A DNA stretch of 64,000 nt from Streptomyces sp. Go-475 (GTDB lineage: Bacteria > Actinomycetota > Actinomycetes > Streptomycetales > Streptomycetaceae), in the NCBI RefSeq assembly GCF_003330845.1, contig NZ_CP026121.1, positions 7,111,501 through 7,175,500 of the forward strand, read 5' to 3'. The translations under genes were made by a program, and so were the position numbers. Below are positions 1 to 64,000 of this stretch, piece by piece. Within the stretch, counting starts at the first letter, position 1. Each line of letters opens with the position of its first letter. The notes under the pieces are model-generated. The model had not been told where the DNA came from. It made no database searches and saw nothing but the letters and a program-made list of their open reading frames with translations.

Positions 1-504
1 GCGCTGATCACCGTGGCGGGCGCCACCGAGAACGTCGTCGGGCTCGTCTACGTGGCCGCCTACGTCCTCGAGGAGGGCGAGAGCCTCGGTGAGCTGCAGG
101 GACGCTTCCCTCTCTCCCCGCTGGTGAGCAACCTGAAGCAGTGGACGTACCCCGTCGAGGGCGGTGACCCCGCGGTCGAGGTCACCATCGCCGCCGACGC
201 GTTCCCGTCGGTCTTCGCCGCGGATGTGCCGGCCGACGTCACCAAGGTCCTGTCCGTAACCCAACGGCCGCTGGCAGCTGCCGCGTTCGAGGAGACGGCC
301 TCGGCCGCGGCGTGGAAGACCAAGCCGTCGTGGGCCCTGGTGGCCGGAGCGGACCAGGCGATCAACCCCGAGGTCCAGCGGTTCGGGGCCAAGCGAGCCG
401 GGGCGACCGTCGTCGAGATCCCGGAGGCGTCGCACGCGGTCGCCGTCTCCCAGCCGAAGGAAGTCGCCGACCTGATCCGCGACGCGGTACGGACGACGAG
501 CTGA
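1..504 (+). CDS. alpha/beta hydrolase, 5'-truncated by the window edge
   Basis: This is the C-terminal 167 residues of an alpha/beta-fold hydrolase; the reading frame is open to base 1, so the true start and the nucleophile elbow lie outside the window. The visible part shows the cap-like segment (PLSPLVSNLKQW), a strand ending in VAGADQAINP that normally positions the acidic triad residue, and EIPEASHAVAVSQPKEV near the end, where the His of ASHAV would be the catalytic histidine. This resembles the small hydrolases of the RsbQ/salicylic-acid-binding type seen in Streptomyces. Substrate cannot be told. It is followed by short repeats and an IS element, so it sits at the edge of a disturbed region. 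An internal ATG-like start around base 13 is an artefact of truncation. Confidence 0.8.
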   Translation, partial: ALITVAGATENVVGLVYVAAYVLEEGESLGELQGRFPLSPLVSNLKQWTYPVEGGDPAVEVTIAADAFPSVFAADVPADVTKVLSVTQRPLAAAAFEETASAAAWKTKPSWALVAGADQAINPEVQRFGAKRAGATVVEIPEASHAVAVSQPKEVADLIRDAVRTTS

Positions 505-513
505 CCGGGGGCT

Positions 514-571
514 TACACCAGCTGACACCCGGGGGGCGTACACCAGCTGACCCGAGGAGGTACACCAGCTG
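514..571. repeat. three short direct repeats of TACACCAGCTG
   Basis: The 11-mer TACACCAGCTG occurs three times, at 514-524, 539-549 and 561-571, just after the hydrolase stop and before the IS. Two copies are followed by AC (CAGCTGAC). The core CAGCTG is itself palindromic. Spacings are 25 and 22 bp. No function is assigned; they could be remnant recombination or regulator sites. Confidence 0.6.
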
Positions 572-646
572 CGCGGATGAACTCGTTTCGTCCGCGCAGT
601 TGCTTTCCCCTCAGACCGCGTTTGAGCTCTGCTCTCTACTCGACGT

Positions 647-1512
647 CTTAGACGTCGTTTCAGTTGGTGAGTCGGCGGTAGCTGATGAGGGCTGCGGCGA
701 TGCCGACGAAGGCCAGGAAGTGCTCGGCCTTTCGCTCGTAGCGGCGGTGCAGCCTTCGGCATCCGACCAGCCAGGAGACCGTTCTCTCGACGACCCAGCG
801 GTGTCGGCCCAGCCGCGTGGACGACTCGATGCCTTTGCGGGCGATGCGGTGGCGGATGCGACGCTCGCGAAGCCATTTCCGCAGGTGGTCGTAGTCGTAG
901 CCCTTGTCTGCGTGGAGCTTGGCCGGGCGTCGGCGGCGCGGTCCGCGGCGGGAGCGGATGGGCGGGATCCCGCGCACGAGCGGCTGCAGACCGAGGCTGT
1001 CGTGCGTGTTAGCGCCGGAGATGCCCAGCGACAGGGGCAGTCCGTTGCGGTCTGTGATCAGGTGGATTTTCGATCCCGGCTTGCCGCGGTCGGTCGGATT
1101 CGGTCCGGTGAGTGGCCCCCTTTTGCCGCCCGGACGCTGACGGAGTCGATGGCGCATCGCGACCAGTCCAGCTCGCCCCGAGCGCCGAGTTCGTCGAGGA
1201 GCACCCGGTGCAGCCTGGCCCACACCCGCTCTCGGCTCCACTGGGCGAAGCGCCGGTAGACGGTGGGCCAGGCCGGCCCGAACACCGGCGGCAACTGCCG
1301 CCAGGTGCAGCCCGAGGTGGCCACGAAGATGATCGCCGCCAAACATTCGCGGTCCCCGGCTCGTCGGCGGCCGCCGCCCTGCGGGCGTATGACCTCCGTC
1401 GGCGGGACCACCCGCCGGAACAGCGTCCACAACTCGTCTGGGACCAGCCGCTCGATCAGATCCGTCATGTTCGGCTCAACGAGCGATCACACCATCAGAA
1501 ACGACGTCTAAG
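647..1512. mobile_element. IS5-family insertion sequence, about 866 bp
   Basis: The element is bounded by 15-bp perfect inverted repeats CTTAGACGTCGTTTC (647-661) and its complement (1498-1512). If the termini are read as the inner 11 bp (651-661 and 1498-1508), the flanking TA at 649-650 and 1509-1510 would be a 2-bp target duplication, as known for several IS5 subgroups. It holds one transposase in two frames on the minus strand. The left repeat overlaps the transposase stop codon. Both ends and all catalytic motifs are present, so it may still be active or be a recent arrival. It lies directly upstream of an orphan integrase. Confidence 0.88.
660..1468 (-). CDS. IS5-family transposase read through a -1 frameshift
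   Basis: Two overlapping frames together make one DDE transposase of about 270 residues. The upstream frame (starting at 1468, ATG) gives the N-terminal IS5 domain (WRQLPPVFGPAWPTVYRRF) and the first catalytic Asp in CAIDSVSVRAA. It would otherwise end at 1058 with an unrelated tail. The downstream frame carries GPNPTDRGKPGSKIHLI, the second Asp in HADKGYDYDHLR and the Glu in VVERTVSWL. The frames meet at a run of AAAAGGGGG on the minus strand (1116-1124), a slippery site where a -1 shift joins RAAK to RGPLTG. Frameshift expression is well known in this IS family. A simple inactivating indel is the alternative, but the position at a slippery run favours programmed shifting. Confidence 0.85.
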
Positions 1513-1611
1513 CCCCCTGAATGCGGCACGACAGACCCGCTCCGACTACACCGCGAGCGCCTGACGCCCCGCTCGCCAATGAACCATCCGCCTTGCCAGT
1601 GAGGGAAGTTT

Positions 1612-2847
1612 TTGGTCGGCTACATCGAAGACCGCTGGATCAAGAAGAAGAGAGACCCCGTCACCGGGAAGCGGGAACGCACCGCCCGCTACGGCAAGGG
1701 CACCCGGTACCGCGTCGCTGGCATCCCCGGTGTCCGGGACAAGTCGTTCGACACACTCGAAGACGCCAAGGCATGGCTGCGCAGGGCCAGCACCGACAGT
1801 GAACGCGGCGAGTTCGTGGATCCCCGCGATGGCTCCATCACTCTGGACGACTACGTGACCCGCTTCTGGCAGACGGGAGTTCGTGGGGCGCCCGGCACGG
1901 TCAAACGCATCGACGAACGCGTCCGCCTCCACATCCGGCCTCAGTTGGGCACCGTCGCCCTGCTAGACATCAGTCCGGCGGTTCTGCGGGGCTACATCGC
2001 CGCACTGGAGAATGAATGCTCGCCGCGGTATGCCCGGCAGATCCTCACCACGCTCTCGAACATCTTCGAGACCGCCATCGACGACAAGCGCCTGGCACGC
2101 AACCCGATGCGGGCCAAATCCGTGCGCTGGCCCAAGGTTCCGGAGGACCAGAGGGAAGCCTGGCCGCTGGAGACCGCGCAGCGTGTACGGGACGCGATCA
2201 ACGCGCGCTACCGCATCGCGGTCGAGGTCGCGCTGGGCTGTGGCCTACGGCAGGGCGAAGTGTTTGGCCTGTCTCCGGAGGACGTCGACTTCGCCCGCGG
2301 AGTTCTGCGTATCCGCCGACAGGTACAACTCCTCAACGGGCGCTTGTACTTCACCCTGCCGAAGGGTGGCAAGACTCGCGTCGTAGACATGCCTCCGTCG
2401 GTCGCTGCGGCCCTGGCCCAGTACTTCATGGAATACCCCGCGATCGAGGTGGAGCTGCCGTGGGGCGGCCCGGAGTCCGATCGGGAGACGAAGAAGTTCC
2501 CGCTCGTCATCACCACGACGTACGGCAACGCCATTCGCGCGAACATCTTCAACGTTGAGGTGTGGAAGCCGGCACTGGCTGCTGCCGGTGTCATCCCCAT
2601 GAGGGAGCAGGGCGAGCGGTGGAAGGCGTCTCGCAAGGACGGCTTCCACGTGCTCCGGCACACGTACGCCTCGGTCATCCTCGAAGCGGGCGAGTCCGTC
2701 GTCACCCTCGCCCGCTGGCTCGGCCACGCGAGCCCGACCATCACTTTGGACTACTACGCCCACTTCATGCCCGAGGCCGGAGGCAAGGGGCGCGGGGCCA
2801 TCGACGCCTTGCTCGGCCAGACTGCCGTCGTTGCCACGGCCGCGTAG
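1612..2847 (+). CDS. tyrosine recombinase (phage-type integrase)
   Basis: A 411-residue site-specific recombinase. Residues 1-60 are the basic arm-binding type N terminus, 65-170 the SAM-like core-binding domain, and 185-400 the catalytic domain. The catalytic set is visible: Arg213 in GLRQGE, His346 and Arg349 in HVLRHTYAS, the His of LGHAS, and the nucleophile Tyr382 in LDYYAH. The TTG start at 1612 follows AGGGAAG after a short gap; no ATG is available in a sensible position. No excisionase, replication gene or tRNA is next to it, and the IS ends 99 bp upstream, so this looks like a stranded integrase of a decayed integrative element. A perfect terminator follows. Codon usage is somewhat less GC-rich than neighbours, consistent with transfer (inference). 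Confidence 0.9.
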   Translation: MVGYIEDRWIKKKRDPVTGKRERTARYGKGTRYRVAGIPGVRDKSFDTLEDAKAWLRRASTDSERGEFVDPRDGSITLDDYVTRFWQTGVRGAPGTVKRIDERVRLHIRPQLGTVALLDISPAVLRGYIAALENECSPRYARQILTTLSNIFETAIDDKRLARNPMRAKSVRWPKVPEDQREAWPLETAQRVRDAINARYRIAVEVALGCGLRQGEVFGLSPEDVDFARGVLRIRRQVQLLNGRLYFTLPKGGKTRVVDMPPSVAAALAQYFMEYPAIEVELPWGGPESDRETKKFPLVITTTYGNAIRANIFNVEVWKPALAAAGVIPMREQGERWKASRKDGFHVLRHTYASVILEAGESVVTLARWLGHASPTITLDYYAHFMPEAGGKGRGAIDALLGQTAVVATAA

Positions 2848-2870
2848 ACGGCACACCCCCACGACTCACG

Positions 2871-2909
2871 AAACGGATGGGCACAGCGCCTCGCTGTGCC
2901 CATCCGTTT
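2871..2909 (+). terminator. rho-independent-type terminator after the integrase
   Basis: An 18-bp perfect stem (2871-2888 paired with 2892-2909) with a 3-nt loop CCT; the stem ends in TTT. It lies 24 bp after the integrase stop and may serve both strands, since the convergent corA ends at 3133. Between 2910 and 3132 no gene is evident; that stretch holds a doubled TTCTCCCCAG (3038-3057) and an inverted CTCTCGC/GCGAGAG pair (2981-2987 and 3006-3012) of unknown role. Confidence 0.85.
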
Positions 2910-3132
2910 GGCGTTTCAGCTCGGAAGGCCACTACTTTCCGTGATCATCGGCGCTCCCAGACGCCACCAAAGCGGCGAGGCTCTCGCACGCCAACACTCA
3001 CGATCGCGAGAGACCGCCCCGAACGGAGCGTGGCTCGTTCTCCCCAGATTCTCCCCAGGGGCCTCCGACCCGCCGGCCACGCCACTGATCGCAGCTGTGC
3101 GCGCTCCAGGCAACAGCCTCCAAGGCGATTAC

Positions 3133-4359
3133 TCAGAGCCAATCCCGCCGCTTGAAGATGACGTACAAACTGGTGCACACGACCCCCATCAGGGCGATCG
3201 CGAAGGGGTATCCGAGCACCCAGTGCAACTCCGGCATGTGGGTGAAGTTCATGCCGTAGATCGTCCCGACCAGCGTCGGCGCGAACAGGATCGCCGCCCA
3301 CGACGAGATCTTCTTGATCTCCTCGTTCTGTTCGAAGCCCGCTTCCGCCAGGGCCCGCATCTCCGTGTTCTGCTGCTGTGTGACCAGCGTGGCGTTCACC
3401 GTGAGGATCTCCGTCAGGGCCTGGCGGAAGGTGTCGACGCGCTCGCTGGTGTGGGTGACGTGGTCGGCCACGTCCCGCAGGTACCGCTGCAGTTCCTCGT
3501 CCGTGCCGTACTTGGCGAAACCCGCCATCAGGCCGTGCAGCATGCCGACCAGGGGGCGGGTGGCGCGCTGGAACTCGACCATCTCGCGGGAGAGTTCGTA
3601 GATGCGGCGGGAGACCTCGGGGTCGCCGCGGAACACCTCGGTCTCGATCTCGTCGATGTCGTTCTGCACACCCGCGACCACCGGCGCGTAGCCGTCGACG
3701 ACCGCGTCGAGTATCGCGTAGAGCACCGCCTCCGGACCCAGCTTCAGCAGCTCGGGCGACTCCTCCATGCGGCGGCGCACGGCCGACAGGTCCGGCGCCG
3801 CGCCGTGGCGGACAGTGATCACGAAGTCGGGCCCGACGAACACGTGCAGTTCGCCGAACTCGACCTCCTCGAGGGCGTCGAGATAGCGGGCGGCCCGCAG
3901 CACGACGAACAGCGTCTCGCCGTAGCGCTCCAGCTTCGGGCGCTGGTGGGCCTCCATCGCGTCCTCGACGGCGAGCGGGTGCAGGTCGAACTCCGCGGCC
4001 AGGGAGTGGAGTTCGCCGTCCGTGGGACGGGCCAGGCCGATCCACGCCATGCCGTCGGGCTGCTCGCGCAGCTCGCGGTAGGTGTCGGCCAGGGTGGCGG
4101 GGGAGGAGACGCGGACGCCGTCGCGGTAGAGGGCCGCCTCGACGACACTGGCCACCTCGGCCGGTTCCCGCCCGTCCGGCGGGGCGTCGGCGCCGGGCGG
4201 CTGCGGCCCGGAGGGCTGTGGCCCGGAAGGCTGTGACCCGGGCGGCTGTACCGGGGCCGGGGCCCGGCGCCAGACCGATCTGCGGGGGGTGTGGTTCACC
4301 GGCCGCGGAGGCCGGGCCGGCTGGTCCTTGTCGGCGGGGCGGGCGCGTCGCTGGGGCAT
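3133..4359 (-). CDS. corA: CorA-family magnesium/cobalt channel
   Basis: A 408-residue CorA protein. The first 60 residues are a Pro/Gln/Gly-rich, low-complexity cytoplasmic leader. Then come the alpha/beta cytoplasmic domain, a long helical stalk (about 220-345) and two C-terminal membrane helices. The family signature GMN is at 369-371 (YGMNF) in the loop between the helices, and the protein ends in the typical basic tail FKRRDWL. CorA forms a homopentameric divalent-cation channel in the plasma membrane. The ATG at 4359 was chosen because it is the first in frame with CorA-like upstream spacing; the low-complexity leader makes a later start possible. It is convergent with the integrase. 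Confidence 0.93.
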   Translation of the reverse strand: MPQRRARPADKDQPARPPRPVNHTPRRSVWRRAPAPVQPPGSQPSGPQPSGPQPPGADAPPDGREPAEVASVVEAALYRDGVRVSSPATLADTYRELREQPDGMAWIGLARPTDGELHSLAAEFDLHPLAVEDAMEAHQRPKLERYGETLFVVLRAARYLDALEEVEFGELHVFVGPDFVITVRHGAAPDLSAVRRRMEESPELLKLGPEAVLYAILDAVVDGYAPVVAGVQNDIDEIETEVFRGDPEVSRRIYELSREMVEFQRATRPLVGMLHGLMAGFAKYGTDEELQRYLRDVADHVTHTSERVDTFRQALTEILTVNATLVTQQQNTEMRALAEAGFEQNEEIKKISSWAAILFAPTLVGTIYGMNFTHMPELHWVLGYPFAIALMGVVCTSLYVIFKRRDWL

Positions 4360-4490
4360 CGCGGATGCCTCTCGGTCGAGCGTACGTACGGATGATCACG
4401 CAGCGGGACAGGAGCAGCATACGCGGCGGACGAGAACGCCCCTCGGAGTCGCGGCCAGAAGCTGTCCGCAAGTCCCGCTACCGTCCCCTC

Positions 4491-5606
4491 ATGACGAACA
4501 CCAAGCGGAGCGTCACGCACCCGGCCCCCCTCCTCGGCACCCGCGCGCTCAACCGCGCCACCCTCGACCGGCAACTGCTCCTGCGCCCCGCCCGGATGTC
4601 CGCCGCGGCGGCCGTCGAGCACCTGGTCGGCCTCCAGGCGCAGAACGTCAAGCCGCCGTACTACGCGCTCGCCGCCCGCCTCGACGGATTCACCCCCGAG
4701 GCGCTGTCGCGGCTGATGGCCGACCGGGAAGTGGTCCGTATCGTCACGATGCGTTCCACCATCCACACCCACACCGCGGACGACTGCCTCACCCTGCGTC
4801 CGCTGGTGCAGCCCGCCCGGGACCGGGAGCTGGTGAACTTCCGCAAGGGGCTGGCCGGTGTCGACCTGGACCGGCTCGCCGTCCTCGCCCGCGAGCTCGT
4901 CGAGGCGGAGCCGCGCACCATGAAGCAGTTGCGCGAGGCACTGCTGCGGGAGTGGCCCGACGCCGACCCGCAGGCCCTGGCCGTCGCCGCGCGGTGCCGG
5001 CTGCCGCTGGTGCAGGTCACCCCGCGCGGACTGTGGGGACGCAGCGGCCAGGTCAGTCTCACGACCGCCGAGCACTGGCTCGGGCGGCCCGCGGAAGCCG
5101 CCCCCGAGCCCGACGCGGTCGTCCTGCGCTACCTCGCCGCCTTCGGCCCGGCCTCCGTGCGGGACATGCAGACCTGGGCCGGACTGACCCGGCTGCGGGA
5201 CGCCTTCGAGCGCCTCCGGCCGCGGCTCGTGACCTTCCGGGACGACAGCGGCACCGAGCTCTTCGACCTCCCGGACGCTCCCCGCCCCGACCCGGACACC
5301 CCCGCCCCGCCCCGCTTCCTGCCCGAGTTCGACAACCTGCTGCTCTCCCACGCCGACCGCACCCGCGTCGTCCCGCCCGAGTACCGGGGCCGCTCCTGGC
5401 AGGGGAACTTCGTCTACTGCACGCTCCTCGTCGACGGCTTCCTCGCGGGGCTGTGGCGGCTGGCGGAGGGCGCGCTCGTGATCGAGCCCTTCGGCCGACT
5501 CACCAAGACCCAGCGCGAGGACGTCACCGCCGAGGGGGAGCGGATGCTGAAGGTGATGCACCCGGAGGCGTCGTACGACATCCGCTTCGGCACCGTACGC
5601 GGCTGA
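4491..5606 (+). CDS. winged-helix DNA-binding domain protein (HTH_42/DUF1006-like)
   Basis: A 371-residue protein of the widespread actinobacterial family annotated as winged helix DNA-binding domain-containing protein. Visible features are the N-terminal RALNRATLDRQLLL segment, the LVGLQAQN motif around residue 46, the TMRSTIHTHTADD segment near 85-97, repeated winged-helix-like segments in the middle, and a C-terminal FLPEFDNLLLSHADR motif typical of the family. E. coli YcaQ, a DNA-glycosylase-like protein for interstrand crosslinks, is a distant relative; whether this protein has such activity is not shown. The ATG at 4491 fits the start of conservation, although the frame is open upstream. 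It is divergent from corA. Confidence 0.75.
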   Translation: MTNTKRSVTHPAPLLGTRALNRATLDRQLLLRPARMSAAAAVEHLVGLQAQNVKPPYYALAARLDGFTPEALSRLMADREVVRIVTMRSTIHTHTADDCLTLRPLVQPARDRELVNFRKGLAGVDLDRLAVLARELVEAEPRTMKQLREALLREWPDADPQALAVAARCRLPLVQVTPRGLWGRSGQVSLTTAEHWLGRPAEAAPEPDAVVLRYLAAFGPASVRDMQTWAGLTRLRDAFERLRPRLVTFRDDSGTELFDLPDAPRPDPDTPAPPRFLPEFDNLLLSHADRTRVVPPEYRGRSWQGNFVYCTLLVDGFLAGLWRLAEGALVIEPFGRLTKTQREDVTAEGERMLKVMHPEASYDIRFGTVRG

Positions 5607-5627
5607 GCGCGGGGCCCGGACATGGAG

Positions 5628-5670
5628 AGGGGGCGTTGCGGGCCGCTCGTGGAGGCCCGCAACGCCCCCT
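5628..5670. terminator. bidirectional hairpin terminator
   Basis: A 17-bp stem, 5628-5644 pairing with 5654-5670, with a 9-nt loop, sits between the convergent winged-helix gene (ends 5606) and the trypsin gene (ends 5710). The stem is AGGGGGCGTTGCGGGCC on the plus strand. It can end transcripts from both sides. Confidence 0.85.
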
Positions 5671-5709
5671 GGCATTTCACCTGAGGGGTACTCAGGAGCT
5701 AGTGGCGGG

Positions 5710-6501
5710 TCAGGAGTTGACCTGCGTCGTCACCAGGTTCGAGAAGGTGGTCAGCCGGGTGTAGACACCCGGGTAACCGGCCTGGGCGCAGCCCTCGCCC
5801 CAGGAAGTGATGCCTGCCAGGACGCCCCCGATGAGCAGGGGGCCGCCGCTGTCGCCCTGGCAGGTGTCCACGCCGCCGGAGGTCTTGCCGGCGCACACCA
5901 TGTCGCTCTGCACGAAGTCGGAGCCGTAGGAGCTCGCGCAGCTGGAGTCGGACACGGTCGGTACGGTCGCGGTGCGCAACTGGTTGGAGGAGCTGCCGCC
6001 CGAGGAGGTGGTGCCCCAGCCCAGGATGCGGGCAGTGGTGCCGGCCGCGTACACCGAGGTCTGGGAGGAGGAGACGTACTTCGCGGGGGTGTAGGGCATC
6101 GACGTCGACAGCGTCAGCACGGCCACGTCGTCGCCGTTGGTGGCGTCGGTGTAGCTGGGGTGGATCCAGATCTTGCTGACTCTGCTGACGGTGCCGTCGG
6201 TGCCGTTGCGGTAGGTGCGGCCGCCGACCACGCGGACGCTGCTGGTGGTCTCGCCGACCATGCAGTGCGCGGCGGTGACGACCTTGGTGGGGGAGACCAG
6301 CGTGCCGCCGCAGAACTGGCTCTGCGAGGCGTCCGTGATCTGCATGACGAACGGGTACGCGGTCGTCGTGGTCGTGGTTCCGCCGACGATCGGCTGGGGC
6401 GCGGCGACGGCCGTGGGGGCGGCGAGCAGCGCGGTCGTGGCGGCGGCAGCGGTGGCCACGGCGACGGCGGCGGCCTTCTTGGCGGCGTTGAGCCCGAACA
6501 T
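5710..6501 (-). CDS. secreted trypsin-like serine protease (family S1)
   Basis: A 263-residue preproprotease. Residues 1-33 form a signal peptide (basic KK, then an Ala-rich core ending AVAA). The mature chain would begin at Ile38 in IVGG after a four-residue propeptide, the classic trypsin activation site. The triad is His79 (TAAHC), Asp125 (DDVAVL) and Ser218 (GDSGGP). Asp212, six residues before the serine, is the S1-pocket residue giving Lys/Arg specificity. Paired cysteines (64/80, 188/203 and 214/238 regions) suit disulfides. The ATG at 6501 is preceded by AAGGAGAC; the upstream in-frame extension lacks coding character. It is most like Streptomyces griseus-type trypsins. Confidence 0.93.
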   Translation of the reverse strand: MFGLNAAKKAAAVAVATAAAATTALLAAPTAVAAPQPIVGGTTTTTTAYPFVMQITDASQSQFCGGTLVSPTKVVTAAHCMVGETTSSVRVVGGRTYRNGTDGTVSRVSKIWIHPSYTDATNGDDVAVLTLSTSMPYTPAKYVSSSQTSVYAAGTTARILGWGTTSSGGSSSNQLRTATVPTVSDSSCASSYGSDFVQSDMVCAGKTSGGVDTCQGDSGGPLLIGGVLAGITSWGEGCAQAGYPGVYTRLTTFSNLVTTQVNS

Positions 6502-6705
6502 GGGTCTCCTTGGGGAGTTGCCGGTGGGGGGTCGCGCGGGTGGGTGGTGCACGGGGACCCTGACGCCGTTGTTCGGATCTCCGTGTGCCCGGCGAGCGGC
6601 ACGCCCCAAAGCTAGAGCCCGGCCCCGAGGGCTCCCAATGAGGGAACCCCCTAAGGGAGTTGGGCAGGGATAACCCTCGGTGGGACCAGGTAAACCCAGG
6701 TCGGT

Positions 6706-9558
6706 TCAGGTCGTGCGGCGGCCCGCGGCCAGCCGGACGATGTCCACCCGCGAGCGGATTCCCAGCTTCCGGTAGACCCGGGTGAGGGTCGCCTCGACGG
6801 TCTTGACGCTGATGAACAGGCGGGCCGCGATCTCCCGGTTGGTCGCGCCCTCCATCACGAGCGAGGCGACCTGACGCTCCATCGAGGCGAGTCCCTCCAG
6901 CGCGTCACGCGCGACCGGCGCCGCCACCGGGGCCGGCTCCACCGCGGTGGCACCGGCCGTGGCGGCCGCGTCGACCTGCCGCAGCCAGGGCAGCGCCCGG
7001 CAGCGCCGGAACAGCCGGGCGGCCTCGTCATACGACGCCGGTCCCGGCAGGGGAGCGCCGCCCGTGCGCGGGAACGCGGCGGCCTGGGCGCGCAGCCGGG
7101 CCAGGTCGAAGGCGGCCCGCGCCTCCTCCAGGCCGTAGCCGAGCCCGCCGAGCCGGTCCCGCACGGACGCCAGCCGGACGGCGGCCGCCTCGTGTTCGCC
7201 CCGCGCCGCCCGTACCAGGGCCTCGGCCCGGTCCAGCACGGCGAGCACGCTCTGGCGGCCCAGCCGCAGCGCGTGCGCCCGTGCCGTGTCGATGACGTCC
7301 TGGGCCTCGCCCGGTTCGCCGATGCGGACCAGTGCCTCGGCGAGGTCGCCGTGCCAGCGGCCGCGCGCCGGGTCCGTGATGCCGAGGCTCTGCTCCAGCT
7401 CCCGCACCCGGCGCAGCGAACGGACCGTGGCCGCCGGGTCCCCGGCCACCAACTGGGCGTAGCCCAGCGCCGCCAGGGCCCGCGACAGGTACATCTGGTC
7501 ACCGTCGACCTCGGCGTGGTCCGCCGCCTCACGGGCGAGCGCCAGGGCCCGGTCGACGTCCCCGGCGGAGGCCTCCGCGAGGGAGGTGAGCATGGCCGAG
7601 GCGCCCTCGCCGATCCCCGAGTCCCGGGCGAGCCGCAGGCTCTCGCGGGCCAGGTCCAGCGCCCGGCCGCAGTGCCCGGAGCGCAGCTCGGTCTCGGCGA
7701 GGAAGCGCAGGAAGTGCACCTCGCTCTCGACCATGCCGCGCCGCCGCACCTCGCGCAGCAGCGCGGTGATCGTCGCCCGCGCCTCGGGCAGCTGGTCGCT
7801 CATGATCAGCCAGCGGAACCGGGCCGAACCGGCGCCGTTGTGGTGGCAGGCCACGTACGGGTCCTGGGGTTCCCTGAGCGCCCGTTTGACGGTCGCGGGG
7901 GCGTCCGGGTGGCCCATCAGGGTCTCGGTGGAGGCCTGGAAGGACAGCGCCATCAGCTCCGTGCGCCGGTCCTCGCCCCGGGCGGCCAGCTCCGCCGCGT
8001 GCGCGGCCTCCTGCCGGGCCTCGGCGAAGTCGCCTTCCACGACCAGGCCGCGCCAGGCCAGTTGGTAGTGGACCAGGGCGAGCAGCCGCGGGTCGTCGCC
8101 CGCGTCGGCCAGGGCCTGCGGGAAGACGGCGTCGACGTCGCCGAGCGCTTGGCCGGCCGCCTCGATGACCACCATCCAGGCCCGCACGCGCTCCGCCGGC
8201 ACGGTGGCACGCGTCAGCACGTCGCGGGCGATGTCCCGGGCGAGGTCGGCCTCGCCGGCGGTGATCGCGTCCTCCGCGGCCTGCAACCGCCGCTCGTCCG
8301 GGCCCGGCGCGCTGTCCGCCGGGGTGTGCCGGGCGGCGAGCAGCCCGAGCGAGGCGGCCACGGACGGCGCCCCGCGGTCCCGGGCCAGCGCGCCGGCCTC
8401 GGCGAGCCGGGCCGCCACCTCCGGGTCGGTCCCGGTGGTCGCCAGGGCCAGGTGCCGGGCCCGCTCGATCGGGTCGGAGGCCGCCGTGGACAGCGCGGCG
8501 TGCACGGCCCGACGCTCCGCCGCCGGCGCCTCCGCGTACAGCGCGGCCGAGATCAGCGGATGCGCGAACCGTACGGCGGGGCCCTCCGCCTCCGTCGCCA
8601 GCAGGCCCAGGGCCGCCGCCTGGGCGGTCTCGGCCTCGGCGTGCTCCCGCCCGGCCGCGTGCAGCAGCGCCAGCGTGGGACGCGCGCCGGCGCTGGCCAC
8701 CAGCAGGGTGCGGCGCGCCTCGTCCGACAGCATCTCCAGCCGGCTCAGCACCAGGGCCCGCAGCGAGGTCGGCACCGGCAGGGGCTCGCCGGGCCGGGGC
8801 CGGGCCGGGCTCTCCGCGAGGGCGCGGCCCAGCTCCAGGGCGAAGAGCGGGTTGCCGGCGCTGGTGCGGTGGATGTCGCGGACCGTGGAGCGGGACAGGG
8901 GGGTGTAGCCGCGGTGGTCGAGCAGCGCCGAGACCTGGGCACGGGTCAGGGGGCCCAGCCGGACGGCGAGCGTGTCCGGCGGAGACGCGCGTAGATGGCG
9001 GTCGTACTCCTGGCCCTCGGTCCGCACCGCGCACAGCATCTGCACGGGCGTGTCGCCCAGCCGGCGGGCGGCGAAGCCGAGCAGTTCGGCACTGGCGGCA
9101 TCCAGCCACTGCAGGTCGTCGGCGACGACGAGCACCGGCCCCTCGGCGGCCAGCGCCCGCAGCGCCGACAGCACGGCGAGACGCAGCGCGAGCCCGTCCT
9201 GCTGGAGGGTGGACTCGCCGCGGCCGGTGAGCGCCGACTCCAGGGCGGTGCGCTGGGCGGCGGGCAGCCGGCCGGAGACGTCGTCCAGGACCAGGCCGAA
9301 CAGGTCGGCCAGGGCCAGGAAGGGCAGGTGGGATTCGGACTCGGTGGCCGAGCAGCGCAACACGGTCCGGGCCGCACCGCCGTAATCAGCGGCCAGCGCC
9401 CGCAGGACCGTCGACTTTCCTATTCCGGCGGGGCCGTGGAGCAGCACGCTGCCGCCCCGGCCGAGCTGCTCACGTGCCGACGTGAACAGGTCCTCCCGGC
9501 CGATGACCAGGTCGGGGCGGCTCCTGGGAGGCTCCTGGAAGTCCCGTCGCACGGTCAC
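6706..9558 (-). CDS. LAL-type LuxR transcriptional regulator with AAA ATPase
   Basis: A 950-residue large ATP-binding LuxR regulator. The N terminus has a Walker A motif (GPAGIGKST, about 41-49) and Walker B (VLVVADDLQWLD, about 142). The middle 550 residues are helical TPR/MalT-like repeats. The C-terminal 60 residues are a LuxR-type HTH (REIAARLFISVKTVEATLTRVYRKLGI). Such proteins usually activate a nearby catabolic or secondary-metabolite operon in response to a small ligand with ATP. No obvious target operon adjoins: the trypsin gene lies downstream on the same strand and the GAF-LuxR gene upstream. The GTG start at 9558 follows GGGAGGGAAGCG. Confidence 0.93.
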   Translation of the reverse strand: MTVRRDFQEPPRSRPDLVIGREDLFTSAREQLGRGGSVLLHGPAGIGKSTVLRALAADYGGAARTVLRCSATESESHLPFLALADLFGLVLDDVSGRLPAAQRTALESALTGRGESTLQQDGLALRLAVLSALRALAAEGPVLVVADDLQWLDAASAELLGFAARRLGDTPVQMLCAVRTEGQEYDRHLRASPPDTLAVRLGPLTRAQVSALLDHRGYTPLSRSTVRDIHRTSAGNPLFALELGRALAESPARPRPGEPLPVPTSLRALVLSRLEMLSDEARRTLLVASAGARPTLALLHAAGREHAEAETAQAAALGLLATEAEGPAVRFAHPLISAALYAEAPAAERRAVHAALSTAASDPIERARHLALATTGTDPEVAARLAEAGALARDRGAPSVAASLGLLAARHTPADSAPGPDERRLQAAEDAITAGEADLARDIARDVLTRATVPAERVRAWMVVIEAAGQALGDVDAVFPQALADAGDDPRLLALVHYQLAWRGLVVEGDFAEARQEAAHAAELAARGEDRRTELMALSFQASTETLMGHPDAPATVKRALREPQDPYVACHHNGAGSARFRWLIMSDQLPEARATITALLREVRRRGMVESEVHFLRFLAETELRSGHCGRALDLARESLRLARDSGIGEGASAMLTSLAEASAGDVDRALALAREAADHAEVDGDQMYLSRALAALGYAQLVAGDPAATVRSLRRVRELEQSLGITDPARGRWHGDLAEALVRIGEPGEAQDVIDTARAHALRLGRQSVLAVLDRAEALVRAARGEHEAAAVRLASVRDRLGGLGYGLEEARAAFDLARLRAQAAAFPRTGGAPLPGPASYDEAARLFRRCRALPWLRQVDAAATAGATAVEPAPVAAPVARDALEGLASMERQVASLVMEGATNREIAARLFISVKTVEATLTRVYRKLGIRSRVDIVRLAAGRRTT

Positions 9559-9763
9559 CGCTTCCCTCCCTGTGTCGTGTCCTGGCCAATATTAGGCAAC
9601 AGTGCATTGAATTTCGGACGGACGGTGTGGTGAGGGAAATAACAGCGGGCCTCGACGGGCGAAATTCATCGGTCTCCCGAAAACGGCGGAACACGGGGTC
9701 GGCGCCCGGTCGGGAACGCTTCGGCATATCGAACGGACCGGCATATCAGAAAACATCACAAAC

Positions 9764-10594
9764 CTACGGCAACCATCCCGCCCGACGCGCGGCGACCACG
9801 GCCTCGCCCCGGGTCCGGGCCCGCAGTTTCCGCATGGCCGACCGCAGATACCCCTTGACGGTCTCGGGCGTCACCCCGAGCCGCTCGGCGGCGACCGCGT
9901 TCGTGGCGCCCGCGGCGACGCACGCCAGCACGTCCACCTCGCGCGGCGCGAGCCGGACCCGGGCCGGGGAACCGGCACCACCGGCGCCCTCGGCGCCACC
10001 GGCATCGGCCGTCAGCAGCGCGCACGCCTGGAGCAGCTCGGCGCGCAGGCCCGGATCCGCGATCCGCGGGGCCAGCGCCCGCAGCGCCGCGTGCGCCTCC
10101 CGCACCTGCTCCCAGCCCGCGCCCGCCTCGGCGGCCAGCGCCCGGGCCTCGTCACGCACGGCCAGCGCCCGCTCCACGTCCCGCGCCGCCTCCACGGCCG
10201 CGTCCAGCATGCGCCCACCCAGCGGCTGGGCGGTGCGCAGCGCCCCGTACAGCACCCCGCGCACCCGGTGCCGTACCACCACCGGCACGGCCAGCACCGA
10301 GCGCAGCCCCTCCACGGCCACCGCGGCGTCGTACTCGTGGCTGATCTGCCGCGACGCCGAGTAGTCCGTCACCACGCACGGCCGGGCGAGCGCCACCGTC
10401 TTGCCGCCCAGCCCGGTCCCGGACGTCACGACCAGCGACCGCAGCGCGTGCGTCGCCGTGCCGTCCAGCTCGCTGATGCGCATCCGCTGCCCGGCCTCCA
10501 GCAGGCCGCCGAAGGCCACCGGAAGGCCCGTGGCGCGCCGCAGACGCAGCAGCGCGTCCCGTATCTCGACCGCGTCGGACGCGTCTGCTGTCAC
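9764..10594 (-). CDS. GAF-domain LuxR-family transcriptional regulator
   Basis: A 276-residue regulator. Residues about 10-150 form a GAF-like sensor (GLPVAFGGLLEAGQ, then VLAVPVVVRHRVRGVLYGALR). A linker rich in Ala and Glu follows, then a C-terminal LuxR HTH (LAPREVDVLACVAAGATNA and VTPETVKGYLRSAMRKL). The GTG start at 10594 follows GAAGGGG. It is divergently placed 125 bp from the pair of acyl-CoA synthetase genes, so it is the likely regulator of that pair, perhaps sensing an aromatic or fatty acid through the GAF domain. That link is inferred from position only. Confidence 0.88.
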   Translation of the reverse strand: MTADASDAVEIRDALLRLRRATGLPVAFGGLLEAGQRMRISELDGTATHALRSLVVTSGTGLGGKTVALARPCVVTDYSASRQISHEYDAAVAVEGLRSVLAVPVVVRHRVRGVLYGALRTAQPLGGRMLDAAVEAARDVERALAVRDEARALAAEAGAGWEQVREAHAALRALAPRIADPGLRAELLQACALLTADAGGAEGAGGAGSPARVRLAPREVDVLACVAAGATNAVAAERLGVTPETVKGYLRSAMRKLRARTRGEAVVAARRAGWLP

Positions 10595-10719
10595 CTGTTC
10601 GCCCCTTCACTACGGCTGCCACGCGGGCGCACCCCCCGTTCGGGGGTAGTGAGACCTGCATCACGGATTACACGATGGCTCAGAGCCGCCCGGCAATGGT
10701 CCGGCACCCAGGAGGACAG

Positions 10720-12399
10720 ATGACATCGGCGACGGAGCTGTTCCGCAGCGCGCGGGATTTCCTGCTGGAACACCGCGAGGACTACCCAACGGCCTACGCG
10801 GGGTTCCGCTGGCCCCGTCCCGAGTACTTCAACTGGGCGCTCGACTGGTTCGACGAGATCGCCGACGGCAACGCCCGCACGGCCCTGCACATCGTCGAGG
10901 AGGACGGCCGCGAGACACAGCTGTCCTTCGGGGAGCTGTCGGTGCGGTCGGCCCAGTTCGCCTCCTGGCTGCGCGCCCGGGGCGTGCGCGCCGAGGACCG
11001 CATCCTCGTCATGCTCGGCAACCAGGCGGAACTGTGGATCGTCGCGCTCGCGGCGATGAAGCTGCGCGCGGTGGTCATCCCGGCCACCCCGCTGCTCGGC
11101 CCCGCCGACCTGCGCGACCGCGTGCAGCGCGGCCGGGTCCGGCACGTCGTCGCGCGCCCCGAGGACACGGGCAAGTTCGCCGAGGTCCCCGGCGACTACA
11201 CGCGTATCGCCGCCTGCGCCGCCGACGCCGTGCCCGACGGCTGGCTGCCGCTGGACGACGCCTACGGAGCCTCCGCCGACTTCACTCCCGACGGCCCGAC
11301 CCGGGCCGACGACCCGCTGATGCTCTACTTCACCTCGGGCACCACCGCCCGGCCGAAGCTCGTCGAGCACACCCACACCTCGTACCCGATCGGCCACCTG
11401 TCGACGATGTACTGGATCGGCCTCAAGCCGGGCGACGTGCACCTGAACATCTCCTCTCCGGGCTGGGCCAAGCACGCCTGGTCCAACCTCTTCGCCCCGT
11501 GGAACGCCGAGGCGACCGTCTTCCTGCACAACTACACGCGTTTCGACGCCGCTCGTCTCATGGCCGAGATGGACCGGGCGGGCGTCACCACCTTCTGCGC
11601 GCCGCCGACGGTCTGGCGGATGCTCATCCAGGCCGACCTCACCCAGCTGCGCACACCGCCCCGCGAGGTCGTCGCCGCCGGCGAGCCGCTCAACCCGGAG
11701 GTCATCGAGCAGGTCCGCCGGTCCTGGGGCGTCACCATCCGGGACGGCTTCGGCCAGACCGAGACGGCCGTGCAGGTCGCCAACAGCCCCGGCCAGCTCC
11801 TCAAGACCGGCTCGATGGGCCGCCCGAGCCCCGGCTACCGCGTCGAACTCCTCGACCCCGTCTCGGGCGCGCCGGGTGCCGCGGAGGGCGAGATCGCCCT
11901 CGACCTGTCGGAGCGCCCGGTCGGCCTGATGACCGGCTACCACGGCGACGCGGACCGGACGGCGGAGGCGATGGCGGGCGGCTACTACCGGACGGGGGAC
12001 ATCGCTTCCAGGGACGAAGAGGGATATCTCACCTATACCGGGCGCAGCGATGACGTCTTCAAGGCCTCCGACTACAAGATCAGTCCCTTCGAGCTGGAGA
12101 GCGCGCTGCTGGAGCACGAGGCGGTGGCCGAGGCGGCGGTCGTCCCGGCCCCGGACGACCTGCGGCTCGCCGTGCCGAAGGCGTACGTCGTCCTCGCGGA
12201 CGGCTGGGAGCCCGGCCCCGACACGGCCAAGGTGCTGTTCGAGCACTCCCGGGAGACCCTGGCCCCCTACAAGCGCATCCGCCGGCTCGAGTTCGGCGAG
12301 CTGCCCAAGACCGTCTCCGGCAAGATCCGCCGGATCGAACTGCGCGAGGCCACGGCGGCCGGCTCGGACGCCGAGTACCGCGAGGAGGACTTCCGGTGA
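10720..12399 (+). CDS. acyl-CoA synthetase, medium-chain/benzoate-type (AMP-binding)
   Basis: A 559-residue adenylate-forming enzyme that activates a carboxylic acid to its AMP ester and then to the CoA thioester. The AMP-binding P-loop [18 protein letters not shown] is present, as are [21 protein letters not shown], and the C-terminal KTVSGKIRR with the catalytic Lys. The arrangement with [12 protein letters not shown] near the N terminus and [18 protein letters not shown] in the middle is typical of acetyl-CoA-synthetase-like medium-chain ligases. The ATG at 10720 is preceded by GGAGGAC; an in-frame ATG at 10675 lacks a ribosome site. Its stop overlaps the next start (ATGA), so the two genes are translationally coupled. 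Confidence 0.9.
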
Positions 12400-13979
12400 A
12401 CTCCTACAGCCACGGAACCGGCGGCACGGCGCTGCTCGGCGACACCATCGGGGCCAACCTGGACCGGGCCGTGGCCACCTGGCCGGACCGCGAGGCGCTG
12501 GTGGACGTACCGTCCGGGCGGCGCTGGACCTACGCGCAGTTCGGCGCGGCGGTGGACGAACTCGCCTCCGCCCTGCTGGCCTCCGGTGTCGCCAAGGGCG
12601 ACCGGGTGGGCATCTGGGCGGTCAACTGCCCCGAGTGGGTGCTCGTCCAGTACGCCACCGCCCGCCTCGGCGCGATCATGGTGAACATCAACCCGGCGTA
12701 CCGCACCCACGAGGTCGAGTACGTCCTCAAGCAGGCCGGCGTGTCCCTGCTGTTCGCGTCCCTGAGCCACAAGACGAGCGACTACCGGTCGATGGTCGAG
12801 CAGGTGCGGGGCCGCTGCCCCGAGCTGCGCGAGGTCGTCTACTTCGGCGACCCGAGCTGGGACGCACTGCTCGGACGGGCGACCCCGGACCCGGTCTACG
12901 AGGCCCTCTCCTGCGACGAGCCCATCAACATCCAGTACACGTCGGGCACGACGGGCTTCCCCAAGGGCGCGACCCTCTCGCACCACAACATCCTCAACAA
13001 CGGCTACTTCGTGGGCGAGTCGATCGCCTACACCGAGCGGGACCGGGTCTGCGTCCCGGTGCCCTTCTACCACTGCTTCGGCATGGTCATGGGCAACCTC
13101 GCCGCCACCTCCCACGGCGCCTGCGTGGTCATCCCGGCTCCGTCCTTCGACCCGAAGGCGACCCTGGACGCGGTCCAGCAGGAGCGCTGCACCTCGCTCT
13201 ACGGCGTCCCCACCATGTTCATCGCGGAACTGAACCTGCCGGACTTCGCCTCCTACGACCTCTCCTCCCTGCGCACGGGCATCATGGCGGGTTCGCCCTG
13301 CCCGGTGGAGGTGATGAAGCGGGTCGTCGCCGAGATGCACATGGCGGAGGTCTCCATCTGCTACGGCATGACCGAGACGTCCCCGGTCTCCCTCCAGACC
13401 CGCAGGGACGACGACCTGGAGCACCGCACGGGCACGGTCGGCCGGGTCCTGCCGCACATCGAGGTCAAGATCGTCGACCCGGCGACGGGCGTGACACGAC
13501 CCCGCGACGTGGCGGGCGAGTTGTGCACCCGCGGGTACAGCGTGATGCTCGGCTACTGGAACGAGCCGGAGAAGACCGCCGAGGCGATCGACGCGGGCCG
13601 CTGGATGCACACCGGCGACCTCGCCGTGATGCGCGAGGACGGATACGTCGAGATCGTCGGCCGCATCAAGGACATGATCATCCGGGGCGGGGAGAACATC
13701 TACCCCCGCGAGATCGAGGAGTTCCTCTACGCCCACCCCAAGATCCAGGACGTCCAGGTCGTGGGCGTCCCGCACGACCACTACGGCGAGGAGGTCCTGG
13801 CCTGCGTCATCGCCCGCGACCCGGCCGCCCCGCCGACCCTGGAGGAACTGCGGGCCTTCTGCGAGGGGCGGCTGGCGCACTACAAGATCCCGAGCAGGCT
13901 GCAGATCCTCGACTCCTTCCCGATGACGGTGTCCGGCAAGGTGCGCAAGGTGGAGCTGCGGGAGCGGTTCGGCGGCTAG
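12396..13979 (+). CDS. FadD-like acyl-CoA synthetase (AMP-binding)
   Basis: A 527-residue second ligase directly coupled to the first. Motifs are [18 protein letters not shown] (P-loop), [45 protein letters not shown] and the catalytic Lys in [13 protein letters not shown]. The [11 protein letters not shown] segment and overall length place it with the fatty-acyl-CoA synthetases of the FadD13/fadD type. It probably activates medium or long-chain fatty acids in the cytoplasm for beta-oxidation or lipid synthesis. Having two differing ligases in one coupled unit suggests a mixed set of acid substrates. The ATG at 12396 overlaps the previous stop. Confidence 0.9.
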
Positions 13980-14024
13980 GCGTGCTGTGCGGAGAGGTTG
14001 GTCTCACGGCGCTGGACTGCACCG

Positions 14025-14594
14025 TCACTTCCCTGCGCCCTGACCCGGACGACAGGCCGTAAGGCCCCGGCGGCGGTCGGTTCGGACGGTGGCGCGCATG
14101 CACACCCGGGGCCAGCGGTCCAGGCCGTGTGCGGCCTCACCCGCGCGGATCGCGCGCAGGCCGGGCGTGAGCTCGTGCTCGTCCAGGGTGCGGAAGCCGA
14201 GGCGGGCGTAGTAGGGGGCGTTCCACGGGACCTCCGCGAAGGTGGTCAGCGTCAGCGCGGTCAGGCCCTCCTCGCGGGCGTGGCCGGCGGCGTGGGCCAG
14301 CAGGTCCCGGCCGACGCCGCGGCGTGCGGCGCGCGGGTGGACCGAGACCTGCTCGATGTGCAGGGCGCCGTCCACGGGTTCGGCGACGAGGTACGCGACA
14401 GGGCGGTCCCGCTCGTCCACCGCGACCCAGCAGCGGCCGGCCCCGCGGTAGCGCTCCAGTACGTCGAGCCCCGGCGGTTCGTCGTCGGCGATCTCCGGCA
14501 TGCCGAGGTCGCGGAAGGGGGCGCCGGCGGCGCGCTCGATGTCCTGGAGGGCGGGGAGTTCGGCGGGGGCCGCCGGGCGGATGCGCGGGGGCAT
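14025..14594 (-). CDS. GNAT-family N-acetyltransferase
   Basis: A 189-residue acetyltransferase. The GNAT fold shows as IRPAAPAELPALQDIERAAG at the start, VAYLVAEPVDGALHIEQVSVHPRAARRGVGRDLL in the middle (motif A, with the acetyl-CoA pyrophosphate loop RRGVGR) and APYYARLGFRTLDEHELTPGL near the end (motif B). The HIEQVSVHP segment is typical of actinobacterial GNATs. Substrate unknown. The ATG at 14594 was chosen because homology starts there; upstream codons in the same frame overlap the neighbouring gene. It lies 26 bp after the zinc-ribbon gene on the same strand and converges on the acyl-CoA synthetase pair. Confidence 0.85.
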   Translation of the reverse strand: MPPRIRPAAPAELPALQDIERAAGAPFRDLGMPEIADDEPPGLDVLERYRGAGRCWVAVDERDRPVAYLVAEPVDGALHIEQVSVHPRAARRGVGRDLLAHAAGHAREEGLTALTLTTFAEVPWNAPYYARLGFRTLDEHELTPGLRAIRAGEAAHGLDRWPRVCMRATVRTDRRRGLTACRPGQGAGK

Positions 14595-14620
14595 GGGCTG
14601 AGTATGGGCCGTGGTGGCGT

Positions 14621-15334
14621 TCAACGGGCCCGGTTCTCCGTGCCTCCGGCGTGCAGTGTCTCGGCCGGGCCGTTCACCGGGCGCGGTGTCCCGGTGAGGT
14701 CGAGGACGAACAGCGGGATCCCCAGGGCGTCGGCGCGGGCCCGGGCGTCGTCCGCGTACCCGGTGAGGGAGAAGTAGAGGCAGTCCGCGGACTCCGTCAT
14801 GGCCGTCAGCCACAGGCACTCCACGTCCCGCAGCGTCGCCGGACGCACGGCCGGGTCGACCTGCGCGACGACGCCGCGGGCGGCGAGGCCGATGCCGGAC
14901 GGGGGCCGCTGGTCGGCCCGGCGGACGTTCCGGTAGCCCAGCCAGCGCAGGTACAGCGCGGCCGCGGTGACGGCGTCGAGCGCGGTACGGATCGCTACGG
15001 ACCGGAAGGGCGGCCTGCCGGCAGCAGGGGGAGCAGGGGGAGAAAGGGCAGCGGTGGGGGCCGCCGAGGGGTCGGCGTTCGTCAGCGGCACCCGCAGCAC
15101 CACCCCGCACGGGCACCCCACCTCCGGTCGCGGCCACTCCCCGCACCGGCCGCAGGACTCGCACCGCACCGTCACCCAGTCCTCCTGCCAGACCCGGTGC
15201 GAGACCGGCACCGCCGCCCCCTGCCGGTCCAGCGGCGGGGCGACGGGCGCGCCGCACACGCACGGGTACGCCGGCGCCGTGTAGCGGTGCTCCCGGCGGC
15301 AGGCCGGGCAGCGCACCGGGACGATCTCGGCCAT
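14621..15334 (-). CDS. zinc-ribbon protein with restriction-endonuclease-like domain, function unknown
   Basis: A 237-residue protein. The first 85 residues hold three cysteine-pair knuckles (CPACRREH and CVCG; CESCGRCG; CPCG), implying one or two zinc ribbons. After a Pro/Ala linker, residues 110-220 resemble a restriction-endonuclease-like (Mrr/PD-D/E-XK) fold: a helical TALDAVTAAALYLRWLGY, then GLAARGVVAQVDPAVRPATLRDVECLWLTA, and a terminal GIPLFVLDLTG strand. Proteins of this look are common hypotheticals in Streptomyces; nuclease activity is not shown. The ATG at 15334 is preferred over the GTG at 15340 because GGAG sits five bases before it. It is divergent from gcl. Confidence 0.65.
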   Translation of the reverse strand: MAEIVPVRCPACRREHRYTAPAYPCVCGAPVAPPLDRQGAAVPVSHRVWQEDWVTVRCESCGRCGEWPRPEVGCPCGVVLRVPLTNADPSAAPTAALSPPAPPAAGRPPFRSVAIRTALDAVTAAALYLRWLGYRNVRRADQRPPSGIGLAARGVVAQVDPAVRPATLRDVECLWLTAMTESADCLYFSLTGYADDARARADALGIPLFVLDLTGTPRPVNGPAETLHAGGTENRAR

Positions 15335-15449
15335 GGCCACTCCAGCACCGCTTCGCGAACGGACAGCGTGTCCATCGTGCTCCTTCCGGCCCCCGCCTGT
15401 CCGCCGGTTGCCGTCTCTTGACGGCCTTCCCCCACCCCACCTACATTCA

Positions 15450-15485
15450 TTCCAGATCGTAGAAAATACTTTCCACCATACGGAA
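15450..15485. promoter_or_regulatory. paired 15-bp operator-like sites upstream of gcl
   Basis: Two imperfect inverted repeats lie 60-95 bp before the gcl start: TTCCAGATCGTAGAA (15450-15464) and TTCCACCATACGGAA (15471-15485). Their centres are 21 bp apart, two helical turns. The same two-site arrangement with the same spacing is present before hyi. In S. coelicolor the IclR-family repressor AllR controls gcl, hyi and other allantoin/glyoxylate genes, so these are plausible AllR sites (inference). Confidence 0.7.
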
Positions 15486-15544
15486 GAAGCTCACCGCGGG
15501 GCGCGACGGGAGTGCGAATCCGACAGCCGAAGCAGGAGTACTCG

Positions 15545-17329
<1,785 letters not shown>

Positions 17330-17341
17330 CGCGTACGCGGC

Positions 17342-17378
17342 TGAGGGGCGGTCCGTCTCCCGGGACGGGCCGCCCCTC
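17342..17378. terminator. bidirectional hairpin between gcl and the Gly/Cys-rich gene
   Basis: TGAGGGGCGGTCCGTC pairs with GACGGGCCGCCCCTCA across a short loop (one T-G type mismatch region in the middle). It sits 12 bp after the gcl stop and just beyond the end of the convergent gene. Confidence 0.75.
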
Positions 17379-17384
17379 ACGCGT

Positions 17385-18011
17385 TCAGTTCCCGCCGCCT
17401 CCTCCGCATCCGCCGCCGCCTCCGCCGCAGTAGGCGTGGCCCGCACTTCCGCCTCCGCCTCCGTACGGACCGCGCGCGTGCTTGAGGAGGCCCTTGCCGC
17501 CCACCTCGGCCCGGCGGACCAGGCCCGCCCGCAGGGCGAACCGCGGCACCAGCAGCCGCAGCGCCGCCTCGCCGTGCAGGGCGACGGCGAGCAGCCGGTC
17601 GTGGTCGCTCAGGCCGCGTCGGCTCGCGGGCAGCGGATGGCGCTGCCGCAGCTCCCGCACGTGGCGGCGGGCAGCGCGCGTGGGGCCGAGCAGCGGGTAG
17701 CGCAGCAGGCCCGCCTCCGCGAGGGGGATGCGCATCAGGGCCACCGCGAGCCGGATGTCCGGGTCCTTCACCAGGGTCCGCAGGCCGGACGGCTCGCGCA
17801 GGGCCGTGTGCACCGCCTGCGCCAGGGGAGACGGCGGCCGCTCCCCGGCCACGGCGTCCGCGACACCCCTGCGCATCGTCCCCGGCAGGTCGGCCTCCAC
17901 CAGGCCCCGCAGATACAGGTCCACCACGGCGACGGTGACGGCGGCCCGCGGGCCGTCCCTCAGCAGTGCGATCTCGTGCGGCTCCAGCCGGACCGCCGTA
18001 CCGTCGCCCAT
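17385..18011 (-). CDS. TIGR04222-like protein with Gly/Cys-rich C terminus
   Basis: A 208-residue protein of unknown function. The first 165 residues are helical: EPHEIALLRDGPRAAVTVAVVDLYLRGLV resembles the N-terminal domain of the actinobacterial family TIGR04222. Roughly residues 185-208 are nearly all glycine with two cysteines (YCGGGGGGCGGGGGN), the low-complexity tail that marks this family; here the intervening membrane helix usual in the family is not evident. Such tails are suspected substrates of modification or secretion, but nothing is proven. The ATG at 18011 has a weak ribosome site. Family assignment is from memory of the pattern. Confidence 0.6.
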   Translation of the reverse strand: MGDGTAVRLEPHEIALLRDGPRAAVTVAVVDLYLRGLVEADLPGTMRRGVADAVAGERPPSPLAQAVHTALREPSGLRTLVKDPDIRLAVALMRIPLAEAGLLRYPLLGPTRAARRHVRELRQRHPLPASRRGLSDHDRLLAVALHGEAALRLLVPRFALRAGLVRRAEVGGKGLLKHARGPYGGGGGSAGHAYCGGGGGGCGGGGGN

Positions 18012-18075
18012 GGCTTCACCCCCGTACCGGGGCCCGCCGCCCCCGTGCCGGCGGGCCCCGTGTGTCGAGAATGTG

Positions 18076-18112
18076 CCCGGCCCCGGGGGCGGTTGAAGCC
18101 CCCGGGGCCGGG
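18076..18112. terminator. strong GC-rich hairpin
   Basis: A perfect 15-bp stem, CCCGGCCCCGGGGGC (18076-18090) with its complement (18098-18112), and a 7-nt loop GGTTGAA. It lies 56 bp beyond the stop of the 78-residue gene on the minus strand and before the Gly/Cys-rich gene. Confidence 0.75.
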
Positions 18113-18167
18113 TTCAGAGGTTCATTTGAGGGTGCCGTACGGGGCGTACGACCGGTGCCGTACGCGC

Positions 18168-18404
18168 TCAGGTCGCGTGGTGCTCCGACAGCCCGGGCCA
18201 GTCGTCCGGGCCGCCGCCCTGCCACTCGACGAGGTCGCTCTCCTCGACGTCCGTGACGTAGAGGTCGGCCAGCCGCAGGATCTCCGCCACGTCGTCGACG
18301 TGGGTGGCGATGCCGAGCGGCTCCTCGCCCAGGGTGACCCGGCGCGAGCCGTCCAGGGCGGGGGCGTGGACCACGACGTGCGGGTGCTCGGTTGGATGTG
18401 CCAT
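18168..18404 (-). CDS. small acidic hypothetical protein (78 aa)
   Basis: A 78-residue acidic protein starting MAHPTEHPHVVV and ending GLSEHHAT. It has a two-strand start (VVVHAPALDGSRRVTLG), then a helix with HVDDVAEILRLADLYVTDVEESDLVEW. The pattern of a short beta hairpin plus helix is like small Streptomyces conserved hypotheticals. The ATG at 18404 was chosen because upstream residues in the same frame are low-complexity Arg/Pro, and a modest GAAG lies before it. No function can be given. It has its own downstream hairpin, so it is probably a separate unit. Confidence 0.55.
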   Translation of the reverse strand: MAHPTEHPHVVVHAPALDGSRRVTLGEEPLGIATHVDDVAEILRLADLYVTDVEESDLVEWQGGGPDDWPGLSEHHAT

Positions 18405-18714
18405 GTCTTCAGGCTGCTGCGGACGGAACCGTTCCGCACCCTGAGCGGGCTGGCCGTCCGGCGGCGCGAGGCTGGGCGCGACAGGACATTCGCGCCGCCG
18501 GACGGGGTCTGGGGGGAGGGGTGGGTCCTGGGACCGCGGCGGGTGCGACGGAGGCCAAAGCGGGCTTCCCTCAGGTCGAGAAGCCGGTCCGGCCTCCTTC
18601 ACCACCGCACTGGCTCGCAACCGCCGCGGTCCGCGCAGCCCTGCCCGCGTCCGTGCCCGGGGCGACCACCCCTCATCCGGGTCGGTCCCGGGCGGTCGGA
18701 CGCGGTCAGGGAGT
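18405..18714. other. intergenic stretch, no gene recognised
   Basis: This 310-bp gap between the catalase stop and the small gene contains no credible coding region on either strand. It holds an imperfect hairpin, GGAGGCC (18550-18556) with GGCCTCC (18591-18597) enclosing GGCTT/AAGCC, which may end the catalase transcript. Confidence 0.5.
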
Positions 18715-20172
18715 TCAGTCCTCGCGCAGGGCGCGGACCGCCTCCTCCACGCGCCGCCCGTAGTCGGGGTCGGCGGCGTGGAAGTGCGCGAGGTTCTTCT
18801 CGATCACGTCGTCGCGGGAGACCTGGGAGAGGCCGCCGGCGATGTTCGCGACCAGGCGGGACTTCTCCTCGGCGGACATCAGCCGGTACAGCTCGCCCGC
18901 CTGGAAGAAGTCGTCGTCCTTGGTGTGGGCAGGGGCCGCGTGGGTGCCCGTGTGGCCGTGCACCGCGAGCGGGGCCGACAGCGGCCGGCCGGTCTCGACC
19001 GGGCCGTCGTAGGAGTTCGGCTCGTAGTTCTTCGCGTACCGGCCCTGCGGGTTGGACGCCATGAGGCCGTCCCGGCCGTAGTTCTCGGCGGTCGTGGCCC
19101 GGGGCGCGTTGACGGCCAACTGCGTGTGGTTGACGCCCAGGCGGTAGCGGTGGGCGTCCGCGTAGGCGAACAGCCGGCCCTGGAGCATCTTGTCGGGCGA
19201 GGGGCCGATGCCCGGCACGAAGTTGTTCGGGGAGAACGCGGCCTGCTCGACCTCGGCGAAGACGTTGTCCGGGTTGCGGTCGAGGACCAGCCGGCCCACG
19301 CGCCGCAGCGGATGGTCGGCGTGCGGCCAGACCTTGGTCAGGTCGAACGGGTTGAAGCGGTAGCCGGCCGCCTCGGACGCCGGCATGAGCTGCACGTACA
19401 GGGTCCAGGACGGGTGCACGCCCCGCTCGATGGCCTGGAGCAGGTCCGTCTGGTGGGAGTTCGGGTCCTTGCCGGCGAGCTCCGCGGCCTGCTCGCTGCT
19501 CAGGCAGCGGATGCCCTGGTTGGTCTTGAAGTGGTACTTGACGAAGAAGGCCTCGCCCGCGCTGTTCGTCCACTGGTAGGTGTGCGAGCCGTAGCCGTTC
19601 ATGTGCCGGTACGAGGCCGGGATGCCGCGGTCGCCCATCAGCCAGGTCACCTGGTGCGTGGCCTCGGGGGAGTGCGCCCAGAAGTCCCAGACGTTGTCCG
19701 GCTCCTGACGGCCCGTGAACGGGTCCCGCTTCTGCGAGTGGATGAAGTCCGGGAACTTGATGGGGTCCTTGATGAAGAACACCGGCGTGTTGTTGCCGAC
19801 GAGGTCGTAATTGCCCTCCTCGGTGTAGAACTTCACCGCGAAACCACGCGGGTCGCGGACCGCGTCCGCGCCGCCCAGCGAGTCGGCCACGGTGGAGAAG
19901 CGGACGAACACCTCGGTGCGCCGGCCGACCGTGGTCAGGAAGTCGGCGTGCGTGAAGTCCGTGACGTCGTCGGTGACTTCGAAGTGGCCGTACCCGCCCG
20001 AGCCGCGGGCGTGCACCACGCGCTCCGGGATGCGCTCGCGGTTGAAGCGCGCGAGCTTCTCCAGCAGATGCTGGTCCTGGAGCAGGAGCGGGCCGCCGAC
20101 GCCGGCGGTGGCGGAGTTCTGGTTGTCGGCGACGGGGGCGCCGGACTCGGTGGTGAGCACGCGCTGCGACAT
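18715..20172 (-). CDS. katA: clade 3 small-subunit haem catalase
   Basis: A 485-residue monofunctional catalase converting hydrogen peroxide to water and oxygen. The distal active-site His54 lies in [16 protein letters not shown], the distal Asn in [12 protein letters not shown], and the proximal haem-ligand Tyr in [14 protein letters not shown]. Length and sequence fit the clade 3 small-subunit group, which also binds NADPH. The ATG at 20172 is preceded by GGAAGG; an in-frame ATG at 20250 would place the start inside the promoter. A strong hairpin separates it from glxR upstream, and it has a near-consensus promoter of its own with an 18-bp element shared with the urate genes, so its role here is probably to remove peroxide made by urate oxidase (inference). 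Confidence 0.96.
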
Positions 20173-20195
20173 CGTGACCTTCCGTACGAGAGGGC

Positions 20196-20215
20196 AGCGG
20201 AAAAGTGTTTCCGCT
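20196..20215. promoter_or_regulatory. perfect inverted repeat in the katA leader
   Basis: AGCGGAAA (20196-20203) and TTTCCGCT (20208-20215) form a perfect 8-bp inverted repeat with a 4-bp spacer, between the katA -10 box and the start codon. It could be an operator or an RNA hairpin in the 5' leader. Confidence 0.55.
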
Positions 20216-20221
20216 TTGTGG

Positions 20222-20262
20222 AGCCTAGGGTCGGGGCGATCGGGCGTCAACAGTTTGTTGAA
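20222..20262 (-). promoter_or_regulatory. katA promoter with palindromic operator shared with the urate operon
   Basis: On the minus strand a -35 TTGACG (20250-20245) and -10 TAGGCT (20227-20222) are separated by 17 bp, a near-consensus housekeeping promoter. Overlapping the -35 is TTCAACAAACTGTTGACG (20262-20245), containing the palindrome TCAACA-AAC-TGTTGA. The identical 18 bp occurs at 36628-36645 in front of the OHCU decarboxylase gene, again over the -35 box. Overlap with -35 suggests repression. Confidence 0.8.
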
Positions 20263-20280
20263 GCGGTGGGCATGGCTGGG

Positions 20281-20339
20281 CCGGGCGGTGCCGCCGCTCT
20301 GGGCGCGACAGGACAGGTGTCAGCGGCGGCACCGCCCGG
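20281..20339 (-). terminator. long hairpin after glxR
   Basis: An 18-bp perfect stem (20281-20298 with 20322-20339) and a 23-nt loop, beginning 18 bp beyond the glxR stop. It separates the hyi-glxR transcript from katA. Confidence 0.8.
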
Positions 20340-20357
20340 GGTTTCGGGGCGCGGGCC

Positions 20358-21251
20358 TCAGACCTGGGCGCCGGACAGCCGCTCCACGGCCCGCAGCAGC
20401 GCCGAGTGGTCGAGGCCGCCGTCGCCCTGCGCGCGCAGGGAGGCGACCAGCTGGGCGACCACGGCGCCGACGGGCAGGGCCGCCCCGACGGTGCGGGCGG
20501 CGTCCGTGACGATGCCCATGTCCTTGTGGTGCAGGTCGATGCGGAAGCCCGGCTTGAAGTCGCGGTTCAGGAAGTTGTCCTTCTTCCGCGTCAGCACGGT
20601 GGAGCCCGCGAGTCCGCCGTTGAGGACGTCCAGGGCCGCCTTCAGGTCCACGCCGGACTTCTCCAGGAAGACCACGGCCTCGGCGCACGCCTGGATGTTC
20701 ACGGCGACGATCAGCTGGTTGGCGGCCTTCACGGTCTGGCCGGAGCCGTGCGGTCCGCACAGCACGATCGTCTTGCCGAGCGCCTCGAAGATCGGCTCGG
20801 CCTGGTCGAAGTCGGCCTGCTCGCCGCCGACCATGATGGACAGCACGGCCTCGATGGCGCCGGCCTCACCGCCGGACACCGGGGCGTCCAGCACGCGGAT
20901 GCCCTTGTCCTTGGCGGCCTTCGCCAGGTCGACCGAGGTCTGCGGGGTGATCGAGGACATGTCGATCAGCAGCGCGCCCGGCCGCGCGTTCTCCAGGATG
21001 CCGTCGGGGCCGTACGCGATGGCCTCGACCTGCGGCGAGGCCGGGACCATCGTGATGACGACGTCGGCGTCCCGCACGGCCTCGGCGATCGAGCCGGCCA
21101 CCGTGCCGCCGGCGGCGGCCAGCCGGTCCAGCTTCTCCTGCTCCAGCGTGAAGCCGGTGACGTCGTAACCCGCCTTGATCAGGTTCTCGGACATGGGGGA
21201 GCCCATGATGCCGAGGCCGATCCAGGCGATCTTGGGGAGGGAGTTGCTCAT
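20358..21251 (-). CDS. glxR: 2-hydroxy-3-oxopropionate (tartronate semialdehyde) reductase
   Basis: A 297-residue beta-hydroxyacid dehydrogenase that reduces tartronate semialdehyde to D-glycerate with NAD(P)H. The N-terminal Rossmann motif is WIGLGIMGSPMSENLIKAG (about 10-28). The substrate signature DAPVSGGEAGA is near residue 122-132, and the catalytic Lys region GQTVKAANQLIVA is near 168-180. The all-alpha C-terminal domain follows. It lies 25 bp after hyi, on the same strand, so hyi-glxR form an operon. With Gcl it completes the glycerate pathway from glyoxylate. Confidence 0.95.
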   Translation of the reverse strand: MSNSLPKIAWIGLGIMGSPMSENLIKAGYDVTGFTLEQEKLDRLAAAGGTVAGSIAEAVRDADVVITMVPASPQVEAIAYGPDGILENARPGALLIDMSSITPQTSVDLAKAAKDKGIRVLDAPVSGGEAGAIEAVLSIMVGGEQADFDQAEPIFEALGKTIVLCGPHGSGQTVKAANQLIVAVNIQACAEAVVFLEKSGVDLKAALDVLNGGLAGSTVLTRKKDNFLNRDFKPGFRIDLHHKDMGIVTDAARTVGAALPVGAVVAQLVASLRAQGDGGLDHSALLRAVERLSGAQV

Positions 21252-21276
21252 GATGGGGTGCCTTTCGGTACGGGGG

Positions 21277-22098
21277 TCAGCGGGGCAGCCAGTCGAAGGC
21301 CTCGGCGCTCGGGCGGTCGCCCGGCTTGTACTCGAGGCCGACCCAGCCGTCGTAACCCGCCTTCGCCAGCTGGTCGAGGAGGTCTTCGAGGGGCAGCGAG
21401 CCCGTGCCCGGCGCGCCGCGGCCCGGGTTGTCGGCGATCTGGACGTGGCCGGTCTGCGCGGCGTACCGCTCGATCACCGCCGGGAGGTCCTCGCCGTTCA
21501 TGGACAGGTGGTAGAGGTCCATGAGGAAGCGGGCGTTGCCCAGCCCCGTCGCCTCGTTGACCTTGTCGACGACGCCCACGGCCGCCGGGGCCGACACCAG
21601 CGGGTACAGCGGTGACTCGGGCTTGTTCAGCGCCTCGATCAGCAGGACCGCGCCGATCCGGTCGGCCGCCCGCGCCGCCAGGACCAGGTTCTCCAGCGCG
21701 AGGGCGTCCTGCTCGGCCGGGTCCACGCCCTCGAGGCGGTTGCCGTACAGGGCGTTGAGCGCCGTGCAGCCCAGGGAGGCCGCGAAGTCGGCGGCCACGT
21801 CGATGTTGGCGCGGAACCGCTCCGACTCCTCGCCGGGGACCGACAGGGCGCCGCGGTCCGGGCCGGGGAGCTGCCCGGCGTAGAAGTTCAGGCCGGTGAG
21901 CTGTACGCCCGCGTCCTCGATCGCCTGCTTCAGGGAGTCGAGCTCGGACCGGTCGGGCGTGGGCGAGTCGACCCAGGGCCACCACAGCTCGACCGCGGTG
22001 AAGCCGGCCGCGGCGGCGGCCGCCGGGCGCTCCAGGAGCGGGAGTTCCGTGAAGAGGATCGACAGGTTGACGTTGAAGCGCTGGTCTGCGAATCCCAT
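21277..22098 (-). CDS. hyi: hydroxypyruvate isomerase
   Basis: A 273-residue TIM-barrel of the AP-endonuclease-2-like family, interconverting hydroxypyruvate and tartronate semialdehyde. Typical Hyi features are FNVNLSILFTELPLLERPAAAAAAGFTAVELWWPW at the start, LNALYGNR, LLIEALN (metal-binding Glu), LMDLYHLSMNGED (metal-binding Asp) and HVQIADNPGRGAPGTG. The ATG at 22098 follows AGGAAGGGAG; longer in-frame starts lie across the operator region and lack a ribosome site. It is the first gene of the hyi-glxR unit. Confidence 0.94.
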   Translation of the reverse strand: MGFADQRFNVNLSILFTELPLLERPAAAAAAGFTAVELWWPWVDSPTPDRSELDSLKQAIEDAGVQLTGLNFYAGQLPGPDRGALSVPGEESERFRANIDVAADFAASLGCTALNALYGNRLEGVDPAEQDALALENLVLAARAADRIGAVLLIEALNKPESPLYPLVSAPAAVGVVDKVNEATGLGNARFLMDLYHLSMNGEDLPAVIERYAAQTGHVQIADNPGRGAPGTGSLPLEDLLDQLAKAGYDGWVGLEYKPGDRPSAEAFDWLPR

Positions 22099-22143
22099 CG
22101 GGGGTGGCGCTCCCTTCCTGGTGGCTCGGCAAGTCCGACGTAA

Positions 22144-22179
22144 TTCCACATTGCGGAATCATGTTTCTGCGTAATGGAA
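22144..22179. promoter_or_regulatory. paired 15-bp operator-like sites upstream of hyi
   Basis: Read toward hyi, the distal site is TTCCATTACGCAGAA (22179-22165) and the proximal site TTCCGCAATGTGGAA (22158-22144), centres 21 bp apart, the proximal one 46 bp before the start. They match the gcl pair in sequence, order and spacing: both distal copies end in AGAA and both proximal copies in GGAA. The proximal one is part of a longer ATTCC-N7-GGAAT palindrome. AllR (IclR family) is the best candidate regulator. Confidence 0.72.
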
Positions 22180-22219
22180 GATTGCCTGTGGCTGGGAAGG
22201 ACTGTCAAGAGCACACGCG

Positions 22220-22244
22220 AAAAAGCGCCCCCGCGCGGGGGCGC
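22220..22244 (-). terminator. rho-independent terminator of the mce operon
   Basis: GCGCCCCCGC followed immediately by its complement GCGGGGGCGC (22225-22244) and, on the minus strand, a run of five T (22224-22220). It lies 22 bp after the last gene of the mce operon. Confidence 0.85.
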
Positions 22245-22266
22245 GGGGGCGCAGCGGCAGGAGAGG

Positions 22267-23112
22267 TCACAGGGCGTCGACGGCGCTCACCTTCCAGCCC
22301 TCGGAGGTGCGGGTCAGTGTCATGCGCACCCGGTTCAGGTCCACCCGGGACCCCGTGACCTGGGTGCTCCGGGTGACCTGGTTGACGAAGAGCAGGACGA
22401 CGGCCCGGTCCGCCGAGGCCGACACGACGGAGGCCGCCGGGTCGCCGCCGCCCGCCGGTTCCGCGACCGTCGCCTTCACCACCCCGTGGTACTTCCGCGC
22501 CGTCGGCCCGACCACCGCCTTGGTCGTCCTGCGGTACTCCTCGGCGAACGTCCCGGTCAGATGGGTCCGCGCCCGGGCGAAGTCGCGCTCCAGACGCCGG
22601 TAGTCGTACGACAGGACGACCGGTGCCGCCGTCCGGGCCGCCGCGAGGGCCTGCTGCCGGGCCTGCCCGGCCTGCCGTCCGTCCAGGTACTGCCGCCCGA
22701 GCACGGCGCCCGCGACGAGACCGGCCAGGAGCAGGAGGGCGAGGGCGAGGGGGAGCGGCCTCCGCCACGGGCGCGGCGTTCGCACGGCCGTGTCGCCCGC
22801 GTCGGCCGCGTCGGCGGGCTCGGTCGGTTGGGCGGGCTCGGCGGGCCCGGCCGGTTCGGCGGGCTCGGCCGGTGCGGCCGCCGCCACGGCCTCGGCGAAC
22901 TCGGGCGACGGCTCGGGTGGGTCGTCCCAGCCGTCGCCCGGCGCCTCGACGAGCAGGGTGCGCCCGGACGGCTGCCGCTCCGGCACCACGCGCTCGGTAC
23001 GTTCCGTCGGCTCGCCGCGCTGTGTGCGCTTGGCCGCCGCGCGGGCGGCCGCGGTCAGGGTGCGGCGGGCGGGGGAGCCGGCGCCGCGGCCTCGGGTGGT
23101 CGGATTCGCCAC
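22267..23112 (-). CDS. Mce-associated membrane protein (Mam-like), distal
   Basis: A 281-residue protein with a long cytoplasmic N-terminal region (1-118) that has an Ala/Glu/Pro repeat tract (PAEPAEPAGPAEPAQP), one transmembrane helix (about 122-142, LPLALALLLLAGLVAGAVLG) and an extracytoplasmic domain of about 135 residues. The outer domain has the pattern of Mce-associated proteins: a helix AARTAAPVVLSYDYRRLERDFA, LTGTFAEEYRR, then a beta sheet ending RVRMTLTRTSEGWKVSAVDAL. In mycobacteria such Mam proteins stabilise Mce complexes. It is the last gene of the operon, 37 bp after the other Mam-like gene. Confidence 0.82.
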   Translation of the reverse strand: MANPTTRGRGAGSPARRTLTAAARAAAKRTQRGEPTERTERVVPERQPSGRTLLVEAPGDGWDDPPEPSPEFAEAVAAAAPAEPAEPAGPAEPAQPTEPADAADAGDTAVRTPRPWRRPLPLALALLLLAGLVAGAVLGRQYLDGRQAGQARQQALAAARTAAPVVLSYDYRRLERDFARARTHLTGTFAEEYRRTTKAVVGPTARKYHGVVKATVAEPAGGGDPAASVVSASADRAVVLLFVNQVTRSTQVTGSRVDLNRVRMTLTRTSEGWKVSAVDAL

Positions 23113-23149
23113 GGTCTGTCTCCTCGGTGCCTCGATGCGGGACGGGTGG

Positions 23150-23767
23150 TCAGCCGACGAACTCGACGTCGGAGGTCAGCCAGCGGCCGCCCTCCAGGAC
23201 GAGGTCGAGCTGCAGCCGGTACGTGCGTGCCTCCCCCTTGGGCACGGCGGTGTTGGTCACCTTGCTGTCGGCGACCACCAGGATCCGTGCCGTCCGCGCG
23301 TCGGACCGCACCAGGCCCGCCTCGAGGACCTGGCCCTCGGACACCGACCTGTTCTGCGCGACGAGTTCGGTCAGCTCCCGGGTCTGCGCGGCGAACTGCT
23401 TCCTGAAGTCGCCGGTGGCGCCCCTCAGCACGTTGCCGCTGTCGCGGTCGTAGTGCCGGTAGTCGAGCGAGGTGAAGTTCAGCGCCGACTGCCGGGCCGC
23501 CGCCAGGATGTCCTGGCGGCGCTGCTCGGCCGCGCGCTGCTCGTGCACCTGGAAGCCCAGCCAGAGGGCCGACGCCGTGGTCACGACCGTCGCCGCGGCG
23601 AGCCCCGCCGACAGCGCCCGCCGGCGGCCGGCCGCCGGCGCGGCGCGATCCCCGGCCTGCCCAGCCGTGGGGCGGCGGGTGTCCGCCCGCCCGGCGATCA
23701 GCCGCCGCAGCGGTCGCACGGCCCGCGTGAGCGGGCCGCCGGTCAGCGGGCGCGGGCCCCCGCTCAT
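23150..23767 (-). CDS. Mce-associated membrane protein (Mam-like), proximal
   Basis: A 205-residue relative of the downstream protein. It has a basic cytoplasmic N terminus (1-55), a transmembrane helix (about 58-78, ALSAGLAAATVVTTASALWLGF) and an outer domain with AARQSALNFTSLDYRHYDRDSGNVLRGATGDFRKQF and a C-terminal sheet RTYRLQLDLVLEGGRWLTSDVEFVG. The shared LDYR-hYDRD/LSYDYRRLERD core shows both Mam genes are paralogues. The ATG at 23767 overlaps the mceF stop (ATGA), which fixes the start; an upstream in-frame ATG at 23797 is less likely. Confidence 0.8.
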   Translation of the reverse strand: MSGGPRPLTGGPLTRAVRPLRRLIAGRADTRRPTAGQAGDRAAPAAGRRRALSAGLAAATVVTTASALWLGFQVHEQRAAEQRRQDILAAARQSALNFTSLDYRHYDRDSGNVLRGATGDFRKQFAAQTRELTELVAQNRSVSEGQVLEAGLVRSDARTARILVVADSKVTNTAVPKGEARTYRLQLDLVLEGGRWLTSDVEFVG

Positions 23768-25038
23768 GCCATCGGTCCGACGAGCAGCCATTGCCACGAG
23801 TCCTTTCCGAACACGGTCTGTTCGCCGCCCGTCGAGCCGATCTCGACGGGCGTTCCGTCCGGGCCGGTGGCGGTGCCGGTCTCCGGGTCGTACGGGGCGA
23901 CGTACGCCGCCCGGTCGGCGCCGCCGGAACGGCCGGAGGCGCCGGGGGCGTTCTGGGCGCCGCGCACCGAGGTGTCGCTGCCGCGCGGGGCGGTGCAGCG
24001 GGCGTCGGTGTTCGCCGGGCGCGTGCTGGTGTCGGCGGGGTCGCGCCGCCGCGTGTCGTACCCCTGGGTACAGGCCGGTGGGTCGTCGGCGCCCAGGACC
24101 AGACCGAAGTGGGTGGTCCCGTCGCCGGGAACGACGGTGTGGCTGCCCGCGACCACCACCGGGAAGGTGACCAGGGCCTGCTCCACGCCGGGCAGCCGGG
24201 CCAGCGTGACCTGGCCGCCGCTGATGAGGTTGGCCAGCAGCACCGGCAGGTCCGGCCGGAGCGACTTCAGCAGCGAGTTGACCTCCGTTCCGGCGGGCGG
24301 CGTGTTGCCGATCAGCCGGCGCAGGTCCCCGTCGCTCGACTTCAACTGCGCGGTGAGCGCGGCCAGATCACGGGAGAACGACTTGATGGACGAGCCCTGG
24401 TCGGCCTGCGTCCTGAGGACCCTGCGCGAGTCCTCGATGAGCGAGATCGTCTCCGGGAGGGAGTCGGACGCCGACTCGACGAGCGCGTTGCCCGAGTCCA
24501 CCAGCCGGCTCAGCCGCGGCCCCGTCCCCGCGAAGGCCTCGCCCAGCTCGTCGACGGTGACCCGCAGATCGTCCTTGCCGACGGAGTTCACCAGCCGGTC
24601 CAGGCTGACGACCATGTCCGTGACGGGCAGCGGGACACGGGTGCGGTCGCGCGGGATCGTACTGCCGTCCAGCAGGTACGGGCCGTCCGTGCGGCGCGGT
24701 TGCAGGTCGACGTACTGCTCGCCCACCGCCGAGCGGTTCGCCACCACCGCCAGCGTGTCCGAGGGGATGCGCGGCGCGCCGTCCTCGATGTCCAGGGCCA
24801 CCGACACACCGGAGCCGGACAGCCGCAGCTCGCCCACGCGGCCCACCGGCACGCCCCGGTAGGTGACCTCGGCGCCGGAGAAGATGCCGCCGGAGTCGGC
24901 GAAGTCGGCCCGCACGGTGTAGCCCCGGTCGAGCAGGCCGTCCACCAGGCCGGTGTACTCGGCGCCGACGTACGACACGCCGACGGCGGTGACGGCGGCG
25001 AAGGCGAGCAGCTGGACCTTGACCGTACGCGTGATCAC
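23764..25038 (-). CDS. mceF: MCE-family substrate-binding protein, MceF position
   Basis: A 424-residue MCE/MlaD protein. One N-terminal membrane helix (VKVQLLAFAAVTAVGVSYVG, about 6-25) anchors the MCE domain (about 35-115: YTVRADFADSGGIFSGAEVTYRGVPVGRVGELRL...), followed by a long helical region that would form the barrel or needle, and a Pro/Gly/Ser-rich tail. MCE proteins form hexameric tubes carrying lipids across the periplasm-like space. The GTG at 25038 overlaps the mceE stop (GTGA). The C-terminal CTQGYDTRRR segment with a lone Cys pair is typical of the F subunit. Confidence 0.9.
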   Translation of the reverse strand: MITRTVKVQLLAFAAVTAVGVSYVGAEYTGLVDGLLDRGYTVRADFADSGGIFSGAEVTYRGVPVGRVGELRLSGSGVSVALDIEDGAPRIPSDTLAVVANRSAVGEQYVDLQPRRTDGPYLLDGSTIPRDRTRVPLPVTDMVVSLDRLVNSVGKDDLRVTVDELGEAFAGTGPRLSRLVDSGNALVESASDSLPETISLIEDSRRVLRTQADQGSSIKSFSRDLAALTAQLKSSDGDLRRLIGNTPPAGTEVNSLLKSLRPDLPVLLANLISGGQVTLARLPGVEQALVTFPVVVAGSHTVVPGDGTTHFGLVLGADDPPACTQGYDTRRRDPADTSTRPANTDARCTAPRGSDTSVRGAQNAPGASGRSGGADRAAYVAPYDPETGTATGPDGTPVEIGSTGGEQTVFGKDSWQWLLVGPMA

Positions 25039-26387
25039 GGCTGTATCCCCTTCAGCAGCAGCTCCGCCAGATCGAGGTCGATCCCCGGCGGAAGGCGGTG
25101 GGAGCCGGCCGGAGGGCCGTAGGCCGCGGTGCACACCGGCGGGCACAGCGGACCGCCGTCCGAGGGGGACGTGGGGGCCGGGGGCTCGACGGGCGTGTCC
25201 GGCAGGTCCGGCGTGCCCGGCACGCTCGGTGCCGGGAGCGGCGGCACGTCCGGGAGCTCGGGCGGGCTCGGCACCTCGGGCAGGTCCGGCGCCTGAGGCC
25301 TACCGGAGCCGCCCTTGCCGCCAGGCTTCTCGGTGAGGTTGCCGTAGATGCCCGCCAGGTCCAGGTCGGCGGTCACCCTGAGGTTCACGTAGTCGCCCTT
25401 GACGGCGTCCACCGCGTTGCGCGGGAACGGGTAGGTCGTCAGCAGTTCGAGGGAGTTGGGCAGGTCGTCGCCCGCCTTGTTCAGCTGTTGCAGGATCGGG
25501 CGGAGCCGCTTCAGGTTCGCGACCGTGTCGTCCCGCGAGGCGTTGACCACCTTCGTGCCCGTCTTGCCGAGCTGGGACAGGGCGGTGAGCATCTTCGTCA
25601 GGTCGCGCCGCTGGTCGGCGAGGACCTTCAGCGCGGGCGGCATGGTGTCGACGGCCGTGGCGATGGTCCTCTTCTCCTTGGCGAGGCGCTTGGCCAGCCG
25701 GTCGATGCCCTTGAGCGCCCGGACGATGTCCGCGCGCTGGTCGTCCAGGCCGCCGATGAACGTGTTCAGCTCCTTGAGCAGCGACCTGACCCGGTTCTCA
25801 CGGCCCTCCAGGGCCTTGTTGAGCTCCACGGTGATCGTCTTGAGCTGGGCGACCCCGCCGCCGTTGAGGAGGGCGGAGAGGGCGGACAGCACTTCCTCGA
25901 CCTCCGCGTTGCGGCCGCTGCGGGACAGCGGGATCAGGTCGCCGTCGCCGAGCCGGCCCACGGGGGCGGCGCCCGGCGGGGCGGACAGCGCCACGTACTT
26001 CTCGCCGAGCATGCTGGTCTGCCGCAGCTCGGCGACCGCGTTGCCGGGCAGCTTCACATGGTCGGCGACCCGCAGCCGGACCCGGGCGTGCCAGCCGTCC
26101 AGCTCGACCTTCTCGACGGCGCCCACCGTGACCTCGTCGACCTTGACCGCGGACCGCGGCACCAGGTCCAGGACGTCCCGGAACTCGACCGTGACGTGGT
26201 AGGCACGGCCGTCCGCGGCGGCGCCGCCGGGCAGCGGCACGTCGTACCAGCCGTTGAACCCGCAGCCGGTCAGCAGCAGCGCACCGGCCGCCGTCCACAC
26301 GACCGGCCGGACCATGCGCGGAGCGCTCCGCGACCCGCCTATGGGCGACCTGCCTATGCGCGACGTACTCATCCGCGGCGTGCTCAT
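25035..26387 (-). CDS. mceE: MCE-family lipoprotein, MceE position (Lpr)
   Basis: A 450-residue MCE lipoprotein. The signal peptide ends in a lipobox LLLTGCGF, so the mature protein is lipidated at that Cys. This is the known feature of the E subunit in mce operons. The MCE domain follows (YHVTVEFRDVLDLVPRSAVKVDEVTVGAVEKVEL), then alpha-helical repeats, then a Pro/Asp/Leu-rich tail (LPEVPSPPELPDVPPLPAPSVP). The ATG at 26387 overlaps the mceD stop (ATGA); a further ATG a few codons on is also possible, since the first residues repeat MSTPRMSTSRIGRSPIG. Confidence 0.9.
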   Translation of the reverse strand: MSTPRMSTSRIGRSPIGGSRSAPRMVRPVVWTAAGALLLTGCGFNGWYDVPLPGGAAADGRAYHVTVEFRDVLDLVPRSAVKVDEVTVGAVEKVELDGWHARVRLRVADHVKLPGNAVAELRQTSMLGEKYVALSAPPGAAPVGRLGDGDLIPLSRSGRNAEVEEVLSALSALLNGGGVAQLKTITVELNKALEGRENRVRSLLKELNTFIGGLDDQRADIVRALKGIDRLAKRLAKEKRTIATAVDTMPPALKVLADQRRDLTKMLTALSQLGKTGTKVVNASRDDTVANLKRLRPILQQLNKAGDDLPNSLELLTTYPFPRNAVDAVKGDYVNLRVTADLDLAGIYGNLTEKPGGKGGSGRPQAPDLPEVPSPPELPDVPPLPAPSVPGTPDLPDTPVEPPAPTSPSDGGPLCPPVCTAAYGPPAGSHRLPPGIDLDLAELLLKGIQP

Positions 26388-27514
26388 GCGCGGCCCTCCA
26401 GGATTCCGCCGAGGCTCCGGTCGACCGTCCCGGTACTCGGCACCGCCGGGGACTTCGGCACCTCGGGCAGGGAGTCGAAGAGCTTCCGCAGCTCGGCGCA
26501 GTCGGGGTTCTCGCCGCCCTCGTCGCCGGTGGTCCTCAGCAGGGAGCACACCAGCGCGGCCGGGTCCTGCGGGTGCTGCGCGTTGTTGCGGGTGTCGAGG
26601 GTGCCGGCGGCCGGGTTGTAGGCGTTCTGCAGGTTGGACAGCCCGGTGGGCGCCACCTCCAACAGCTCCTCCAGAGCGGCCCGTTGGGTGACGAGCACCT
26701 TGGTGACCTTGCTCAGGCCCTTGACGTCCGCGGCCAGCGTCTTCTTGTTCTTCCGCACGAAGTCGGCCACGTCACCGAGCGCCTTGGCCAGGTACTTCAG
26801 CGCCGCCGCGAGGTCCTCGCGCTCCCCGGCCAGCTGCCCGGCCACCTCGGCGAGACTCTTGTTGAACGACCGCACGTCCTGGTCGTCGGCGGCCAGCGCG
26901 GCCGTGAAGACCTGGAGGTTGCGCACGGTGCCGAACAGGTCGCCGCGGCCGTCGGACAGCGTGGTGACCGCCCGGGAGAGGTCCTCCACCGTCCGGTTCA
27001 GGTGCCTGCCCTGCCCTTCGAGGTTGTCCGCGCTCACGCCCAGCAGCCGCGCCAGGGAGCCGTCCTTGTTCGCGCCCTTCGGGCCGAGCGCCTCGGAGGT
27101 GGTGTGCAGGCTGTCGAAGATCCGGTCCAGCTCGACCGGGACGGCGGTGCGCGACTCGGGGATGACGGCGCCGTCCCGCAGCACCGGGCCCTCGCGGTAC
27201 ACCGGCAGCAGCTGCACGTAACGGTCGCTGACCACCGAGGAGTTGATGATCGCGGCCTGCGCGTCGGCGGGCACCCTGCGCTCCTTGTCGTACTCCAGCT
27301 CGACGCGCACCCGGCCGCCCTCGGGCGTGATGCTCCGGACCTCGCCGATGCGGACGCCGAGTACGCGCACGTCCGAGCCGGGGTAGATGCCGACGGTGCG
27401 CGGGAAGTACGCCGTGACCCGGACCGGGTCGGACTGCGGCCACAGCGCGACGGCGAGCGCGGCGGTGACCGCGAGCGCGGTGAGCAGCGCGACGGCCTTG
27501 AGACGTCCGGTCAT
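26384..27514 (-). CDS. mceD: MCE-family protein, MceD position
   Basis: A 376-residue MCE protein with an N-terminal membrane helix (LKAVALLTALAVTAALAVALW), an MCE domain (VRVTAYFPRTVGIYPGSDVRVLGVRIGEVRSITPEG) and a helical domain with coiled-coil character. The tail ends with TVDRSLGGILEGRA. It acts as one subunit of the predicted heterohexameric lipid-transport tube. The ATG at 27514 overlaps the mceC stop (ATGA). The open frame continues far upstream into mceC, but that is a frame shadow. Confidence 0.9.
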   Translation of the reverse strand: MTGRLKAVALLTALAVTAALAVALWPQSDPVRVTAYFPRTVGIYPGSDVRVLGVRIGEVRSITPEGGRVRVELEYDKERRVPADAQAAIINSSVVSDRYVQLLPVYREGPVLRDGAVIPESRTAVPVELDRIFDSLHTTSEALGPKGANKDGSLARLLGVSADNLEGQGRHLNRTVEDLSRAVTTLSDGRGDLFGTVRNLQVFTAALAADDQDVRSFNKSLAEVAGQLAGEREDLAAALKYLAKALGDVADFVRKNKKTLAADVKGLSKVTKVLVTQRAALEELLEVAPTGLSNLQNAYNPAAGTLDTRNNAQHPQDPAALVCSLLRTTGDEGGENPDCAELRKLFDSLPEVPKSPAVPSTGTVDRSLGGILEGRA

Positions 27515-28605
27515 CGGGTGCCTCCCGTGCGCGGCACCACCGGAGCGGCCACCAGGTTCTGGACGTAGGAGTCGAACCAGCGGCCGTTGCCGAGGGTGTT
27601 GCTGAAGACCCGCACGTACGGGGCGAGCAGCCGCACGCTGCGGTCCAGGCTCTTCTGGTTGCGTTCGAGCATCGCGACGAACGTGTTCAGGCCCTTCAGG
27701 GCGGGCCCGATCTCCTTCCGGTTGTCCTCGACCAGGCCGGAGAGCTGGATGCCGAGCGCGGCGGAGCTCTTGAGCAGCTTGTGGATCGCGGCGCGCCGCT
27801 TGGCGATCTCCTTGAACAGCTTGTCGCCGTCCTCGACCAGCGCGGAGAAGTCCTTCGAGCGGTCGGCCAGCACGCCGGTGACCCCGTTCGCGTGGTCGAG
27901 GAGTTCGCGCAGCTCCTTGTCGCGCGAGGCCACCGTCCGGGAGATCCGCGACAGCCCCCTGATGGAGGCCCGTACCTCGGCGGGCGAGTCCTCGAAGGTG
28001 GTGGAGACGGTGTCCAGCGCCTTCGCGAGCCGCTCCGTGTCGACCTCCTCGGTCGTGGTGGTCAGGTCGCTGAACGCCTGCACGACGTCGTACGCCGAGA
28101 CGGTCCGCCGCAGCGGGATCTCGCTTCCCGGCTCCAACTGGCCCGGCCCCTTGGGGTGCAGGGCGAGGTACTTGGCGCCGAGGATGGTCTTGACCCGGAT
28201 GGAGGCGCCGGTGCCGGTGCCGAGGCCCGGGTCGCCCTTGACCTTGAAGGTGACCTTGACGTGGTCGCCGTCCAGGCCGACCTCCTCGACCTTGCCGACC
28301 TTGACCCCGGCGATCCGCACCTCGTCGCCCGGCTTGAGCCCGCCCGCCTCCGAGAAGGCGGCGCTGTACCTGGCGCCGCCGCCGATCAGCGGCAGGCTGT
28401 CGGCGTTGAACGCGGCGAACGTCAGCAGGGCCAGGGCGGTGAGGCCGGCGGCGCCGATCACCACGGGGTTGCGGTCGCGGAACGCCTTCGCGCGCGGCCG
28501 GCGCAGCCGCAGGCGCGGCAGCCCCGGCAGTTTCGGCGGCATGATCCGCACTTTCATCAAGGGCTCGGGGCGGCGGGCCCGCCGCCAAAGGACACGCCGG
28601 GTCAT
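27511..28605 (-). CDS. mceC: MCE-family protein, MceC position
   Basis: A 364-residue MCE protein. A basic cytoplasmic leader of about 42 residues precedes a membrane helix (NPVVIGAAGLTALALLTFAAF), then the MCE domain (YSAAFSEAGGLKPGDEVRIAGVKVGKVEEVGL) and a long helical region. The ATG at 28605 overlaps the mceB stop (ATGA) and so is preferred, although an internal ATG 17 codons on (MKVRIMPPKL) would give a leader more like those of its neighbours. Confidence 0.88.
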   Translation of the reverse strand: MTRRVLWRRARRPEPLMKVRIMPPKLPGLPRLRLRRPRAKAFRDRNPVVIGAAGLTALALLTFAAFNADSLPLIGGGARYSAAFSEAGGLKPGDEVRIAGVKVGKVEEVGLDGDHVKVTFKVKGDPGLGTGTGASIRVKTILGAKYLALHPKGPGQLEPGSEIPLRRTVSAYDVVQAFSDLTTTTEEVDTERLAKALDTVSTTFEDSPAEVRASIRGLSRISRTVASRDKELRELLDHANGVTGVLADRSKDFSALVEDGDKLFKEIAKRRAAIHKLLKSSAALGIQLSGLVEDNRKEIGPALKGLNTFVAMLERNQKSLDRSVRLLAPYVRVFSNTLGNGRWFDSYVQNLVAAPVVPRTGGTR

Positions 28606-29639
28606 CCGCCGCACCTCGCCCTCGCCACGTGCAGCTCGGGAGTGAGCACCTGCTTGGTCTTCGGCAGGACGATCCGGCCGTCGAAGTCGCAGAGGTAGAA
28701 GTTGAACCACGAGCCGTAGGACGCCGTCCCCGTCAGCTCGTTCAGCTTGTTCGGCAGCCGCTTCAGCACGCCCTCCACGGTCTTCTCGTTCCTGTTCAGC
28801 GTTCCGGTGAGATCGGTCAGCCCGGCGATGTCGTCCTTCAGCGGCGGACGGGCGTCCCGGAGCAGCCCCGAGGTGGCCTCGGTGAGGTCGCCGATGCCCA
28901 CCAGCGACTCCCCGATGGGCTTGCGGTCGGCGGACAGCCCCGAGATCACCCGCCGCAGCTGCTTGAGCAGCCCGGAGAAGCGGGCGCCGCGCTTGTCGAG
29001 CGTGGCCAGCACGGTGTTGAGGTTGTCGATCACCGAGCCGATCAGCTGGTCGCGGTCCGCCAGGGTCGTCGTGAGCGACGCCGTGTGCGCGAGCAGGCTG
29101 TCGACCGTGCCGCCCTCGCCCTGGAGGGTCCTGATGATCTCGGTGGCGAGCTGGTTGACGTCCTGCGGGCTGAGCGCGGCGAACAGCGGCTTGAAGCCGT
29201 TCAGCAGCGCGTCGAGGTCCAGCGCCGGCTGCGTCCGGGACAGCGGGATGGTGCCGCCGGGCCGCAGCCGGGTGCCGTCGCCCGTGCCCTCGGTCAGGGC
29301 GATGTACCGCTGCCCGACCAGGTTGCGGTAGCGGACGACCGCGCGGGTGCCGGTGAGCAGCGGACGGTCCTCGCGCACGGTGAAACTGACCTCGGCCAGC
29401 GTCCGGTCCTTGATCCGGATGTCCTCCACCTCACCGACCCGCACTCCGGCGACCCGGATGTCGTCGCCCTCCTCCAGTCCGGTGACGTCGCTGAACACCG
29501 CCCGGTAGGTGTGCTCCGGGGTGAAGGAGAGGTTGACGATGGTGGCGGCGAGCAGGGCCGTCGCCGTGACTGTCACCAGCGTGAAGAGGCTGAACTTGAT
29601 CAGCGGGCCGGCCGTCCGGCGTGCCGTCGACGTGCTCAT
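28602..29639 (-). CDS. mceB: MCE-family protein, MceB position
   Basis: A 345-residue MCE protein. The N-terminal helix is IKFSLFTLVTVTATALLAATIV; the MCE domain reads YRAVFSDVTGLEEGDDIRVAGVRVGEVEDIRI. A helical region follows, and the C terminus has the B-type ending with two Cys (FYLCDFDG and ARARCGG), which may form a disulfide. The ATG at 29639 overlaps the mceA stop (ATGA). Confidence 0.9.
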   Translation of the reverse strand: MSTSTARRTAGPLIKFSLFTLVTVTATALLAATIVNLSFTPEHTYRAVFSDVTGLEEGDDIRVAGVRVGEVEDIRIKDRTLAEVSFTVREDRPLLTGTRAVVRYRNLVGQRYIALTEGTGDGTRLRPGGTIPLSRTQPALDLDALLNGFKPLFAALSPQDVNQLATEIIRTLQGEGGTVDSLLAHTASLTTTLADRDQLIGSVIDNLNTVLATLDKRGARFSGLLKQLRRVISGLSADRKPIGESLVGIGDLTEATSGLLRDARPPLKDDIAGLTDLTGTLNRNEKTVEGVLKRLPNKLNELTGTASYGSWFNFYLCDFDGRIVLPKTKQVLTPELHVARARCGG

Positions 29640-30880
29640 GCGACGCTCACCGCCGTTCCACGGGCCAGTGGTCCGAACAGCAGGGTCGCCACGGGCGGCA
29701 CCTCGTCGGCCGGTACGCCCAGGACGGGCGCCACGAGGGAGCCGACGGCCCGCTGCTCGGCCGAGGTGGCGGACACCTCGCCGGGCGGCGCACCGCCGCT
29801 CGGACTCCCCGCCGACGTACCGTCGTCGAGCTTGGGCTTCGGTGCCGGCACCGGCGGGTGCGGCAGGCCCCGGCAGTCCGGGCCCGACCGGTCGGCGTAG
29901 CGCGGCTCCTCGCCGGGCCGGTACGCCCCCTGCGGCCGGACGACCTCCAGGGTGATCCGCATCGCGCCGCCCCGGAACGCCTCCTCCGACACCCGCTCCT
30001 GCCGCACCAGGCCGTCCAGCAGGCACGGGTACTCGGGCGAGTAGCGGGCGAACAGCTCCAGCGTGGGCCGGGAGACCCGGCCGAGGGTGATCAGCCGGCC
30101 GCCGTTGTCGTCGAGGAAGTCCTCCGCGGTGCCCGCGACCGTCGCGGTCGTCCGCAGCCCTGCGGCCAGCCGGTCCTGCTTCTCCACGAGTGTCCGGCTG
30201 GTGGTGACCGTGTTGCGCAGGATCCTCATCAGGTCGGGAGCCGCGTCGCCGTACACCTCGGCGACGTCGGCGAAGCGCGCGATGTCCTCCTTCAGAGAGG
30301 GCAGATGCGGGTTGAGCCGGCGCAGATAGCCCTCGACGCGGGTCAGGTTGTCGCCGATGCGGTCGCCCCGGCCCTCCAGCGCGGTGGCGAACGCCGAGAG
30401 CGTGGCGTTGAGTTCCCCGGGCTCGACCGTGCGCAACAGCGGCAGCAGGTCGTTCAGCAGCCGCTGCACCTCCATCCCCGCCTTCGTGCGGTCCTGGGTG
30501 ATGACGTCCCCGGCGCGGATCGGCCGGGCCGGGGAACGCGCGGGCGCCACGAGGTCGACGTACTTCTCGCCGAACAGCGTCTTGGGCAGCAGCCGGGCGT
30601 GCACGTCCGCCGGGATGTACGGGACGTACTCCGGCTTGAGCGCGAGGCCGAGCGTCGCCTTCGCACCGTCGGCACGCACCTCGCGCACCTCGCCGACCAG
30701 CAGCCCGCGCAGCTTGACGTCGGCGCGCGGCTCCAGCTGGTTGCCCAGCGTGTCGGCCTCCAGCGTGACGCGCACGACCGGCGTGAACGCCTGCCGGTAG
30801 ACGGCCACCGCGAGCGACAGCAGCAGCGCGAGCACGGCGAGGAACGTGAGGCCGTACAGGCGCAGTCGGACGGTTCTCAT
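29636..30880 (-). CDS. mceA: MCE-family protein, MceA position
   Basis: A 414-residue MCE protein, first of the six. The N-terminal helix is LRLYGLTFLAVLALLLSLAVAVY; the MCE domain reads VRVTLEADTLGNQLEPRADVKLRGLLVGEVREVRADG. A helical segment and a Pro/Ser/Gly-rich tail follow. The ATG at 30880 is 5 bp after the upstream permease stop; the frame is open another 1.4 kb upstream, but that part is antiparallel noise over the permease genes. Confidence 0.9.
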   Translation of the reverse strand: MRTVRLRLYGLTFLAVLALLLSLAVAVYRQAFTPVVRVTLEADTLGNQLEPRADVKLRGLLVGEVREVRADGAKATLGLALKPEYVPYIPADVHARLLPKTLFGEKYVDLVAPARSPARPIRAGDVITQDRTKAGMEVQRLLNDLLPLLRTVEPGELNATLSAFATALEGRGDRIGDNLTRVEGYLRRLNPHLPSLKEDIARFADVAEVYGDAAPDLMRILRNTVTTSRTLVEKQDRLAAGLRTTATVAGTAEDFLDDNGGRLITLGRVSRPTLELFARYSPEYPCLLDGLVRQERVSEEAFRGGAMRITLEVVRPQGAYRPGEEPRYADRSGPDCRGLPHPPVPAPKPKLDDGTSAGSPSGGAPPGEVSATSAEQRAVGSLVAPVLGVPADEVPPVATLLFGPLARGTAVSVA

Positions 30881-30885
30881 CGGCC

Positions 30886-31689
30886 TCACCCCGCGATCCG
30901 TACGGTCGTGCTCGCGCCCCAGATCGCGAGGCTCAGGAAGAAGTCCAGGACGTTGATCGCGACGATCGACGTCCGTACCGCCCGGCCCACCGCGACACCG
31001 ACGCCGGCCGGCCCGCCGCTCGCGTAGTAGCCGTAGTAGCAGTGCACGAGGATGATCAGCACGGCGAAGACGATCACCTTGCCGAAGGACCAGAGCACGT
31101 CGACCGGCGGCAGGTACTGGTGGAAGTAGTGGTCGTACGTGCCCGTCGACTGCCCGTAGTAGACGGTGGTGATGGTCCGGGCGGCCAGGTACGACGACAG
31201 CAGCCCGACCACGTACAGCGGGATGACGGCGACGAACCCGGCGATCATGCGGGTGGTGACGAGGAACGGCAGCGAGGGCACGCCCATCACCTCCAGCGCG
31301 TCGGTCTCCTCGCTGATCCGCATCGCGCCGAGCTGCGCGGTGAACCCGGCCCCGACCGTCGCGGACAGCGCGAGCCCGGCCACCAGCGGGGCGATCTCCC
31401 GGGTGTTGAAGTACGCCGACAGGAACGCCACGAAGTTGGAGGTGCCGAGCTGGTTGAGGGCCGCGTAGCCCTGGAGGCCGACCTCGGTGCCGGTGAAGAA
31501 CGACAGGAAGGCGATCACCCCGACCGTGCCGCCGACCACGGCGAGCGCGCCCCGCCCGAAGCTGACCTCGGCGAGCAGCCGCAGGATCTCCTTCTTGTAG
31601 CGGCGCAGGGTGCGGCCGGTCCAGGCCAGCGAACGCCCGTAGAAGGACAGTTGGGTGCCCAGCTCCTCCAGCCGGTGCAACAGCGCCAT
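30886..31689 (-). CDS. yrbEB: MlaE/YrbE-family ABC permease B
   Basis: A 267-residue permease of the Mce ABC transporter. It has an amphipathic N-terminal helix and about five membrane helices, with the conserved family segment SATVGAGFTAQLGAMRISEETDALEVMGV in the middle (the EExDAL motif that contacts the ATPase) and LAARTITTVYYG later. It is presumed to pair with the neighbouring YrbEA as a heterodimer that feeds the MCE tube. It is 3 bp after yrbEA. Confidence 0.93.
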   Translation of the reverse strand: MALLHRLEELGTQLSFYGRSLAWTGRTLRRYKKEILRLLAEVSFGRGALAVVGGTVGVIAFLSFFTGTEVGLQGYAALNQLGTSNFVAFLSAYFNTREIAPLVAGLALSATVGAGFTAQLGAMRISEETDALEVMGVPSLPFLVTTRMIAGFVAVIPLYVVGLLSSYLAARTITTVYYGQSTGTYDHYFHQYLPPVDVLWSFGKVIVFAVLIILVHCYYGYYASGGPAGVGVAVGRAVRTSIVAINVLDFFLSLAIWGASTTVRIAG

Positions 31690-31692
31690 GCC

Positions 31693-32463
31693 TCAGCCCC
31701 TCTGCGGAACGACTTGGAAGTACACGGCGGTCATCACGAAGTTCGTCACGAACAGCAACATGAACGTGATCACCACCGACTGGTTGACGGCGTCGCCCAC
31801 GCCCTTGGGCCCGCCCTTCGCCGTGAGGCCCTTGTACGAGGCGACGATCGCCGCGATCGCGCCGAACACCAGCGCCTTGATCTCCGCCGCCCACAGGTCG
31901 GAGAGCTGCGCGAGGGTGGTGAAGGAGGCGAGATAGGCGCCTGGGGTGCCGTTCTGCAGAATGACGTTGAAGAAGTAGCCACCCGCGACGCCGACCACCG
32001 ACACCAGGCCGTTGAGCAGCACGGCCACCAGCATCGAGGCCAGCACCCGGGGCACGACGAGCCGGTGGATCGGGTCGATGCCGAGGACCTGCATGGCGTC
32101 GATCTCGTCGCGGATCCTGCGCGCCCCGAGGTCCGCGCAGATCGCCGTGCCGCCCGCGCCCGCGATCAGCAGCGCGGTGACGATCGGCGAGGCCTCCCGC
32201 AGCACCGCGAGCACCGAGGCGGCACCGGCGAAGGACTGGGCGCCGAGCTGCCGGGTCAGGCTGCCGATCTGCAGCGCGATGACCGCGCCGAAGGGAATCG
32301 AGACGAGGGCCGTGGGCAGGATCGTGACACTCGCGATGAACCACGCCTGCTGGATGAACTCCCGTACCTGGAAGGGGCGCCGGGGCACGGTCCGCACGAC
32401 GTCCAGCGCCATCGCGAACAGGTGGCCCGACTGCCGCAGCGCCCCGGTCGGTGACAGGCTCAC
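31693..32463 (-). CDS. yrbEA: MlaE/YrbE-family ABC permease A
   Basis: A 256-residue permease. Five membrane helices are evident; the core motif is GAGGTAICADLGARRIRDEIDAMQVLGIDP (the ExDAM coupling motif). The GTG at 32463 overlaps the ATPase stop (GTGA) and gives a start matching family length; an upstream in-frame ATG would add 19 low-complexity residues. Confidence 0.92.
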   Translation of the reverse strand: MSLSPTGALRQSGHLFAMALDVVRTVPRRPFQVREFIQQAWFIASVTILPTALVSIPFGAVIALQIGSLTRQLGAQSFAGAASVLAVLREASPIVTALLIAGAGGTAICADLGARRIRDEIDAMQVLGIDPIHRLVVPRVLASMLVAVLLNGLVSVVGVAGGYFFNVILQNGTPGAYLASFTTLAQLSDLWAAEIKALVFGAIAAIVASYKGLTAKGGPKGVGDAVNQSVVITFMLLFVTNFVMTAVYFQVVPQRG

Positions 32464-33389
32464 GCGTCCGCCCCCTCTCTGCGGTGCGATTCCGCCTCGC
32501 GTCTCGCGATCGCCTGCCAACGGGGCGGGCGGGTGATGCCCGGGCCCGGCAGCAGGCGGGGCGTCGGCTCCCGCACCACCGGCGCCTCGGTGAGCTGGGC
32601 CAGCTCCTGCTCGACCTGCGCCGCGTCCTTCTCCTCCGCCATGCCGATCGGCCCCTGCATCCGGCCGTTCAGGAACTGGCGTACGACCGGCTCGTCACTG
32701 GCGAGCAACTGTTCGCGGGGCCCGAACATCACCAGCTCGCGGCGGAACAGCAGCCCGATGTTGTCCGGGACCTGCCGGGCCGAGGCGATGTCGTGCGTGA
32801 CGATCAGGAAGGTCGCGTCGATCTGCGCGTTCAGGTCGACGATGAGCTGGTTCAGGTAGGCCACGCGCACCGGGTCGAGGCCCGAGTCGGGCTCGTCGAA
32901 GAGGATGATCTCCGGGTCGAGGACGAGCGCCCGGGCGAGCCCGGCCCGCTTGCGCATGCCGCCGGAGATCTCGCCGGGCAGCTTCTGCTCGGCGCCGATC
33001 AGCCCGACCATGTCCATCTTCTCCAGCACGATGCGCCGGATCTCGCTCTCGGGCTTGCGGGTGTGCTCGCGCAGCGGGAAGGCGATGTTGTCGTACAGGT
33101 TCATCGAGCCGAACAGCGCGCCGTCCTGGAACAGCACGCCGAACAGCTTCCGCACCTCGTACAGCTCGTGCTCGCGGAGCCGGGTGAGGTCACGGCCCTG
33201 GATCGTGATCGAGCCCCGCTCCGGCTTCAGCAACCCGACGAGCGTCTTGAGGAACACCGACTTGCCCGTGCCGGAGGGGCCGAGCAGGACCGAGACCTCC
33301 CCGGCGGGCAGCGTCAGCGAGACGTCCTGCCAGATGACCTGGTGACCGAAGGACTTGGTCAGCCCTTCCACACAGATCTCGACACCCAT
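32460..33389 (-). CDS. mceG: Mce ABC transporter ATPase (MceG/Mkl type)
   Basis: A 309-residue ABC ATPase that powers Mce lipid import. Walker A is GPSGTGKS (37-44), the signature is ISGGMRKRAGLARAL and Walker B is IILFDEPDSGLDP, with the switch His in LIVTHD. A C-terminal extension of about 70 residues beyond the usual nucleotide-binding domain is typical of the Mkl/MceG group. The ATG at 33389 is preferred to the GTG at 33398 because GAAGG lies at proper distance. It is the first gene of the 11-gene operon. Confidence 0.93.
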   Translation of the reverse strand: MGVEICVEGLTKSFGHQVIWQDVSLTLPAGEVSVLLGPSGTGKSVFLKTLVGLLKPERGSITIQGRDLTRLREHELYEVRKLFGVLFQDGALFGSMNLYDNIAFPLREHTRKPESEIRRIVLEKMDMVGLIGAEQKLPGEISGGMRKRAGLARALVLDPEIILFDEPDSGLDPVRVAYLNQLIVDLNAQIDATFLIVTHDIASARQVPDNIGLLFRRELVMFGPREQLLASDEPVVRQFLNGRMQGPIGMAEEKDAAQVEQELAQLTEAPVVREPTPRLLPGPGITRPPRWQAIARREAESHRREGADA

Positions 33390-33510
33390 CCGGTCCACCC
33401 TTCAGCCGTGGAGCAGCTCCGACATCTGCTCTACGGGGAGGGGCGGGGCGTCCGTCGCGGCGCGGGCCGGTTTTTTTCGGACGGGTTTCCGGGCGGCTCG
33501 GCGGACGCCC

Positions 33511-34638
33511 CTACGGGAGCGCGCTCGGGGTGGGGACGGCAGAGGGAGAACCCGACAGGGCGGGAGTGTCCGAGGGGAGCGGCGGAACCGACGGCACCGA
33601 CTGGACGGACGTCCCCGCGGGGACGGACGGGACCGTCGGGACGGCGGGTTCCACCGGCACGTCGGGGAGGGCCGGCAGCTCGGGCACGTCCGGCACCTCG
33701 GGAGCCGGCAGCCCCGGCAGCGGGGAGACCTCCGGCAGGTCCGGCACGGACAGCGGCAGCGGGGAGACTTCCGGCAGGTCCGGCAGGTCCGGCACCGACA
33801 GCGGCAGCAGGGAGCCGTCGGCGGGAGACGCCTGCGGCTCCGGCCGGGACAGGACGGCCGGGGACACGGCGGGCCGCGGCACGGACACCCGGTCGGTGCC
33901 GTCGGGCCGCACCACCGTCGCCGCGCCCGGGGAGGCCACGGCCGGCCGCGGAGCCGGACCGTCCCCGCCTCCGTCCAGCGCGTACGGCAGCACCAGCACC
34001 CCCGCCACGGCCAGCGTCGCCGCCGTCGAGGCCACCGCCACCGCCTGGGTCTTCCCGCTCCCGTGCGGCCGCCCGCGCCCGAGCAGGAACAGCACGGCAC
34101 CGAGGGTCCCGGCCAGCGAGGCGCGCAGCGTGCGGCGGGCCCGGGCCAGCAGCGACTCGACGGTCCGGTAGCTCAGCCCCATCCGCACGGCGACCTGGCC
34201 GACGTCCAGGTCCTCCGACTTCAGCCGCAGCGCCTCCGCCTGCCGGGCGGGCAGTTCCCCGCTGCGCACGGCCAGCCAGCGGGCCTCCGCCCGGTCGCAC
34301 ACCACCTCCTCGACCGGCGCCGGGCCGGGCGCGACGAGCGTGGGGCTGGTGCGCACCTCGGCCTCGCGGTTGACCTGCCGGTACCGGTCGACGCACAGCC
34401 GCATGGTGACCGTCGTCAGCCAGGCGCCCAGGCGCTCGTCGTCCAGGTCCGGGCGCTCCGCGGCGCGCAGCATCGCCTCGTGCACGGCGTCCTCGGCGTC
34501 CTCCTGGCTCATCGACCTGCGCCGGGCCACCTTGAGCAACTGCTCCCGGTGGCTCCACATGCGCTCCCAGCGGTCGTGCGCCGCCTGTCTCCCGGCCGGC
34601 GTGTTCGCATGCGTCTCCGCAGGCATGTCCGTCGCCAT
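33511..34638 (-). CDS. ECF-type sigma factor with transmembrane helix and Pro-rich outer tail
   Basis: A 375-residue protein. Residues 25-95 are sigma-70 region 2 (DAEDAVHEAMLRAAERP ... RLGAWLTTVTMRLCVDRYRQ) and 115-170 are region 4 with an HTH (VAVRMGLSYRTVESLLARARRTL). Unlike ordinary ECF factors, a hydrophobic helix follows (about 198-220, AVAVASTAATLAVAGVLVLPYA), then a 145-residue tail rich in Pro, Val, Ser, Leu and Asp with near-repeats such as LPLSVPDLPEVSPLP. This predicts a membrane-tethered sigma factor with a wall-facing tail. It lies 121 bp upstream of the mce operon on the same strand, so it may direct it. The start at 34638 follows AAGGGG. Confidence 0.85.
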   Translation of the reverse strand: MATDMPAETHANTPAGRQAAHDRWERMWSHREQLLKVARRRSMSQEDAEDAVHEAMLRAAERPDLDDERLGAWLTTVTMRLCVDRYRQVNREAEVRTSPTLVAPGPAPVEEVVCDRAEARWLAVRSGELPARQAEALRLKSEDLDVGQVAVRMGLSYRTVESLLARARRTLRASLAGTLGAVLFLLGRGRPHGSGKTQAVAVASTAATLAVAGVLVLPYALDGGGDGPAPRPAVASPGAATVVRPDGTDRVSVPRPAVSPAVLSRPEPQASPADGSLLPLSVPDLPDLPEVSPLPLSVPDLPEVSPLPGLPAPEVPDVPELPALPDVPVEPAVPTVPSVPAGTSVQSVPSVPPLPSDTPALSGSPSAVPTPSALP

Positions 34639-34693
34639 GAGGGGCCCCTTCGTGCTCGCCCGCCGGGCCCGTGCCGCCCGGCGGGTGGCGACA

Positions 34694-35794
34694 TTACCGC
34701 CCGGTAGCGGCGGTTGTGGAGGGGGTGGAGGCCATCGGGTCCGTACCGTTGCTGGTCAGCGGGGCGTCATCGGGGAGCAGACCGGCGCCGGGGAGGTCCA
34801 CGCCGGGGTCGGTGCCGGTGCCGGGGACAGTGCCGGGCAGCCCGGGCTTCGCCGTCTCCGTCGGCCCGTCCGCCGGACGGGACCGCTCCGGAGCGGGCGA
34901 ACGGGGCGCGGCGGGCGCGGTCGGCGTCCCCGTCCGGGGGGCGCCCGGCCGGGCGGACGGCCTCGTCGAGGGCCGGGGCGTGGAGGCGGGGTGCGACGCC
35001 TCCGGTCGCCCCGAGGAGGTCCCGGGACGGTCCGGCACCACCCGGTGCCCCGCCAGGAAGTACGCGTACCAGGCGAGGACCGTGCGCAGATACGCCCGCG
35101 AGCGGTTGTAGCCCAGGATCGCCCGGTCCAGGTCGGCCGGGTCGGACAGGTTCCGGCCGCCGGCGCACAGGTAGTGGCCGGCGGCGAGCGCGGCGTCGAA
35201 GACGTTGTCCGGGTCGGCACGGCCGTCGCCGTTGCCGTCCGCGCCCCAGCGGGCCCAGGTCGACGGGATGAACTGCATCGGGCCGACCGCCCGGTCGTAC
35301 GCGGTGTCCCCGTCGTACGCGCCGCCGTCGGTGTCCCGGATCAGGGCGAAGCGGACGCCGTCCAGCCGGGGGCCGAGGATCGGTGTCACGGTCGTGCCGT
35401 CCGCGGTCACCCGGCCGCCGCGCGCCTGCCCGGACTCCACCTGGCCGATGGCGGCCGTCAGCTGCCACCGCAGCCGGCACCCGGGAGTGGTGCGGGCGAG
35501 TTCCGCCTCGGCGTGCCGGTACGCGGCGAACACGGTCTCCGGCAGCGCACCGCCGGACACCCGCGCCCGGGCCTCGTCCCGCCGGGCGGCCCGCAGCGGC
35601 GGCAGGTCCGTACGGTACGGACTGTCGCCCGACACACTCGGCCCCCGCCCGCCGGACGCCTGCTGCGTCGGAGCCGAGGCCCGGGCCGGTGCCGCCCCCG
35701 GTGCCTGCGACGCCGTCAGCACGGCGAGGGCGGCCACCGCCGCAGCCGTACCCCTGGCCCCTTTGAGCCCACCCCTGAACACACGCCCTGCCAT
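34694..35794 (-). CDS. secreted lytic transglycosylase (MltB/SLT-like)
   Basis: A 366-residue exported muramidase-type enzyme that cleaves peptidoglycan with formation of 1,6-anhydro-muramyl ends. A signal segment (about 10-32, ARGTAAAVAALAVLTASQAPG) is followed by a catalytic domain: WQLTAAIGQVESGQ gives the catalytic Glu, AVGPMQFIPSTWARWGADGNGDGRADPDNVFDAALAAGHYLC is the classic MltB-type block, and ILGYNRSRAYLRTVLAWYAYF closes it. The last 110 residues are Pro/Thr/Ser/Gly-rich, probably wall-spanning. The ATG at 35794 follows GGGGAG. Stop to sigma start is 55 bp, so both may be co-transcribed, suggesting a cell-wall-linked input to the sigma factor (inference). Confidence 0.9.
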   Translation of the reverse strand: MAGRVFRGGLKGARGTAAAVAALAVLTASQAPGAAPARASAPTQQASGGRGPSVSGDSPYRTDLPPLRAARRDEARARVSGGALPETVFAAYRHAEAELARTTPGCRLRWQLTAAIGQVESGQARGGRVTADGTTVTPILGPRLDGVRFALIRDTDGGAYDGDTAYDRAVGPMQFIPSTWARWGADGNGDGRADPDNVFDAALAAGHYLCAGGRNLSDPADLDRAILGYNRSRAYLRTVLAWYAYFLAGHRVVPDRPGTSSGRPEASHPASTPRPSTRPSARPGAPRTGTPTAPAAPRSPAPERSRPADGPTETAKPGLPGTVPGTGTDPGVDLPGAGLLPDDAPLTSNGTDPMASTPSTTAATGR

Positions 35795-35959
35795 CTCCCC
35801 GTCCCCTCCCTGTGCGGATCCGTCCTCTGCTCTACGCGGCAGGGGCACCGGTCCGTCGCACGCGGGGTGGCCGGCTTCCGGCGCCGCGTCCCGGAGCCGG
35901 CCGGCAGGGGTCGTCGAAGAGGCTGCACGAATCTCCGTGCCGCGCGTTAGGTTGAGCGC

Positions 35960-36211
35960 GTGCGACTGAGAGTGGAGTTCACGACCGAGCCCTTCGACCT
36001 GGACGAGGCGCCCGCGCACGCCGTGGTGGCCCGCGAGGTCGTCGAGGCCGCCGAGCTGGACGCCGTGGACGTGGGCCCCTTCGGCAACACCGCGGAGGGC
36101 GGTGCCGACGCGGTGCTCACCGCCGTGGACGCCCTGCTCCGCAGGACCCTGGAAGCGGGCGCCACCCGGATCACGCTCCAGGTCAACGTGGTCGAGGAGG
36201 GCGAGGCATGA
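35960..36211 (+). CDS. YkoF/MTH1187-like small protein (thiamine-binding-type fold)
   Basis: An 83-residue protein. Its pattern, LRVEFTTEPFDLDEAPAHAVVAREVVEAA, then VDVGPFGNTAEGGADAVLTAVDALLRRTLEAGATRITLQVNVVE, matches the ferredoxin-like fold of the MTH1187/YkoF thiamine-binding group. Ligand is unknown. The GTG at 35960 is only six bases after a TAGGTT -10 box (35948-35953), and no ribosome site is present, so the mRNA is probably leaderless. Its stop overlaps the next start (ATGA), tying it to the small regulator. Confidence 0.65.
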   Translation: MRLRVEFTTEPFDLDEAPAHAVVAREVVEAAELDAVDVGPFGNTAEGGADAVLTAVDALLRRTLEAGATRITLQVNVVEEGEA

Positions 36212-36576
36212 GCGGCCCGGGGGACGAGCCGTTCATCGCGGCCGTCAAGCCGCTGGTCGACGCGATGGGCGGCGAGATGATCCCGCCGGACGAGGCCGGC
36301 CCCGACGACGTCGTCCTGTCCTGGGAGGGCCGCGACGCCGTCGCCGTGCGGCTGCCGCAGCTCGCCGACTCCCTGGACCACATCCTCGCCGCCATGGAGC
36401 GTCGCAAGGGCATGCCGCTGGCCGACCTGGACCGCAAGGCCAAGCAGGAGGTGGTGCGGATACTCGAGGCGCGCGGCGCCTTCTCCGTACGGCACGGCGT
36501 GGAGACCGTGGCGAGCGCCCTCGGCGTCAGCCGCTTCACCGTCTACAACTACCTCAACCGCGAAAAGGGAGCCTGA
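36208..36576 (+). CDS. small HTH regulator with DauR-like C-terminal domain
   Basis: A 122-residue protein. Its C-terminal 60 residues, KQEVVRILEARGAFSVRHGVETVASALGVSRFTVYNYLNREK, match the DauR/YheO-type HTH. The N-terminal 65 residues are a small alpha/beta segment with no PAS domain of full YheO. It is coupled to the upstream 83-residue gene and stands 143 bp before the urate genes, so it is the best local candidate for the regulator acting on the 18-bp palindrome (36628-36645). That link is positional inference only. Homologous small HTH proteins sit at this place in other Streptomyces urate loci as far as can be recalled. Confidence 0.72.
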   Translation: MSGPGDEPFIAAVKPLVDAMGGEMIPPDEAGPDDVVLSWEGRDAVAVRLPQLADSLDHILAAMERRKGMPLADLDRKAKQEVVRILEARGAFSVRHGVETVASALGVSRFTVYNYLNREKGA

Positions 36577-36627
36577 CCGGGCCGCTGCCCGGTTTCGCCG
36601 CCTCGCCGGGTTTCGTCACACGGAATT

Positions 36628-36670
36628 TTCAACAAACTGTTGACGTGCTGTCGGGGGAGGGCGTTAGCTA
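36628..36670 (+). promoter_or_regulatory. urate-operon promoter with palindromic operator identical to that of katA
   Basis: TTCAACAAACTGTTGACG (36628-36645) contains the palindrome TCAACA-AAC-TGTTGA and its last six bases form a -35 box TTGACG. A -10 candidate TTAGCT begins 18 bp later (36664-36669). The same 18 bp occurs, inverted, before katA. The element ends 74 bp before the uraD start, against 72 bp for katA. Confidence 0.8.
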
Positions 36671-36719
36671 TCGGCACGCCCGTTCAGCACGACGGCCGTT
36701 CGCGGCCACGGAGGCTCCC

Positions 36720-37232
36720 GTGACGTCCACTTCCACGCCGCCGGGCCTGGCCCGTTTCAACACGCTCGAGGAGCACGCGGCCCTCGCCGCGCTCCACGAG
36801 GTGTGCGCCTCCTCGGCGTGGGCCCGGCGCCTGCTCGCCGCCCGCCCCTGTGCCACCGTCGAGGACCTGTACGCCGCGAGCGACGCCGCCACGGCCGGGC
36901 TGACCGCCGAGGACCTCGCGGAGGCGATGGCCGGGCACCCGCCGATCGGCCGTCCCAAGCCCGGCGACCCCGCCTCGGCCCGGGAGCAGCGCGGCATGGC
37001 CGGCGCCTCCGAGGAGCTGAGGGCGGAGATGCTGGAACTGAACCTGGCCTACCAGGAGAAGTTCGGCCACGTCTTCCTGATCTGCGCCACCGGCCGCACC
37101 GGCGAGCAGATGCGCGACGCGGTCAAGGAGCGGATCGGGAACGCGCCGGAGCGGGAGCGCGAGATCGTCCGCACCGAGCTGGGCAAGATCAACCGCATCC
37201 GCCTGGCCCGACTCGTGGAAGAGGAAGCCTGA
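36720..37232 (+). CDS. uraD: OHCU decarboxylase
   Basis: A 170-residue 2-oxo-4-hydroxy-4-carboxy-5-ureidoimidazoline decarboxylase, the third step from urate, giving S-allantoin. The conserved catalytic-His motif is in AGHPPIGRPKP, the SxxEQ block is ASAREQRGMAGAS, and FGHVFLICATGRTGEQM is the family core. The GTG at 36720 follows GGAGG; an upstream GTG-rich open frame has no ribosome site. It is 2 bp before uraH. Confidence 0.95.
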   Translation: MTSTSTPPGLARFNTLEEHAALAALHEVCASSAWARRLLAARPCATVEDLYAASDAATAGLTAEDLAEAMAGHPPIGRPKPGDPASAREQRGMAGASEELRAEMLELNLAYQEKFGHVFLICATGRTGEQMRDAVKERIGNAPEREREIVRTELGKINRIRLARLVEEEA

Positions 37233-37234
37233 TC

Positions 37235-37630
37235 ATGAGCACCAGCACCACCGCATCCGTGTCCACGCACATCCTGGACACCAGCGTCGGCCGCCCCGCC
37301 GAGGGCGTCGCCGTCCACCTCGCCGCCCGCGCGGGCCGGGAGGCGGACTGGCAGGCGCTCGGCGGCTCCGCGACCGACGCGGACGGGCGGTGCAAGGACC
37401 TCCCGGCGCTGCCGGAGGGGACCACCCACGTACGGCTCGACTTCGCGGTCGAACCGTACTTCGAGAAGAAGCAAGCCGATGCGCAGCAGGACGCCCCCGC
37501 GAATCGGGACAGCGGCGCCGGTGTGTTCTTCCCGGAGGTGGCGATCACGTTCGCCGTCGTGCCGGGCGAGCACTACCACGTACCGCTGCTGCTCAACCCG
37601 TTCGGCTACTCCGTTTACCGAGGGAGCTAG
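37235..37630 (+). CDS. uraH: 5-hydroxyisourate hydrolase (transthyretin-related)
   Basis: A 131-residue transthyretin-like enzyme hydrolysing 5-hydroxyisourate to OHCU. The N-terminal signature STHILDTSVGRPAEGV and the C-terminal YRGS (SVYRGS) are the family hallmarks, along with HYHVPLLLNPFGYSVY. A short extra loop EKKQADAQQDAPANRD is inserted before the last strands. The ATG at 37235 follows GGAAGAGGAAG. It is packed between uraD and the urate oxidase gene. Confidence 0.96.
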   Translation: MSTSTTASVSTHILDTSVGRPAEGVAVHLAARAGREADWQALGGSATDADGRCKDLPALPEGTTHVRLDFAVEPYFEKKQADAQQDAPANRDSGAGVFFPEVAITFAVVPGEHYHVPLLLNPFGYSVYRGS

Positions 37631-37632
37631 CT

Positions 37633-38556
37633 ATGCCCACCATCCTGGGACAGAACCAGTACGGCAAGGCCGAGAACCGAGTCGTCAAGATCACGCGGGA
37701 CGGCGCCACCCACCACATCAAGGACCTGAACGTCTCCGTGTCGCTGAGCGGCGACATGGACGAGGTCCACTACTCCGGCTCGAACGCCAACGTCCTGCCG
37801 ACCGACACCACCAAGAACACGGTGTACGCGTTCGCCAAGGAGCACGGCATCGAGTCCGCCGAGCAGTTCGGCATCCACCTCGCCCGCCACTTCGTCACCA
37901 GCCAGGAGCCGATCCACCGGGCCCGCATCCGCATCGAGGAGTACGCCTGGGAGCGGATCGAGGCCTCCGACGCCAACTCGAAGTTCATCGGCGCCGACGA
38001 GGTCAAGCACTCCTTCGTCCGCAAGGGCCAGGAGGTCCGGCTGACCCAGATCACCTACGACGGCTCGTCGTGGGAGGTCGTCTCCGGTCTCAAGGACCTG
38101 GTGGTCATGAACTCGACCAACTCCGAGTTCTGGGGCTACGTCAAGGACAAGTACACGACCCTCAAGGAGGCCTACGACCGCATCCTGGCCACCGAGGTCT
38201 CCGGCCGCTGGCGGTTCAACTGGACCGACGACGAGCAGCGCATGCCGAACTGGGAGAAGTCCTACGAGCAGGTGAAGAAGCACATGCTCCAGGCCTTCGC
38301 CGAGACGTACTCGCTCTCGCTGCAGCAGACGCTGTACCAGATGGGCGCGCGGATCATCAACCACCGCAGCGAGATCGACGAGGTCCGCTTCTCGCTCCCC
38401 AACAAGCACCACTTCCTGGTCGACCTGGAGCCGTTCGGCCTGAAGAACGACAACGAGGTGTACTACGCCGCCGACCGCCCCTACGGCCTGATCGAGGCGA
38501 CGATCCTCCGGGACGGCTGCGAGGCGAGGATCCCCGTGGACCTCACCAACCTCTGA
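37633..38556 (+). CDS. uox: urate oxidase (uricase)
   Basis: A 307-residue cofactor-free urate oxidase, forming 5-hydroxyisourate and hydrogen peroxide. The tandem T-fold pattern is clear. Conserved active-site elements are Lys in NQYGKAENR, the Thr of PTDTTKNTVY, and LPNKHHFLVDL (Asn/His pair) near the C terminus. The ATG at 37633 follows GGGAGC. The peroxide it makes explains why its operon shares a control element with katA. A hairpin (38575-38607) follows the gene. Confidence 0.97.
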   Translation: MPTILGQNQYGKAENRVVKITRDGATHHIKDLNVSVSLSGDMDEVHYSGSNANVLPTDTTKNTVYAFAKEHGIESAEQFGIHLARHFVTSQEPIHRARIRIEEYAWERIEASDANSKFIGADEVKHSFVRKGQEVRLTQITYDGSSWEVVSGLKDLVVMNSTNSEFWGYVKDKYTTLKEAYDRILATEVSGRWRFNWTDDEQRMPNWEKSYEQVKKHMLQAFAETYSLSLQQTLYQMGARIINHRSEIDEVRFSLPNKHHFLVDLEPFGLKNDNEVYYAADRPYGLIEATILRDGCEARIPVDLTNL

Positions 38557-38574
38557 CGTTCCCTCTTTCGGCAC

Positions 38575-38607
38575 CCGTGGCCGGGGAACCTGTCTCTCCG
38601 GCCACGG
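38575..38607 (+). terminator. hairpin after the urate oxidase gene
   Basis: CCGTGGCCGG (38575-38584) pairs with CCGGCCACGG (38598-38607) around a 13-nt loop. No U-run follows, so it may be a partial terminator or a processing structure between the urate genes and the deaminase gene. Confidence 0.6.
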
Positions 38608-38664
38608 CACTCAAACTCCCAGGGTCCTGCCGTGCCCTCTCCACATCAGCGCAAAGGACGAACC

Positions 38665-40044
38665 ATGGCAGCAGACCGGCGCATCGTCATCGAGAACTGC
38701 GCGATCGCGACCGTCGACGGACACGACACCGAGTACGCCTCCGGGCACGTCGTCCTCGCCGGCAACCGCATCGAATCCCTCGGCGCGGGCCCGGCCCCCG
38801 AGGGCCTGGAGAACGTCGCCCGCCGCATCGACGCCTCCGGCCACCTCGTGACACCCGGACTGATCAACACCCACCACCACTTCTACCAGTGGATCACCCG
38901 CGGCCTCGCCACCGACCACAACCTCTTCGACTGGCTGGTCGCGCTGTACCCGGTCTGGGCGCGCATCGACGAGCCGATGGTCCGCGCGGCCGCCCAGGGC
39001 TCGCTCGCGATGATGGCCCGCGGCGGCGTCACCACCGCCATGGACCACCACTACGTCTTCCCGCACGGCTCCGGCGACCTGTCCGGCGCGATCATCGGTG
39101 CCGCCCGCGACATGGGCGTCCGCTTCACCCTCGCCCGCGGCTCCATGGACCGCAGCGAGAAGGACGGCGGCCTGCCCCCGGACTTCGCCGTCGAGACCCT
39201 CGACGGGGCCCTCGCCGCCACCGAGGAGACCGTCCGGCAGCACCACGACTCCTCCTTCGACGCCATGACCCAGGTCGCCGTCGCGCCCTGCTCGCCCTTC
39301 TCCGTCTCCACGGAACTGCTGCGCGACGGCGCCCAGCTGGCCCGCCGCCTCGGCGTCCGGCTGCACACGCACGGCTCGGAGACCGTGGAGGAGGAGAAGT
39401 TCTGCCACGAGCTGTTCGGCATGGGCCCGACCGACTACTTCGAGTCCACCGGCTGGCTCGGCGAGGACGTGTGGATGGCGCACTGCGTCCACATGAACGA
39501 CTCCGACATCGCCGCCTTCGCCCGGACCCGGACCGGCGTCGCCCACTGCCCCTCCTCCAACGCCCGCCTCGCCGCCGGCATCGCCCGCGTCCCCGACATG
39601 CTCGCCGCCGGCGTCCCGGTCGGCCTCGGCGTCGACGGCACCGCCTCCAACGAGTCCGGCGAACTCCACACCGAGCTGCGCAACGCCCTCCTCATCAACC
39701 GCCTCGGCGGCCACAAGGAGGCCGCGCTCAACGCCCGCCAGGCGCTGCGCCTCGGCACCTACGGCGGCGCCCAGGTCCTCGGCCGGGCGGCCGAGACCGG
39801 CTCCCTGGAGCCCGGCAAGCTCGCCGACCTGGTCCTGTGGCGGATGGACACCCTCGCCCACGCCTCCATCGCCGACCCGGTGACCGCCCTGGTCTTCGGC
39901 GCGGCGGCCCCGGTCGCCGCCTCCTTCGTGGGCGGCCGGCAGATCGTCGAGGACGGGCGCCTGCTCACCGCCGACGAGGACGCCATCGCCCGCGCCACGC
40001 GCGACGAGGCCCGGCGCCTGGCGCGGATCGCCGCCGAGGCCTGA
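38665..40044 (+). CDS. 8-oxoguanine deaminase (amidohydrolase family)
   Basis: A 459-residue amidohydrolase that hydrolyses 8-oxoguanine to urate. It has the small beta-sandwich ends and the TIM barrel of the superfamily. Metal ligands show in NTHHHFYQW (HxH near 70-72), RLHTHGSET and WMAHCVHM, and the catalytic Asp lies in GLGVDGTASNESG. The CPSSNARL block is also typical. Chlorohydrolase-type annotations are alternatives, but placement beside the urate oxidase supports 8-oxoguanine. The ATG at 38665 follows AAAGGA. Length fits the family. Confidence 0.88.
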   Translation: MAADRRIVIENCAIATVDGHDTEYASGHVVLAGNRIESLGAGPAPEGLENVARRIDASGHLVTPGLINTHHHFYQWITRGLATDHNLFDWLVALYPVWARIDEPMVRAAAQGSLAMMARGGVTTAMDHHYVFPHGSGDLSGAIIGAARDMGVRFTLARGSMDRSEKDGGLPPDFAVETLDGALAATEETVRQHHDSSFDAMTQVAVAPCSPFSVSTELLRDGAQLARRLGVRLHTHGSETVEEEKFCHELFGMGPTDYFESTGWLGEDVWMAHCVHMNDSDIAAFARTRTGVAHCPSSNARLAAGIARVPDMLAAGVPVGLGVDGTASNESGELHTELRNALLINRLGGHKEAALNARQALRLGTYGGAQVLGRAAETGSLEPGKLADLVLWRMDTLAHASIADPVTALVFGAAAPVAASFVGGRQIVEDGRLLTADEDAIARATRDEARRLARIAAEA

Positions 40045-40059
40045 CCCCACCCGGATACT

Positions 40060-40087
40060 CCGGCCGGGAGGGACGGCTCCCGGCCGG
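40060..40087 (+). terminator. hairpin after the deaminase gene
   Basis: An 11-bp perfect stem, CCGGCCGGGAG (40060-40070) with CTCCCGGCCGG (40077-40087), and a 6-nt loop, 15 bp after the deaminase stop. The following 170 bp to the permease start holds no gene. Confidence 0.7.
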
Positions 40088-40257
40088 TGGCCGTGGACCC
40101 GAGCGGGGTCCGCGGCGGCTGTCTCCGGGGCGCGCACACACGCGCGCCCCGGAACGGCCAACCCGTCACCAGGTCCCGCACGACCACCCGCACCACCTCC
40201 TTGACACCCACGGCCGCCGCTCGGCGCCGCCGTGTAACCGACCGGAGGGACGCCGCC

Positions 40258-41643
40258 GTGGCCGACCACCCCGTTGACGAAAAACTCCCCGCGCTCAAGA
40301 TGGCGACGACCGGCCTGCAGCACGTGGCCGCCATGTACGCCGGAGTCGTCGCCCCACCCCTGATCGTCGGCGCGGCCATCGGCCTGACCGCCAGCGACCT
40401 GACCTTCCTCACCGGCGCCTGCCTGTTCACCGCGGGCCTCGCCACCTTCCTGCAGACCCTCGGCATCTGGAAGATCGGCGCCCGGCTGCCGTTCGTCAAC
40501 GGTGTCACCTTCGCCGGTGTCGCCCCGATGACCGCGATCGTCGCCTCCACCGAGGACAAGTCCGACGCCCTGCCGATCATCTTCGGCGCGGTCATCGTCG
40601 CCGGACTCCTGGGCTTCATAGCCGCCCCCGTCTTCTGCAAGGCGATCCGCTTCTTCCCGCCGGTCGTCACCGGCTCCGTGATCACCCTCATCGGCATCTC
40701 GCTGCTGCCCGTCGCCTTCGGCTGGGCCCAGGGACCGGACCCGGCCGCGCACGACTACGGCTCGGCGACCAACCTGGGCCTCGCGGGCGTGACCCTGCTG
40801 ATCGTGCTGCTGCTGCGCCGCTTCACCCGGGGCTTCGTCAAGCAGATCGCCGTGCTGCTGGGTCTGGTCGCCGGCACGCTCATCGCGATCCCGTTGGGCG
40901 TCACGGACTTCGGCCCGGTCGCGGACGCGGACGTCATCGGCTTCCCGACGCCGTTCCACTTCGGCGCCCCGCAGTTCCAGCTCGCCGCGATCATCTCGAT
41001 GTGCGTGGTGATGGTGGTGTCGATGACCGAGTCGACCGCCGACATGCTGGCCCTCGGCGAGATCGTCGACCGCCCGGCCGACGAGAAGACCATCGCCGCC
41101 GGCCTGCGCGCCGACACCCTCGGCTCGGCGATCAGCCCCGTCTTCAACGGCTTCATGTGCAGCGCCTTCGCGCAGAACATCGGCCTGGTCGCGATGACGA
41201 GGATCCGCAGCCGGTACGTCGTCGCGGCCGGCGGCGGATTCCTGGTCCTCATGGGCCTGTGCCCGATGGCCGCCTCGCTGATCGCCGTCGTACCGCGCCC
41301 GGTCCTCGGCGGCGCGGGCGTGGTCCTCTTCGGCTCGGTCGCCGCCAGCGGCATCCAGACCCTGGTGCGGGCCGGCCTCGACAAGGACAACAACGTCCTG
41401 ATCGTGGCCGTCTCCCTGGCCGTCGGCATCATCCCCATCACGGCGCCGGAGTTCTACCACGCCTTCCCCGAGACGGCCCGGATCGTCCTGGACTCGGGCA
41501 TCTCGACGGGCTGCGTGGCGGCCGTGCTGCTCAACCTGGTCTTCAACCACCTGGGCGACAGCGGCCGGGAGGCCCACGACGTGACCCACCCGATGGAGGC
41601 GGGTGAGGAACTCACGGGCACGCCGAAGGCACCAGCCGCGTAG
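40258..41643 (+). CDS. nucleobase:cation symporter (NCS2, xanthine/urate type)
   Basis: A 461-residue NCS2 permease with about 14 membrane helices. The family signature region includes the conserved QHVAAMYAGVVAPPL (TM1), VNGVTFAGVAPM, and in TM10 the motif NGFMCSAFAQNIGLVAMTRIRSR. The latter resembles the purine-transporting (xanthine/urate) branch rather than uracil. The GTG at 40258 is preceded by GGAGGG at 8 bp spacing. It likely imports urate or xanthine for the enzymes encoded just upstream. Confidence 0.92.
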   Translation: MADHPVDEKLPALKMATTGLQHVAAMYAGVVAPPLIVGAAIGLTASDLTFLTGACLFTAGLATFLQTLGIWKIGARLPFVNGVTFAGVAPMTAIVASTEDKSDALPIIFGAVIVAGLLGFIAAPVFCKAIRFFPPVVTGSVITLIGISLLPVAFGWAQGPDPAAHDYGSATNLGLAGVTLLIVLLLRRFTRGFVKQIAVLLGLVAGTLIAIPLGVTDFGPVADADVIGFPTPFHFGAPQFQLAAIISMCVVMVVSMTESTADMLALGEIVDRPADEKTIAAGLRADTLGSAISPVFNGFMCSAFAQNIGLVAMTRIRSRYVVAAGGGFLVLMGLCPMAASLIAVVPRPVLGGAGVVLFGSVAASGIQTLVRAGLDKDNNVLIVAVSLAVGIIPITAPEFYHAFPETARIVLDSGISTGCVAAVLLNLVFNHLGDSGREAHDVTHPMEAGEELTGTPKAPAA

Positions 41644-41655
41644 CGCTCCGGAGCC

Positions 41656-42093
41656 TTAGGCCCTGTCGGCCTGGAGCCCGAACAGGCCCGGGTCCGCCGC
41701 CAGCTTCCGGAAGACCTCGGCGGGGTCGGCGACCAGCCTGCGCTCCTTCAGGTCCAGGATCCCGCCGACCGCCGTGATCTCGGCGGCCACCGTGCCGTCG
41801 GGCTTGCGGACGGTCTGCTCGATACGGAACGTCTTGCCGTCGCCCCACTCGAAGGCGCAGGTCACCTCCACCTCGTCGCCCGCGAGCAGCTCCCGCTTGT
41901 AGCGGATGGTCGTCTCCAGGGCCACCGGTCCCACCCCCTGGGATATGAGACCGGCCTGGCTGATCCCGGCCGCCTCGAGCAGCGACCAGCGGGCGTGTTC
42001 CGCGTAGTTGAGGTACACCGCCTGGTTGAGGTGCCCCTGCACGTCCGTCTCGTAGCCACGGACGGTCATAGGGACGGAAAACGGCTCGCTCAC
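41656..42093 (-). CDS. acyl-CoA thioesterase (4HBT hotdog fold)
   Basis: A 145-residue hotdog thioesterase. The FSVPMTVRGYETDVQGHLNQAVYLNYAEHARWSLLE segment has the catalytic Asp of the 4HBT group (ETDVQGHLN). The rest forms the sheet ending DLKERRLVADPAEVFRKL. Substrate acyl chain is unknown. The GTG at 42093 follows AGAAGGGA; a GTG six codons up at 42111 is the alternative. It converges on the permease with 12 bp between stops. Confidence 0.85.
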   Translation of the reverse strand: MSEPFSVPMTVRGYETDVQGHLNQAVYLNYAEHARWSLLEAAGISQAGLISQGVGPVALETTIRYKRELLAGDEVEVTCAFEWGDGKTFRIEQTVRKPDGTVAAEITAVGGILDLKERRLVADPAEVFRKLAADPGLFGLQADRA

Positions 42094-42171
42094 GGCTTTC
42101 CCTTCTCGCACCGGGTTCTCGCACCGGATTCTCGTGTCATGCGCAACGATCCACCGATCTTGGCATGCCCA

Positions 42172-42801
42172 TCACGCCCGGCGCGGGGAAGCCAGGAGAT
42201 AGCGGGTCCCGGTGCGCGGCTCGCGGTGCTCGCTCACCTGCCAGCCTGCCCCCTCCAGGGTGGCCGCGCAGGCGCGCAGCGCCTCGCCGTCCGGCGCGTG
42301 GACGGCGACGGCCTCCGGCTGCGGGGTCTCCCGCACCCGGTAGCCCCCGTCCTCCGGGCCGGCCGGAGGGTGCCCGGCCGCCTCCAGGGCGAGCGCGGCG
42401 GCCTGCACGAGATGTGTGCGCTCCCAGCCGCACGGCCGGTCCACCGCCCCGTCCCGGTTGGTCATGCGGCGCAGCTCCAGCAGGCCCTGCCAGGCGCTGT
42501 GCACCTCGCGGCGCCGGGCGGGCCCGGACCGCGGAGGGTCCGGTTCACCACCGGTCCGTGCCGCGAACACACCCGTGGCGGCGGGGGCCTCCCCGGCGGG
42601 CTCGGGCGCCTGTGTGATGCCCTGCCGGACCCGATGCCCCTCCGGCGTCAGGAAGTGGTCGTGCGGCGGCCGGGGGTGCCGGAAGGCGAGCCCGCGCTTC
42701 ACCAGCGCAGCGAGCTGCGCCTCCGTACCCCGCAGCCGGCCGGTCACCGGGTCGGCGGCGTCGATGACCCGCCGCTGCGCGGCGGTCGGCGGTCGGGTCA
42801 C
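42172..42801 (-). CDS. hypothetical protein, actinobacterial
   Basis: A 209-residue protein of unknown function. The first 55 residues (TAAQRRVIDAADPVTGRLRGTEAQLAALVKRGLAFRHPRPPHDHFLTPEGHRV) look like a winged-helix-type segment. The middle has a helix HSAWQGLLELRRMTN; the end DGEALRACAATLEGAGWQVSEHREPRTGTRYLLASPR is an alpha/beta pair. The GTG at 42801 follows GAGGAGC. Nothing in the context gives a function; the aminotransferase lies upstream on the same strand only 76 bp away. Confidence 0.6.
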   Translation of the reverse strand: MTRPPTAAQRRVIDAADPVTGRLRGTEAQLAALVKRGLAFRHPRPPHDHFLTPEGHRVRQGITQAPEPAGEAPAATGVFAARTGGEPDPPRSGPARRREVHSAWQGLLELRRMTNRDGAVDRPCGWERTHLVQAAALALEAAGHPPAGPEDGGYRVRETPQPEAVAVHAPDGEALRACAATLEGAGWQVSEHREPRTGTRYLLASPRRA

Positions 42802-42877
42802 GGCGTGCTCCTCTCCGGCCGGTCTCGGGCACTGGCCCACCTGCTCGAAGGCTACGACCCGCCACTGACAACCGCCC

Positions 42878-44086
42878 CTACTGGCGGTAGCCGCCGAGGA
42901 ACCGCCCGATCCGCCCGATCGCCGCCTCCAGGTCGTCCGAGTACGGCAGGGTCAGGATGCGGAAGTGGTCCGGGGTGGGCCAGTTGAAGCCCGTGCCCTG
43001 CACCACCTGGATCTTCTCCCGCAGCAGCAGGTCCAGGACGAACTTCTCGTCGTCGTGGATCCGGTGCACCTTGGGATCGAGGCGCGGGAAGGCGTACAGC
43101 GCGCCCTTCGGCTTCACGCAGGTCACGCCGGGGATCTCGTTCAGCTTCTGCCAGGCCACGTCCCGCTGTTCCAGCAGCCGCCCGCCGGGCCTGGTCAGCT
43201 CGCCGATGGACTGCCGGCCGCCGAGCGCGGCCTGGATGGCGTACTGGGCGGGCGCGTTGGCGCACAGCCGCATGGACGCCAGCATGGTGAGGCCCTCCAG
43301 GTAGTCCTTCGCGTGCTGCTTCGGGCCCGTGACCACCAGCCAGCCGGAGCGGAAGCCCGCCACGCGGTAGGTCTTGGACAGGCCGCAGAAGGTGAGGACC
43401 ACCAGGTCGGGGGCGAGCGCGGCGGCCGAGTGGTGCACGGCGTCGTCGTAGAGGATCTGGTCGTAGATCTCGTCGGCGAGGACCATCAGGCCGTGGCGGC
43501 GGGCGAGGTCGAGGATGCCCTCGACGATCTCCTTCGGGTAGACGGCGCCGGTGGGGTTGTTCGGGTTGATGATCACGACCGCCTTGGTGCGGTCCGTGAT
43601 CTTGGACGCCATGTCGTCCAGGTCCGGGTACCAGTCGGCCTGCTCGTCGCACAGGTAGTGGACCGCCTTGCCGCCCGCGAGGGTCGTCACCGCCGTCCAG
43701 AGGGGGAAGTCGGGGGCGGGGACCAGGACCTCGTCGCCGTCCTCGACCAGCGCCTGTACGGCCATGGAGACCAGCTCCGACACGCCGTTGCCGAGGAAGA
43801 CGTCGTCGACGCCGACCTCCAGCCCGAGCGTCTGGTAGCGCTGGGCGACGGCGCGGCGGGCGGAGAGGATGCCGCGCGAGTCGGTGTAGCCGTGCGCCTG
43901 CGGCAGCATCCGGATCATGTCCTGGAGGATCTCCTCCGGCGCCTCGAACCCGAAGAGCGCGGGGTTGCCGGTGTTCAGGCGCAGCACGCTGTGGCCCGCC
44001 TCCTCCAGCGCGTTGGCGTGCTCTATGACCGGGCCGCGGATCTCGTAACAGACCTCGCTGAGTTTGCTCGACTGCCGGAACTCCAT
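42878..44086 (-). CDS. PLP-dependent aminotransferase, alanine-aminotransferase type (AlaA-like)
   Basis: A 402-residue fold-type I aminotransferase. Lys238 in CGLSKTYRVAGFRSGW forms the internal aldimine; NPNNPTG (174-180) and ADEIYDQ are the usual PLP contacts. Start MEFRQSSKLSEVCYEIRGPV and length match the AlaA group that interconverts alanine and glutamate. The ATG at 44086 follows GAGGGGAAG; a GTG at 44107 is the weaker alternative. It is divergent from the HxlR gene across an 86-bp gap with two palindromes. Confidence 0.9.
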   Translation of the reverse strand: MEFRQSSKLSEVCYEIRGPVIEHANALEEAGHSVLRLNTGNPALFGFEAPEEILQDMIRMLPQAHGYTDSRGILSARRAVAQRYQTLGLEVGVDDVFLGNGVSELVSMAVQALVEDGDEVLVPAPDFPLWTAVTTLAGGKAVHYLCDEQADWYPDLDDMASKITDRTKAVVIINPNNPTGAVYPKEIVEGILDLARRHGLMVLADEIYDQILYDDAVHHSAAALAPDLVVLTFCGLSKTYRVAGFRSGWLVVTGPKQHAKDYLEGLTMLASMRLCANAPAQYAIQAALGGRQSIGELTRPGGRLLEQRDVAWQKLNEIPGVTCVKPKGALYAFPRLDPKVHRIHDDEKFVLDLLLREKIQVVQGTGFNWPTPDHFRILTLPYSDDLEAAIGRIGRFLGGYRQ

Positions 44087-44113
44087 GCGCCGCTTCCCCT
44101 CGCTCACTGGTGT

Positions 44114-44165
44114 TGCTTGGTTTTACCAAGCAGCAGCTTGGAAAGTCCAACAACTTGTCTAGACT
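44114..44165. promoter_or_regulatory. two palindromes and a leaderless promoter between aminotransferase and HxlR gene
   Basis: TGCTTGGT-TTT-ACCAAGCA (44114-44132) is a perfect 8-bp inverted repeat; TTGGA-AAG-TCCAA (44138-44150) is a second, 5-bp one, sharing the CTTGG/CCAAG core. TTGGAA (44138-44143) and TAGACT (44160-44165), 16 bp apart, make a promoter for the HxlR gene, whose ATG begins only seven bases later, so the mRNA is probably leaderless. Autoregulation by the HxlR protein is likely. Confidence 0.72.
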
Positions 44166-44172
44166 GCGTCGC

Positions 44173-44799
44173 ATGCCACCTCGCCGAAGCTACGACCAGT
44201 ACTGCTCCGCCGCCCGCGCGCTCGACGTCGTCGGCGACCGCTGGACCCTGCTGATCGTCCGGGAACTGCTCGCCGGTCCCCGCCGCTACACCGATCTGCA
44301 CGCGGACCTGCCCGGCGTCAGCACGGACGTACTCGCCTCGCGGCTGAGGGACATGGAGCGCGACGGCCTCGCCACCCGCCGCCGGCTGCCACCGCCCGGC
44401 GCGGCCACGGTCTACGAACTCACCCCGCGGGGACGTGAGATGCTGCCCGTGCTGCAGGCGCTGGGGGAGTGGGGGCAAAGCGAGCTCGGGGAGCGCCGGC
44501 CGACGGACGCCGTACGGGCGCACTGGTTCGCGCTGCCCCTGCTGCGCCTGCTGGACGGGGAGGGGCTCGTCGAAGTCCGCCTGGAGGAAGGGCGGTTCCA
44601 TCTGCACGCCGGTGCCGAGGAGGGACCGGTGTACGGCGACGGACCCGCCCCCGCGGAGCCCGACGCCCTGCTGGTCCTGGACACCGCCACGTGCACGGCG
44701 CTCAGCCGCGGCGAGCTGGACCTGCTCCGGGCCGTACGGGAGGGCCGGGTCGAGGTGACCGGCGAGGGCGCCCTCGCGAAGACCCTCCGCGAGGCATGA
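44173..44799 (+). CDS. HxlR-family regulator with SCP2-like C-terminal domain
   Basis: A 208-residue protein. Residues 8-100 are a winged-helix HxlR domain: YCSAARALDVVGDRWTLLIVRELLAGPRRYTDLHADLPGVSTDVLASRLRDMERDGLATRR. The remainder (105-208) is a small alpha/beta domain similar to the SCP2/DUF-type modules often fused in Streptomyces. No redox Cys pair beyond Cys11 is seen. The ATG at 44173 is leaderless in the predicted promoter. It is divergent from the aminotransferase gene. Confidence 0.85.
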   Translation: MPPRRSYDQYCSAARALDVVGDRWTLLIVRELLAGPRRYTDLHADLPGVSTDVLASRLRDMERDGLATRRRLPPPGAATVYELTPRGREMLPVLQALGEWGQSELGERRPTDAVRAHWFALPLLRLLDGEGLVEVRLEEGRFHLHAGAEEGPVYGDGPAPAEPDALLVLDTATCTALSRGELDLLRAVREGRVEVTGEGALAKTLREA

Positions 44800-44800
44800 G

Positions 44801-44827
44801 AGAAGGCCCGCACGAAGCGGGCCTTCT
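44801..44827 (+). terminator. terminator after the HxlR gene
   Basis: AGAAGGCCCGC (44801-44811) pairs perfectly with GCGGGCCTTCT (44817-44827), loop ACGAA, starting one base after the stop codon. Confidence 0.85.
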
Positions 44828-44851
44828 GAGGACGCGCCAGGCGGCGGACGG

Positions 44852-45356
44852 GTGCCCGTCAGACGCCTGACGGCGTCTGTGCCGGTGGCGGGCGACGGGG
44901 CCTGTCGGGCGCTTGGTGGCGTCTGTGCCGGTGGCGGGCGATGGGGCCTGTCGGGCGCTTGGTGGCGTCTGTGCCGGTGGCGGGCGACGGGGCCTGTCGG
45001 GCGCCTGACGGCGTCTGTGCCGGTCGCGGGCGACGGGGCCTGTCGGGCGCCTGGTGGCGTCTGTGCCGGTCGCGGGCGACGGGGCCTGTCGGGCGCCTGG
45101 TGGCGTCTGTGCCGGTCGCGGGCGACGGGGCCCGTCAGGCGTCCGGTGGCACCCGTGCCGGTCGCGGGCGACGGGGCCCGTCAGGCGTCCGGTGGCACCC
45201 GTGCCGGTGGCGGGCGACGGGGCCTGTCGGGCGCCTGGTGGCGTCTGTGCCGGTGTGGCGGGCGACGGGGCCTGTCGGGCGCCTGGCGGCACCCGTGCCG
45301 GTCGCGGGCGACGGCGGCCGCGGGCAACGAGGTGTCAGGCACCCGGTGGCACCCGT
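44852..45356. repeat. 46-bp tandem repeat array, about ten units
   Basis: The segment GTCTGTGCCGGTGGCG (or ACCCGTGCCGG in variants) recurs at 44875, 44921, 44967, 45013, 45059, 45105, 45151, 45197 and 45243 with an exact 46-bp period, then at 45291 (2-bp insertion) and, degenerate, at 45351. Units differ at a few positions (GGTGGCGGG/GGTCGCGGG, TCTGTG/CCCGTG, CTGTCGGG/CCGTCAGG). No spacers are present. At the left edge CAGACGCC-TGAC-GGCGTCTG (44860-44879) is a perfect hairpin. The array fills the convergent gap and touches the end of the next gene; 46 is not a multiple of 3, so it is not a protein repeat. Confidence 0.92.
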
Positions 45357-46135
45357 GTCGGACGGCCCGAGCCGCGGGTCAGCGCGTACCCGGCGACCCC
45401 CGCCAGCGCGGCCAGGACACCGCCCGTCGCGGTCCACACCCACCGGTCCGACCACCAGCCGGACGTCCAGCCGTCCTCCGGTTCCAGCCCGGCCAGCACC
45501 GCCGCGTCCTCCCGCTCCTGCCCGGACCGCGTCGCGATCCCCGGCACCAGCGGCTCGGCCAGCGAGCCGTCCACCGCCGCCGAGCCGCCGATGTCCTCGG
45601 AGTCCACCCGGACCCGGGTGTCGACCGGGAGGCCGAGGTCGGCGGTGGTGACGCCGGTGGCCGTCAGCCGGACGTAGTACGTGCCGGGCAGCGGGTCGTT
45701 GCCCCACGGCTCCGACCAGGCACGGACCGTGCGCAGGACGCAGGCCAGCTCCACGGAGGCCGCGTCGGCCGCAGCGGTGCGCGTCTGCGCCCCGTACTGG
45801 CAGGCCTGACGGCGGCGCAGACCGTCGTAGACGTCGATCTGCCAGGTCTGGGCGGCATGGGTGTCCGGCAGCTTCACCGTCGCCCTGACCGTGGGGCGCT
45901 GCCCGGTGTCCGCGGGGAACGACCAGTACAGGTAGTCGCCGGTGGAGCCGCTCGCGGTGGCCTCCTGCCCCTGCTCGATCTCCGTCGCCGTACGGAACGA
46001 CGTACCGGCCCGCGTGGGGGCCGACCCGCCGTCCTGCGACGGAGTCGACGGAGTCGGGGAGGCGTCGGCCGCGGCCGGGGCGACCGCCAGGCCCAGGGTC
46101 AGCAACGCGGCGCTCAACGCACGTACCACTCGCAT
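45335..46135 (-). CDS. secreted membrane-anchored protein, partner of the VWA protein
   Basis: A 266-residue protein with signal peptide (1-23, ALSAALLTLGLAVAPAAA), a beta-rich outer domain (TEIEQGQEATASGSTGDYLYWSFPADTGQRPTVRATVKLP ... DPLPGTYYVRLTATG) and a C-terminal membrane helix (WVWTATGGVLAALAGVAGYALTRG). The outer domain resembles pre-peptidase C-terminal-like beta sandwiches. Its start overlaps the VWA gene stop by one base, so both are made together. The two share the same architecture (signal, beta domain, C-terminal anchor), and the VWA protein's second half is a related beta domain. Function unknown; an envelope complex is plausible. Confidence 0.7.
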   Translation of the reverse strand: MRVVRALSAALLTLGLAVAPAAADASPTPSTPSQDGGSAPTRAGTSFRTATEIEQGQEATASGSTGDYLYWSFPADTGQRPTVRATVKLPDTHAAQTWQIDVYDGLRRRQACQYGAQTRTAAADAASVELACVLRTVRAWSEPWGNDPLPGTYYVRLTATGVTTADLGLPVDTRVRVDSEDIGGSAAVDGSLAEPLVPGIATRSGQEREDAAVLAGLEPEDGWTSGWWSDRWVWTATGGVLAALAGVAGYALTRGSGRPTRVPPGA

Positions 46136-47400
46136 CAGTTGGTCCTCCAGACAGCGACCCGCCAGCGCGACAGCCAGCCCCAGACGAGACCGGCCAGGAA
46201 GCCGGTGAGGATCAGGACACCCAGTAGCCACCAGCCGCGGCCGAGGCCGAAGGCGGCCACGTCGGCCGCCCGGTCCGGACCGTCCACGACATCGACGGTC
46301 AGCTCCAGCGGCAGACCGGGCGTGGTCTTCACACCGGAGGCCGCCGAGAAGGAGTGCGACACGGTCAGGCAGACGGCCTCGGCCGGTGCGTCCTCCTCGT
46401 CGCTCGCCGCCTTCGGGTAGCGCAGACCCGTCGAGATCACGTCCGTACGGCCGGTGCCCGCCGCCTCGCCGCGCACGATCTCGCGGCCCTTGACGGTGAC
46501 GGCCCGCAGCAGGACGCCGTAGCCGGGGTTCACGGCCCGGTCGGCCGCCACGCTCACCGAGGCGCGCAGCTCCTTGCCCGGCGGGACGTCCACCCGGTAC
46601 CAGCGCTGCTGCCCGAACTCCTCCCGGTCGCTGTACAGCCCGGACTTCAGCGCCGGGGCCCCGGCGCACTCGGCGGCGCCCCGCGTCGGCACCGGCGTCA
46701 CCACCGGGTCGGCCGCCCGGTCCACCAACTCGTTGACCCGGTCGGTGAGTTCGTCCTGGTGCTCCACCGAGGTGTAGGTGCCGCCGGTGGCCTCGGCGAT
46801 GCAGCTCAGCTGCCGGCTCAGCTCGGCGGTGGGCACCAGTCCCAGCGTGTCGATGGTCAGGCCGATGCCCTTGGCGGCGATCTCCCGGGCCACCTCGCAC
46901 GGGTCGAGCGGGGCGCAGGTGTCCTCGCCGTCGCTGATCAGCACGATCCGCTTGGAGCCGTTCCCGCCCTCCAGGTCGTCGGCCGCCTTCAGCAGGGCCG
47001 GGCCGATCGGCGTCCAGCCCGTCGGGGTGAGCGTGGCGACGGCCGTCTTGGCCTCGGTGCGGTCCAGCGGGCCGACGGGGTAGAGCTGCGCGGTGTCCTT
47101 GCAGCCCGTCTTCCGGTCGTCGCCCGGGTAGTTCGCGCCGAGGGTGCGGATGCCGAGTTCGACCTCCTCGGGCGTCGCGTCCAGCACCTCGTTGAACGCC
47201 TGCTTCGCGGCGGCCATCCGCGACTGTCCGTCGATGTCCCGCGCTCGCATCGAGCCGCTCACGTCGAGGACGAGGTCGACCTTGGGGGCCTCCTGGCCCG
47301 TGGGTTCACCGGCGGCCGCTCCGGCCGGGAAGGCGAGCCCGGCCGTCAACGCGGCGAGCAGGGCACAGACGCCCGCCGCCAGCCGTTTACTTGTGATCAT
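46135..47400 (-). CDS. secreted membrane-anchored VWA-domain protein
   Basis: A 421-residue protein. A signal peptide (1-31) is followed by a von Willebrand A domain (about 40-225) with the metal-binding MIDAS set: DVSGSM, the Thr of TLTPTGWTP and the Asp of ISDGEDTC. The second part (230-390) is a beta sandwich (QQRWYRVDVPPGKELRASVSV), and a C-terminal helix (WWLLGVLILTGFLAGLVWGWL) anchors it. A short basic tail faces the cytosol. Ligand unknown. The start at 47400 is ATG. It is cotranscribed with the gene after it. Confidence 0.85.
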   Translation of the reverse strand: MITSKRLAAGVCALLAALTAGLAFPAGAAAGEPTGQEAPKVDLVLDVSGSMRARDIDGQSRMAAAKQAFNEVLDATPEEVELGIRTLGANYPGDDRKTGCKDTAQLYPVGPLDRTEAKTAVATLTPTGWTPIGPALLKAADDLEGGNGSKRIVLISDGEDTCAPLDPCEVAREIAAKGIGLTIDTLGLVPTAELSRQLSCIAEATGGTYTSVEHQDELTDRVNELVDRAADPVVTPVPTRGAAECAGAPALKSGLYSDREEFGQQRWYRVDVPPGKELRASVSVAADRAVNPGYGVLLRAVTVKGREIVRGEAAGTGRTDVISTGLRYPKAASDEEDAPAEAVCLTVSHSFSAASGVKTTPGLPLELTVDVVDGPDRAADVAAFGLGRGWWLLGVLILTGFLAGLVWGWLSRWRVAVWRTN

Positions 47401-47444
47401 CGGCGGATCTTATTGATCACCGGGGGCGGGCTCCAAAACGGGGC

Positions 47445-48971
47445 TCAGCGCAGGGGATTGGGCAGCTCCGCCCACTGGTCCCCGGGCGTCTGCGGCGAGA
47501 GCCGCATCAGCGTCAGCGCCTTCGTGGGCAGGGGATCGGCGCGCAGCGCGGCGAGATCCGGCGTGTCCGGGAGATCCCGTACGGCCGTCCCCAGCGCCGT
47601 CGACAGCGCCTCGCCCGACCCGGCCGTCCCGGCCAGCGCTCCTGCCACGAGTGAGCCGAACAGCTTGCGGCGGAGCGTGCGTTCGTCGTCGGTGACCATG
47701 CGGGCCGGCAGGTCGGGCACCGCGATGCGGTGCCGGGCGAGGCGGGCCGGGCTGACGCGGATGTCGGCCAGGTCGCGGTAGACCAGCCGCAGCGGCTCGC
47801 CCGCCGGCGACAGGACCACCAGCAGGTTCTGGCCGTGCGCCTCCAGGGCCACGCCCAGCTCCAGCAGCCGCAGGCCCACCGTGAGGGCGAGCCGCGCGAA
47901 ACCGGCCAGCCAGCCGGGGGAGCGGGGCAGTCCGGTCGTGGCGAGCGCCGCCACCGGCAGGATCCGTTCACCGCTGCCCGCGTACGTGCGCGGGGACTCC
48001 CGCAGGACCGCCGCGAAGTCCGGGGAGCCGGCCGCCGCCGCGCCCAGGGTGCGGGTGACGTGCAGCAGGCCGTCCGTGCGTGCCGCCGGAACCCCGGCGA
48101 ACTCCGACAGCACCGCCGAGGCGGCGACCGACGGCAGCGAGATGTCCCGCACCGAGGACGTCAGCCGGGCGCTGAGCGACGTCTTGACGTGCGGCCCGCC
48201 GGGCAGGGCGAGCGTGCGCAGGGACATCAGCGGATGCCCCGGACTCCGCTCCTCGCACGTCCGCTTCAGCACATGCGCCGCCTGCCAGGGATGCACCGGC
48301 AGCACCACGTGCTCCCCGTCCCGCAGGTCCCCCGGCCACACCCCCGTCACCAGGCACTCCTCCGCCCGTACCGGCACCAGCCCGAGCTCCACCACCGGCC
48401 GGTGCTCCGGCCCGTAGGCGAGCTGCTCGGCCACCGAGAAACCGGGCCGGGACCGGCACGTCGGGTGGAAGGGATGCCCGTCGACGATCCGCTGCTCCCA
48501 CGCCCAGTCGCTCTCCGGCCACGCCTCCCGCTCGCCCTCCTGCCCCGCCCGCGACAGCGCCAACGAGGCCACGCTGTGTCCGAGTTCGGCGGCGAAGGCG
48601 GCGGAGTGCGGGACGGCGAGGTCCGTCACCAGCCGCGCCGGATCGGCGTACGCCGTCCCGTCGAGCCGTACGACGGTGACGTACGCGCCGGTCGCGTACG
48701 GATCCGGCCGCGGGCCGTGCAGCCGGCGGCCGTCCGACAGGCGCAGGGTCAGCCCGTCCCGGCCCCGCTCCCCGCCGGTGACCCAGGGCAGCGGATCATG
48801 CGTGAGACCACGCCACAGCCGCGACAGGACGGCCGCCCGGGCGCCGGGCAGTTCGGCCTCGTACCGCGGCAGGAGGCCGGGCCGTACGACGGCCAGTTCC
48901 TCGGCGACCTCGGCCTCGGCGGTGGGGGGACGGTGCACGGGCGGGCTCCTCGGGTACGAATAGGGCGTCAC
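47445..48971 (-). CDS. IucA/IucC-family NIS siderophore synthetase 1
   Basis: A 508-residue NRPS-independent siderophore synthetase, an enzyme that activates a carboxylate as the AMP ester and joins it to an amine or alcohol. The N-terminal ATP-binding region contains GHPFHPTCRSRPGFS, the conserved HP..HP motif; HVVLPVHPWQA and KTSLSARLTSSVRDI follow, and the C-terminal FhuF-like domain has GVALEAHGQNLLVVLSPAGEPLRLVYRDLADIR. The GTG at 48971 gives family length. It is divergent from the second synthetase, with 79 bp between. No DmdR-type iron box is visible in that gap. Confidence 0.9.
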   Translation of the reverse strand: MTPYSYPRSPPVHRPPTAEAEVAEELAVVRPGLLPRYEAELPGARAAVLSRLWRGLTHDPLPWVTGGERGRDGLTLRLSDGRRLHGPRPDPYATGAYVTVVRLDGTAYADPARLVTDLAVPHSAAFAAELGHSVASLALSRAGQEGEREAWPESDWAWEQRIVDGHPFHPTCRSRPGFSVAEQLAYGPEHRPVVELGLVPVRAEECLVTGVWPGDLRDGEHVVLPVHPWQAAHVLKRTCEERSPGHPLMSLRTLALPGGPHVKTSLSARLTSSVRDISLPSVAASAVLSEFAGVPAARTDGLLHVTRTLGAAAAGSPDFAAVLRESPRTYAGSGERILPVAALATTGLPRSPGWLAGFARLALTVGLRLLELGVALEAHGQNLLVVLSPAGEPLRLVYRDLADIRVSPARLARHRIAVPDLPARMVTDDERTLRRKLFGSLVAGALAGTAGSGEALSTALGTAVRDLPDTPDLAALRADPLPTKALTLMRLSPQTPGDQWAELPNPLR

Positions 48972-49050
48972 GGCGGGACGGCGACGACCGCATACTGATC
49001 ATCTCCGCCCGGAACGCCGGCCGGAACGCTGGAAGGACCGTAGGGAACGA

Positions 49051-50592
49051 GTGGAACGCGTGGACCTCATGCCCCCGCCCGCCGAGGACGACTCGGCCCA
49101 CGGCGACGACAGTGCCACCGGCCTCGCCGGGCGCGCGGACGCGTACGCCGCCGTGCCGCTGCTGAACTGCCTGCTGCGGGAGGTGGCCCGGCCGGTCCGG
49201 CAGGAGGGCGATCGCCGGGTCTACCGTCTGCCCGGCGGGGGCCGCCTGCTGCGCGTGCGCGGGACGCGGCGGCCCGCCGAGCCCGAGGTGCGGGTGGCGG
49301 GCGGCTGGCGGCGCGTCGGCCACCCCGAGCTGGTCAAGCTCGTCGCCGAGGAACTGCGCCGGCACACCGGGCTGTCCAACCACGAACTGCCCGCCGAGAT
49401 GATCGACAGCCGGGACGCCGTGGCCGCGCTGCTGGCCGCCCGGGCCGGCGCCGTCCCGCCCGGCGACCTCTACCTCCGCTCCGAGCAGTGCCTCCTCACC
49501 GGCCACACCCACCACCCGGCCCCCAAGGCACGCGGCGGCGGCCCGGCCGCCGGCTGGCTGCCGTACGCGCCCGAGGCGTACGCCCGCTTCCCGCTGACCC
49601 TGCTCGGCCTGCGCGAGGACACCGTCGTCGAGGAGGGCGACACCTCGGCCCTGGACGCCCTCGGCACGGCCCCGCCCGGCTACCGGCTGCTGCCCGCCCA
49701 CCCCTGGCAGCTCGACCTGGCCGCGCGGGAGCTCGACGCAGCCTTCGCGGACGGCCGGCTCGTCCGGCTCGGCACGACCGCCTTCGACACCTGGCCGACG
49801 GCCGCGATCCGCACGCTCTACGCACCCGAGCCCGACCTCTTCCTCAAGTTCAGCCTCGACGTGCGCATCACCAACGACATCCGCCGGCTCTGGCGCCACG
49901 ACCTGCTCGCCCTGCGCCGGACCGACGCGGCGGTGTGCTCCGCGCTGGCTGCGTCCGACGGCCCTCCGGCCTGGCTGAGCGACCGCGGCTACCGCACCGC
50001 CGACTTCGCCTTCGAGGCCCTGGCCGTCCTCGTCCGCGACGGCTTCCACGACCGTCTGCTGCCCGGCGCGACCCCGCTGCTGGCCGCCGGACTCGTCGAG
50101 GGCTTCGACGGCAGCCCGCTCGACCGCGCCGCCGCCCCGGAGGCCTGGTGGGCGGCCTACCTGGCGCAGGTGGTGCCCCCGGCCGTCACGGCCTTCGCCC
50201 GGCACGGCGTCGTCCTGGAGGCCCACCTGCAGAACACCCTCGTCGCGGTGGACGCCGACGGCACGCCCGTGCAGGCGCTGTACCGGGACGCCGAGGGCGT
50301 GAAGCTGCTGCCGGAGGTGTCGCGCGAGGCGGGCTGGGAGCGGCTCGTGTACTGCCTGGTCGTCAACCACCTCACCGAGATCGCCGGCGCCCTCGCCGCA
50401 CGCCGGCCCGGCTTCGACCCCTGGCCCGCCGTCCGCCGCGAACTGGCCCGCCACGACGTCCCGGAGATCCCCGCCCTGCTCACCTCGCCCACCCTGCCCG
50501 CCAAGACCAACCTGCTGCTGCGCTGGACGGGCGCGGACGGCGCCGACGCCCGCTACCTGCCGCTGCCCAACCCGCTCCGGCATCAGCCGTAA
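49051..50592 (+). CDS. IucA/IucC-family NIS siderophore synthetase 2
   Basis: A 513-residue second NIS synthetase. Motifs are GHTHHPAPKARGG, LLPAHPWQLDLA, LKFSLDVRITNDIRRL and VVLEAHLQNTLVAVDADGTPVQALYRDAEGVKLL. Together with synthetase 1 it may build both arms of a citrate- or other dicarboxylate-based siderophore. Three near starts exist (GTG 49051, GTG 49060, ATG 49069); 49051 has AGGG at suitable distance. Its end overlaps the GHMP kinase gene end by 10 bp (convergent). Confidence 0.9.
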   Translation: MERVDLMPPPAEDDSAHGDDSATGLAGRADAYAAVPLLNCLLREVARPVRQEGDRRVYRLPGGGRLLRVRGTRRPAEPEVRVAGGWRRVGHPELVKLVAEELRRHTGLSNHELPAEMIDSRDAVAALLAARAGAVPPGDLYLRSEQCLLTGHTHHPAPKARGGGPAAGWLPYAPEAYARFPLTLLGLREDTVVEEGDTSALDALGTAPPGYRLLPAHPWQLDLAARELDAAFADGRLVRLGTTAFDTWPTAAIRTLYAPEPDLFLKFSLDVRITNDIRRLWRHDLLALRRTDAAVCSALAASDGPPAWLSDRGYRTADFAFEALAVLVRDGFHDRLLPGATPLLAAGLVEGFDGSPLDRAAAPEAWWAAYLAQVVPPAVTAFARHGVVLEAHLQNTLVAVDADGTPVQALYRDAEGVKLLPEVSREAGWERLVYCLVVNHLTEIAGALAARRPGFDPWPAVRRELARHDVPEIPALLTSPTLPAKTNLLLRWTGADGADARYLPLPNPLRHQP

Positions 50593-51488
50593 CCGGCCCG
50601 GGCGAACGAGCACGGGTGGCCGAGCGAGCGGAAGAACGCGACCAGTTCGGACCTGAGGCGGGAGTCCGGGCGGCGGGTGAAGAGATAGCCGGTCAGGCAG
50701 CCCGTGTGGGCGACGAAGACGCCGTCGGCGCCGAACCGCTCGCGGTGGGCCAGCACGCTCTCGAACGTCGCTTTCGGCAGCACCTCCTGGGACAGCACGG
50801 CGCTGCCGGTCGCGGCGCGCGCCACGGCCGCCGCGTCCCCGCAGGCGAAGCCCTTCAGCAGGTCGGTCAGACACCGCTCGTACGCGTCCCCGCGGCGCCG
50901 GTAGTGCTCCAGCAGCAGGGGCGTGACGGCGGCGGTGTCCACGGTGCCGGGCTCGGTCACGTAGGCGGTGTGGAAGCCGATGCCCGTGCCCAGGCGCCGG
51001 ACCAGCCGGTGCCGGCCGCTGAGATACAGGGCGAACTCGTCGAGGAAGACGCTGTCGGCACGCTCGATCGCCGCCAGGACGCCGACGACCACCTCGGCGT
51101 CGTACGGCAGCGAGAAGAGCCGGAACAGGCAGCGCAGGGTGGCCACGATGTCGGCGGTCGAACTGGCCATGCCGACACCCACCCGCAGCTCGGAGCGCAC
51201 GGTCCACTCACCGGGCGGCAGCCGCAGGCCGTAGTGCTCCAGGAAAAGCCGGACCGCGGTCGCCGACTTCTCCCCGAGCGGCGGCGACGGGGGCGGACCG
51301 GGCGCCGCCCCAGGGGTGAACGACACCCGGGAGTGCCGGGCGACGGGGAACGACACCACCGCGATGTCCGGAGCGGGGCCCGCCCGCAACGGGCCCTGGT
51401 ACAGCTCGCCGAGCGTGCCGTGGCAGACGCCCGACACGACGCGGGGCACACCGGCGGAGGGCACGCAGGGGCTCGTGCCGTCGCGCAC
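50583..51488 (-). CDS. GHMP kinase, PduX-like (L-threonine kinase type)
   Basis: A 301-residue GHMP kinase. The N-terminal strand-turn VVSGVCHGTLGELYQGPL matches the start of PduX-like kinases, and GVGMASSTADIVATLRCLF is the ATP-binding GHMP motif (PxxxGLxSSxA variant). PduX phosphorylates L-threonine for the aminopropanol of cobalamin. Placed beside NIS synthetases it may make a phosphorylated amino-acid building block for the siderophore; no threonine-phosphate decarboxylase is near. The GTG at 51488 follows GGGAGGGAGG. It is divergent from the 2Fe-2S gene. Confidence 0.8.
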   Translation of the reverse strand: MRDGTSPCVPSAGVPRVVSGVCHGTLGELYQGPLRAGPAPDIAVVSFPVARHSRVSFTPGAAPGPPPSPPLGEKSATAVRLFLEHYGLRLPPGEWTVRSELRVGVGMASSTADIVATLRCLFRLFSLPYDAEVVVGVLAAIERADSVFLDEFALYLSGRHRLVRRLGTGIGFHTAYVTEPGTVDTAAVTPLLLEHYRRRGDAYERCLTDLLKGFACGDAAAVARAATGSAVLSQEVLPKATFESVLAHRERFGADGVFVAHTGCLTGYLFTRRPDSRLRSELVAFFRSLGHPCSFARAGYG

Positions 51489-51624
51489 GGCCTCACCTCC
51501 CTCCCGCGGTGATCTTCGGGAAACCGCCTCATGGAATGATCGCCCCCGGCAGGCCGGGAGACCCACGGGGTGGGCTCCTCCACGAACCACCGGGGCGGAC
51601 CCCCGGAGAGAGGGCAGGTGCGGC

Positions 51625-52038
51625 ATGTCCGCGACGCCGTCCGACGCGGCGAACGACGATCCTCCGGACGAGACGGCGGTCACCGGCCCCGTGCCGTGCC
51701 GCGTCGTCGTGTGCCGGGACTGCTGCTGCGGCAGCCCCAAGGTCACCGGGGTCGATCACGCGGCCCAGACCGAGCGCCTGCGCGCCGCGGCGCCGGTGCG
51801 GGTCTCCGACTGCCTGGACGTGTGCGACCAGGCCAACGTCATCGTCGTCCAGCCCTCCTCCGCCGGCCGGGCCGCCGGCGGACGGCCGGTCTGGCTCGGG
51901 CTGGTCAACGACCCGGCGGCGACCGAGGACGTCGTCTCGTGGGTCCGCCAGGGCGGCCCCGGCGTCGCCCCGCTGCCCGACATCCTCGACCTGTACGTCT
52001 TCACCCCCCTCACCCGGCGGCGCCCGGACGGCTCATGA
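51625..52038 (+). CDS. (2Fe-2S) ferredoxin-like protein
   Basis: A 137-residue thioredoxin-fold 2Fe-2S protein. The cysteines of CRDCCCGSPK and CLDVCDQAN give the cluster-binding set seen in the (2Fe-2S) ferredoxin domain proteins of Streptomyces. It is the likely electron donor for reduction or release of iron from the siderophore (inference from the importer genes next to it). The ATG at 51625 follows GGAGAGAGGGCAGG. Its last codons overlap the end of the convergent permease gene by 6 bp. Confidence 0.85.
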   Translation: MSATPSDAANDDPPDETAVTGPVPCRVVVCRDCCCGSPKVTGVDHAAQTERLRAAAPVRVSDCLDVCDQANVIVVQPSSAGRAAGGRPVWLGLVNDPAATEDVVSWVRQGGPGVAPLPDILDLYVFTPLTRRRPDGS

Positions 52039-54111
52039 CCTGGCCGCTCCCCGGCCGCGCACCAGCAGACGCAGGAAGTACGGCGTGCCGATGATCGCCG
52101 TCATCAGGCCGGCGCCCAGCTGCGCGGGGGCGATGACCGTACGGCCGAGCAGGTCGGCCGCGCAGACGAGCGCCGCGCCGAGCAGGACGGCGACCGGCAC
52201 CACCCGCGCGTGCCGCCGGCCCACGAGAGCACGTGCCGCGTGCGGCGCCACGAGCCCCACGAATCCGATGGTGCCGGCCGAGGCCACGGCGGTCGCCGCG
52301 AGCAGCACCCCCACCACCAGGAAACCGAGCCGCGCCCGGGGCAGCCCGAGGCCGAGCAGCCGCGGGGTGTCCTCGTCCAGCGAGACCAGGTCCAGCTCCG
52401 TGCGCCGGGCGACCGCGACGGCCAGCCCCAGCGCCAGCACGAGCGCGACGGGCAGCACGTCGGCCATGGTCCGCCCGTACGTCGAACCGGACAGCCAGGT
52501 CAGCGCCTTGGTGGCGTTGAACGGGTCGGTGAGCACGATGAGCAGACTGATCAGCGCCGTGGAGCCGGCCGCCATGCCGATGCCGACGAGGACCAGCCGG
52601 TGCTGCCGGTAGCCGCCCCGGGCGGCGAGCCCGAAGACGACGGCCGAGGCCAGCGCTGCGCCGCCGAACGCGGCCCCCGCGATGCCCCAGGAGCCCGCGG
52701 CGGGCACGGTGGTCACCAGCAGCACGGCCCCCAGCGCGGCCCCGCCGGAGACGCCCAACACCCCTGGCTCGGCGAGCGGGTTGCGGGTCACGGCCTGTAC
52801 GAGCGTCCCGGCCAGGGCGAGCGCCGCGCCCGCGCACAGCGCCGCGAGCACGCGCGGCACGCGGGTGTCCAGGACGAACGACACGGTCCGGCCTGCCCTG
52901 CCCTGCGCCCAGTTGGCGACATCGCCGAGCAGGAGCTTGCTGTCGCCCAGCAGGACACCGGCCAGCGTGACGCCGACGACCACGGCGACCAGGACGGCCA
53001 CCGTGACCAGGAACGCCGTCCGGCTGGGGACGCGCAGCCGGTCCGGCGCGTCGGCGCCCGCCGTGTCCCGCAGCCGCAGGGCCGTCACCACCAGGAACAC
53101 GGCACCGACCAGGCTGGTGACGATGCCGGTGGGGACGGCCACCGCCGTGTCCGCGGGGATCAGGGCGCGCAGCAGCACGTCCGAGCCGAGCACGACAGCG
53201 GCGCCGGTCAGCCCGGCCGCGGGCAGGGCCGCCCGGGCGCGGACGAAGCCCCGGAACCGGCGGGCGAGCGGACGGACCAGGGCGGGCGCGCACAGCCCGA
53301 CGAAGCCGATCGGCCCGGCGAGCGTGACGGCCGCCGCGGACAGCAGCGCGGCGAGCACGACGACCGTGACGCGGGTGGCGTGGACCGGGACGCCCAGCCC
53401 GCGCGCCGCGTCGTCCCCGAGGGCGAGCGCGTCGACCCGGCGGGCGACCAGCAGCAGCCCGGCCAGTCCCGCCAGGGCGACGGGCAGCAGCTGCAGGACG
53501 CCGTCGAAGCCGTTCTGGCCGATGCTGCCCTGGTTCCACTGGTAGAGGCCCTCCGTCTGCTGCGGGAACAGCAGGAGCAGCCCTTCCGTCACGGAGTTCA
53601 GGCCCAGCGCGAGCGCCGTGCCGGCGAGGACCAGCCGTACGGTGCCCGTGCCCAGGCCGGACAGGGCGAGCACCACGGCCGCCGCCAGCAGCCCGCCCGC
53701 GAAGGCGACGCCGGAGGAGGCGAGCAGCGGCAGCGAGACGCCGGTCGCGCCGACCAGCCCGAGTGCCAAGTACGAACCGGCGTTCACGGCGAGCGTGTCG
53801 GGCGAGGCGAGCACATTGCGGCTGACGGCCTGGAGCACGGCGCCCGCGATGCCGAGGACGACGCCGACCAGGATGCCGGCGGTCATCCGCGGCAGCCGGG
53901 AGGCGATCACCACGGAGGCGTCGGACGGGTCGGCCCGCCCGGTCAGGGCCTTGAACACCTGCGCCGGTCCGACGGCGGCGGTGCCCTGGGTGACGTCGAC
54001 GACGGCGAGGACGGCGACCAGCAGGGCGAGGCCGGCCGTCACCGCGGCCGCGCCCGCCCGGGACGCGGCCGCCGGCGGACGGGTGGCGGGGGGCGCTTCG
54101 GTGACGGCCAT
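52033..54111 (-). CDS. fused FecCD-type ferric-siderophore permease (FhuB-like)
   Basis: A 692-residue permease that carries two full FecCD modules head to tail. Each half shows about ten membrane helices; the halves have matching landmarks AVLQAVSRNVLASPDTLAVN and TLVQAVTRNPLAEPGVLGVS, and SAAAVTLAGPIGFVGLCAPALVR and TAVASAGTIGFVGLVAPHAAR. Such fusion is known for FhuB. It imports ferric siderophores with the binding protein and ATPase encoded upstream on the same strand. The ATG at 54111 is 8 bp after the binding-protein stop. Confidence 0.93.
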   Translation of the reverse strand: MAVTEAPPATRPPAAASRAGAAAVTAGLALLVAVLAVVDVTQGTAAVGPAQVFKALTGRADPSDASVVIASRLPRMTAGILVGVVLGIAGAVLQAVSRNVLASPDTLAVNAGSYLALGLVGATGVSLPLLASSGVAFAGGLLAAAVVLALSGLGTGTVRLVLAGTALALGLNSVTEGLLLLFPQQTEGLYQWNQGSIGQNGFDGVLQLLPVALAGLAGLLLVARRVDALALGDDAARGLGVPVHATRVTVVVLAALLSAAAVTLAGPIGFVGLCAPALVRPLARRFRGFVRARAALPAAGLTGAAVVLGSDVLLRALIPADTAVAVPTGIVTSLVGAVFLVVTALRLRDTAGADAPDRLRVPSRTAFLVTVAVLVAVVVGVTLAGVLLGDSKLLLGDVANWAQGRAGRTVSFVLDTRVPRVLAALCAGAALALAGTLVQAVTRNPLAEPGVLGVSGGAALGAVLLVTTVPAAGSWGIAGAAFGGAALASAVVFGLAARGGYRQHRLVLVGIGMAAGSTALISLLIVLTDPFNATKALTWLSGSTYGRTMADVLPVALVLALGLAVAVARRTELDLVSLDEDTPRLLGLGLPRARLGFLVVGVLLAATAVASAGTIGFVGLVAPHAARALVGRRHARVVPVAVLLGAALVCAADLLGRTVIAPAQLGAGLMTAIIGTPYFLRLLVRGRGAARS

Positions 54112-54119
54112 GACGGGCG

Positions 54120-55103
54120 TTACTTCGTCAGCGCGTCGACGAGGGAGTCGATGTACGCCTCCATCGACCCGGGACCGCCGAACATCCAGATGCCGTCGGG
54201 CAGCCGGTGCACCTCGCCCGCCTTCACGAACGGCAGGGAGGTCCACACGGCGTTCTTCGCGAGCGCGCCGGTGAACGGCGTGCTGGCCTTGTCGCCGTCG
54301 TTGCCTATGTAGGCGAACCGGGTGTCCTCCGGCAGGGCGGTGAGGCCCTCGACGTCGGTGGTGCCGAGGCCGTAGACCGGGTCGCCCTTGACCTTCCAGG
54401 CGTTCTTCAGGCCGAGTTCCTCGTTGACGGCGCCGAGCAGGGAGCCGCTGGTGTACGGGCGCACCGAGACCTGGTTGGAGGTGACGTAGCCGTCGGCGAA
54501 GGCGATGGAGGCGCCGTCGAGCTTCGCGTCGGCGAGGGCCTTCTTCCCCTCGGCGACCTTGGCCTCGAAGTCCTCCCGGGCCGTCTTCGCCCGGTCGGTG
54601 GTGCCGGTGGCCTTGGCGATCAGGTCGAGGTTCTTGAACATCTGCCCGATCTGGTCGGAGGCGTCGGCCGACTTGATCTCCAGCACCGGGGCGATCCTCC
54701 GCAGCTGCTTCACGGCCGCGTCGGGCAGGTCGGAGCTGGCCACGATCAGGTCGGGGGAGAGCGAGGCGATGGTGTCCATGCTCGGTTCGCCGCGCGTGCC
54801 GATGTCCTTCGGCTCGTTCTTCAGCGGGACGGCGGTGTCCCAGGTCTTGTAGCCCTTGACGTCGGCGACGCCCACGGGGTCGACGCCGAGGGTGATGAGA
54901 CTCTCGACCTCGTTCCACTCGGTGGCGACGACCTTCTTCGCGGGGCCGTCGAGTTCGACCTTCGCGCCGGTGGAGTCGGTGAGGCTGATGGCCTCGGAGG
55001 TCTTCCCCTTCGCGCTGTCGGCGGCGGGCTCGGTGGTGCCGCAGGCGGCGAGGGTGAGCGCCGCGGCGGTGGTGGCGGCCGCGGTGAGCAGGAGACGTCT
55101 CAT
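54120..55103 (-). CDS. iron-siderophore ABC substrate-binding lipoprotein
   Basis: A 327-residue lipoprotein. The signal peptide ends at the lipobox LTLAACGT. The FepB/FecB-type fold is seen in KKVVATEWNEVESLITLGVDPVGVAD, ASLSPDLIVASS and DSLVDALTK. It captures the ferric siderophore outside the membrane. The ATG at 55103 overlaps the ATPase stop (ATGA). Confidence 0.93.
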   Translation of the reverse strand: MRRLLLTAAATTAAALTLAACGTTEPAADSAKGKTSEAISLTDSTGAKVELDGPAKKVVATEWNEVESLITLGVDPVGVADVKGYKTWDTAVPLKNEPKDIGTRGEPSMDTIASLSPDLIVASSDLPDAAVKQLRRIAPVLEIKSADASDQIGQMFKNLDLIAKATGTTDRAKTAREDFEAKVAEGKKALADAKLDGASIAFADGYVTSNQVSVRPYTSGSLLGAVNEELGLKNAWKVKGDPVYGLGTTDVEGLTALPEDTRFAYIGNDGDKASTPFTGALAKNAVWTSLPFVKAGEVHRLPDGIWMFGGPGSMEAYIDSLVDALTK

Positions 55104-55969
55104 GAGGTGGTGCCGAGCCTTTCGCTTCGGGTGGTGCGGGTGTGGTGGCGGCCGACGGGACGGGTCCGCAGCCGGCCGGTGAGGGGGTCGGTGTCGACGT
55201 CGATCCGGATGCCGTAGACGGCGGTGAGCCGCTCCGGCGTCAGGACGTCCTCGGGTGGGCCGTCGGCGACGATGCGGCCCGCTTCGAGCAGGGTGATCCG
55301 GTCGGCGAGGGCCGCCGCCTGGTCGAGGTCGTGCAGGACGACCCCGACGGCGATCCCGTGGTCGTCCGCCAGGTCGCGGACGAGGTCGAGGAGTTCGACC
55401 TGGTACCGCAGGTCGAGATAGGTCGTCGGCTCGTCCAGCAGCAGGACGCCGGTCTCCTGCGCGAGGCAGCCGGCGAGCCACACGCGCTGCAACTGCCCGC
55501 CGGACAGGTGGTCGGCACCGCGCTCGGCGAGCTCCGTGACCCCGGTCAGCGCGAGCGCCCGTTCCACCGCGTTCGACGCGTCCGGGTCCGGGCGGCCGAA
55601 GCGGCCCCGGTAGGGGTAGCGGCCGAATTCGACGACGTCCCGCACGGTCAGCCCGCTGGGCGTGGGCCGCCCCTGCGTCAGCAGGGCCACGTAGCGCGCG
55701 AACTCCCGGGCGGACAGGGCGAGGCCGTCGGTGCCGCCGTCGATGCCGATCTCGGCCCGGCGGGCCCGCTGCAGCCGGGCGATCGTCCGCAGCAGCGTCG
55801 ACTTCCCGCTGCCGTTGGGGCCGACCAGGACGGTCACCTCTCCGGGGCGCAGCGTGATCGCCGCGTCGTGCACGACGTCCGTGCCGTCGTACGACACGGT
55901 GACGTGCGTGGCCGAAAGCCGATGCCCGCGCAGACGCTCTCCGCCGGCGGGTTCTTCACCAGATCTCAC
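55100..55969 (-). CDS. ferric-siderophore ABC transporter ATPase (FecE-like)
   Basis: A 289-residue ATPase. Walker A is GPNGSGKST, the signature LSGGQLQRVWLAG, Walker B LLLDEPTTYLDL, and the switch His is in VVLHDLDQAA. It is the first gene of the importer operon. The GTG at 55969 lies a few bases after the iron box and its embedded TAGGCT -10, so the transcript is probably leaderless; no Shine-Dalgarno is seen. Confidence 0.93.
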   Translation of the reverse strand: MRSGEEPAGGERLRGHRLSATHVTVSYDGTDVVHDAAITLRPGEVTVLVGPNGSGKSTLLRTIARLQRARRAEIGIDGGTDGLALSAREFARYVALLTQGRPTPSGLTVRDVVEFGRYPYRGRFGRPDPDASNAVERALALTGVTELAERGADHLSGGQLQRVWLAGCLAQETGVLLLDEPTTYLDLRYQVELLDLVRDLADDHGIAVGVVLHDLDQAAALADRITLLEAGRIVADGPPEDVLTPERLTAVYGIRIDVDTDPLTGRLRTRPVGRHHTRTTRSERLGTTS

Positions 55970-55973
55970 GGGT

Positions 55974-55992
55974 GAAGGTTAGCCTAACCTAA
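55974..55992 (-). promoter_or_regulatory. iron box (DmdR/DtxR-type operator)
   Basis: On the minus strand TTAGGTTAGGCTAACCTTC (55992-55974) matches the DmdR1/DtxR operator pattern TTAGGTTAGGCT-ACCTNN at most positions. The TAGGCT inside it can be the -10 box of the importer promoter, so the iron-bound repressor would block transcription when iron is ample. Confidence 0.9.
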
Positions 55993-56046
55993 TTTTTAGG
56001 CGGGAGCGGCCGCGACGAACCCGCAGGGTGTCCGTCGGTCTCTCAC

Positions 56047-57306
56047 TCACCTCTGCGCGCTCTCCTTCTCACGCCGCGGTGTGGGGCGTGTCGCGCGCAG
56101 GCGGGCGCGGGTGCGGTCGGCGAGCAGGACACCGAGCGTCGCGGCCAGCGAGAGCAGACCGCCCGCGTAGAGCCCGCTCCGGGCGCCCAGGTGCGCGCTG
56201 ATCCAACCGATCAGGAGGGCGCCCAGTGGGGTGGAGCCCTGCAGAATGAGCGTGTAGACCGCGAGTACGCGGCCCCGGAAACGAGGGTCGCTGCCCAGCT
56301 GGATCCGGTGGTTGGCGGCCTGCGCGAAGTAGAGCGACGCGAACCCGGTGCCCGCCAGCAGGACGGCCGCCGTCAGGTAGGTCGGCGCCCACCCCGCCAC
56401 CGTCTCCAGCACACCGAAACCGAGCGCCGCGCCGGTGACGGTACGGGCGGACGGGCGCGCCCGGCGGGCCGTGGTGGCGAGGGCCGCCAGCAGGGAACCG
56501 GCCGCGAACGCGGTGGTCAGCAGACCGAACGACGCGGCGTCGGCGTGGAACACCGTCTTGGCCAGCAGCGGCAGCGTGAGCTGGAAGTTCAGGCCGAACA
56601 GGCCGACGAACAGCACCAGCGCCATGGGCACCACGAGGTCCGGGCGGGAGGCGAGGTGGCGCAACCCGTCGGTGACCCGGGCCGAGTCGTCCCGTGTCAC
56701 GGGCAGCAGGTCGCCGGTGCGCATCTTCCACAGCCCGGCCACGACCGCCAGGTAGCTCACCGCGTTCAGCGCCATGACGGCGCCGGTGCCGGCCGCCGCG
56801 ATGATCAGGCCGGCGAGCGCGGGACCGGCGACGCGCGCCACGTTGAAGTAGAGGGCGCTCAGCGCGGAGGCGTTCGGCAGCAGGTCGGGGCCGACCATCT
56901 CGCTCACGAACGACATGCGCGTGGGGACCTCGACGGCGTTGACGGTTCCCAGGCACAGGGCGAACAGGAAGACGTGCCACAGCCGCACCGCCCCGCCGGC
57001 GTCCAGGGCGGCGAGCGCGATCGCGCAGCCGCCCGAGACGAGGTTGCAGCCCATCAGCAGCCGACGCTTGTCGTACCGGTCGGCGAGCCGGCCGCCGTAC
57101 AGGGTGAGCAGCAGCATCGGTGCGAACTGCGCGGCCGTGACCGCTCCGAGCGCCGTGCCGGAGTCGCCGGTGAGGGACAGCACGAGCCAGTCCTGGGCGA
57201 CGACCATCATCCAGGTGCCGGACACCGACAGCACCTGGCCCGCGGCGAAGAGCCGGAAGTTGCGCACCGACAGGGAGCGGAAGGTGTTCCTGAGCCGCGC
57301 GCGCAT
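56047..57306 (-). CDS. MFS exporter (EntS/MFS_3-like)
   Basis: A 419-residue major facilitator with about 12 membrane helices. The GGRLADRYDKRRLLMG loop is the MFS A-motif between helices 2 and 3. The QDWLVLSLTGDSGTALGAV and VEVPTRMSFVSEMVGPDLLPNA segments place it in the EntS/MFS_3 exporter group. It is the last gene of the minus-strand tailoring operon, 2 bp after the hydrolase gene, so it probably exports that cluster's product; siderophore export is an alternative because the importer is next door. The ATG at 57306 gives family length. Confidence 0.88.
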   Translation of the reverse strand: MRARLRNTFRSLSVRNFRLFAAGQVLSVSGTWMMVVAQDWLVLSLTGDSGTALGAVTAAQFAPMLLLTLYGGRLADRYDKRRLLMGCNLVSGGCAIALAALDAGGAVRLWHVFLFALCLGTVNAVEVPTRMSFVSEMVGPDLLPNASALSALYFNVARVAGPALAGLIIAAAGTGAVMALNAVSYLAVVAGLWKMRTGDLLPVTRDDSARVTDGLRHLASRPDLVVPMALVLFVGLFGLNFQLTLPLLAKTVFHADAASFGLLTTAFAAGSLLAALATTARRARPSARTVTGAALGFGVLETVAGWAPTYLTAAVLLAGTGFASLYFAQAANHRIQLGSDPRFRGRVLAVYTLILQGSTPLGALLIGWISAHLGARSGLYAGGLLSLAATLGVLLADRTRARLRATRPTPRREKESAQR

Positions 57307-57308
57307 GG

Positions 57309-58217
57309 TCAGGAGACCGCCTCGGAGGGCAGCGCACGGGCCGTGGCGTCGGAGGCCAGGCAGCTTTCGAGGAACGCGAGGGCCCGCAGGTGGTAGGAGC
57401 GGGCGGCCAGGCCGAGGCTGATGTTGTGCCCCGCGTCGGGCTGCCGGTCGACACTCACCCGTGGGGCGGCCGTGAAGTGCGCGGCCAGATCGGCGAGGGT
57501 CGCCTCGTCGTGCCGCCACCACGCCTCGTACTCGGCGAAGGTCAGCCGTACGGGCACGCGGACGCGGGGCGCGGTGGCCCGGAAGGTCAGCGGCCAGCGG
57601 GCCAGCTCCGCCCTCTCCCGTAAGGGCACGGGCTCGACGAGGGAAGCGCTCGCGGCGAAGGTGCCCGGCGGGTAGAGCCGCAGCGGCCCCCAGCTCCTGC
57701 GCAGCAGGCCGCGGTCGTCAGGGCGGGTGGGCAGCTCGTGCGGTTCGACCGCGTACACATGGCCGCAGCCCGAGACGTCCAGCCCGAGCAGGGGCAACGG
57801 ACCCGGGTCCGCGGCGGCGGCCAGCGCCACCTTGCCTCCGTAGGAATGGGCGAGCAGGAACAGACCGGCGCCGGTTTCGTGGCGGGTCGCGAAGTCGAGC
57901 AGGGCCGCACGCAGCGCGGCAGCCTGCTCCGCCAGGCCCTGCCCCTGGGGCAGGGGGCCGGCGGAGAGGCGGTAGCCCGGGCGGTCCACGGCCAGGACGG
58001 TGTAGCCGAGGCTCGCCCCCAGGGTCAGCAGGGACTGCCGGGGGTCGGCCCCGCCGCCGAAGTACCCCGCGTTCATGCCGCCGCCGTGGACGGCGGCCAC
58101 GACGGCGTGCGGGGACCCGCCCGCGGGCTCGCTGAGCAGCGCGGACAGCGTCACCCCGGCGGCGTCCAGGGTGATGTCGCGTACGCCGCCCGCGGACTCG
58201 TGGGCCGATGCCGTCAT
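57309..58217 (-). CDS. alpha/beta hydrolase of the tailoring operon
   Basis: A 302-residue alpha/beta hydrolase. The nucleophile elbow is LAHSYGGKVA (Ser in HSYGG), the oxyanion region VAAVHGGGMNAGYFGGG, and the final His is in QPDAGHNISLG. It could act as thioesterase, esterase or lactonase on the pathway product. The ATG at 58217 follows a GGAGGA. It lies 34 bp after the PfkB kinase gene and 2 bp before the exporter gene. Confidence 0.85.
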   Translation of the reverse strand: MTASAHESAGGVRDITLDAAGVTLSALLSEPAGGSPHAVVAAVHGGGMNAGYFGGGADPRQSLLTLGASLGYTVLAVDRPGYRLSAGPLPQGQGLAEQAAALRAALLDFATRHETGAGLFLLAHSYGGKVALAAAADPGPLPLLGLDVSGCGHVYAVEPHELPTRPDDRGLLRRSWGPLRLYPPGTFAASASLVEPVPLRERAELARWPLTFRATAPRVRVPVRLTFAEYEAWWRHDEATLADLAAHFTAAPRVSVDRQPDAGHNISLGLAARSYHLRALAFLESCLASDATARALPSEAVS

Positions 58218-58251
58218 CGTCGTTCTCCTCCGGAGTGGCTCGGTCGGCCGT

Positions 58252-59229
58252 TCACCAGGCCAGGTGCGGTGCGTGCGCGCGGGCCGCGTCCGCGCCGTAG
58301 GTCTGTTCGATGGTCAGCAGGAGGTCGGCGGAGGTGACTTTGTACGTCTGCGGGCCGACGCCCTGGAGGGCGACGGCGGCCAGCGCGCAGCCCAGGCGGC
58401 CCGCGTCAGGGTACGGCAGGCCCCGGGCCAGGGCCGCGAGGAACCCGGCGCGGAAGGCGTCGCCGACGCCGGTGGGGTCGGCCACGGTGTTCGCGGGCAC
58501 GGCGTCGACGTGCAGCCAGGGCTCTCCCGGCCGGCCGATGTCCGCGCCCGCGGCGCCGCGTGTGACGATCCAGGCACCGGTCCGCTCCAGGACCTGCTCG
58601 CGGGTCCAGCCGGTGCGTTCCTGGAGCAGCGCCGCCTCGTACTCGTTGGTGAACAGCAGGCGCGAGCCCTCCGTCAGGCGGCGGGTCTGCGGGCCGTCGA
58701 GCCGGGCCAGTTGCTGGGAGGGGTCCGCGGCGAACGGGATGCCCAGCTCCCGGCACTCCGCGGCGAGGCTCAGCATGGCCTGCGGGTCGTTGGGGGCGAC
58801 CACGGCCAGCCCCAGCTCGCCGGCGCGTTCCCGGACGGAGGCCAGGCGGACGCGTCCGGCCTCGGCCATCGCACCGGCGTAGAAGGTGGCGATCTGGTTG
58901 AGGTCGAGGTCGGTGGTGCACACGAAGCGGGCCGTGTGCAGCGTGTCGCTCACGTGGACGGAGCCGGTGTCGACGCCGTTGCCCCGGAGCCAGGCGTCGT
59001 ACTCGCCGAAGTCCCTGCCGACCGCTCCGACGAGTACGGGACGCAGGCCGAGGCGGGCGAGCCCGAGGGCGATGTTCGCGGCCACGCCTCCGTAGCGCAC
59101 CTGGAGCTCGTCCGCGAGGAAGGAGAGCGAGACGTGATCGAGCCGGTCGGGGATCAACTGGTCGGCGAACCGGCCGGGATACGTCATCAGATGGTCGGTG
59201 GCGATGGAGCCGGTGACGGCGATGCGCAT
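58252..59229 (-). CDS. PfkB-family kinase, adenosine-kinase-like
   Basis: A 325-residue ribokinase-fold kinase. The substrate-side motif is VRYGGVAANIALGLARLG and the ATP/anion-hole motif with catalytic Asp is DPTGVGDAFRAGFLAAL. MTYPGRFADQLIPDRLDHVSLSF near the start is characteristic of actinobacterial adenosine kinases. Removing adenosine pulls the S-adenosylhomocysteine hydrolase reaction forward, which suits the SAM synthetase gene that ends one base before its start. The ATG at 59229 fits conservation. Confidence 0.88.
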   Translation of the reverse strand: MRIAVTGSIATDHLMTYPGRFADQLIPDRLDHVSLSFLADELQVRYGGVAANIALGLARLGLRPVLVGAVGRDFGEYDAWLRGNGVDTGSVHVSDTLHTARFVCTTDLDLNQIATFYAGAMAEAGRVRLASVRERAGELGLAVVAPNDPQAMLSLAAECRELGIPFAADPSQQLARLDGPQTRRLTEGSRLLFTNEYEAALLQERTGWTREQVLERTGAWIVTRGAAGADIGRPGEPWLHVDAVPANTVADPTGVGDAFRAGFLAALARGLPYPDAGRLGCALAAVALQGVGPQTYKVTSADLLLTIEQTYGADAARAHAPHLAW

Positions 59230-59230
59230 C

Positions 59231-60439
59231 TCAGGCTCCCGCGGCCCTGCGCAGGGCGTCCACGCGGTCCGTGCGCTCCCACGTGAACTCGGGCAGCTCC
59301 CGGCCGAAGTGGCCGTACGCCGCGGTCTGGGAGTAGATCGGGCGGAGCAGGTCGAGGTCGCGGATGATGGCGGCCGGGCGGAGGTCGAAGACCTCGTCGA
59401 TCGCCTTCTCGATCCGGTCCGTGTCGACCTTGGCGGTGCCGAAGGTCTCCACGAACAGACCGACCGGCTCGGCCTTGCCGATCGCGTACGCGACCTGCAC
59501 CTCGCAGCGGGTGGCGAGACCCGCGGCGACCACGTTCTTGGCGACCCAGCGCATCGCGTACGCCGCCGAGCGGTCCACCTTGGACGGGTCCTTGCCGGAG
59601 AAGGCGCCACCGCCGTGGCGGGCCATGCCGCCGTAGGTGTCGATGATGATCTTGCGGCCGGTCAGGCCGGCGTCGCCCATCGGGCCGCCGATCTCGAAGC
59701 GGCCGGTGGGGTTGACCAGGAGCCGGTAGTTCTCCGTGTCGAGCTTGATGCCCTCGTCCAGAAGCGCCTTCAGCTCCGGCTCGACGACGAACTCCTTGAT
59801 GTCCGGCGCCAGCAGGGAGTCCAGGTCGATGTCGGACGCGTGCTGCGAGGAGACGACGACGGTGTCCAGACGGACCGCCTTGTCGCCGTCGTACTCGATG
59901 GTGACCTGCGTCTTGCCGTCCGGGCGCAGGTAGGGGATCGTGCCGTTCTTGCGCACGTCGGACAGGCGCTTGGACAGGCGGTGCGCCAGGAAGATCGGCA
60001 GCGGCATCAGCGTCGGCGTCTCGTCCGTCGCGTAGCCGAACATCAGGCCCTGGTCGCCCGCGCCCTGCTTGTCGAGCTCGTCCTCGTCGCCCTCGACCCG
60101 GGACTCGTACGCCGTGTCCACGCCCTGGGCGATGTCCGGCGACTGCGCGCCGATCGACACCGAGACGCCGCAGGAGGCGCCGTCGAAGCCCTTCTTCGAG
60201 GAGTCGTAGCCGATGTCCAGGATCTTCTCGCGGACCAGTTGGGCGATCGGCGCGTACGCCTGCGTCGAGACCTCACCGGCCACGTGCACCAGACCGGTCG
60301 TGATCAGGGTTTCGACGGCGACCCGGGAGGTCGGGTCCTCGCGCAGGAGCGCGTCGAGAACGGTGTCGCTGATCTGGTCAGCGATCTTGTCGGGGTGACC
60401 CTCGGTCACGGACTCCGAGGTGAACAGGTGCAGGGGCAA
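59231..60439 (-). CDS. metK: S-adenosylmethionine synthetase
   Basis: A 402-residue MetK making SAM from methionine and [35 protein letters not shown] (ATP/methionine-binding) and [19 protein letters not shown] (catalytic P-loop) are all present, with full family length. It lies in a secondary-metabolite operon with an O-methyltransferase, so it may be a dedicated copy or the housekeeping gene captured there; the window cannot decide. The ATG at 60439 is 9 bp after the ABM gene stop. Confidence 0.96.
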
Positions 60440-60448
60440 GGGACTTCC

Positions 60449-60835
60449 TCACGTCTGGGAGCGGGCAGGGGGCGGTGCCGGTCGGGCGGGTGCGCCGGGC
60501 GCCTCCGGCTCGGTGGCCGGACCGGCCGGGCCCAGCCGGTGCACGTCGAGGTCCCGTTGCAGGTACTCCATCCGCCGGTCCATGAACTGCTTCACGTGCG
60601 GCTGCGCCAGATGCCGTGCCACGGCCTCCTCGGACGCCCACCTCTCGTAGCAGACGAACAGGTCGGGATCCGCCAGGTCCCGGTGGACCCGGCACTCCAG
60701 GCAGCCCTCCTCGGTCCGGGAGCGCTCGGCGAGCCGCACCAGGAGGTCGCCCAGTTCCGCGGCCCGGCCCCGCCTGGCGCGGGCGAAGGCGACCGCCGAC
60801 AGCGTCGTGTCCTGGTTCGGTGTCATGTCTGTCAT
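60449..60835 (-). CDS. ABM-domain quinol monooxygenase-like protein
   Basis: A 128-residue single-domain antibiotic-biosynthesis-monooxygenase protein. The ferredoxin-like fold shows as TLSAVAFARARRGRAAELGDLLVRLAERSRTEEGCLECRVHRDLADPDLFVCYERWASEEAVARHLAQPHVKQF. Such proteins oxidise polycyclic aromatic quinols without cofactors, or act as cyclases. A Pro/Ala-rich tail of 30 residues follows. The ATG at 60835 was kept, with a second ATG three codons on. Confidence 0.85.
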   Translation of the reverse strand: MTDMTPNQDTTLSAVAFARARRGRAAELGDLLVRLAERSRTEEGCLECRVHRDLADPDLFVCYERWASEEAVARHLAQPHVKQFMDRRMEYLQRDLDVHRLGPAGPATEPEAPGAPARPAPPPARSQT

Positions 60836-60862
60836 TCCTCTCCCGGTGCGGGGCGGGCCGGG

Positions 60863-61630
60863 TCAGCGCAGCAGCGTTCCTCCGGTGGCGTCGAGGAAGG
60901 CGCCGGTGATCCAGCGGGAGTCGTCGCAGGCGACGAAGGCGACGACGTCGGCGATGTCGGAGACGGTGCCGACGCGGTCGAACACGGACAGCGCGGCCAT
61001 CCGCCGCAGGGCCTCGGCGTCGCGGAACACCGGGTCTCCGTTGTCGGTGACGCCCGGTGCCACCGTGTTGATGGTGATCCCACGGGCGGCGAGAACCGGA
61101 GCCAGGTGCCGGGTGATCTGCTCCAGGGCGCCCTTGCCCATGGCGTACGCGATGTGCTCGGGCACGGCGGAGCGGGTCATGCCGGAGGAGATGTTGATGA
61201 CGCGGCCGCCGTCCGGGATGAACCTCAGGGCCTTCTGGATCAGGAGGAACGGCGCCTTGGCGTTCACCGTGTAACACCGGTCGAGCATCTCCTCGGTGAC
61301 CGCGTCCGGCATGGCGCCGGTGAAACCGGTGACCGCCGCGTTGTTCACCAGGATGTCGATCGTCGCCGCCCCGGTACGCTCCACCAGACCCTGTTCGACC
61401 GCGGCCAGCAGCCGCTCCACCGATCCCGGCCCGCCCAGTTCGGCCTGCACGGCGAAGGCGCGTCCGCCGGCCTTCTCGATCAGTGTCACGGTCTCCCGCG
61501 CCGCGGTCGCGTCGGCCGCGTAGTTGACGGCCACCAGGGCGCCGTCCCGGGCGAGCCGCCGTGCGATGCCGCGACCGATCCCGCGGCCCGCCCCGGTGAC
61601 CAGAGCCGTCCTGTTCCGCAGCCTGCTCAC
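60863..61630 (-). CDS. short-chain dehydrogenase/reductase
   Basis: A 255-residue classical SDR. The cofactor motif is TGAGRGIG (12-19), NNAAV (96-100) follows, and the catalytic Ser148/149, Tyr162 and Lys166 lie in ISSGM and YAMGK. The C-terminal DATGGTLLR is typical of FabG-like reductases. In this operon it may reduce a ketone of the polyketide or quinone. The ATG at 61630 follows a GGGAAGG. 27 bp to the ABM gene. Confidence 0.92.
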   Translation of the reverse strand: MSRLRNRTALVTGAGRGIGRGIARRLARDGALVAVNYAADATAARETVTLIEKAGGRAFAVQAELGGPGSVERLLAAVEQGLVERTGAATIDILVNNAAVTGFTGAMPDAVTEEMLDRCYTVNAKAPFLLIQKALRFIPDGGRVINISSGMTRSAVPEHIAYAMGKGALEQITRHLAPVLAARGITINTVAPGVTDNGDPVFRDAEALRRMAALSVFDRVGTVSDIADVVAFVACDDSRWITGAFLDATGGTLLR

Positions 61631-61681
61631 GTGATGTCCCTTCCCCGCGGATGGCGGAAAGCGCGCAACGGGCGTCGTCCC

Positions 61682-62347
61682 TCAGCCCGCGTGGACGGAG
61701 GCGTGGAAGCTGTAGCGGGCGCCGGCGTCCGCCGCGCTCTGCCCCATGTGCTCGAGCAGCGGCACGATCACCTCCTCGATGTGGGCGACCGCCTCCGCCT
61801 CCGAGGTCCACTCGGAGAGCAGGAAGATGCCGGTGCCGTCCACGGCGATGTGGAAGTTCGCGGCGAGCGCCCCGGGGTAGGCGCGGTCCTCGCCCTCGTT
61901 GCGCTCCTCGTTGTCGAGGAGCCCGTCGACCCACTTGCGGGCCGCGTCGTGGCTGTCCATCGTGAACACGGCGGCGGGGTAGCACTGCGGCAGGGGCACC
62001 GGATCCGGCAGCACGGTGGGCCGTACCACGCGGTAGAGCTGGTAGGCCCTGGGTGTTCCCGGCTCGATGCCCAGCGCTCGCCAGTCGGGGCGCCGCGCGT
62101 CACCCGCCCGCTCCAGCTCCTCGACGGAGGCCCACTGGGCGTAGGTCAGCAGCGAGGTGCCGTCGGTGCTGGTGAACAGGGACTGGGACACCAGGCCGGC
62201 CGGCCACGGGTCGGATTCCCACCGCGCCACGACGGCGGCCGCGGCGGAGCGCTGCCGCCGGGCGTCGCCGGTGACGACTTCCTCGACCTGGGCGACGGAG
62301 ACGTCACCGCGGTCGATGACGGGCCGGACGTCGGACGCTGGGGGCAT
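61682..62347 (-). CDS. double ABM-domain monooxygenase-like protein
   Basis: A 221-residue protein with two ferredoxin-like ABM modules (about 30-110: ARRQRSAAAAVVARWESDPWPAG ... LLTYAQWASVEELERAG; 120-215: PAAVFTMDSHDAARKWVDGLLDNEER ... IFLLSEWTSEAEAVAHIEEV). Double ABM proteins are a hallmark of aromatic polyketide clusters. The ATG at 62347 follows AAGGAG. Confidence 0.85.
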   Translation of the reverse strand: MPPASDVRPVIDRGDVSVAQVEEVVTGDARRQRSAAAAVVARWESDPWPAGLVSQSLFTSTDGTSLLTYAQWASVEELERAGDARRPDWRALGIEPGTPRAYQLYRVVRPTVLPDPVPLPQCYPAAVFTMDSHDAARKWVDGLLDNEERNEGEDRAYPGALAANFHIAVDGTGIFLLSEWTSEAEAVAHIEEVIVPLLEHMGQSAADAGARYSFHASVHAG

Positions 62348-62432
62348 GATGGCGACTCCTTCAAGGACGTACTCACGGGCGGGGTGGGGGACTTGGCGGT
62401 ATCGGCGGTTCTCAGCGGTCGTCGGCGGCCAC

Positions 62433-63464
62433 TCACCGATCCTTGTGGCCGATGACGAGAACGTCGTCGTGAAGGCCCGGAACCTCCGTGGTCTCGGGCC
62501 TGAAGCCCGCCTCGGACAGCCAGCCGTGCAGCTCTCGCACGGTGTACTCGTGACCGCCCCGGGACCAGACGAGCATGGCCAGACTGGCGAGCACCGCGTG
62601 CATCGGCGGCTGTTCGCCGCCCGCCATCGGGTCGTAGACGAACACCGCCCCGCCCGGCCGGACCGCCTCGTAGGCGCTCTTGAGCAGCCGGACACGGTCC
62701 TCGGTGTTCCAGTTGTGCAGGACGTGGCCGAAGACCAGGACGTCGGCCTCGGGCAGCGGATCCTCGAAGAAGTCGCCGCCGTGGAAGGTGATCGCCGAGG
62801 CGGCGCCGCCGAGGGCGGCCATGTGCCGGGTGAAGGCCGGCTCCAGCTGCGGCAGGTCGAAGACCGCGCCCGTCAGGTGCGGGTTCTGCGACACCACGTG
62901 GTGGGCGAAGTTGCCGCGCGCGCCGCCGATGTCGACGAAGGACGTGTAGCGGCTCCAGTCGAGCCGGCTCAGGGCCAGCGACACGGGCGTGTTGAGCAGG
63001 TCCATGCTGTCGAGGAAGCCGTCGGTGGCCTCCGCGTCCTGGTAGAGGGTGTCGTACGGGTTGCCCGCGACGGCGGCGCGGTTGTGCGGCCGGCCGGTGC
63101 GCAGCGTGGAGGCGAGCCCGTCCCAGGCCGGGTTCAGCTCGCGTTCGCAGAACTGCAGGTAGCCACCCAGGTATTCGGCACGCCCCCGCACCAGGAAGCG
63201 TTCGGCGACAGGCGCGTTGGAGAAGGTGCCGTCCACCTGTTCCAGCAGACCGAGGTGGGTGAGCCCGACGAGGAGGTCATGGGTGCCGAGCGGCACCAGC
63301 CCGGTCCGGTCGGCGAGTTCGGCGGAGGTGGCGGGCTTGTCCGACAGCGCGGTGAAGACGTCGGACTCGACGGCGGCCAGCAGGATCCTCGTCTGCCAGT
63401 AACCGGCCATGATGCCCATGATCGGTCCGGGGGTCACGGGCGACTCGGGTGACTCAGCAGCCAT
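62433..63464 (-). CDS. SAM-dependent O-methyltransferase (acetylserotonin-OMT type)
   Basis: A 343-residue methyltransferase. An N-terminal dimerisation winged helix (QTRILLAAVESDVFTALSDKPATSAELADRTGL) precedes the SAM fold with FVDIGGARGNFAHHVVSQNP, FHGGDFFEDPLPEADVLVFGHVLHNWN and the catalytic-His region typical of polyketide OMTs. It would methylate a hydroxyl of the aromatic product. The motif has GGARGN rather than GGGxGx. The ATG at 63464 follows AAGGAGTC. Confidence 0.92.
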   Translation of the reverse strand: MAAESPESPVTPGPIMGIMAGYWQTRILLAAVESDVFTALSDKPATSAELADRTGLVPLGTHDLLVGLTHLGLLEQVDGTFSNAPVAERFLVRGRAEYLGGYLQFCERELNPAWDGLASTLRTGRPHNRAAVAGNPYDTLYQDAEATDGFLDSMDLLNTPVSLALSRLDWSRYTSFVDIGGARGNFAHHVVSQNPHLTGAVFDLPQLEPAFTRHMAALGGAASAITFHGGDFFEDPLPEADVLVFGHVLHNWNTEDRVRLLKSAYEAVRPGGAVFVYDPMAGGEQPPMHAVLASLAMLVWSRGGHEYTVRELHGWLSEAGFRPETTEVPGLHDDVLVIGHKDR

Positions 63465-63513
63465 GTTCGGAAGACTCCTTGATGCGAAGGGGATGGAGGG
63501 GCAGGGGAATGCG

Positions 63514-64000
63514 TCACGCGCTTCGGACGTGCCGGTGGAAACGCTTGAAGCCGATCGGCCGCACCCCCGGGATCCGGGTACTGACGCGGTAGGTGCCGGC
63601 CCGGCCCGCGCCGTCGAGGAAGGCGTCGTGTGCCTCGTCGGTGGTCCATTCGGCGAAGTTCAGGACCCGGGTGCCGTCGAGCGTGGTGTGGAAGGTGGCG
63701 GAGAGCATGCCGGCGCGCGTGTCCTCGGGCTGCGACTCCAGCGCGTCGCAGAGCGCGTCGATGACGGCCCGCTGCCGGTCCGGCCCGTCCACGTCGAACG
63801 TCGCGACGACCACGCAACCGGGCTCGGCCGGCGTCGGGTCGAACACCACACCGCGGTACGGCCGGTAGTCGACGGCCTCGACGGCGGCCGGTCCGGTCAG
63901 CGACCGGGCGAAATCCCGGTAGGCGTCGGGGTCCGAGACCTGGACGCAGGTGAGGGCGGTCTCCTCCGCCGTGTCCAGGTAGGCGCCGTGCGAGAGGACT
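63514..64000 (-). CDS. ABM-domain protein, truncated at the window end
   Basis: The minus-strand frame is open to base 64000, so the N terminus is missing. The part seen has VLSHGAYLDTAEETALTCVQVSDPDAYRDFARSLTGPA before the internal GTG at 63849, then a second module with VVVATFDVDGPDRQRAVIDALCDALESQPEDTRAGMLSATFHTTLDG and NFAEWTTDEAHDAFLD. It is again a double ABM protein, related to the one at 61682, and the likely upstream neighbour of the methyltransferase in the same operon. Confidence 0.85.
   Translation of the reverse strand, partial: VLSHGAYLDTAEETALTCVQVSDPDAYRDFARSLTGPAAVEAVDYRPYRGVVFDPTPAEPGCVVVATFDVDGPDRQRAVIDALCDALESQPEDTRAGMLSATFHTTLDGTRVLNFAEWTTDEAHDAFLDGAGRAGTYRVSTRIPGVRPIGFKRFHRHVRSA

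Follow-up and report, generated by a model that had tools for sequence, protein, structure and literature searches.

Regulators of the DauR type combine a PAS_6 domain with an HTH_22 domain, and HucR and PecS are urate-responsive MarR repressors. In Streptomyces, AllR, of the IclR family, reportedly regulates the allantoin pathway. The small protein encoded beside the urate operon described here shares HTH_22 with the DauR/YheO type (PAS_6 + HTH_22), but has only 122 aa, belongs to a different pathway and gives no PAS_6 match at E ≤ 0.1 (Pfam); the likeness concerns the proteins. The original prediction had called it DauR-like, a name that suits its HTH_22 domain (PF13309, 73.7 bits against a cut-off of 29.6) and does not extend to PAS_6. 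It would do the same job as HucR and PecS, repressing until a metabolite of the urate pathway lifts the block, but those have the MarR fold, whereas no MarR domain was matched in the candidate at E ≤ 0.1 (Pfam). AllR serves a neighbouring branch of the same pathway, with an HTH_IclR domain and a TTCC-N7-GGAA motif, unlike the HTH_22 candidate. XdhR of S. coelicolor likewise controls purine-degradation genes, namely the xdh operon; its DNA binding is weakened by ppGpp and c-di-GMP, and the word catalase is absent from the main text of that report (PMC6627660). A YheO-like PAS_6–HTH regulator is mentioned in the available part of PMC10717218.

A second small protein of the locus is related to MTH1187, TM0486 and YkoF (PF01910, YqgV/DUF77). 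The fold is the same, as shown for a fused homologue; here, however, the protein comes with an HTH protein, either as a separate partner or within a single polypeptide, and the window copy scores under the Pfam cut-off. The PF01910 family is known as one of thiamine binders, and a PF01910-type sensor fold is not known to occur in transcription control. TM0486 is named as thiamin-binding in a reference title within the accessible part of PMC6393860. No earlier description of the HTH_22 regulator or of its putative palindrome was found in the open-licence literature searched. Our comparison of genomes suggests that the 122-aa HTH_22 protein encoded beside uraD probably represses purine catabolism, with the palindrome TCAACA-N3-TGTTGA as its operator.

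An identical 18-mer before katA and the urate operon

The window, that is, the whole 64-kb stretch of DNA analysed, contains the following features.

18715..20172, minus strand: katA, catalase (PF00199, PF06628)
20222..20227, minus strand: katA promoter, −10 box TAGGCT, spaced 17 bp from TTGACG
20245..20262, minus strand: predicted operator at katA, with the palindrome at 20247–20261, overlapping the −35 box TTGACG at 20245–20250 (minus)
20281..20339, minus strand: terminator-like hairpin between glxR and katA, from folding
35960..36211, plus strand: PF01910/MTH1187-like protein (YqgV, 'thiamine-binding' fold), 83 aa, its gene overlapping the HTH gene by ATGA
36208..36576, plus strand: candidate repressor, 122 aa, with HTH_22 (PF13309) at residues 56–117
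36628..36645, plus strand: predicted operator at uraD, with the palindrome at 36629–36643, overlapping the −35 box TTGACG at 36640–36645
36664..36669, plus strand: uraD promoter, likely −10 box TTAGCT, spaced 18 bp from TTGACG, not a strict TAnnnT
36720..37232, plus strand: uraD, OHCU decarboxylase (PF09349, TIGR03180)
37235..37630, plus strand: hiuH, transthyretin-like 5-hydroxyisourate hydrolase (PF00576)
37633..38556, plus strand: urate oxidase (PF01014, TIGR03383)
38665..40044, plus strand: 8-oxoguanine deaminase (PF01979; NF006055 above cut-off)
40258..41643, plus strand: NCS2 xanthine permease (PF00860, TIGR03173)

Identical copies of the 18-mer TTCAACAAACTGTTGACG are located at 36628–36645 on the plus strand and at 20245–20262 on the minus strand, separated from the start codons of uraD (GTG at 36720) and katA (ATG at 20172, minus strand) by 74 and 72 bp, respectively. 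Each copy holds the 15-bp palindrome TCAACA-AAC-TGTTGA, and at both places TTGACG lies in the right half-site. The scan and the remeasured distances thereby reproduce what the original prediction had claimed of the two copies, their palindrome, their near-equal spacing from the start codons and their overlap with a −35 box, and the domain matches bear out its gene names katA, uraD and urate oxidase. The hairpin it had placed between glxR and katA is also present, with an 18-bp stem and a minimum free energy of −49.2 kcal/mol (z −3.05 against shuffles). A putative Mce-type transport gene cluster, identified by reading, occupies about 23–33 kb of the window, with hyi on one side and the urate operon on the other; katA and uraD are separated by about 3 kb in many other Streptomyces loci.

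Two copies of this element had been judged improbable by chance. Consistent with this judgement, two or more matches to the 18-mer occurred in none of 100 dinucleotide shuffles of the window, and a third copy is absent from the window at up to three mismatches. In the 8.57-Mb genome, the 16-mer core with up to two mismatches is found at both window sites and at one more place, the third palindrome of the genome (TTCAACATATTGTTGA, about 4218222). By a first-order Markov estimate with window composition, about 0.02 occurrences of TCAACANNNTGTTGA are expected per 8.57 Mb, against the three found. Together with the conservation in 150 genomes described below, the shuffles, the genome scan and this estimate rule out a chance origin of the pair. 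A recent duplication of a promoter block was set aside as well, since the flanks, compared by reading and without alignment, share nothing past the 18-mer.

The third exact site of the genome is located between a cyclophilin-like gene (PF04126) and cydAB, divergent from cydA; across the genus, 12 distinct palindromes between the cyclophilin-like gene and cydA were collected. Sites with one mismatch occur at 21 places in the genome, as compared with three for the reversed control. Ten of these were looked at: one lies 14 bp before allB, eight lie inside called reading frames, and the remaining one is outside any called ORF, in an intervening stretch. One more, at 1663973, is also within a reading frame.

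Conservation of the palindrome and its putative target genes

In 150 Streptomyces genomes, TCAACA-N3-TGTTGA is present in 145, with one to five copies each, as compared with 4 of 150 for the reversed pattern; these are raw counts, and some of the copies are coding. The original prediction would have fallen if the motif were missing before the katA and uraD homologues of other Streptomyces, and it was found there. The exact palindrome occurs within the 220 bp upstream of 73 of 83 uraD matches in the named set, which comprises the best 80 of at least 550 confirmed loci (from at least 593 stretches), gathered with patterns that included the conserved HTH segment. Of the full-length katA genes in loci selected on other grounds, 11 of 13 carry the palindrome 63–102 bp upstream, the two exceptions being in L295 and L307; ten further katA promoters were gathered at palindromes and have it by construction. 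Among the loci fetched, the link between katA and the palindrome is seen only in Streptomyces. The three centre bases vary (AAC, AAG, GAG, TAT and GTT).

The DNA fetched holds 139 distinct sites, from stretches picked for the palindrome or for the HTH gene, so that their counts are not frequencies. A short-listed gene follows 90 of them: uraD at 38, the cyclophilin-like gene at 12, katA at 10, ureA and uricase at 7 each, xdhA at 6, DUF6986 at 4, a purine permease at 3, allB at 2 and hyi at 1. A further 42 are unclassified. The remaining seven have a GCC/GGC core and lie in the coding sequence of a MarR-family gene; they were dropped as regulatory sites, although this coding copy is conserved in several Streptomyces (L037 5898, L041 5501, L248 and L250). 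Sites in trans, on other contigs or many kilobases away, precede xdhAB, permease genes, hyi-glxR-gcl, ureA, allB and DUF6986 genes. The palindrome-bearing genes are thus, as far as gene context can tell, a purine-catabolism regulon beyond urate and catalase. Of the urate/detoxification regulon originally proposed, the core stands, with the palindrome conserved at uraD and katA, and its bounds do not, as the predicted regulon also takes in ureA, allB, xdhA, permease and DUF6986 genes.

Several of these contexts deserve description of their own. Urease operons with a palindrome before ureA were found at seven Streptomyces loci (L054, L114, L116–L119 and L126), in six of which a TAnnnT follows about 7 bp after the palindrome (by reading). 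DUF6986 genes (PF22484, HpcH/HpaI-like; L123 at 1188–2492, L124, L125, L111 at 5223–6479, L251 and others) carry the putative operator in some Streptomyces, and in loci of Kribbella and Phycicoccus they are found upstream of the two regulator genes; DUF6986 is perhaps an enzyme of the purine or glyoxylate pathway. In G124 and G009, a palindrome follows glxR (L038 7163 and L042 5467), and the stretches fetched hold katA only in pieces, covering residues 366–485 in L038 and 279–320 in L042; these palindromes are perhaps operators that have outlived a decayed katA.

The placement of the sites bears on the direction of control. The right half-site TTGAC is followed by TAnnnT 17–18 bp on at all ten katA sites collected at palindromes, and likewise at all seven uricase promoters of a second family (described below). 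At the uraD sites collected, TTAGCT lies at 17–18 bp in 33 of 38, and a strict TAnnnT at 16–19 bp in 2 of 38. A protein bound there would mask the −35 box, so that repression is the likely mode of control at katA and uraD. Could the HTH_22 protein instead activate from the palindrome? Some sites, those at ureA and at the cyclophilin-like gene, are not at a TTGACG −35 box. Against this, the −35-like box is formed by the right half-site at katA, uraD and the second-family uricase gene, and the sites of the cyclophilin-like gene are at its start codon or just before; both placements are typical of repressors, and activation is quite unlikely.

It is scarcely credible that the palindrome is a mere conserved promoter or RNA element without a dedicated protein. 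The −35 box does lie inside the motif at uraD and katA, but the same 12 bases precede ureA, allB, xdhA and DUF6986 genes without that −35/−10 arrangement, and a −35/−10 pair of this kind was not found at the ureA, xdhA or cyclophilin-gene sites collected. Furthermore, the centre bases differ between sites, and the presence of the motif follows a protein gene.

A different motif marks the glyoxylate genes. TTCC-N7-GGAA occurs exactly twice in the window, at 15471–15485 before gcl and at 22144–22158 before hyi-glxR, and again at 7.2 Mb of the same genome between allR, an IclR gene, and allB. By reading, the site at 22144 and the allR–allB site fit fully, and that at 15471 loosely, the IclR consensus WTTYCRYW3RYGRAAW given in the accessible part of PMC8222616, which TCAACA-N3-TGTTGA does not fit. 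In the best 80 loci of the named set, 31 of 50 hyi genes and 7 of 25 gcl genes have an exact TTCC-N7-GGAA in front of them, whereas the exact palindrome precedes none of the 50 hyi and none of the 25 gcl genes; it was found before hyi-glxR-gcl in one genome, G430. These data bear on AllR, encoded beside allB, as the regulator that controls the palindrome promoters. AllR belongs to the same pathway, and the allR–allB intergenic region of the same genome holds a one-mismatch palindrome, but the motif before gcl and hyi and between allR and allB is of another type; on this ground AllR was ruled out as the palindrome binder, and its involvement is very improbable. Dual control of katA through TTCC-N7-GGAA was also set aside, the motif being exact in 2 of 23 katA promoters (13 of 23 within one mismatch). 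The pathway would seem to be split, with urate and catalase under the HTH_22 protein and glyoxylate use under an IclR-type regulator, and allB is perhaps under both.

Co-occurrence of the palindrome with the HTH_22 gene

In a class set of 197 genomes, with the orthologue line at ≥75 bits, an orthologue of the HTH_22 protein is found in 18 of the 20 Streptomyces members. Outside Streptomyces, only G185 has an orthologue; it has three palindromes, one of them about 130 bp past the HTH match. Among the genomes of this set without an orthologue, the exact palindrome occurs in 29 of 178 (27 of 176 outside Streptomyces), and the reversed control occurs in 9 of 177 non-Streptomyces genomes. None of the listed purine genes lies within 1.5 kb of the palindrome in 24 non-Streptomyces loci (L086–L109), in which several palindromes of one genus share a CCG/CGG-type centre. 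Taken alone, the class-set comparison is weak support for a link to the regulator.

The second family, that of G185, comprises 99 genomes, with an orthologue line of ≥66 bits drawn after the list had been seen. All 12 genomes with an orthologue have the exact palindrome and a uricase, and 10 of the 87 without one have the palindrome, as compared with 3 of 99 for the reversed control; no purine gene of the reference list is present in the 3-kb loci of those ten. When every protein match at E ≤ 0.001 is counted, the palindrome is found in 12 of 17 genomes. Fisher's test gives 7e-10 for all 99 genomes and 1.5e-6 for the 36 genomes with uricase, treating the genomes as independent, which they are not. 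With an orthologue, the palindrome lies within about 2 kb of the uricase gene in 10 of 12 genomes. In the other two, G404 and G431, a different contig holds the uricase gene, which has no palindrome in its vicinity, and the sites are at HTH, xdh and permease genes, the one beside the HTH gene of G404 having one mismatch. Five genera (g83, g100, g102, g114 and g122) hold members with and without an orthologue side by side. The orthologue-less members of g100, g114 and g122 have no palindrome, and those of g83 and g102 (G421 and G363) each have a palindrome at some other place, away from any listed purine gene.

The gene and the site are also close to each other. Within 1.5 kb of the HTH gene, the exact palindrome is found at 17 of 18 Streptomyces loci, that of the window's genome included, and at 10 of 12 second-family orthologues, as compared with none of 17 weaker or paralogous HTH loci (L074–L084 and L142–L147), two of which have one-mismatch sites. 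At the 18th Streptomyces locus (G095), about 13 kb separates the HTH gene from uraD, and it is uraD that retains the palindrome. In the 150 Streptomyces genomes, an intact orthologue is present in 144, all of which have the palindrome, coding or not. Among the five genomes without a palindrome, G043, G050, G113 and G135 have no orthologue, and in G010 it is split between two frames. In G010, uraD and uricase are retained, and 74 bp ahead of the called uraD ORF there is a site with one mismatch. The lack in G050 is uncertain, this genome being 82% complete with uraD at the end of the fetched locus, and G043, G113 and G135, like G120, say little, since uricase is absent too.

The best 80 loci of the named set cover 16 genera, Kribbella, Nocardia, Saccharopolyspora, Kitasatospora and Tsukamurella among them, and two MAGs above genus rank; two of these loci (L275 and L279) are second-family genomes, so that the sets overlap. 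The exact palindrome is present in 77 of these 80 loci (up to 12 kb), and for 75 of the 77 it is near the HTH gene. L266 and L301 have a site with one mismatch, and the Acidimicrobiales MAG L296 lacks both the palindrome and the partner gene. Tsukamurella has its regulator genes in divergent orientation to uraD, the palindrome lying in the intervening stretch, so that self-regulation is possible there.

These distributions bear on whether another, unlinked regulator binds the palindrome, the HTH_22 gene being a neighbour that travels with the urate operon. Tight linkage of the HTH gene to the operon makes co-occurrence near the operon partly expected, and G120, which has an exact palindrome before allB without an orthologue or uricase, is one clear counter-example, the site being perhaps a relic or that of another binder. 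However, in the second-family genomes that have uricase without an orthologue, the palindrome occurs in 4 of 24 and near uricase in none of 24, and the trans sites on other contigs go with the HTH gene too. In addition, G262, a Streptomyces outside the 150-genome set, keeps uricase, and only the MarR coding palindrome was found there, with no HTH orthologue. An unlinked binder is therefore unlikely. The palindrome tracks the HTH_22 protein and not uricase, and the adjacent HTH protein, which the original prediction had put forward as a candidate regulator, gains from its co-occurrence with the palindrome in two families and in the named set of 16 genera.

The PF01910-like partner and a proposed switch for purine catabolism

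The HTH segment RFTxYNYxN of the candidate is, like the operator, near-invariant in 29 aligned sequences. At paralogue loci (L074–L084), where the exact palindrome is found near the HTH gene in none of 11, the segment is readable in 8 of 11 and reads SRASAYxYL or SRVTAYxYL in seven and SRFTIYNYL in one (L078). Used by itself as a Foldseek query, the HTH model matched nothing at E ≤ 0.001, and a sequence search of solved structures with the HTH protein gave no hit either.

In 18 of 18 Streptomyces loci, in 12 of 12 second-family genomes and in 79 of the best 80 named loci, the PF01910-like gene either immediately precedes the HTH gene or forms a fusion with it. The window partner reaches 22.5 bits against PF01910, just below the cut-off of 24.9. 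In genus g34 (G185, G368, G406 and G432), partner and HTH are one protein, and the fused copy tested scores 39.8 bits for PF01910 and 68.2 bits for HTH_22; in L275 and L277, which are loci of Phycicoccus and Pedococcus, the two likewise share a single uninterrupted frame. For the G406 fusion, the model (pLDDT 90.7; pTM 0.49, leaving the domain placement uncertain) has the fold beta-alpha-beta-beta-alpha-beta, and the top PDB matches by Foldseek, which concern this fusion only and not the window copy, are 1lxn, 1yqh, 1lxj and 1vk8 (MTH1187, DUF77 and TM0486). A sequence search of solved structures with the partner gave one weak match, again TM0486 (E 0.28). Judged by this adjacency and fusion, the PF01910-like and HTH genes form a unit, and the PF01910-like protein is perhaps the sensor partner of the HTH protein. 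More specifically, we tentatively suggest, at somewhat less than even chances, that the two are halves of one repressor, of which the PF01910 half would bind a purine-degradation intermediate, with urate, 5-hydroxyisourate and allantoin as candidates, and would signal by contact to the DNA-binding half.

Published data on S. coelicolor touch on the same genes. In the available part of PMC6629963, SCO6209, SCO6247, SCO6248 and SCO4972 rise together in one RNA-seq comparison with no regulator named, which fits joint control. According to the accessible part of PMC4991794, SCO6209–6211 fall in a mutant of the SenS/SenR system, and therefore other inputs exist; a predicted SenR site before SCO6209 is included in a published list there. 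SCO6208, next to hpxQ, is a putative transposase in one table of the part of PMC3897704 available. Its place suggests that SCO6208 is the HTH_22 protein, in which case the transposase annotation may have hidden the regulator.

In the proposed mechanism, a dimer of the HTH_22 protein would bind TCAACA-N3-TGTTGA across the −35 box and block RNA polymerase at uraD-hiuH-uricase, probably together with the deaminase and permease genes that follow, as well as at katA and a few further promoters. A purine-degradation metabolite, sensed directly or via the PF01910-like protein, would release the repressor, and urate oxidase would come on together with the catalase that destroys its H2O2. The putative HTH_22 repressor appears to keep purine recycling off in many actinobacteria and, in Streptomyces, catalase as well.

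A regulator is hereby proposed for urate breakdown in Streptomyces and its relatives, and the arrangement suggests that one operator pairs an H2O2-making enzyme with its catalase. It also offers a functional setting for the small PF01910-like proteins and for DUF6986, and the predictions are narrow: one 12-base site, one 122-aa protein and one partner. If the two proteins are indeed halves of one repressor, they would constitute a split one-component regulator that serves as the main purine-catabolism switch of many actinobacteria.
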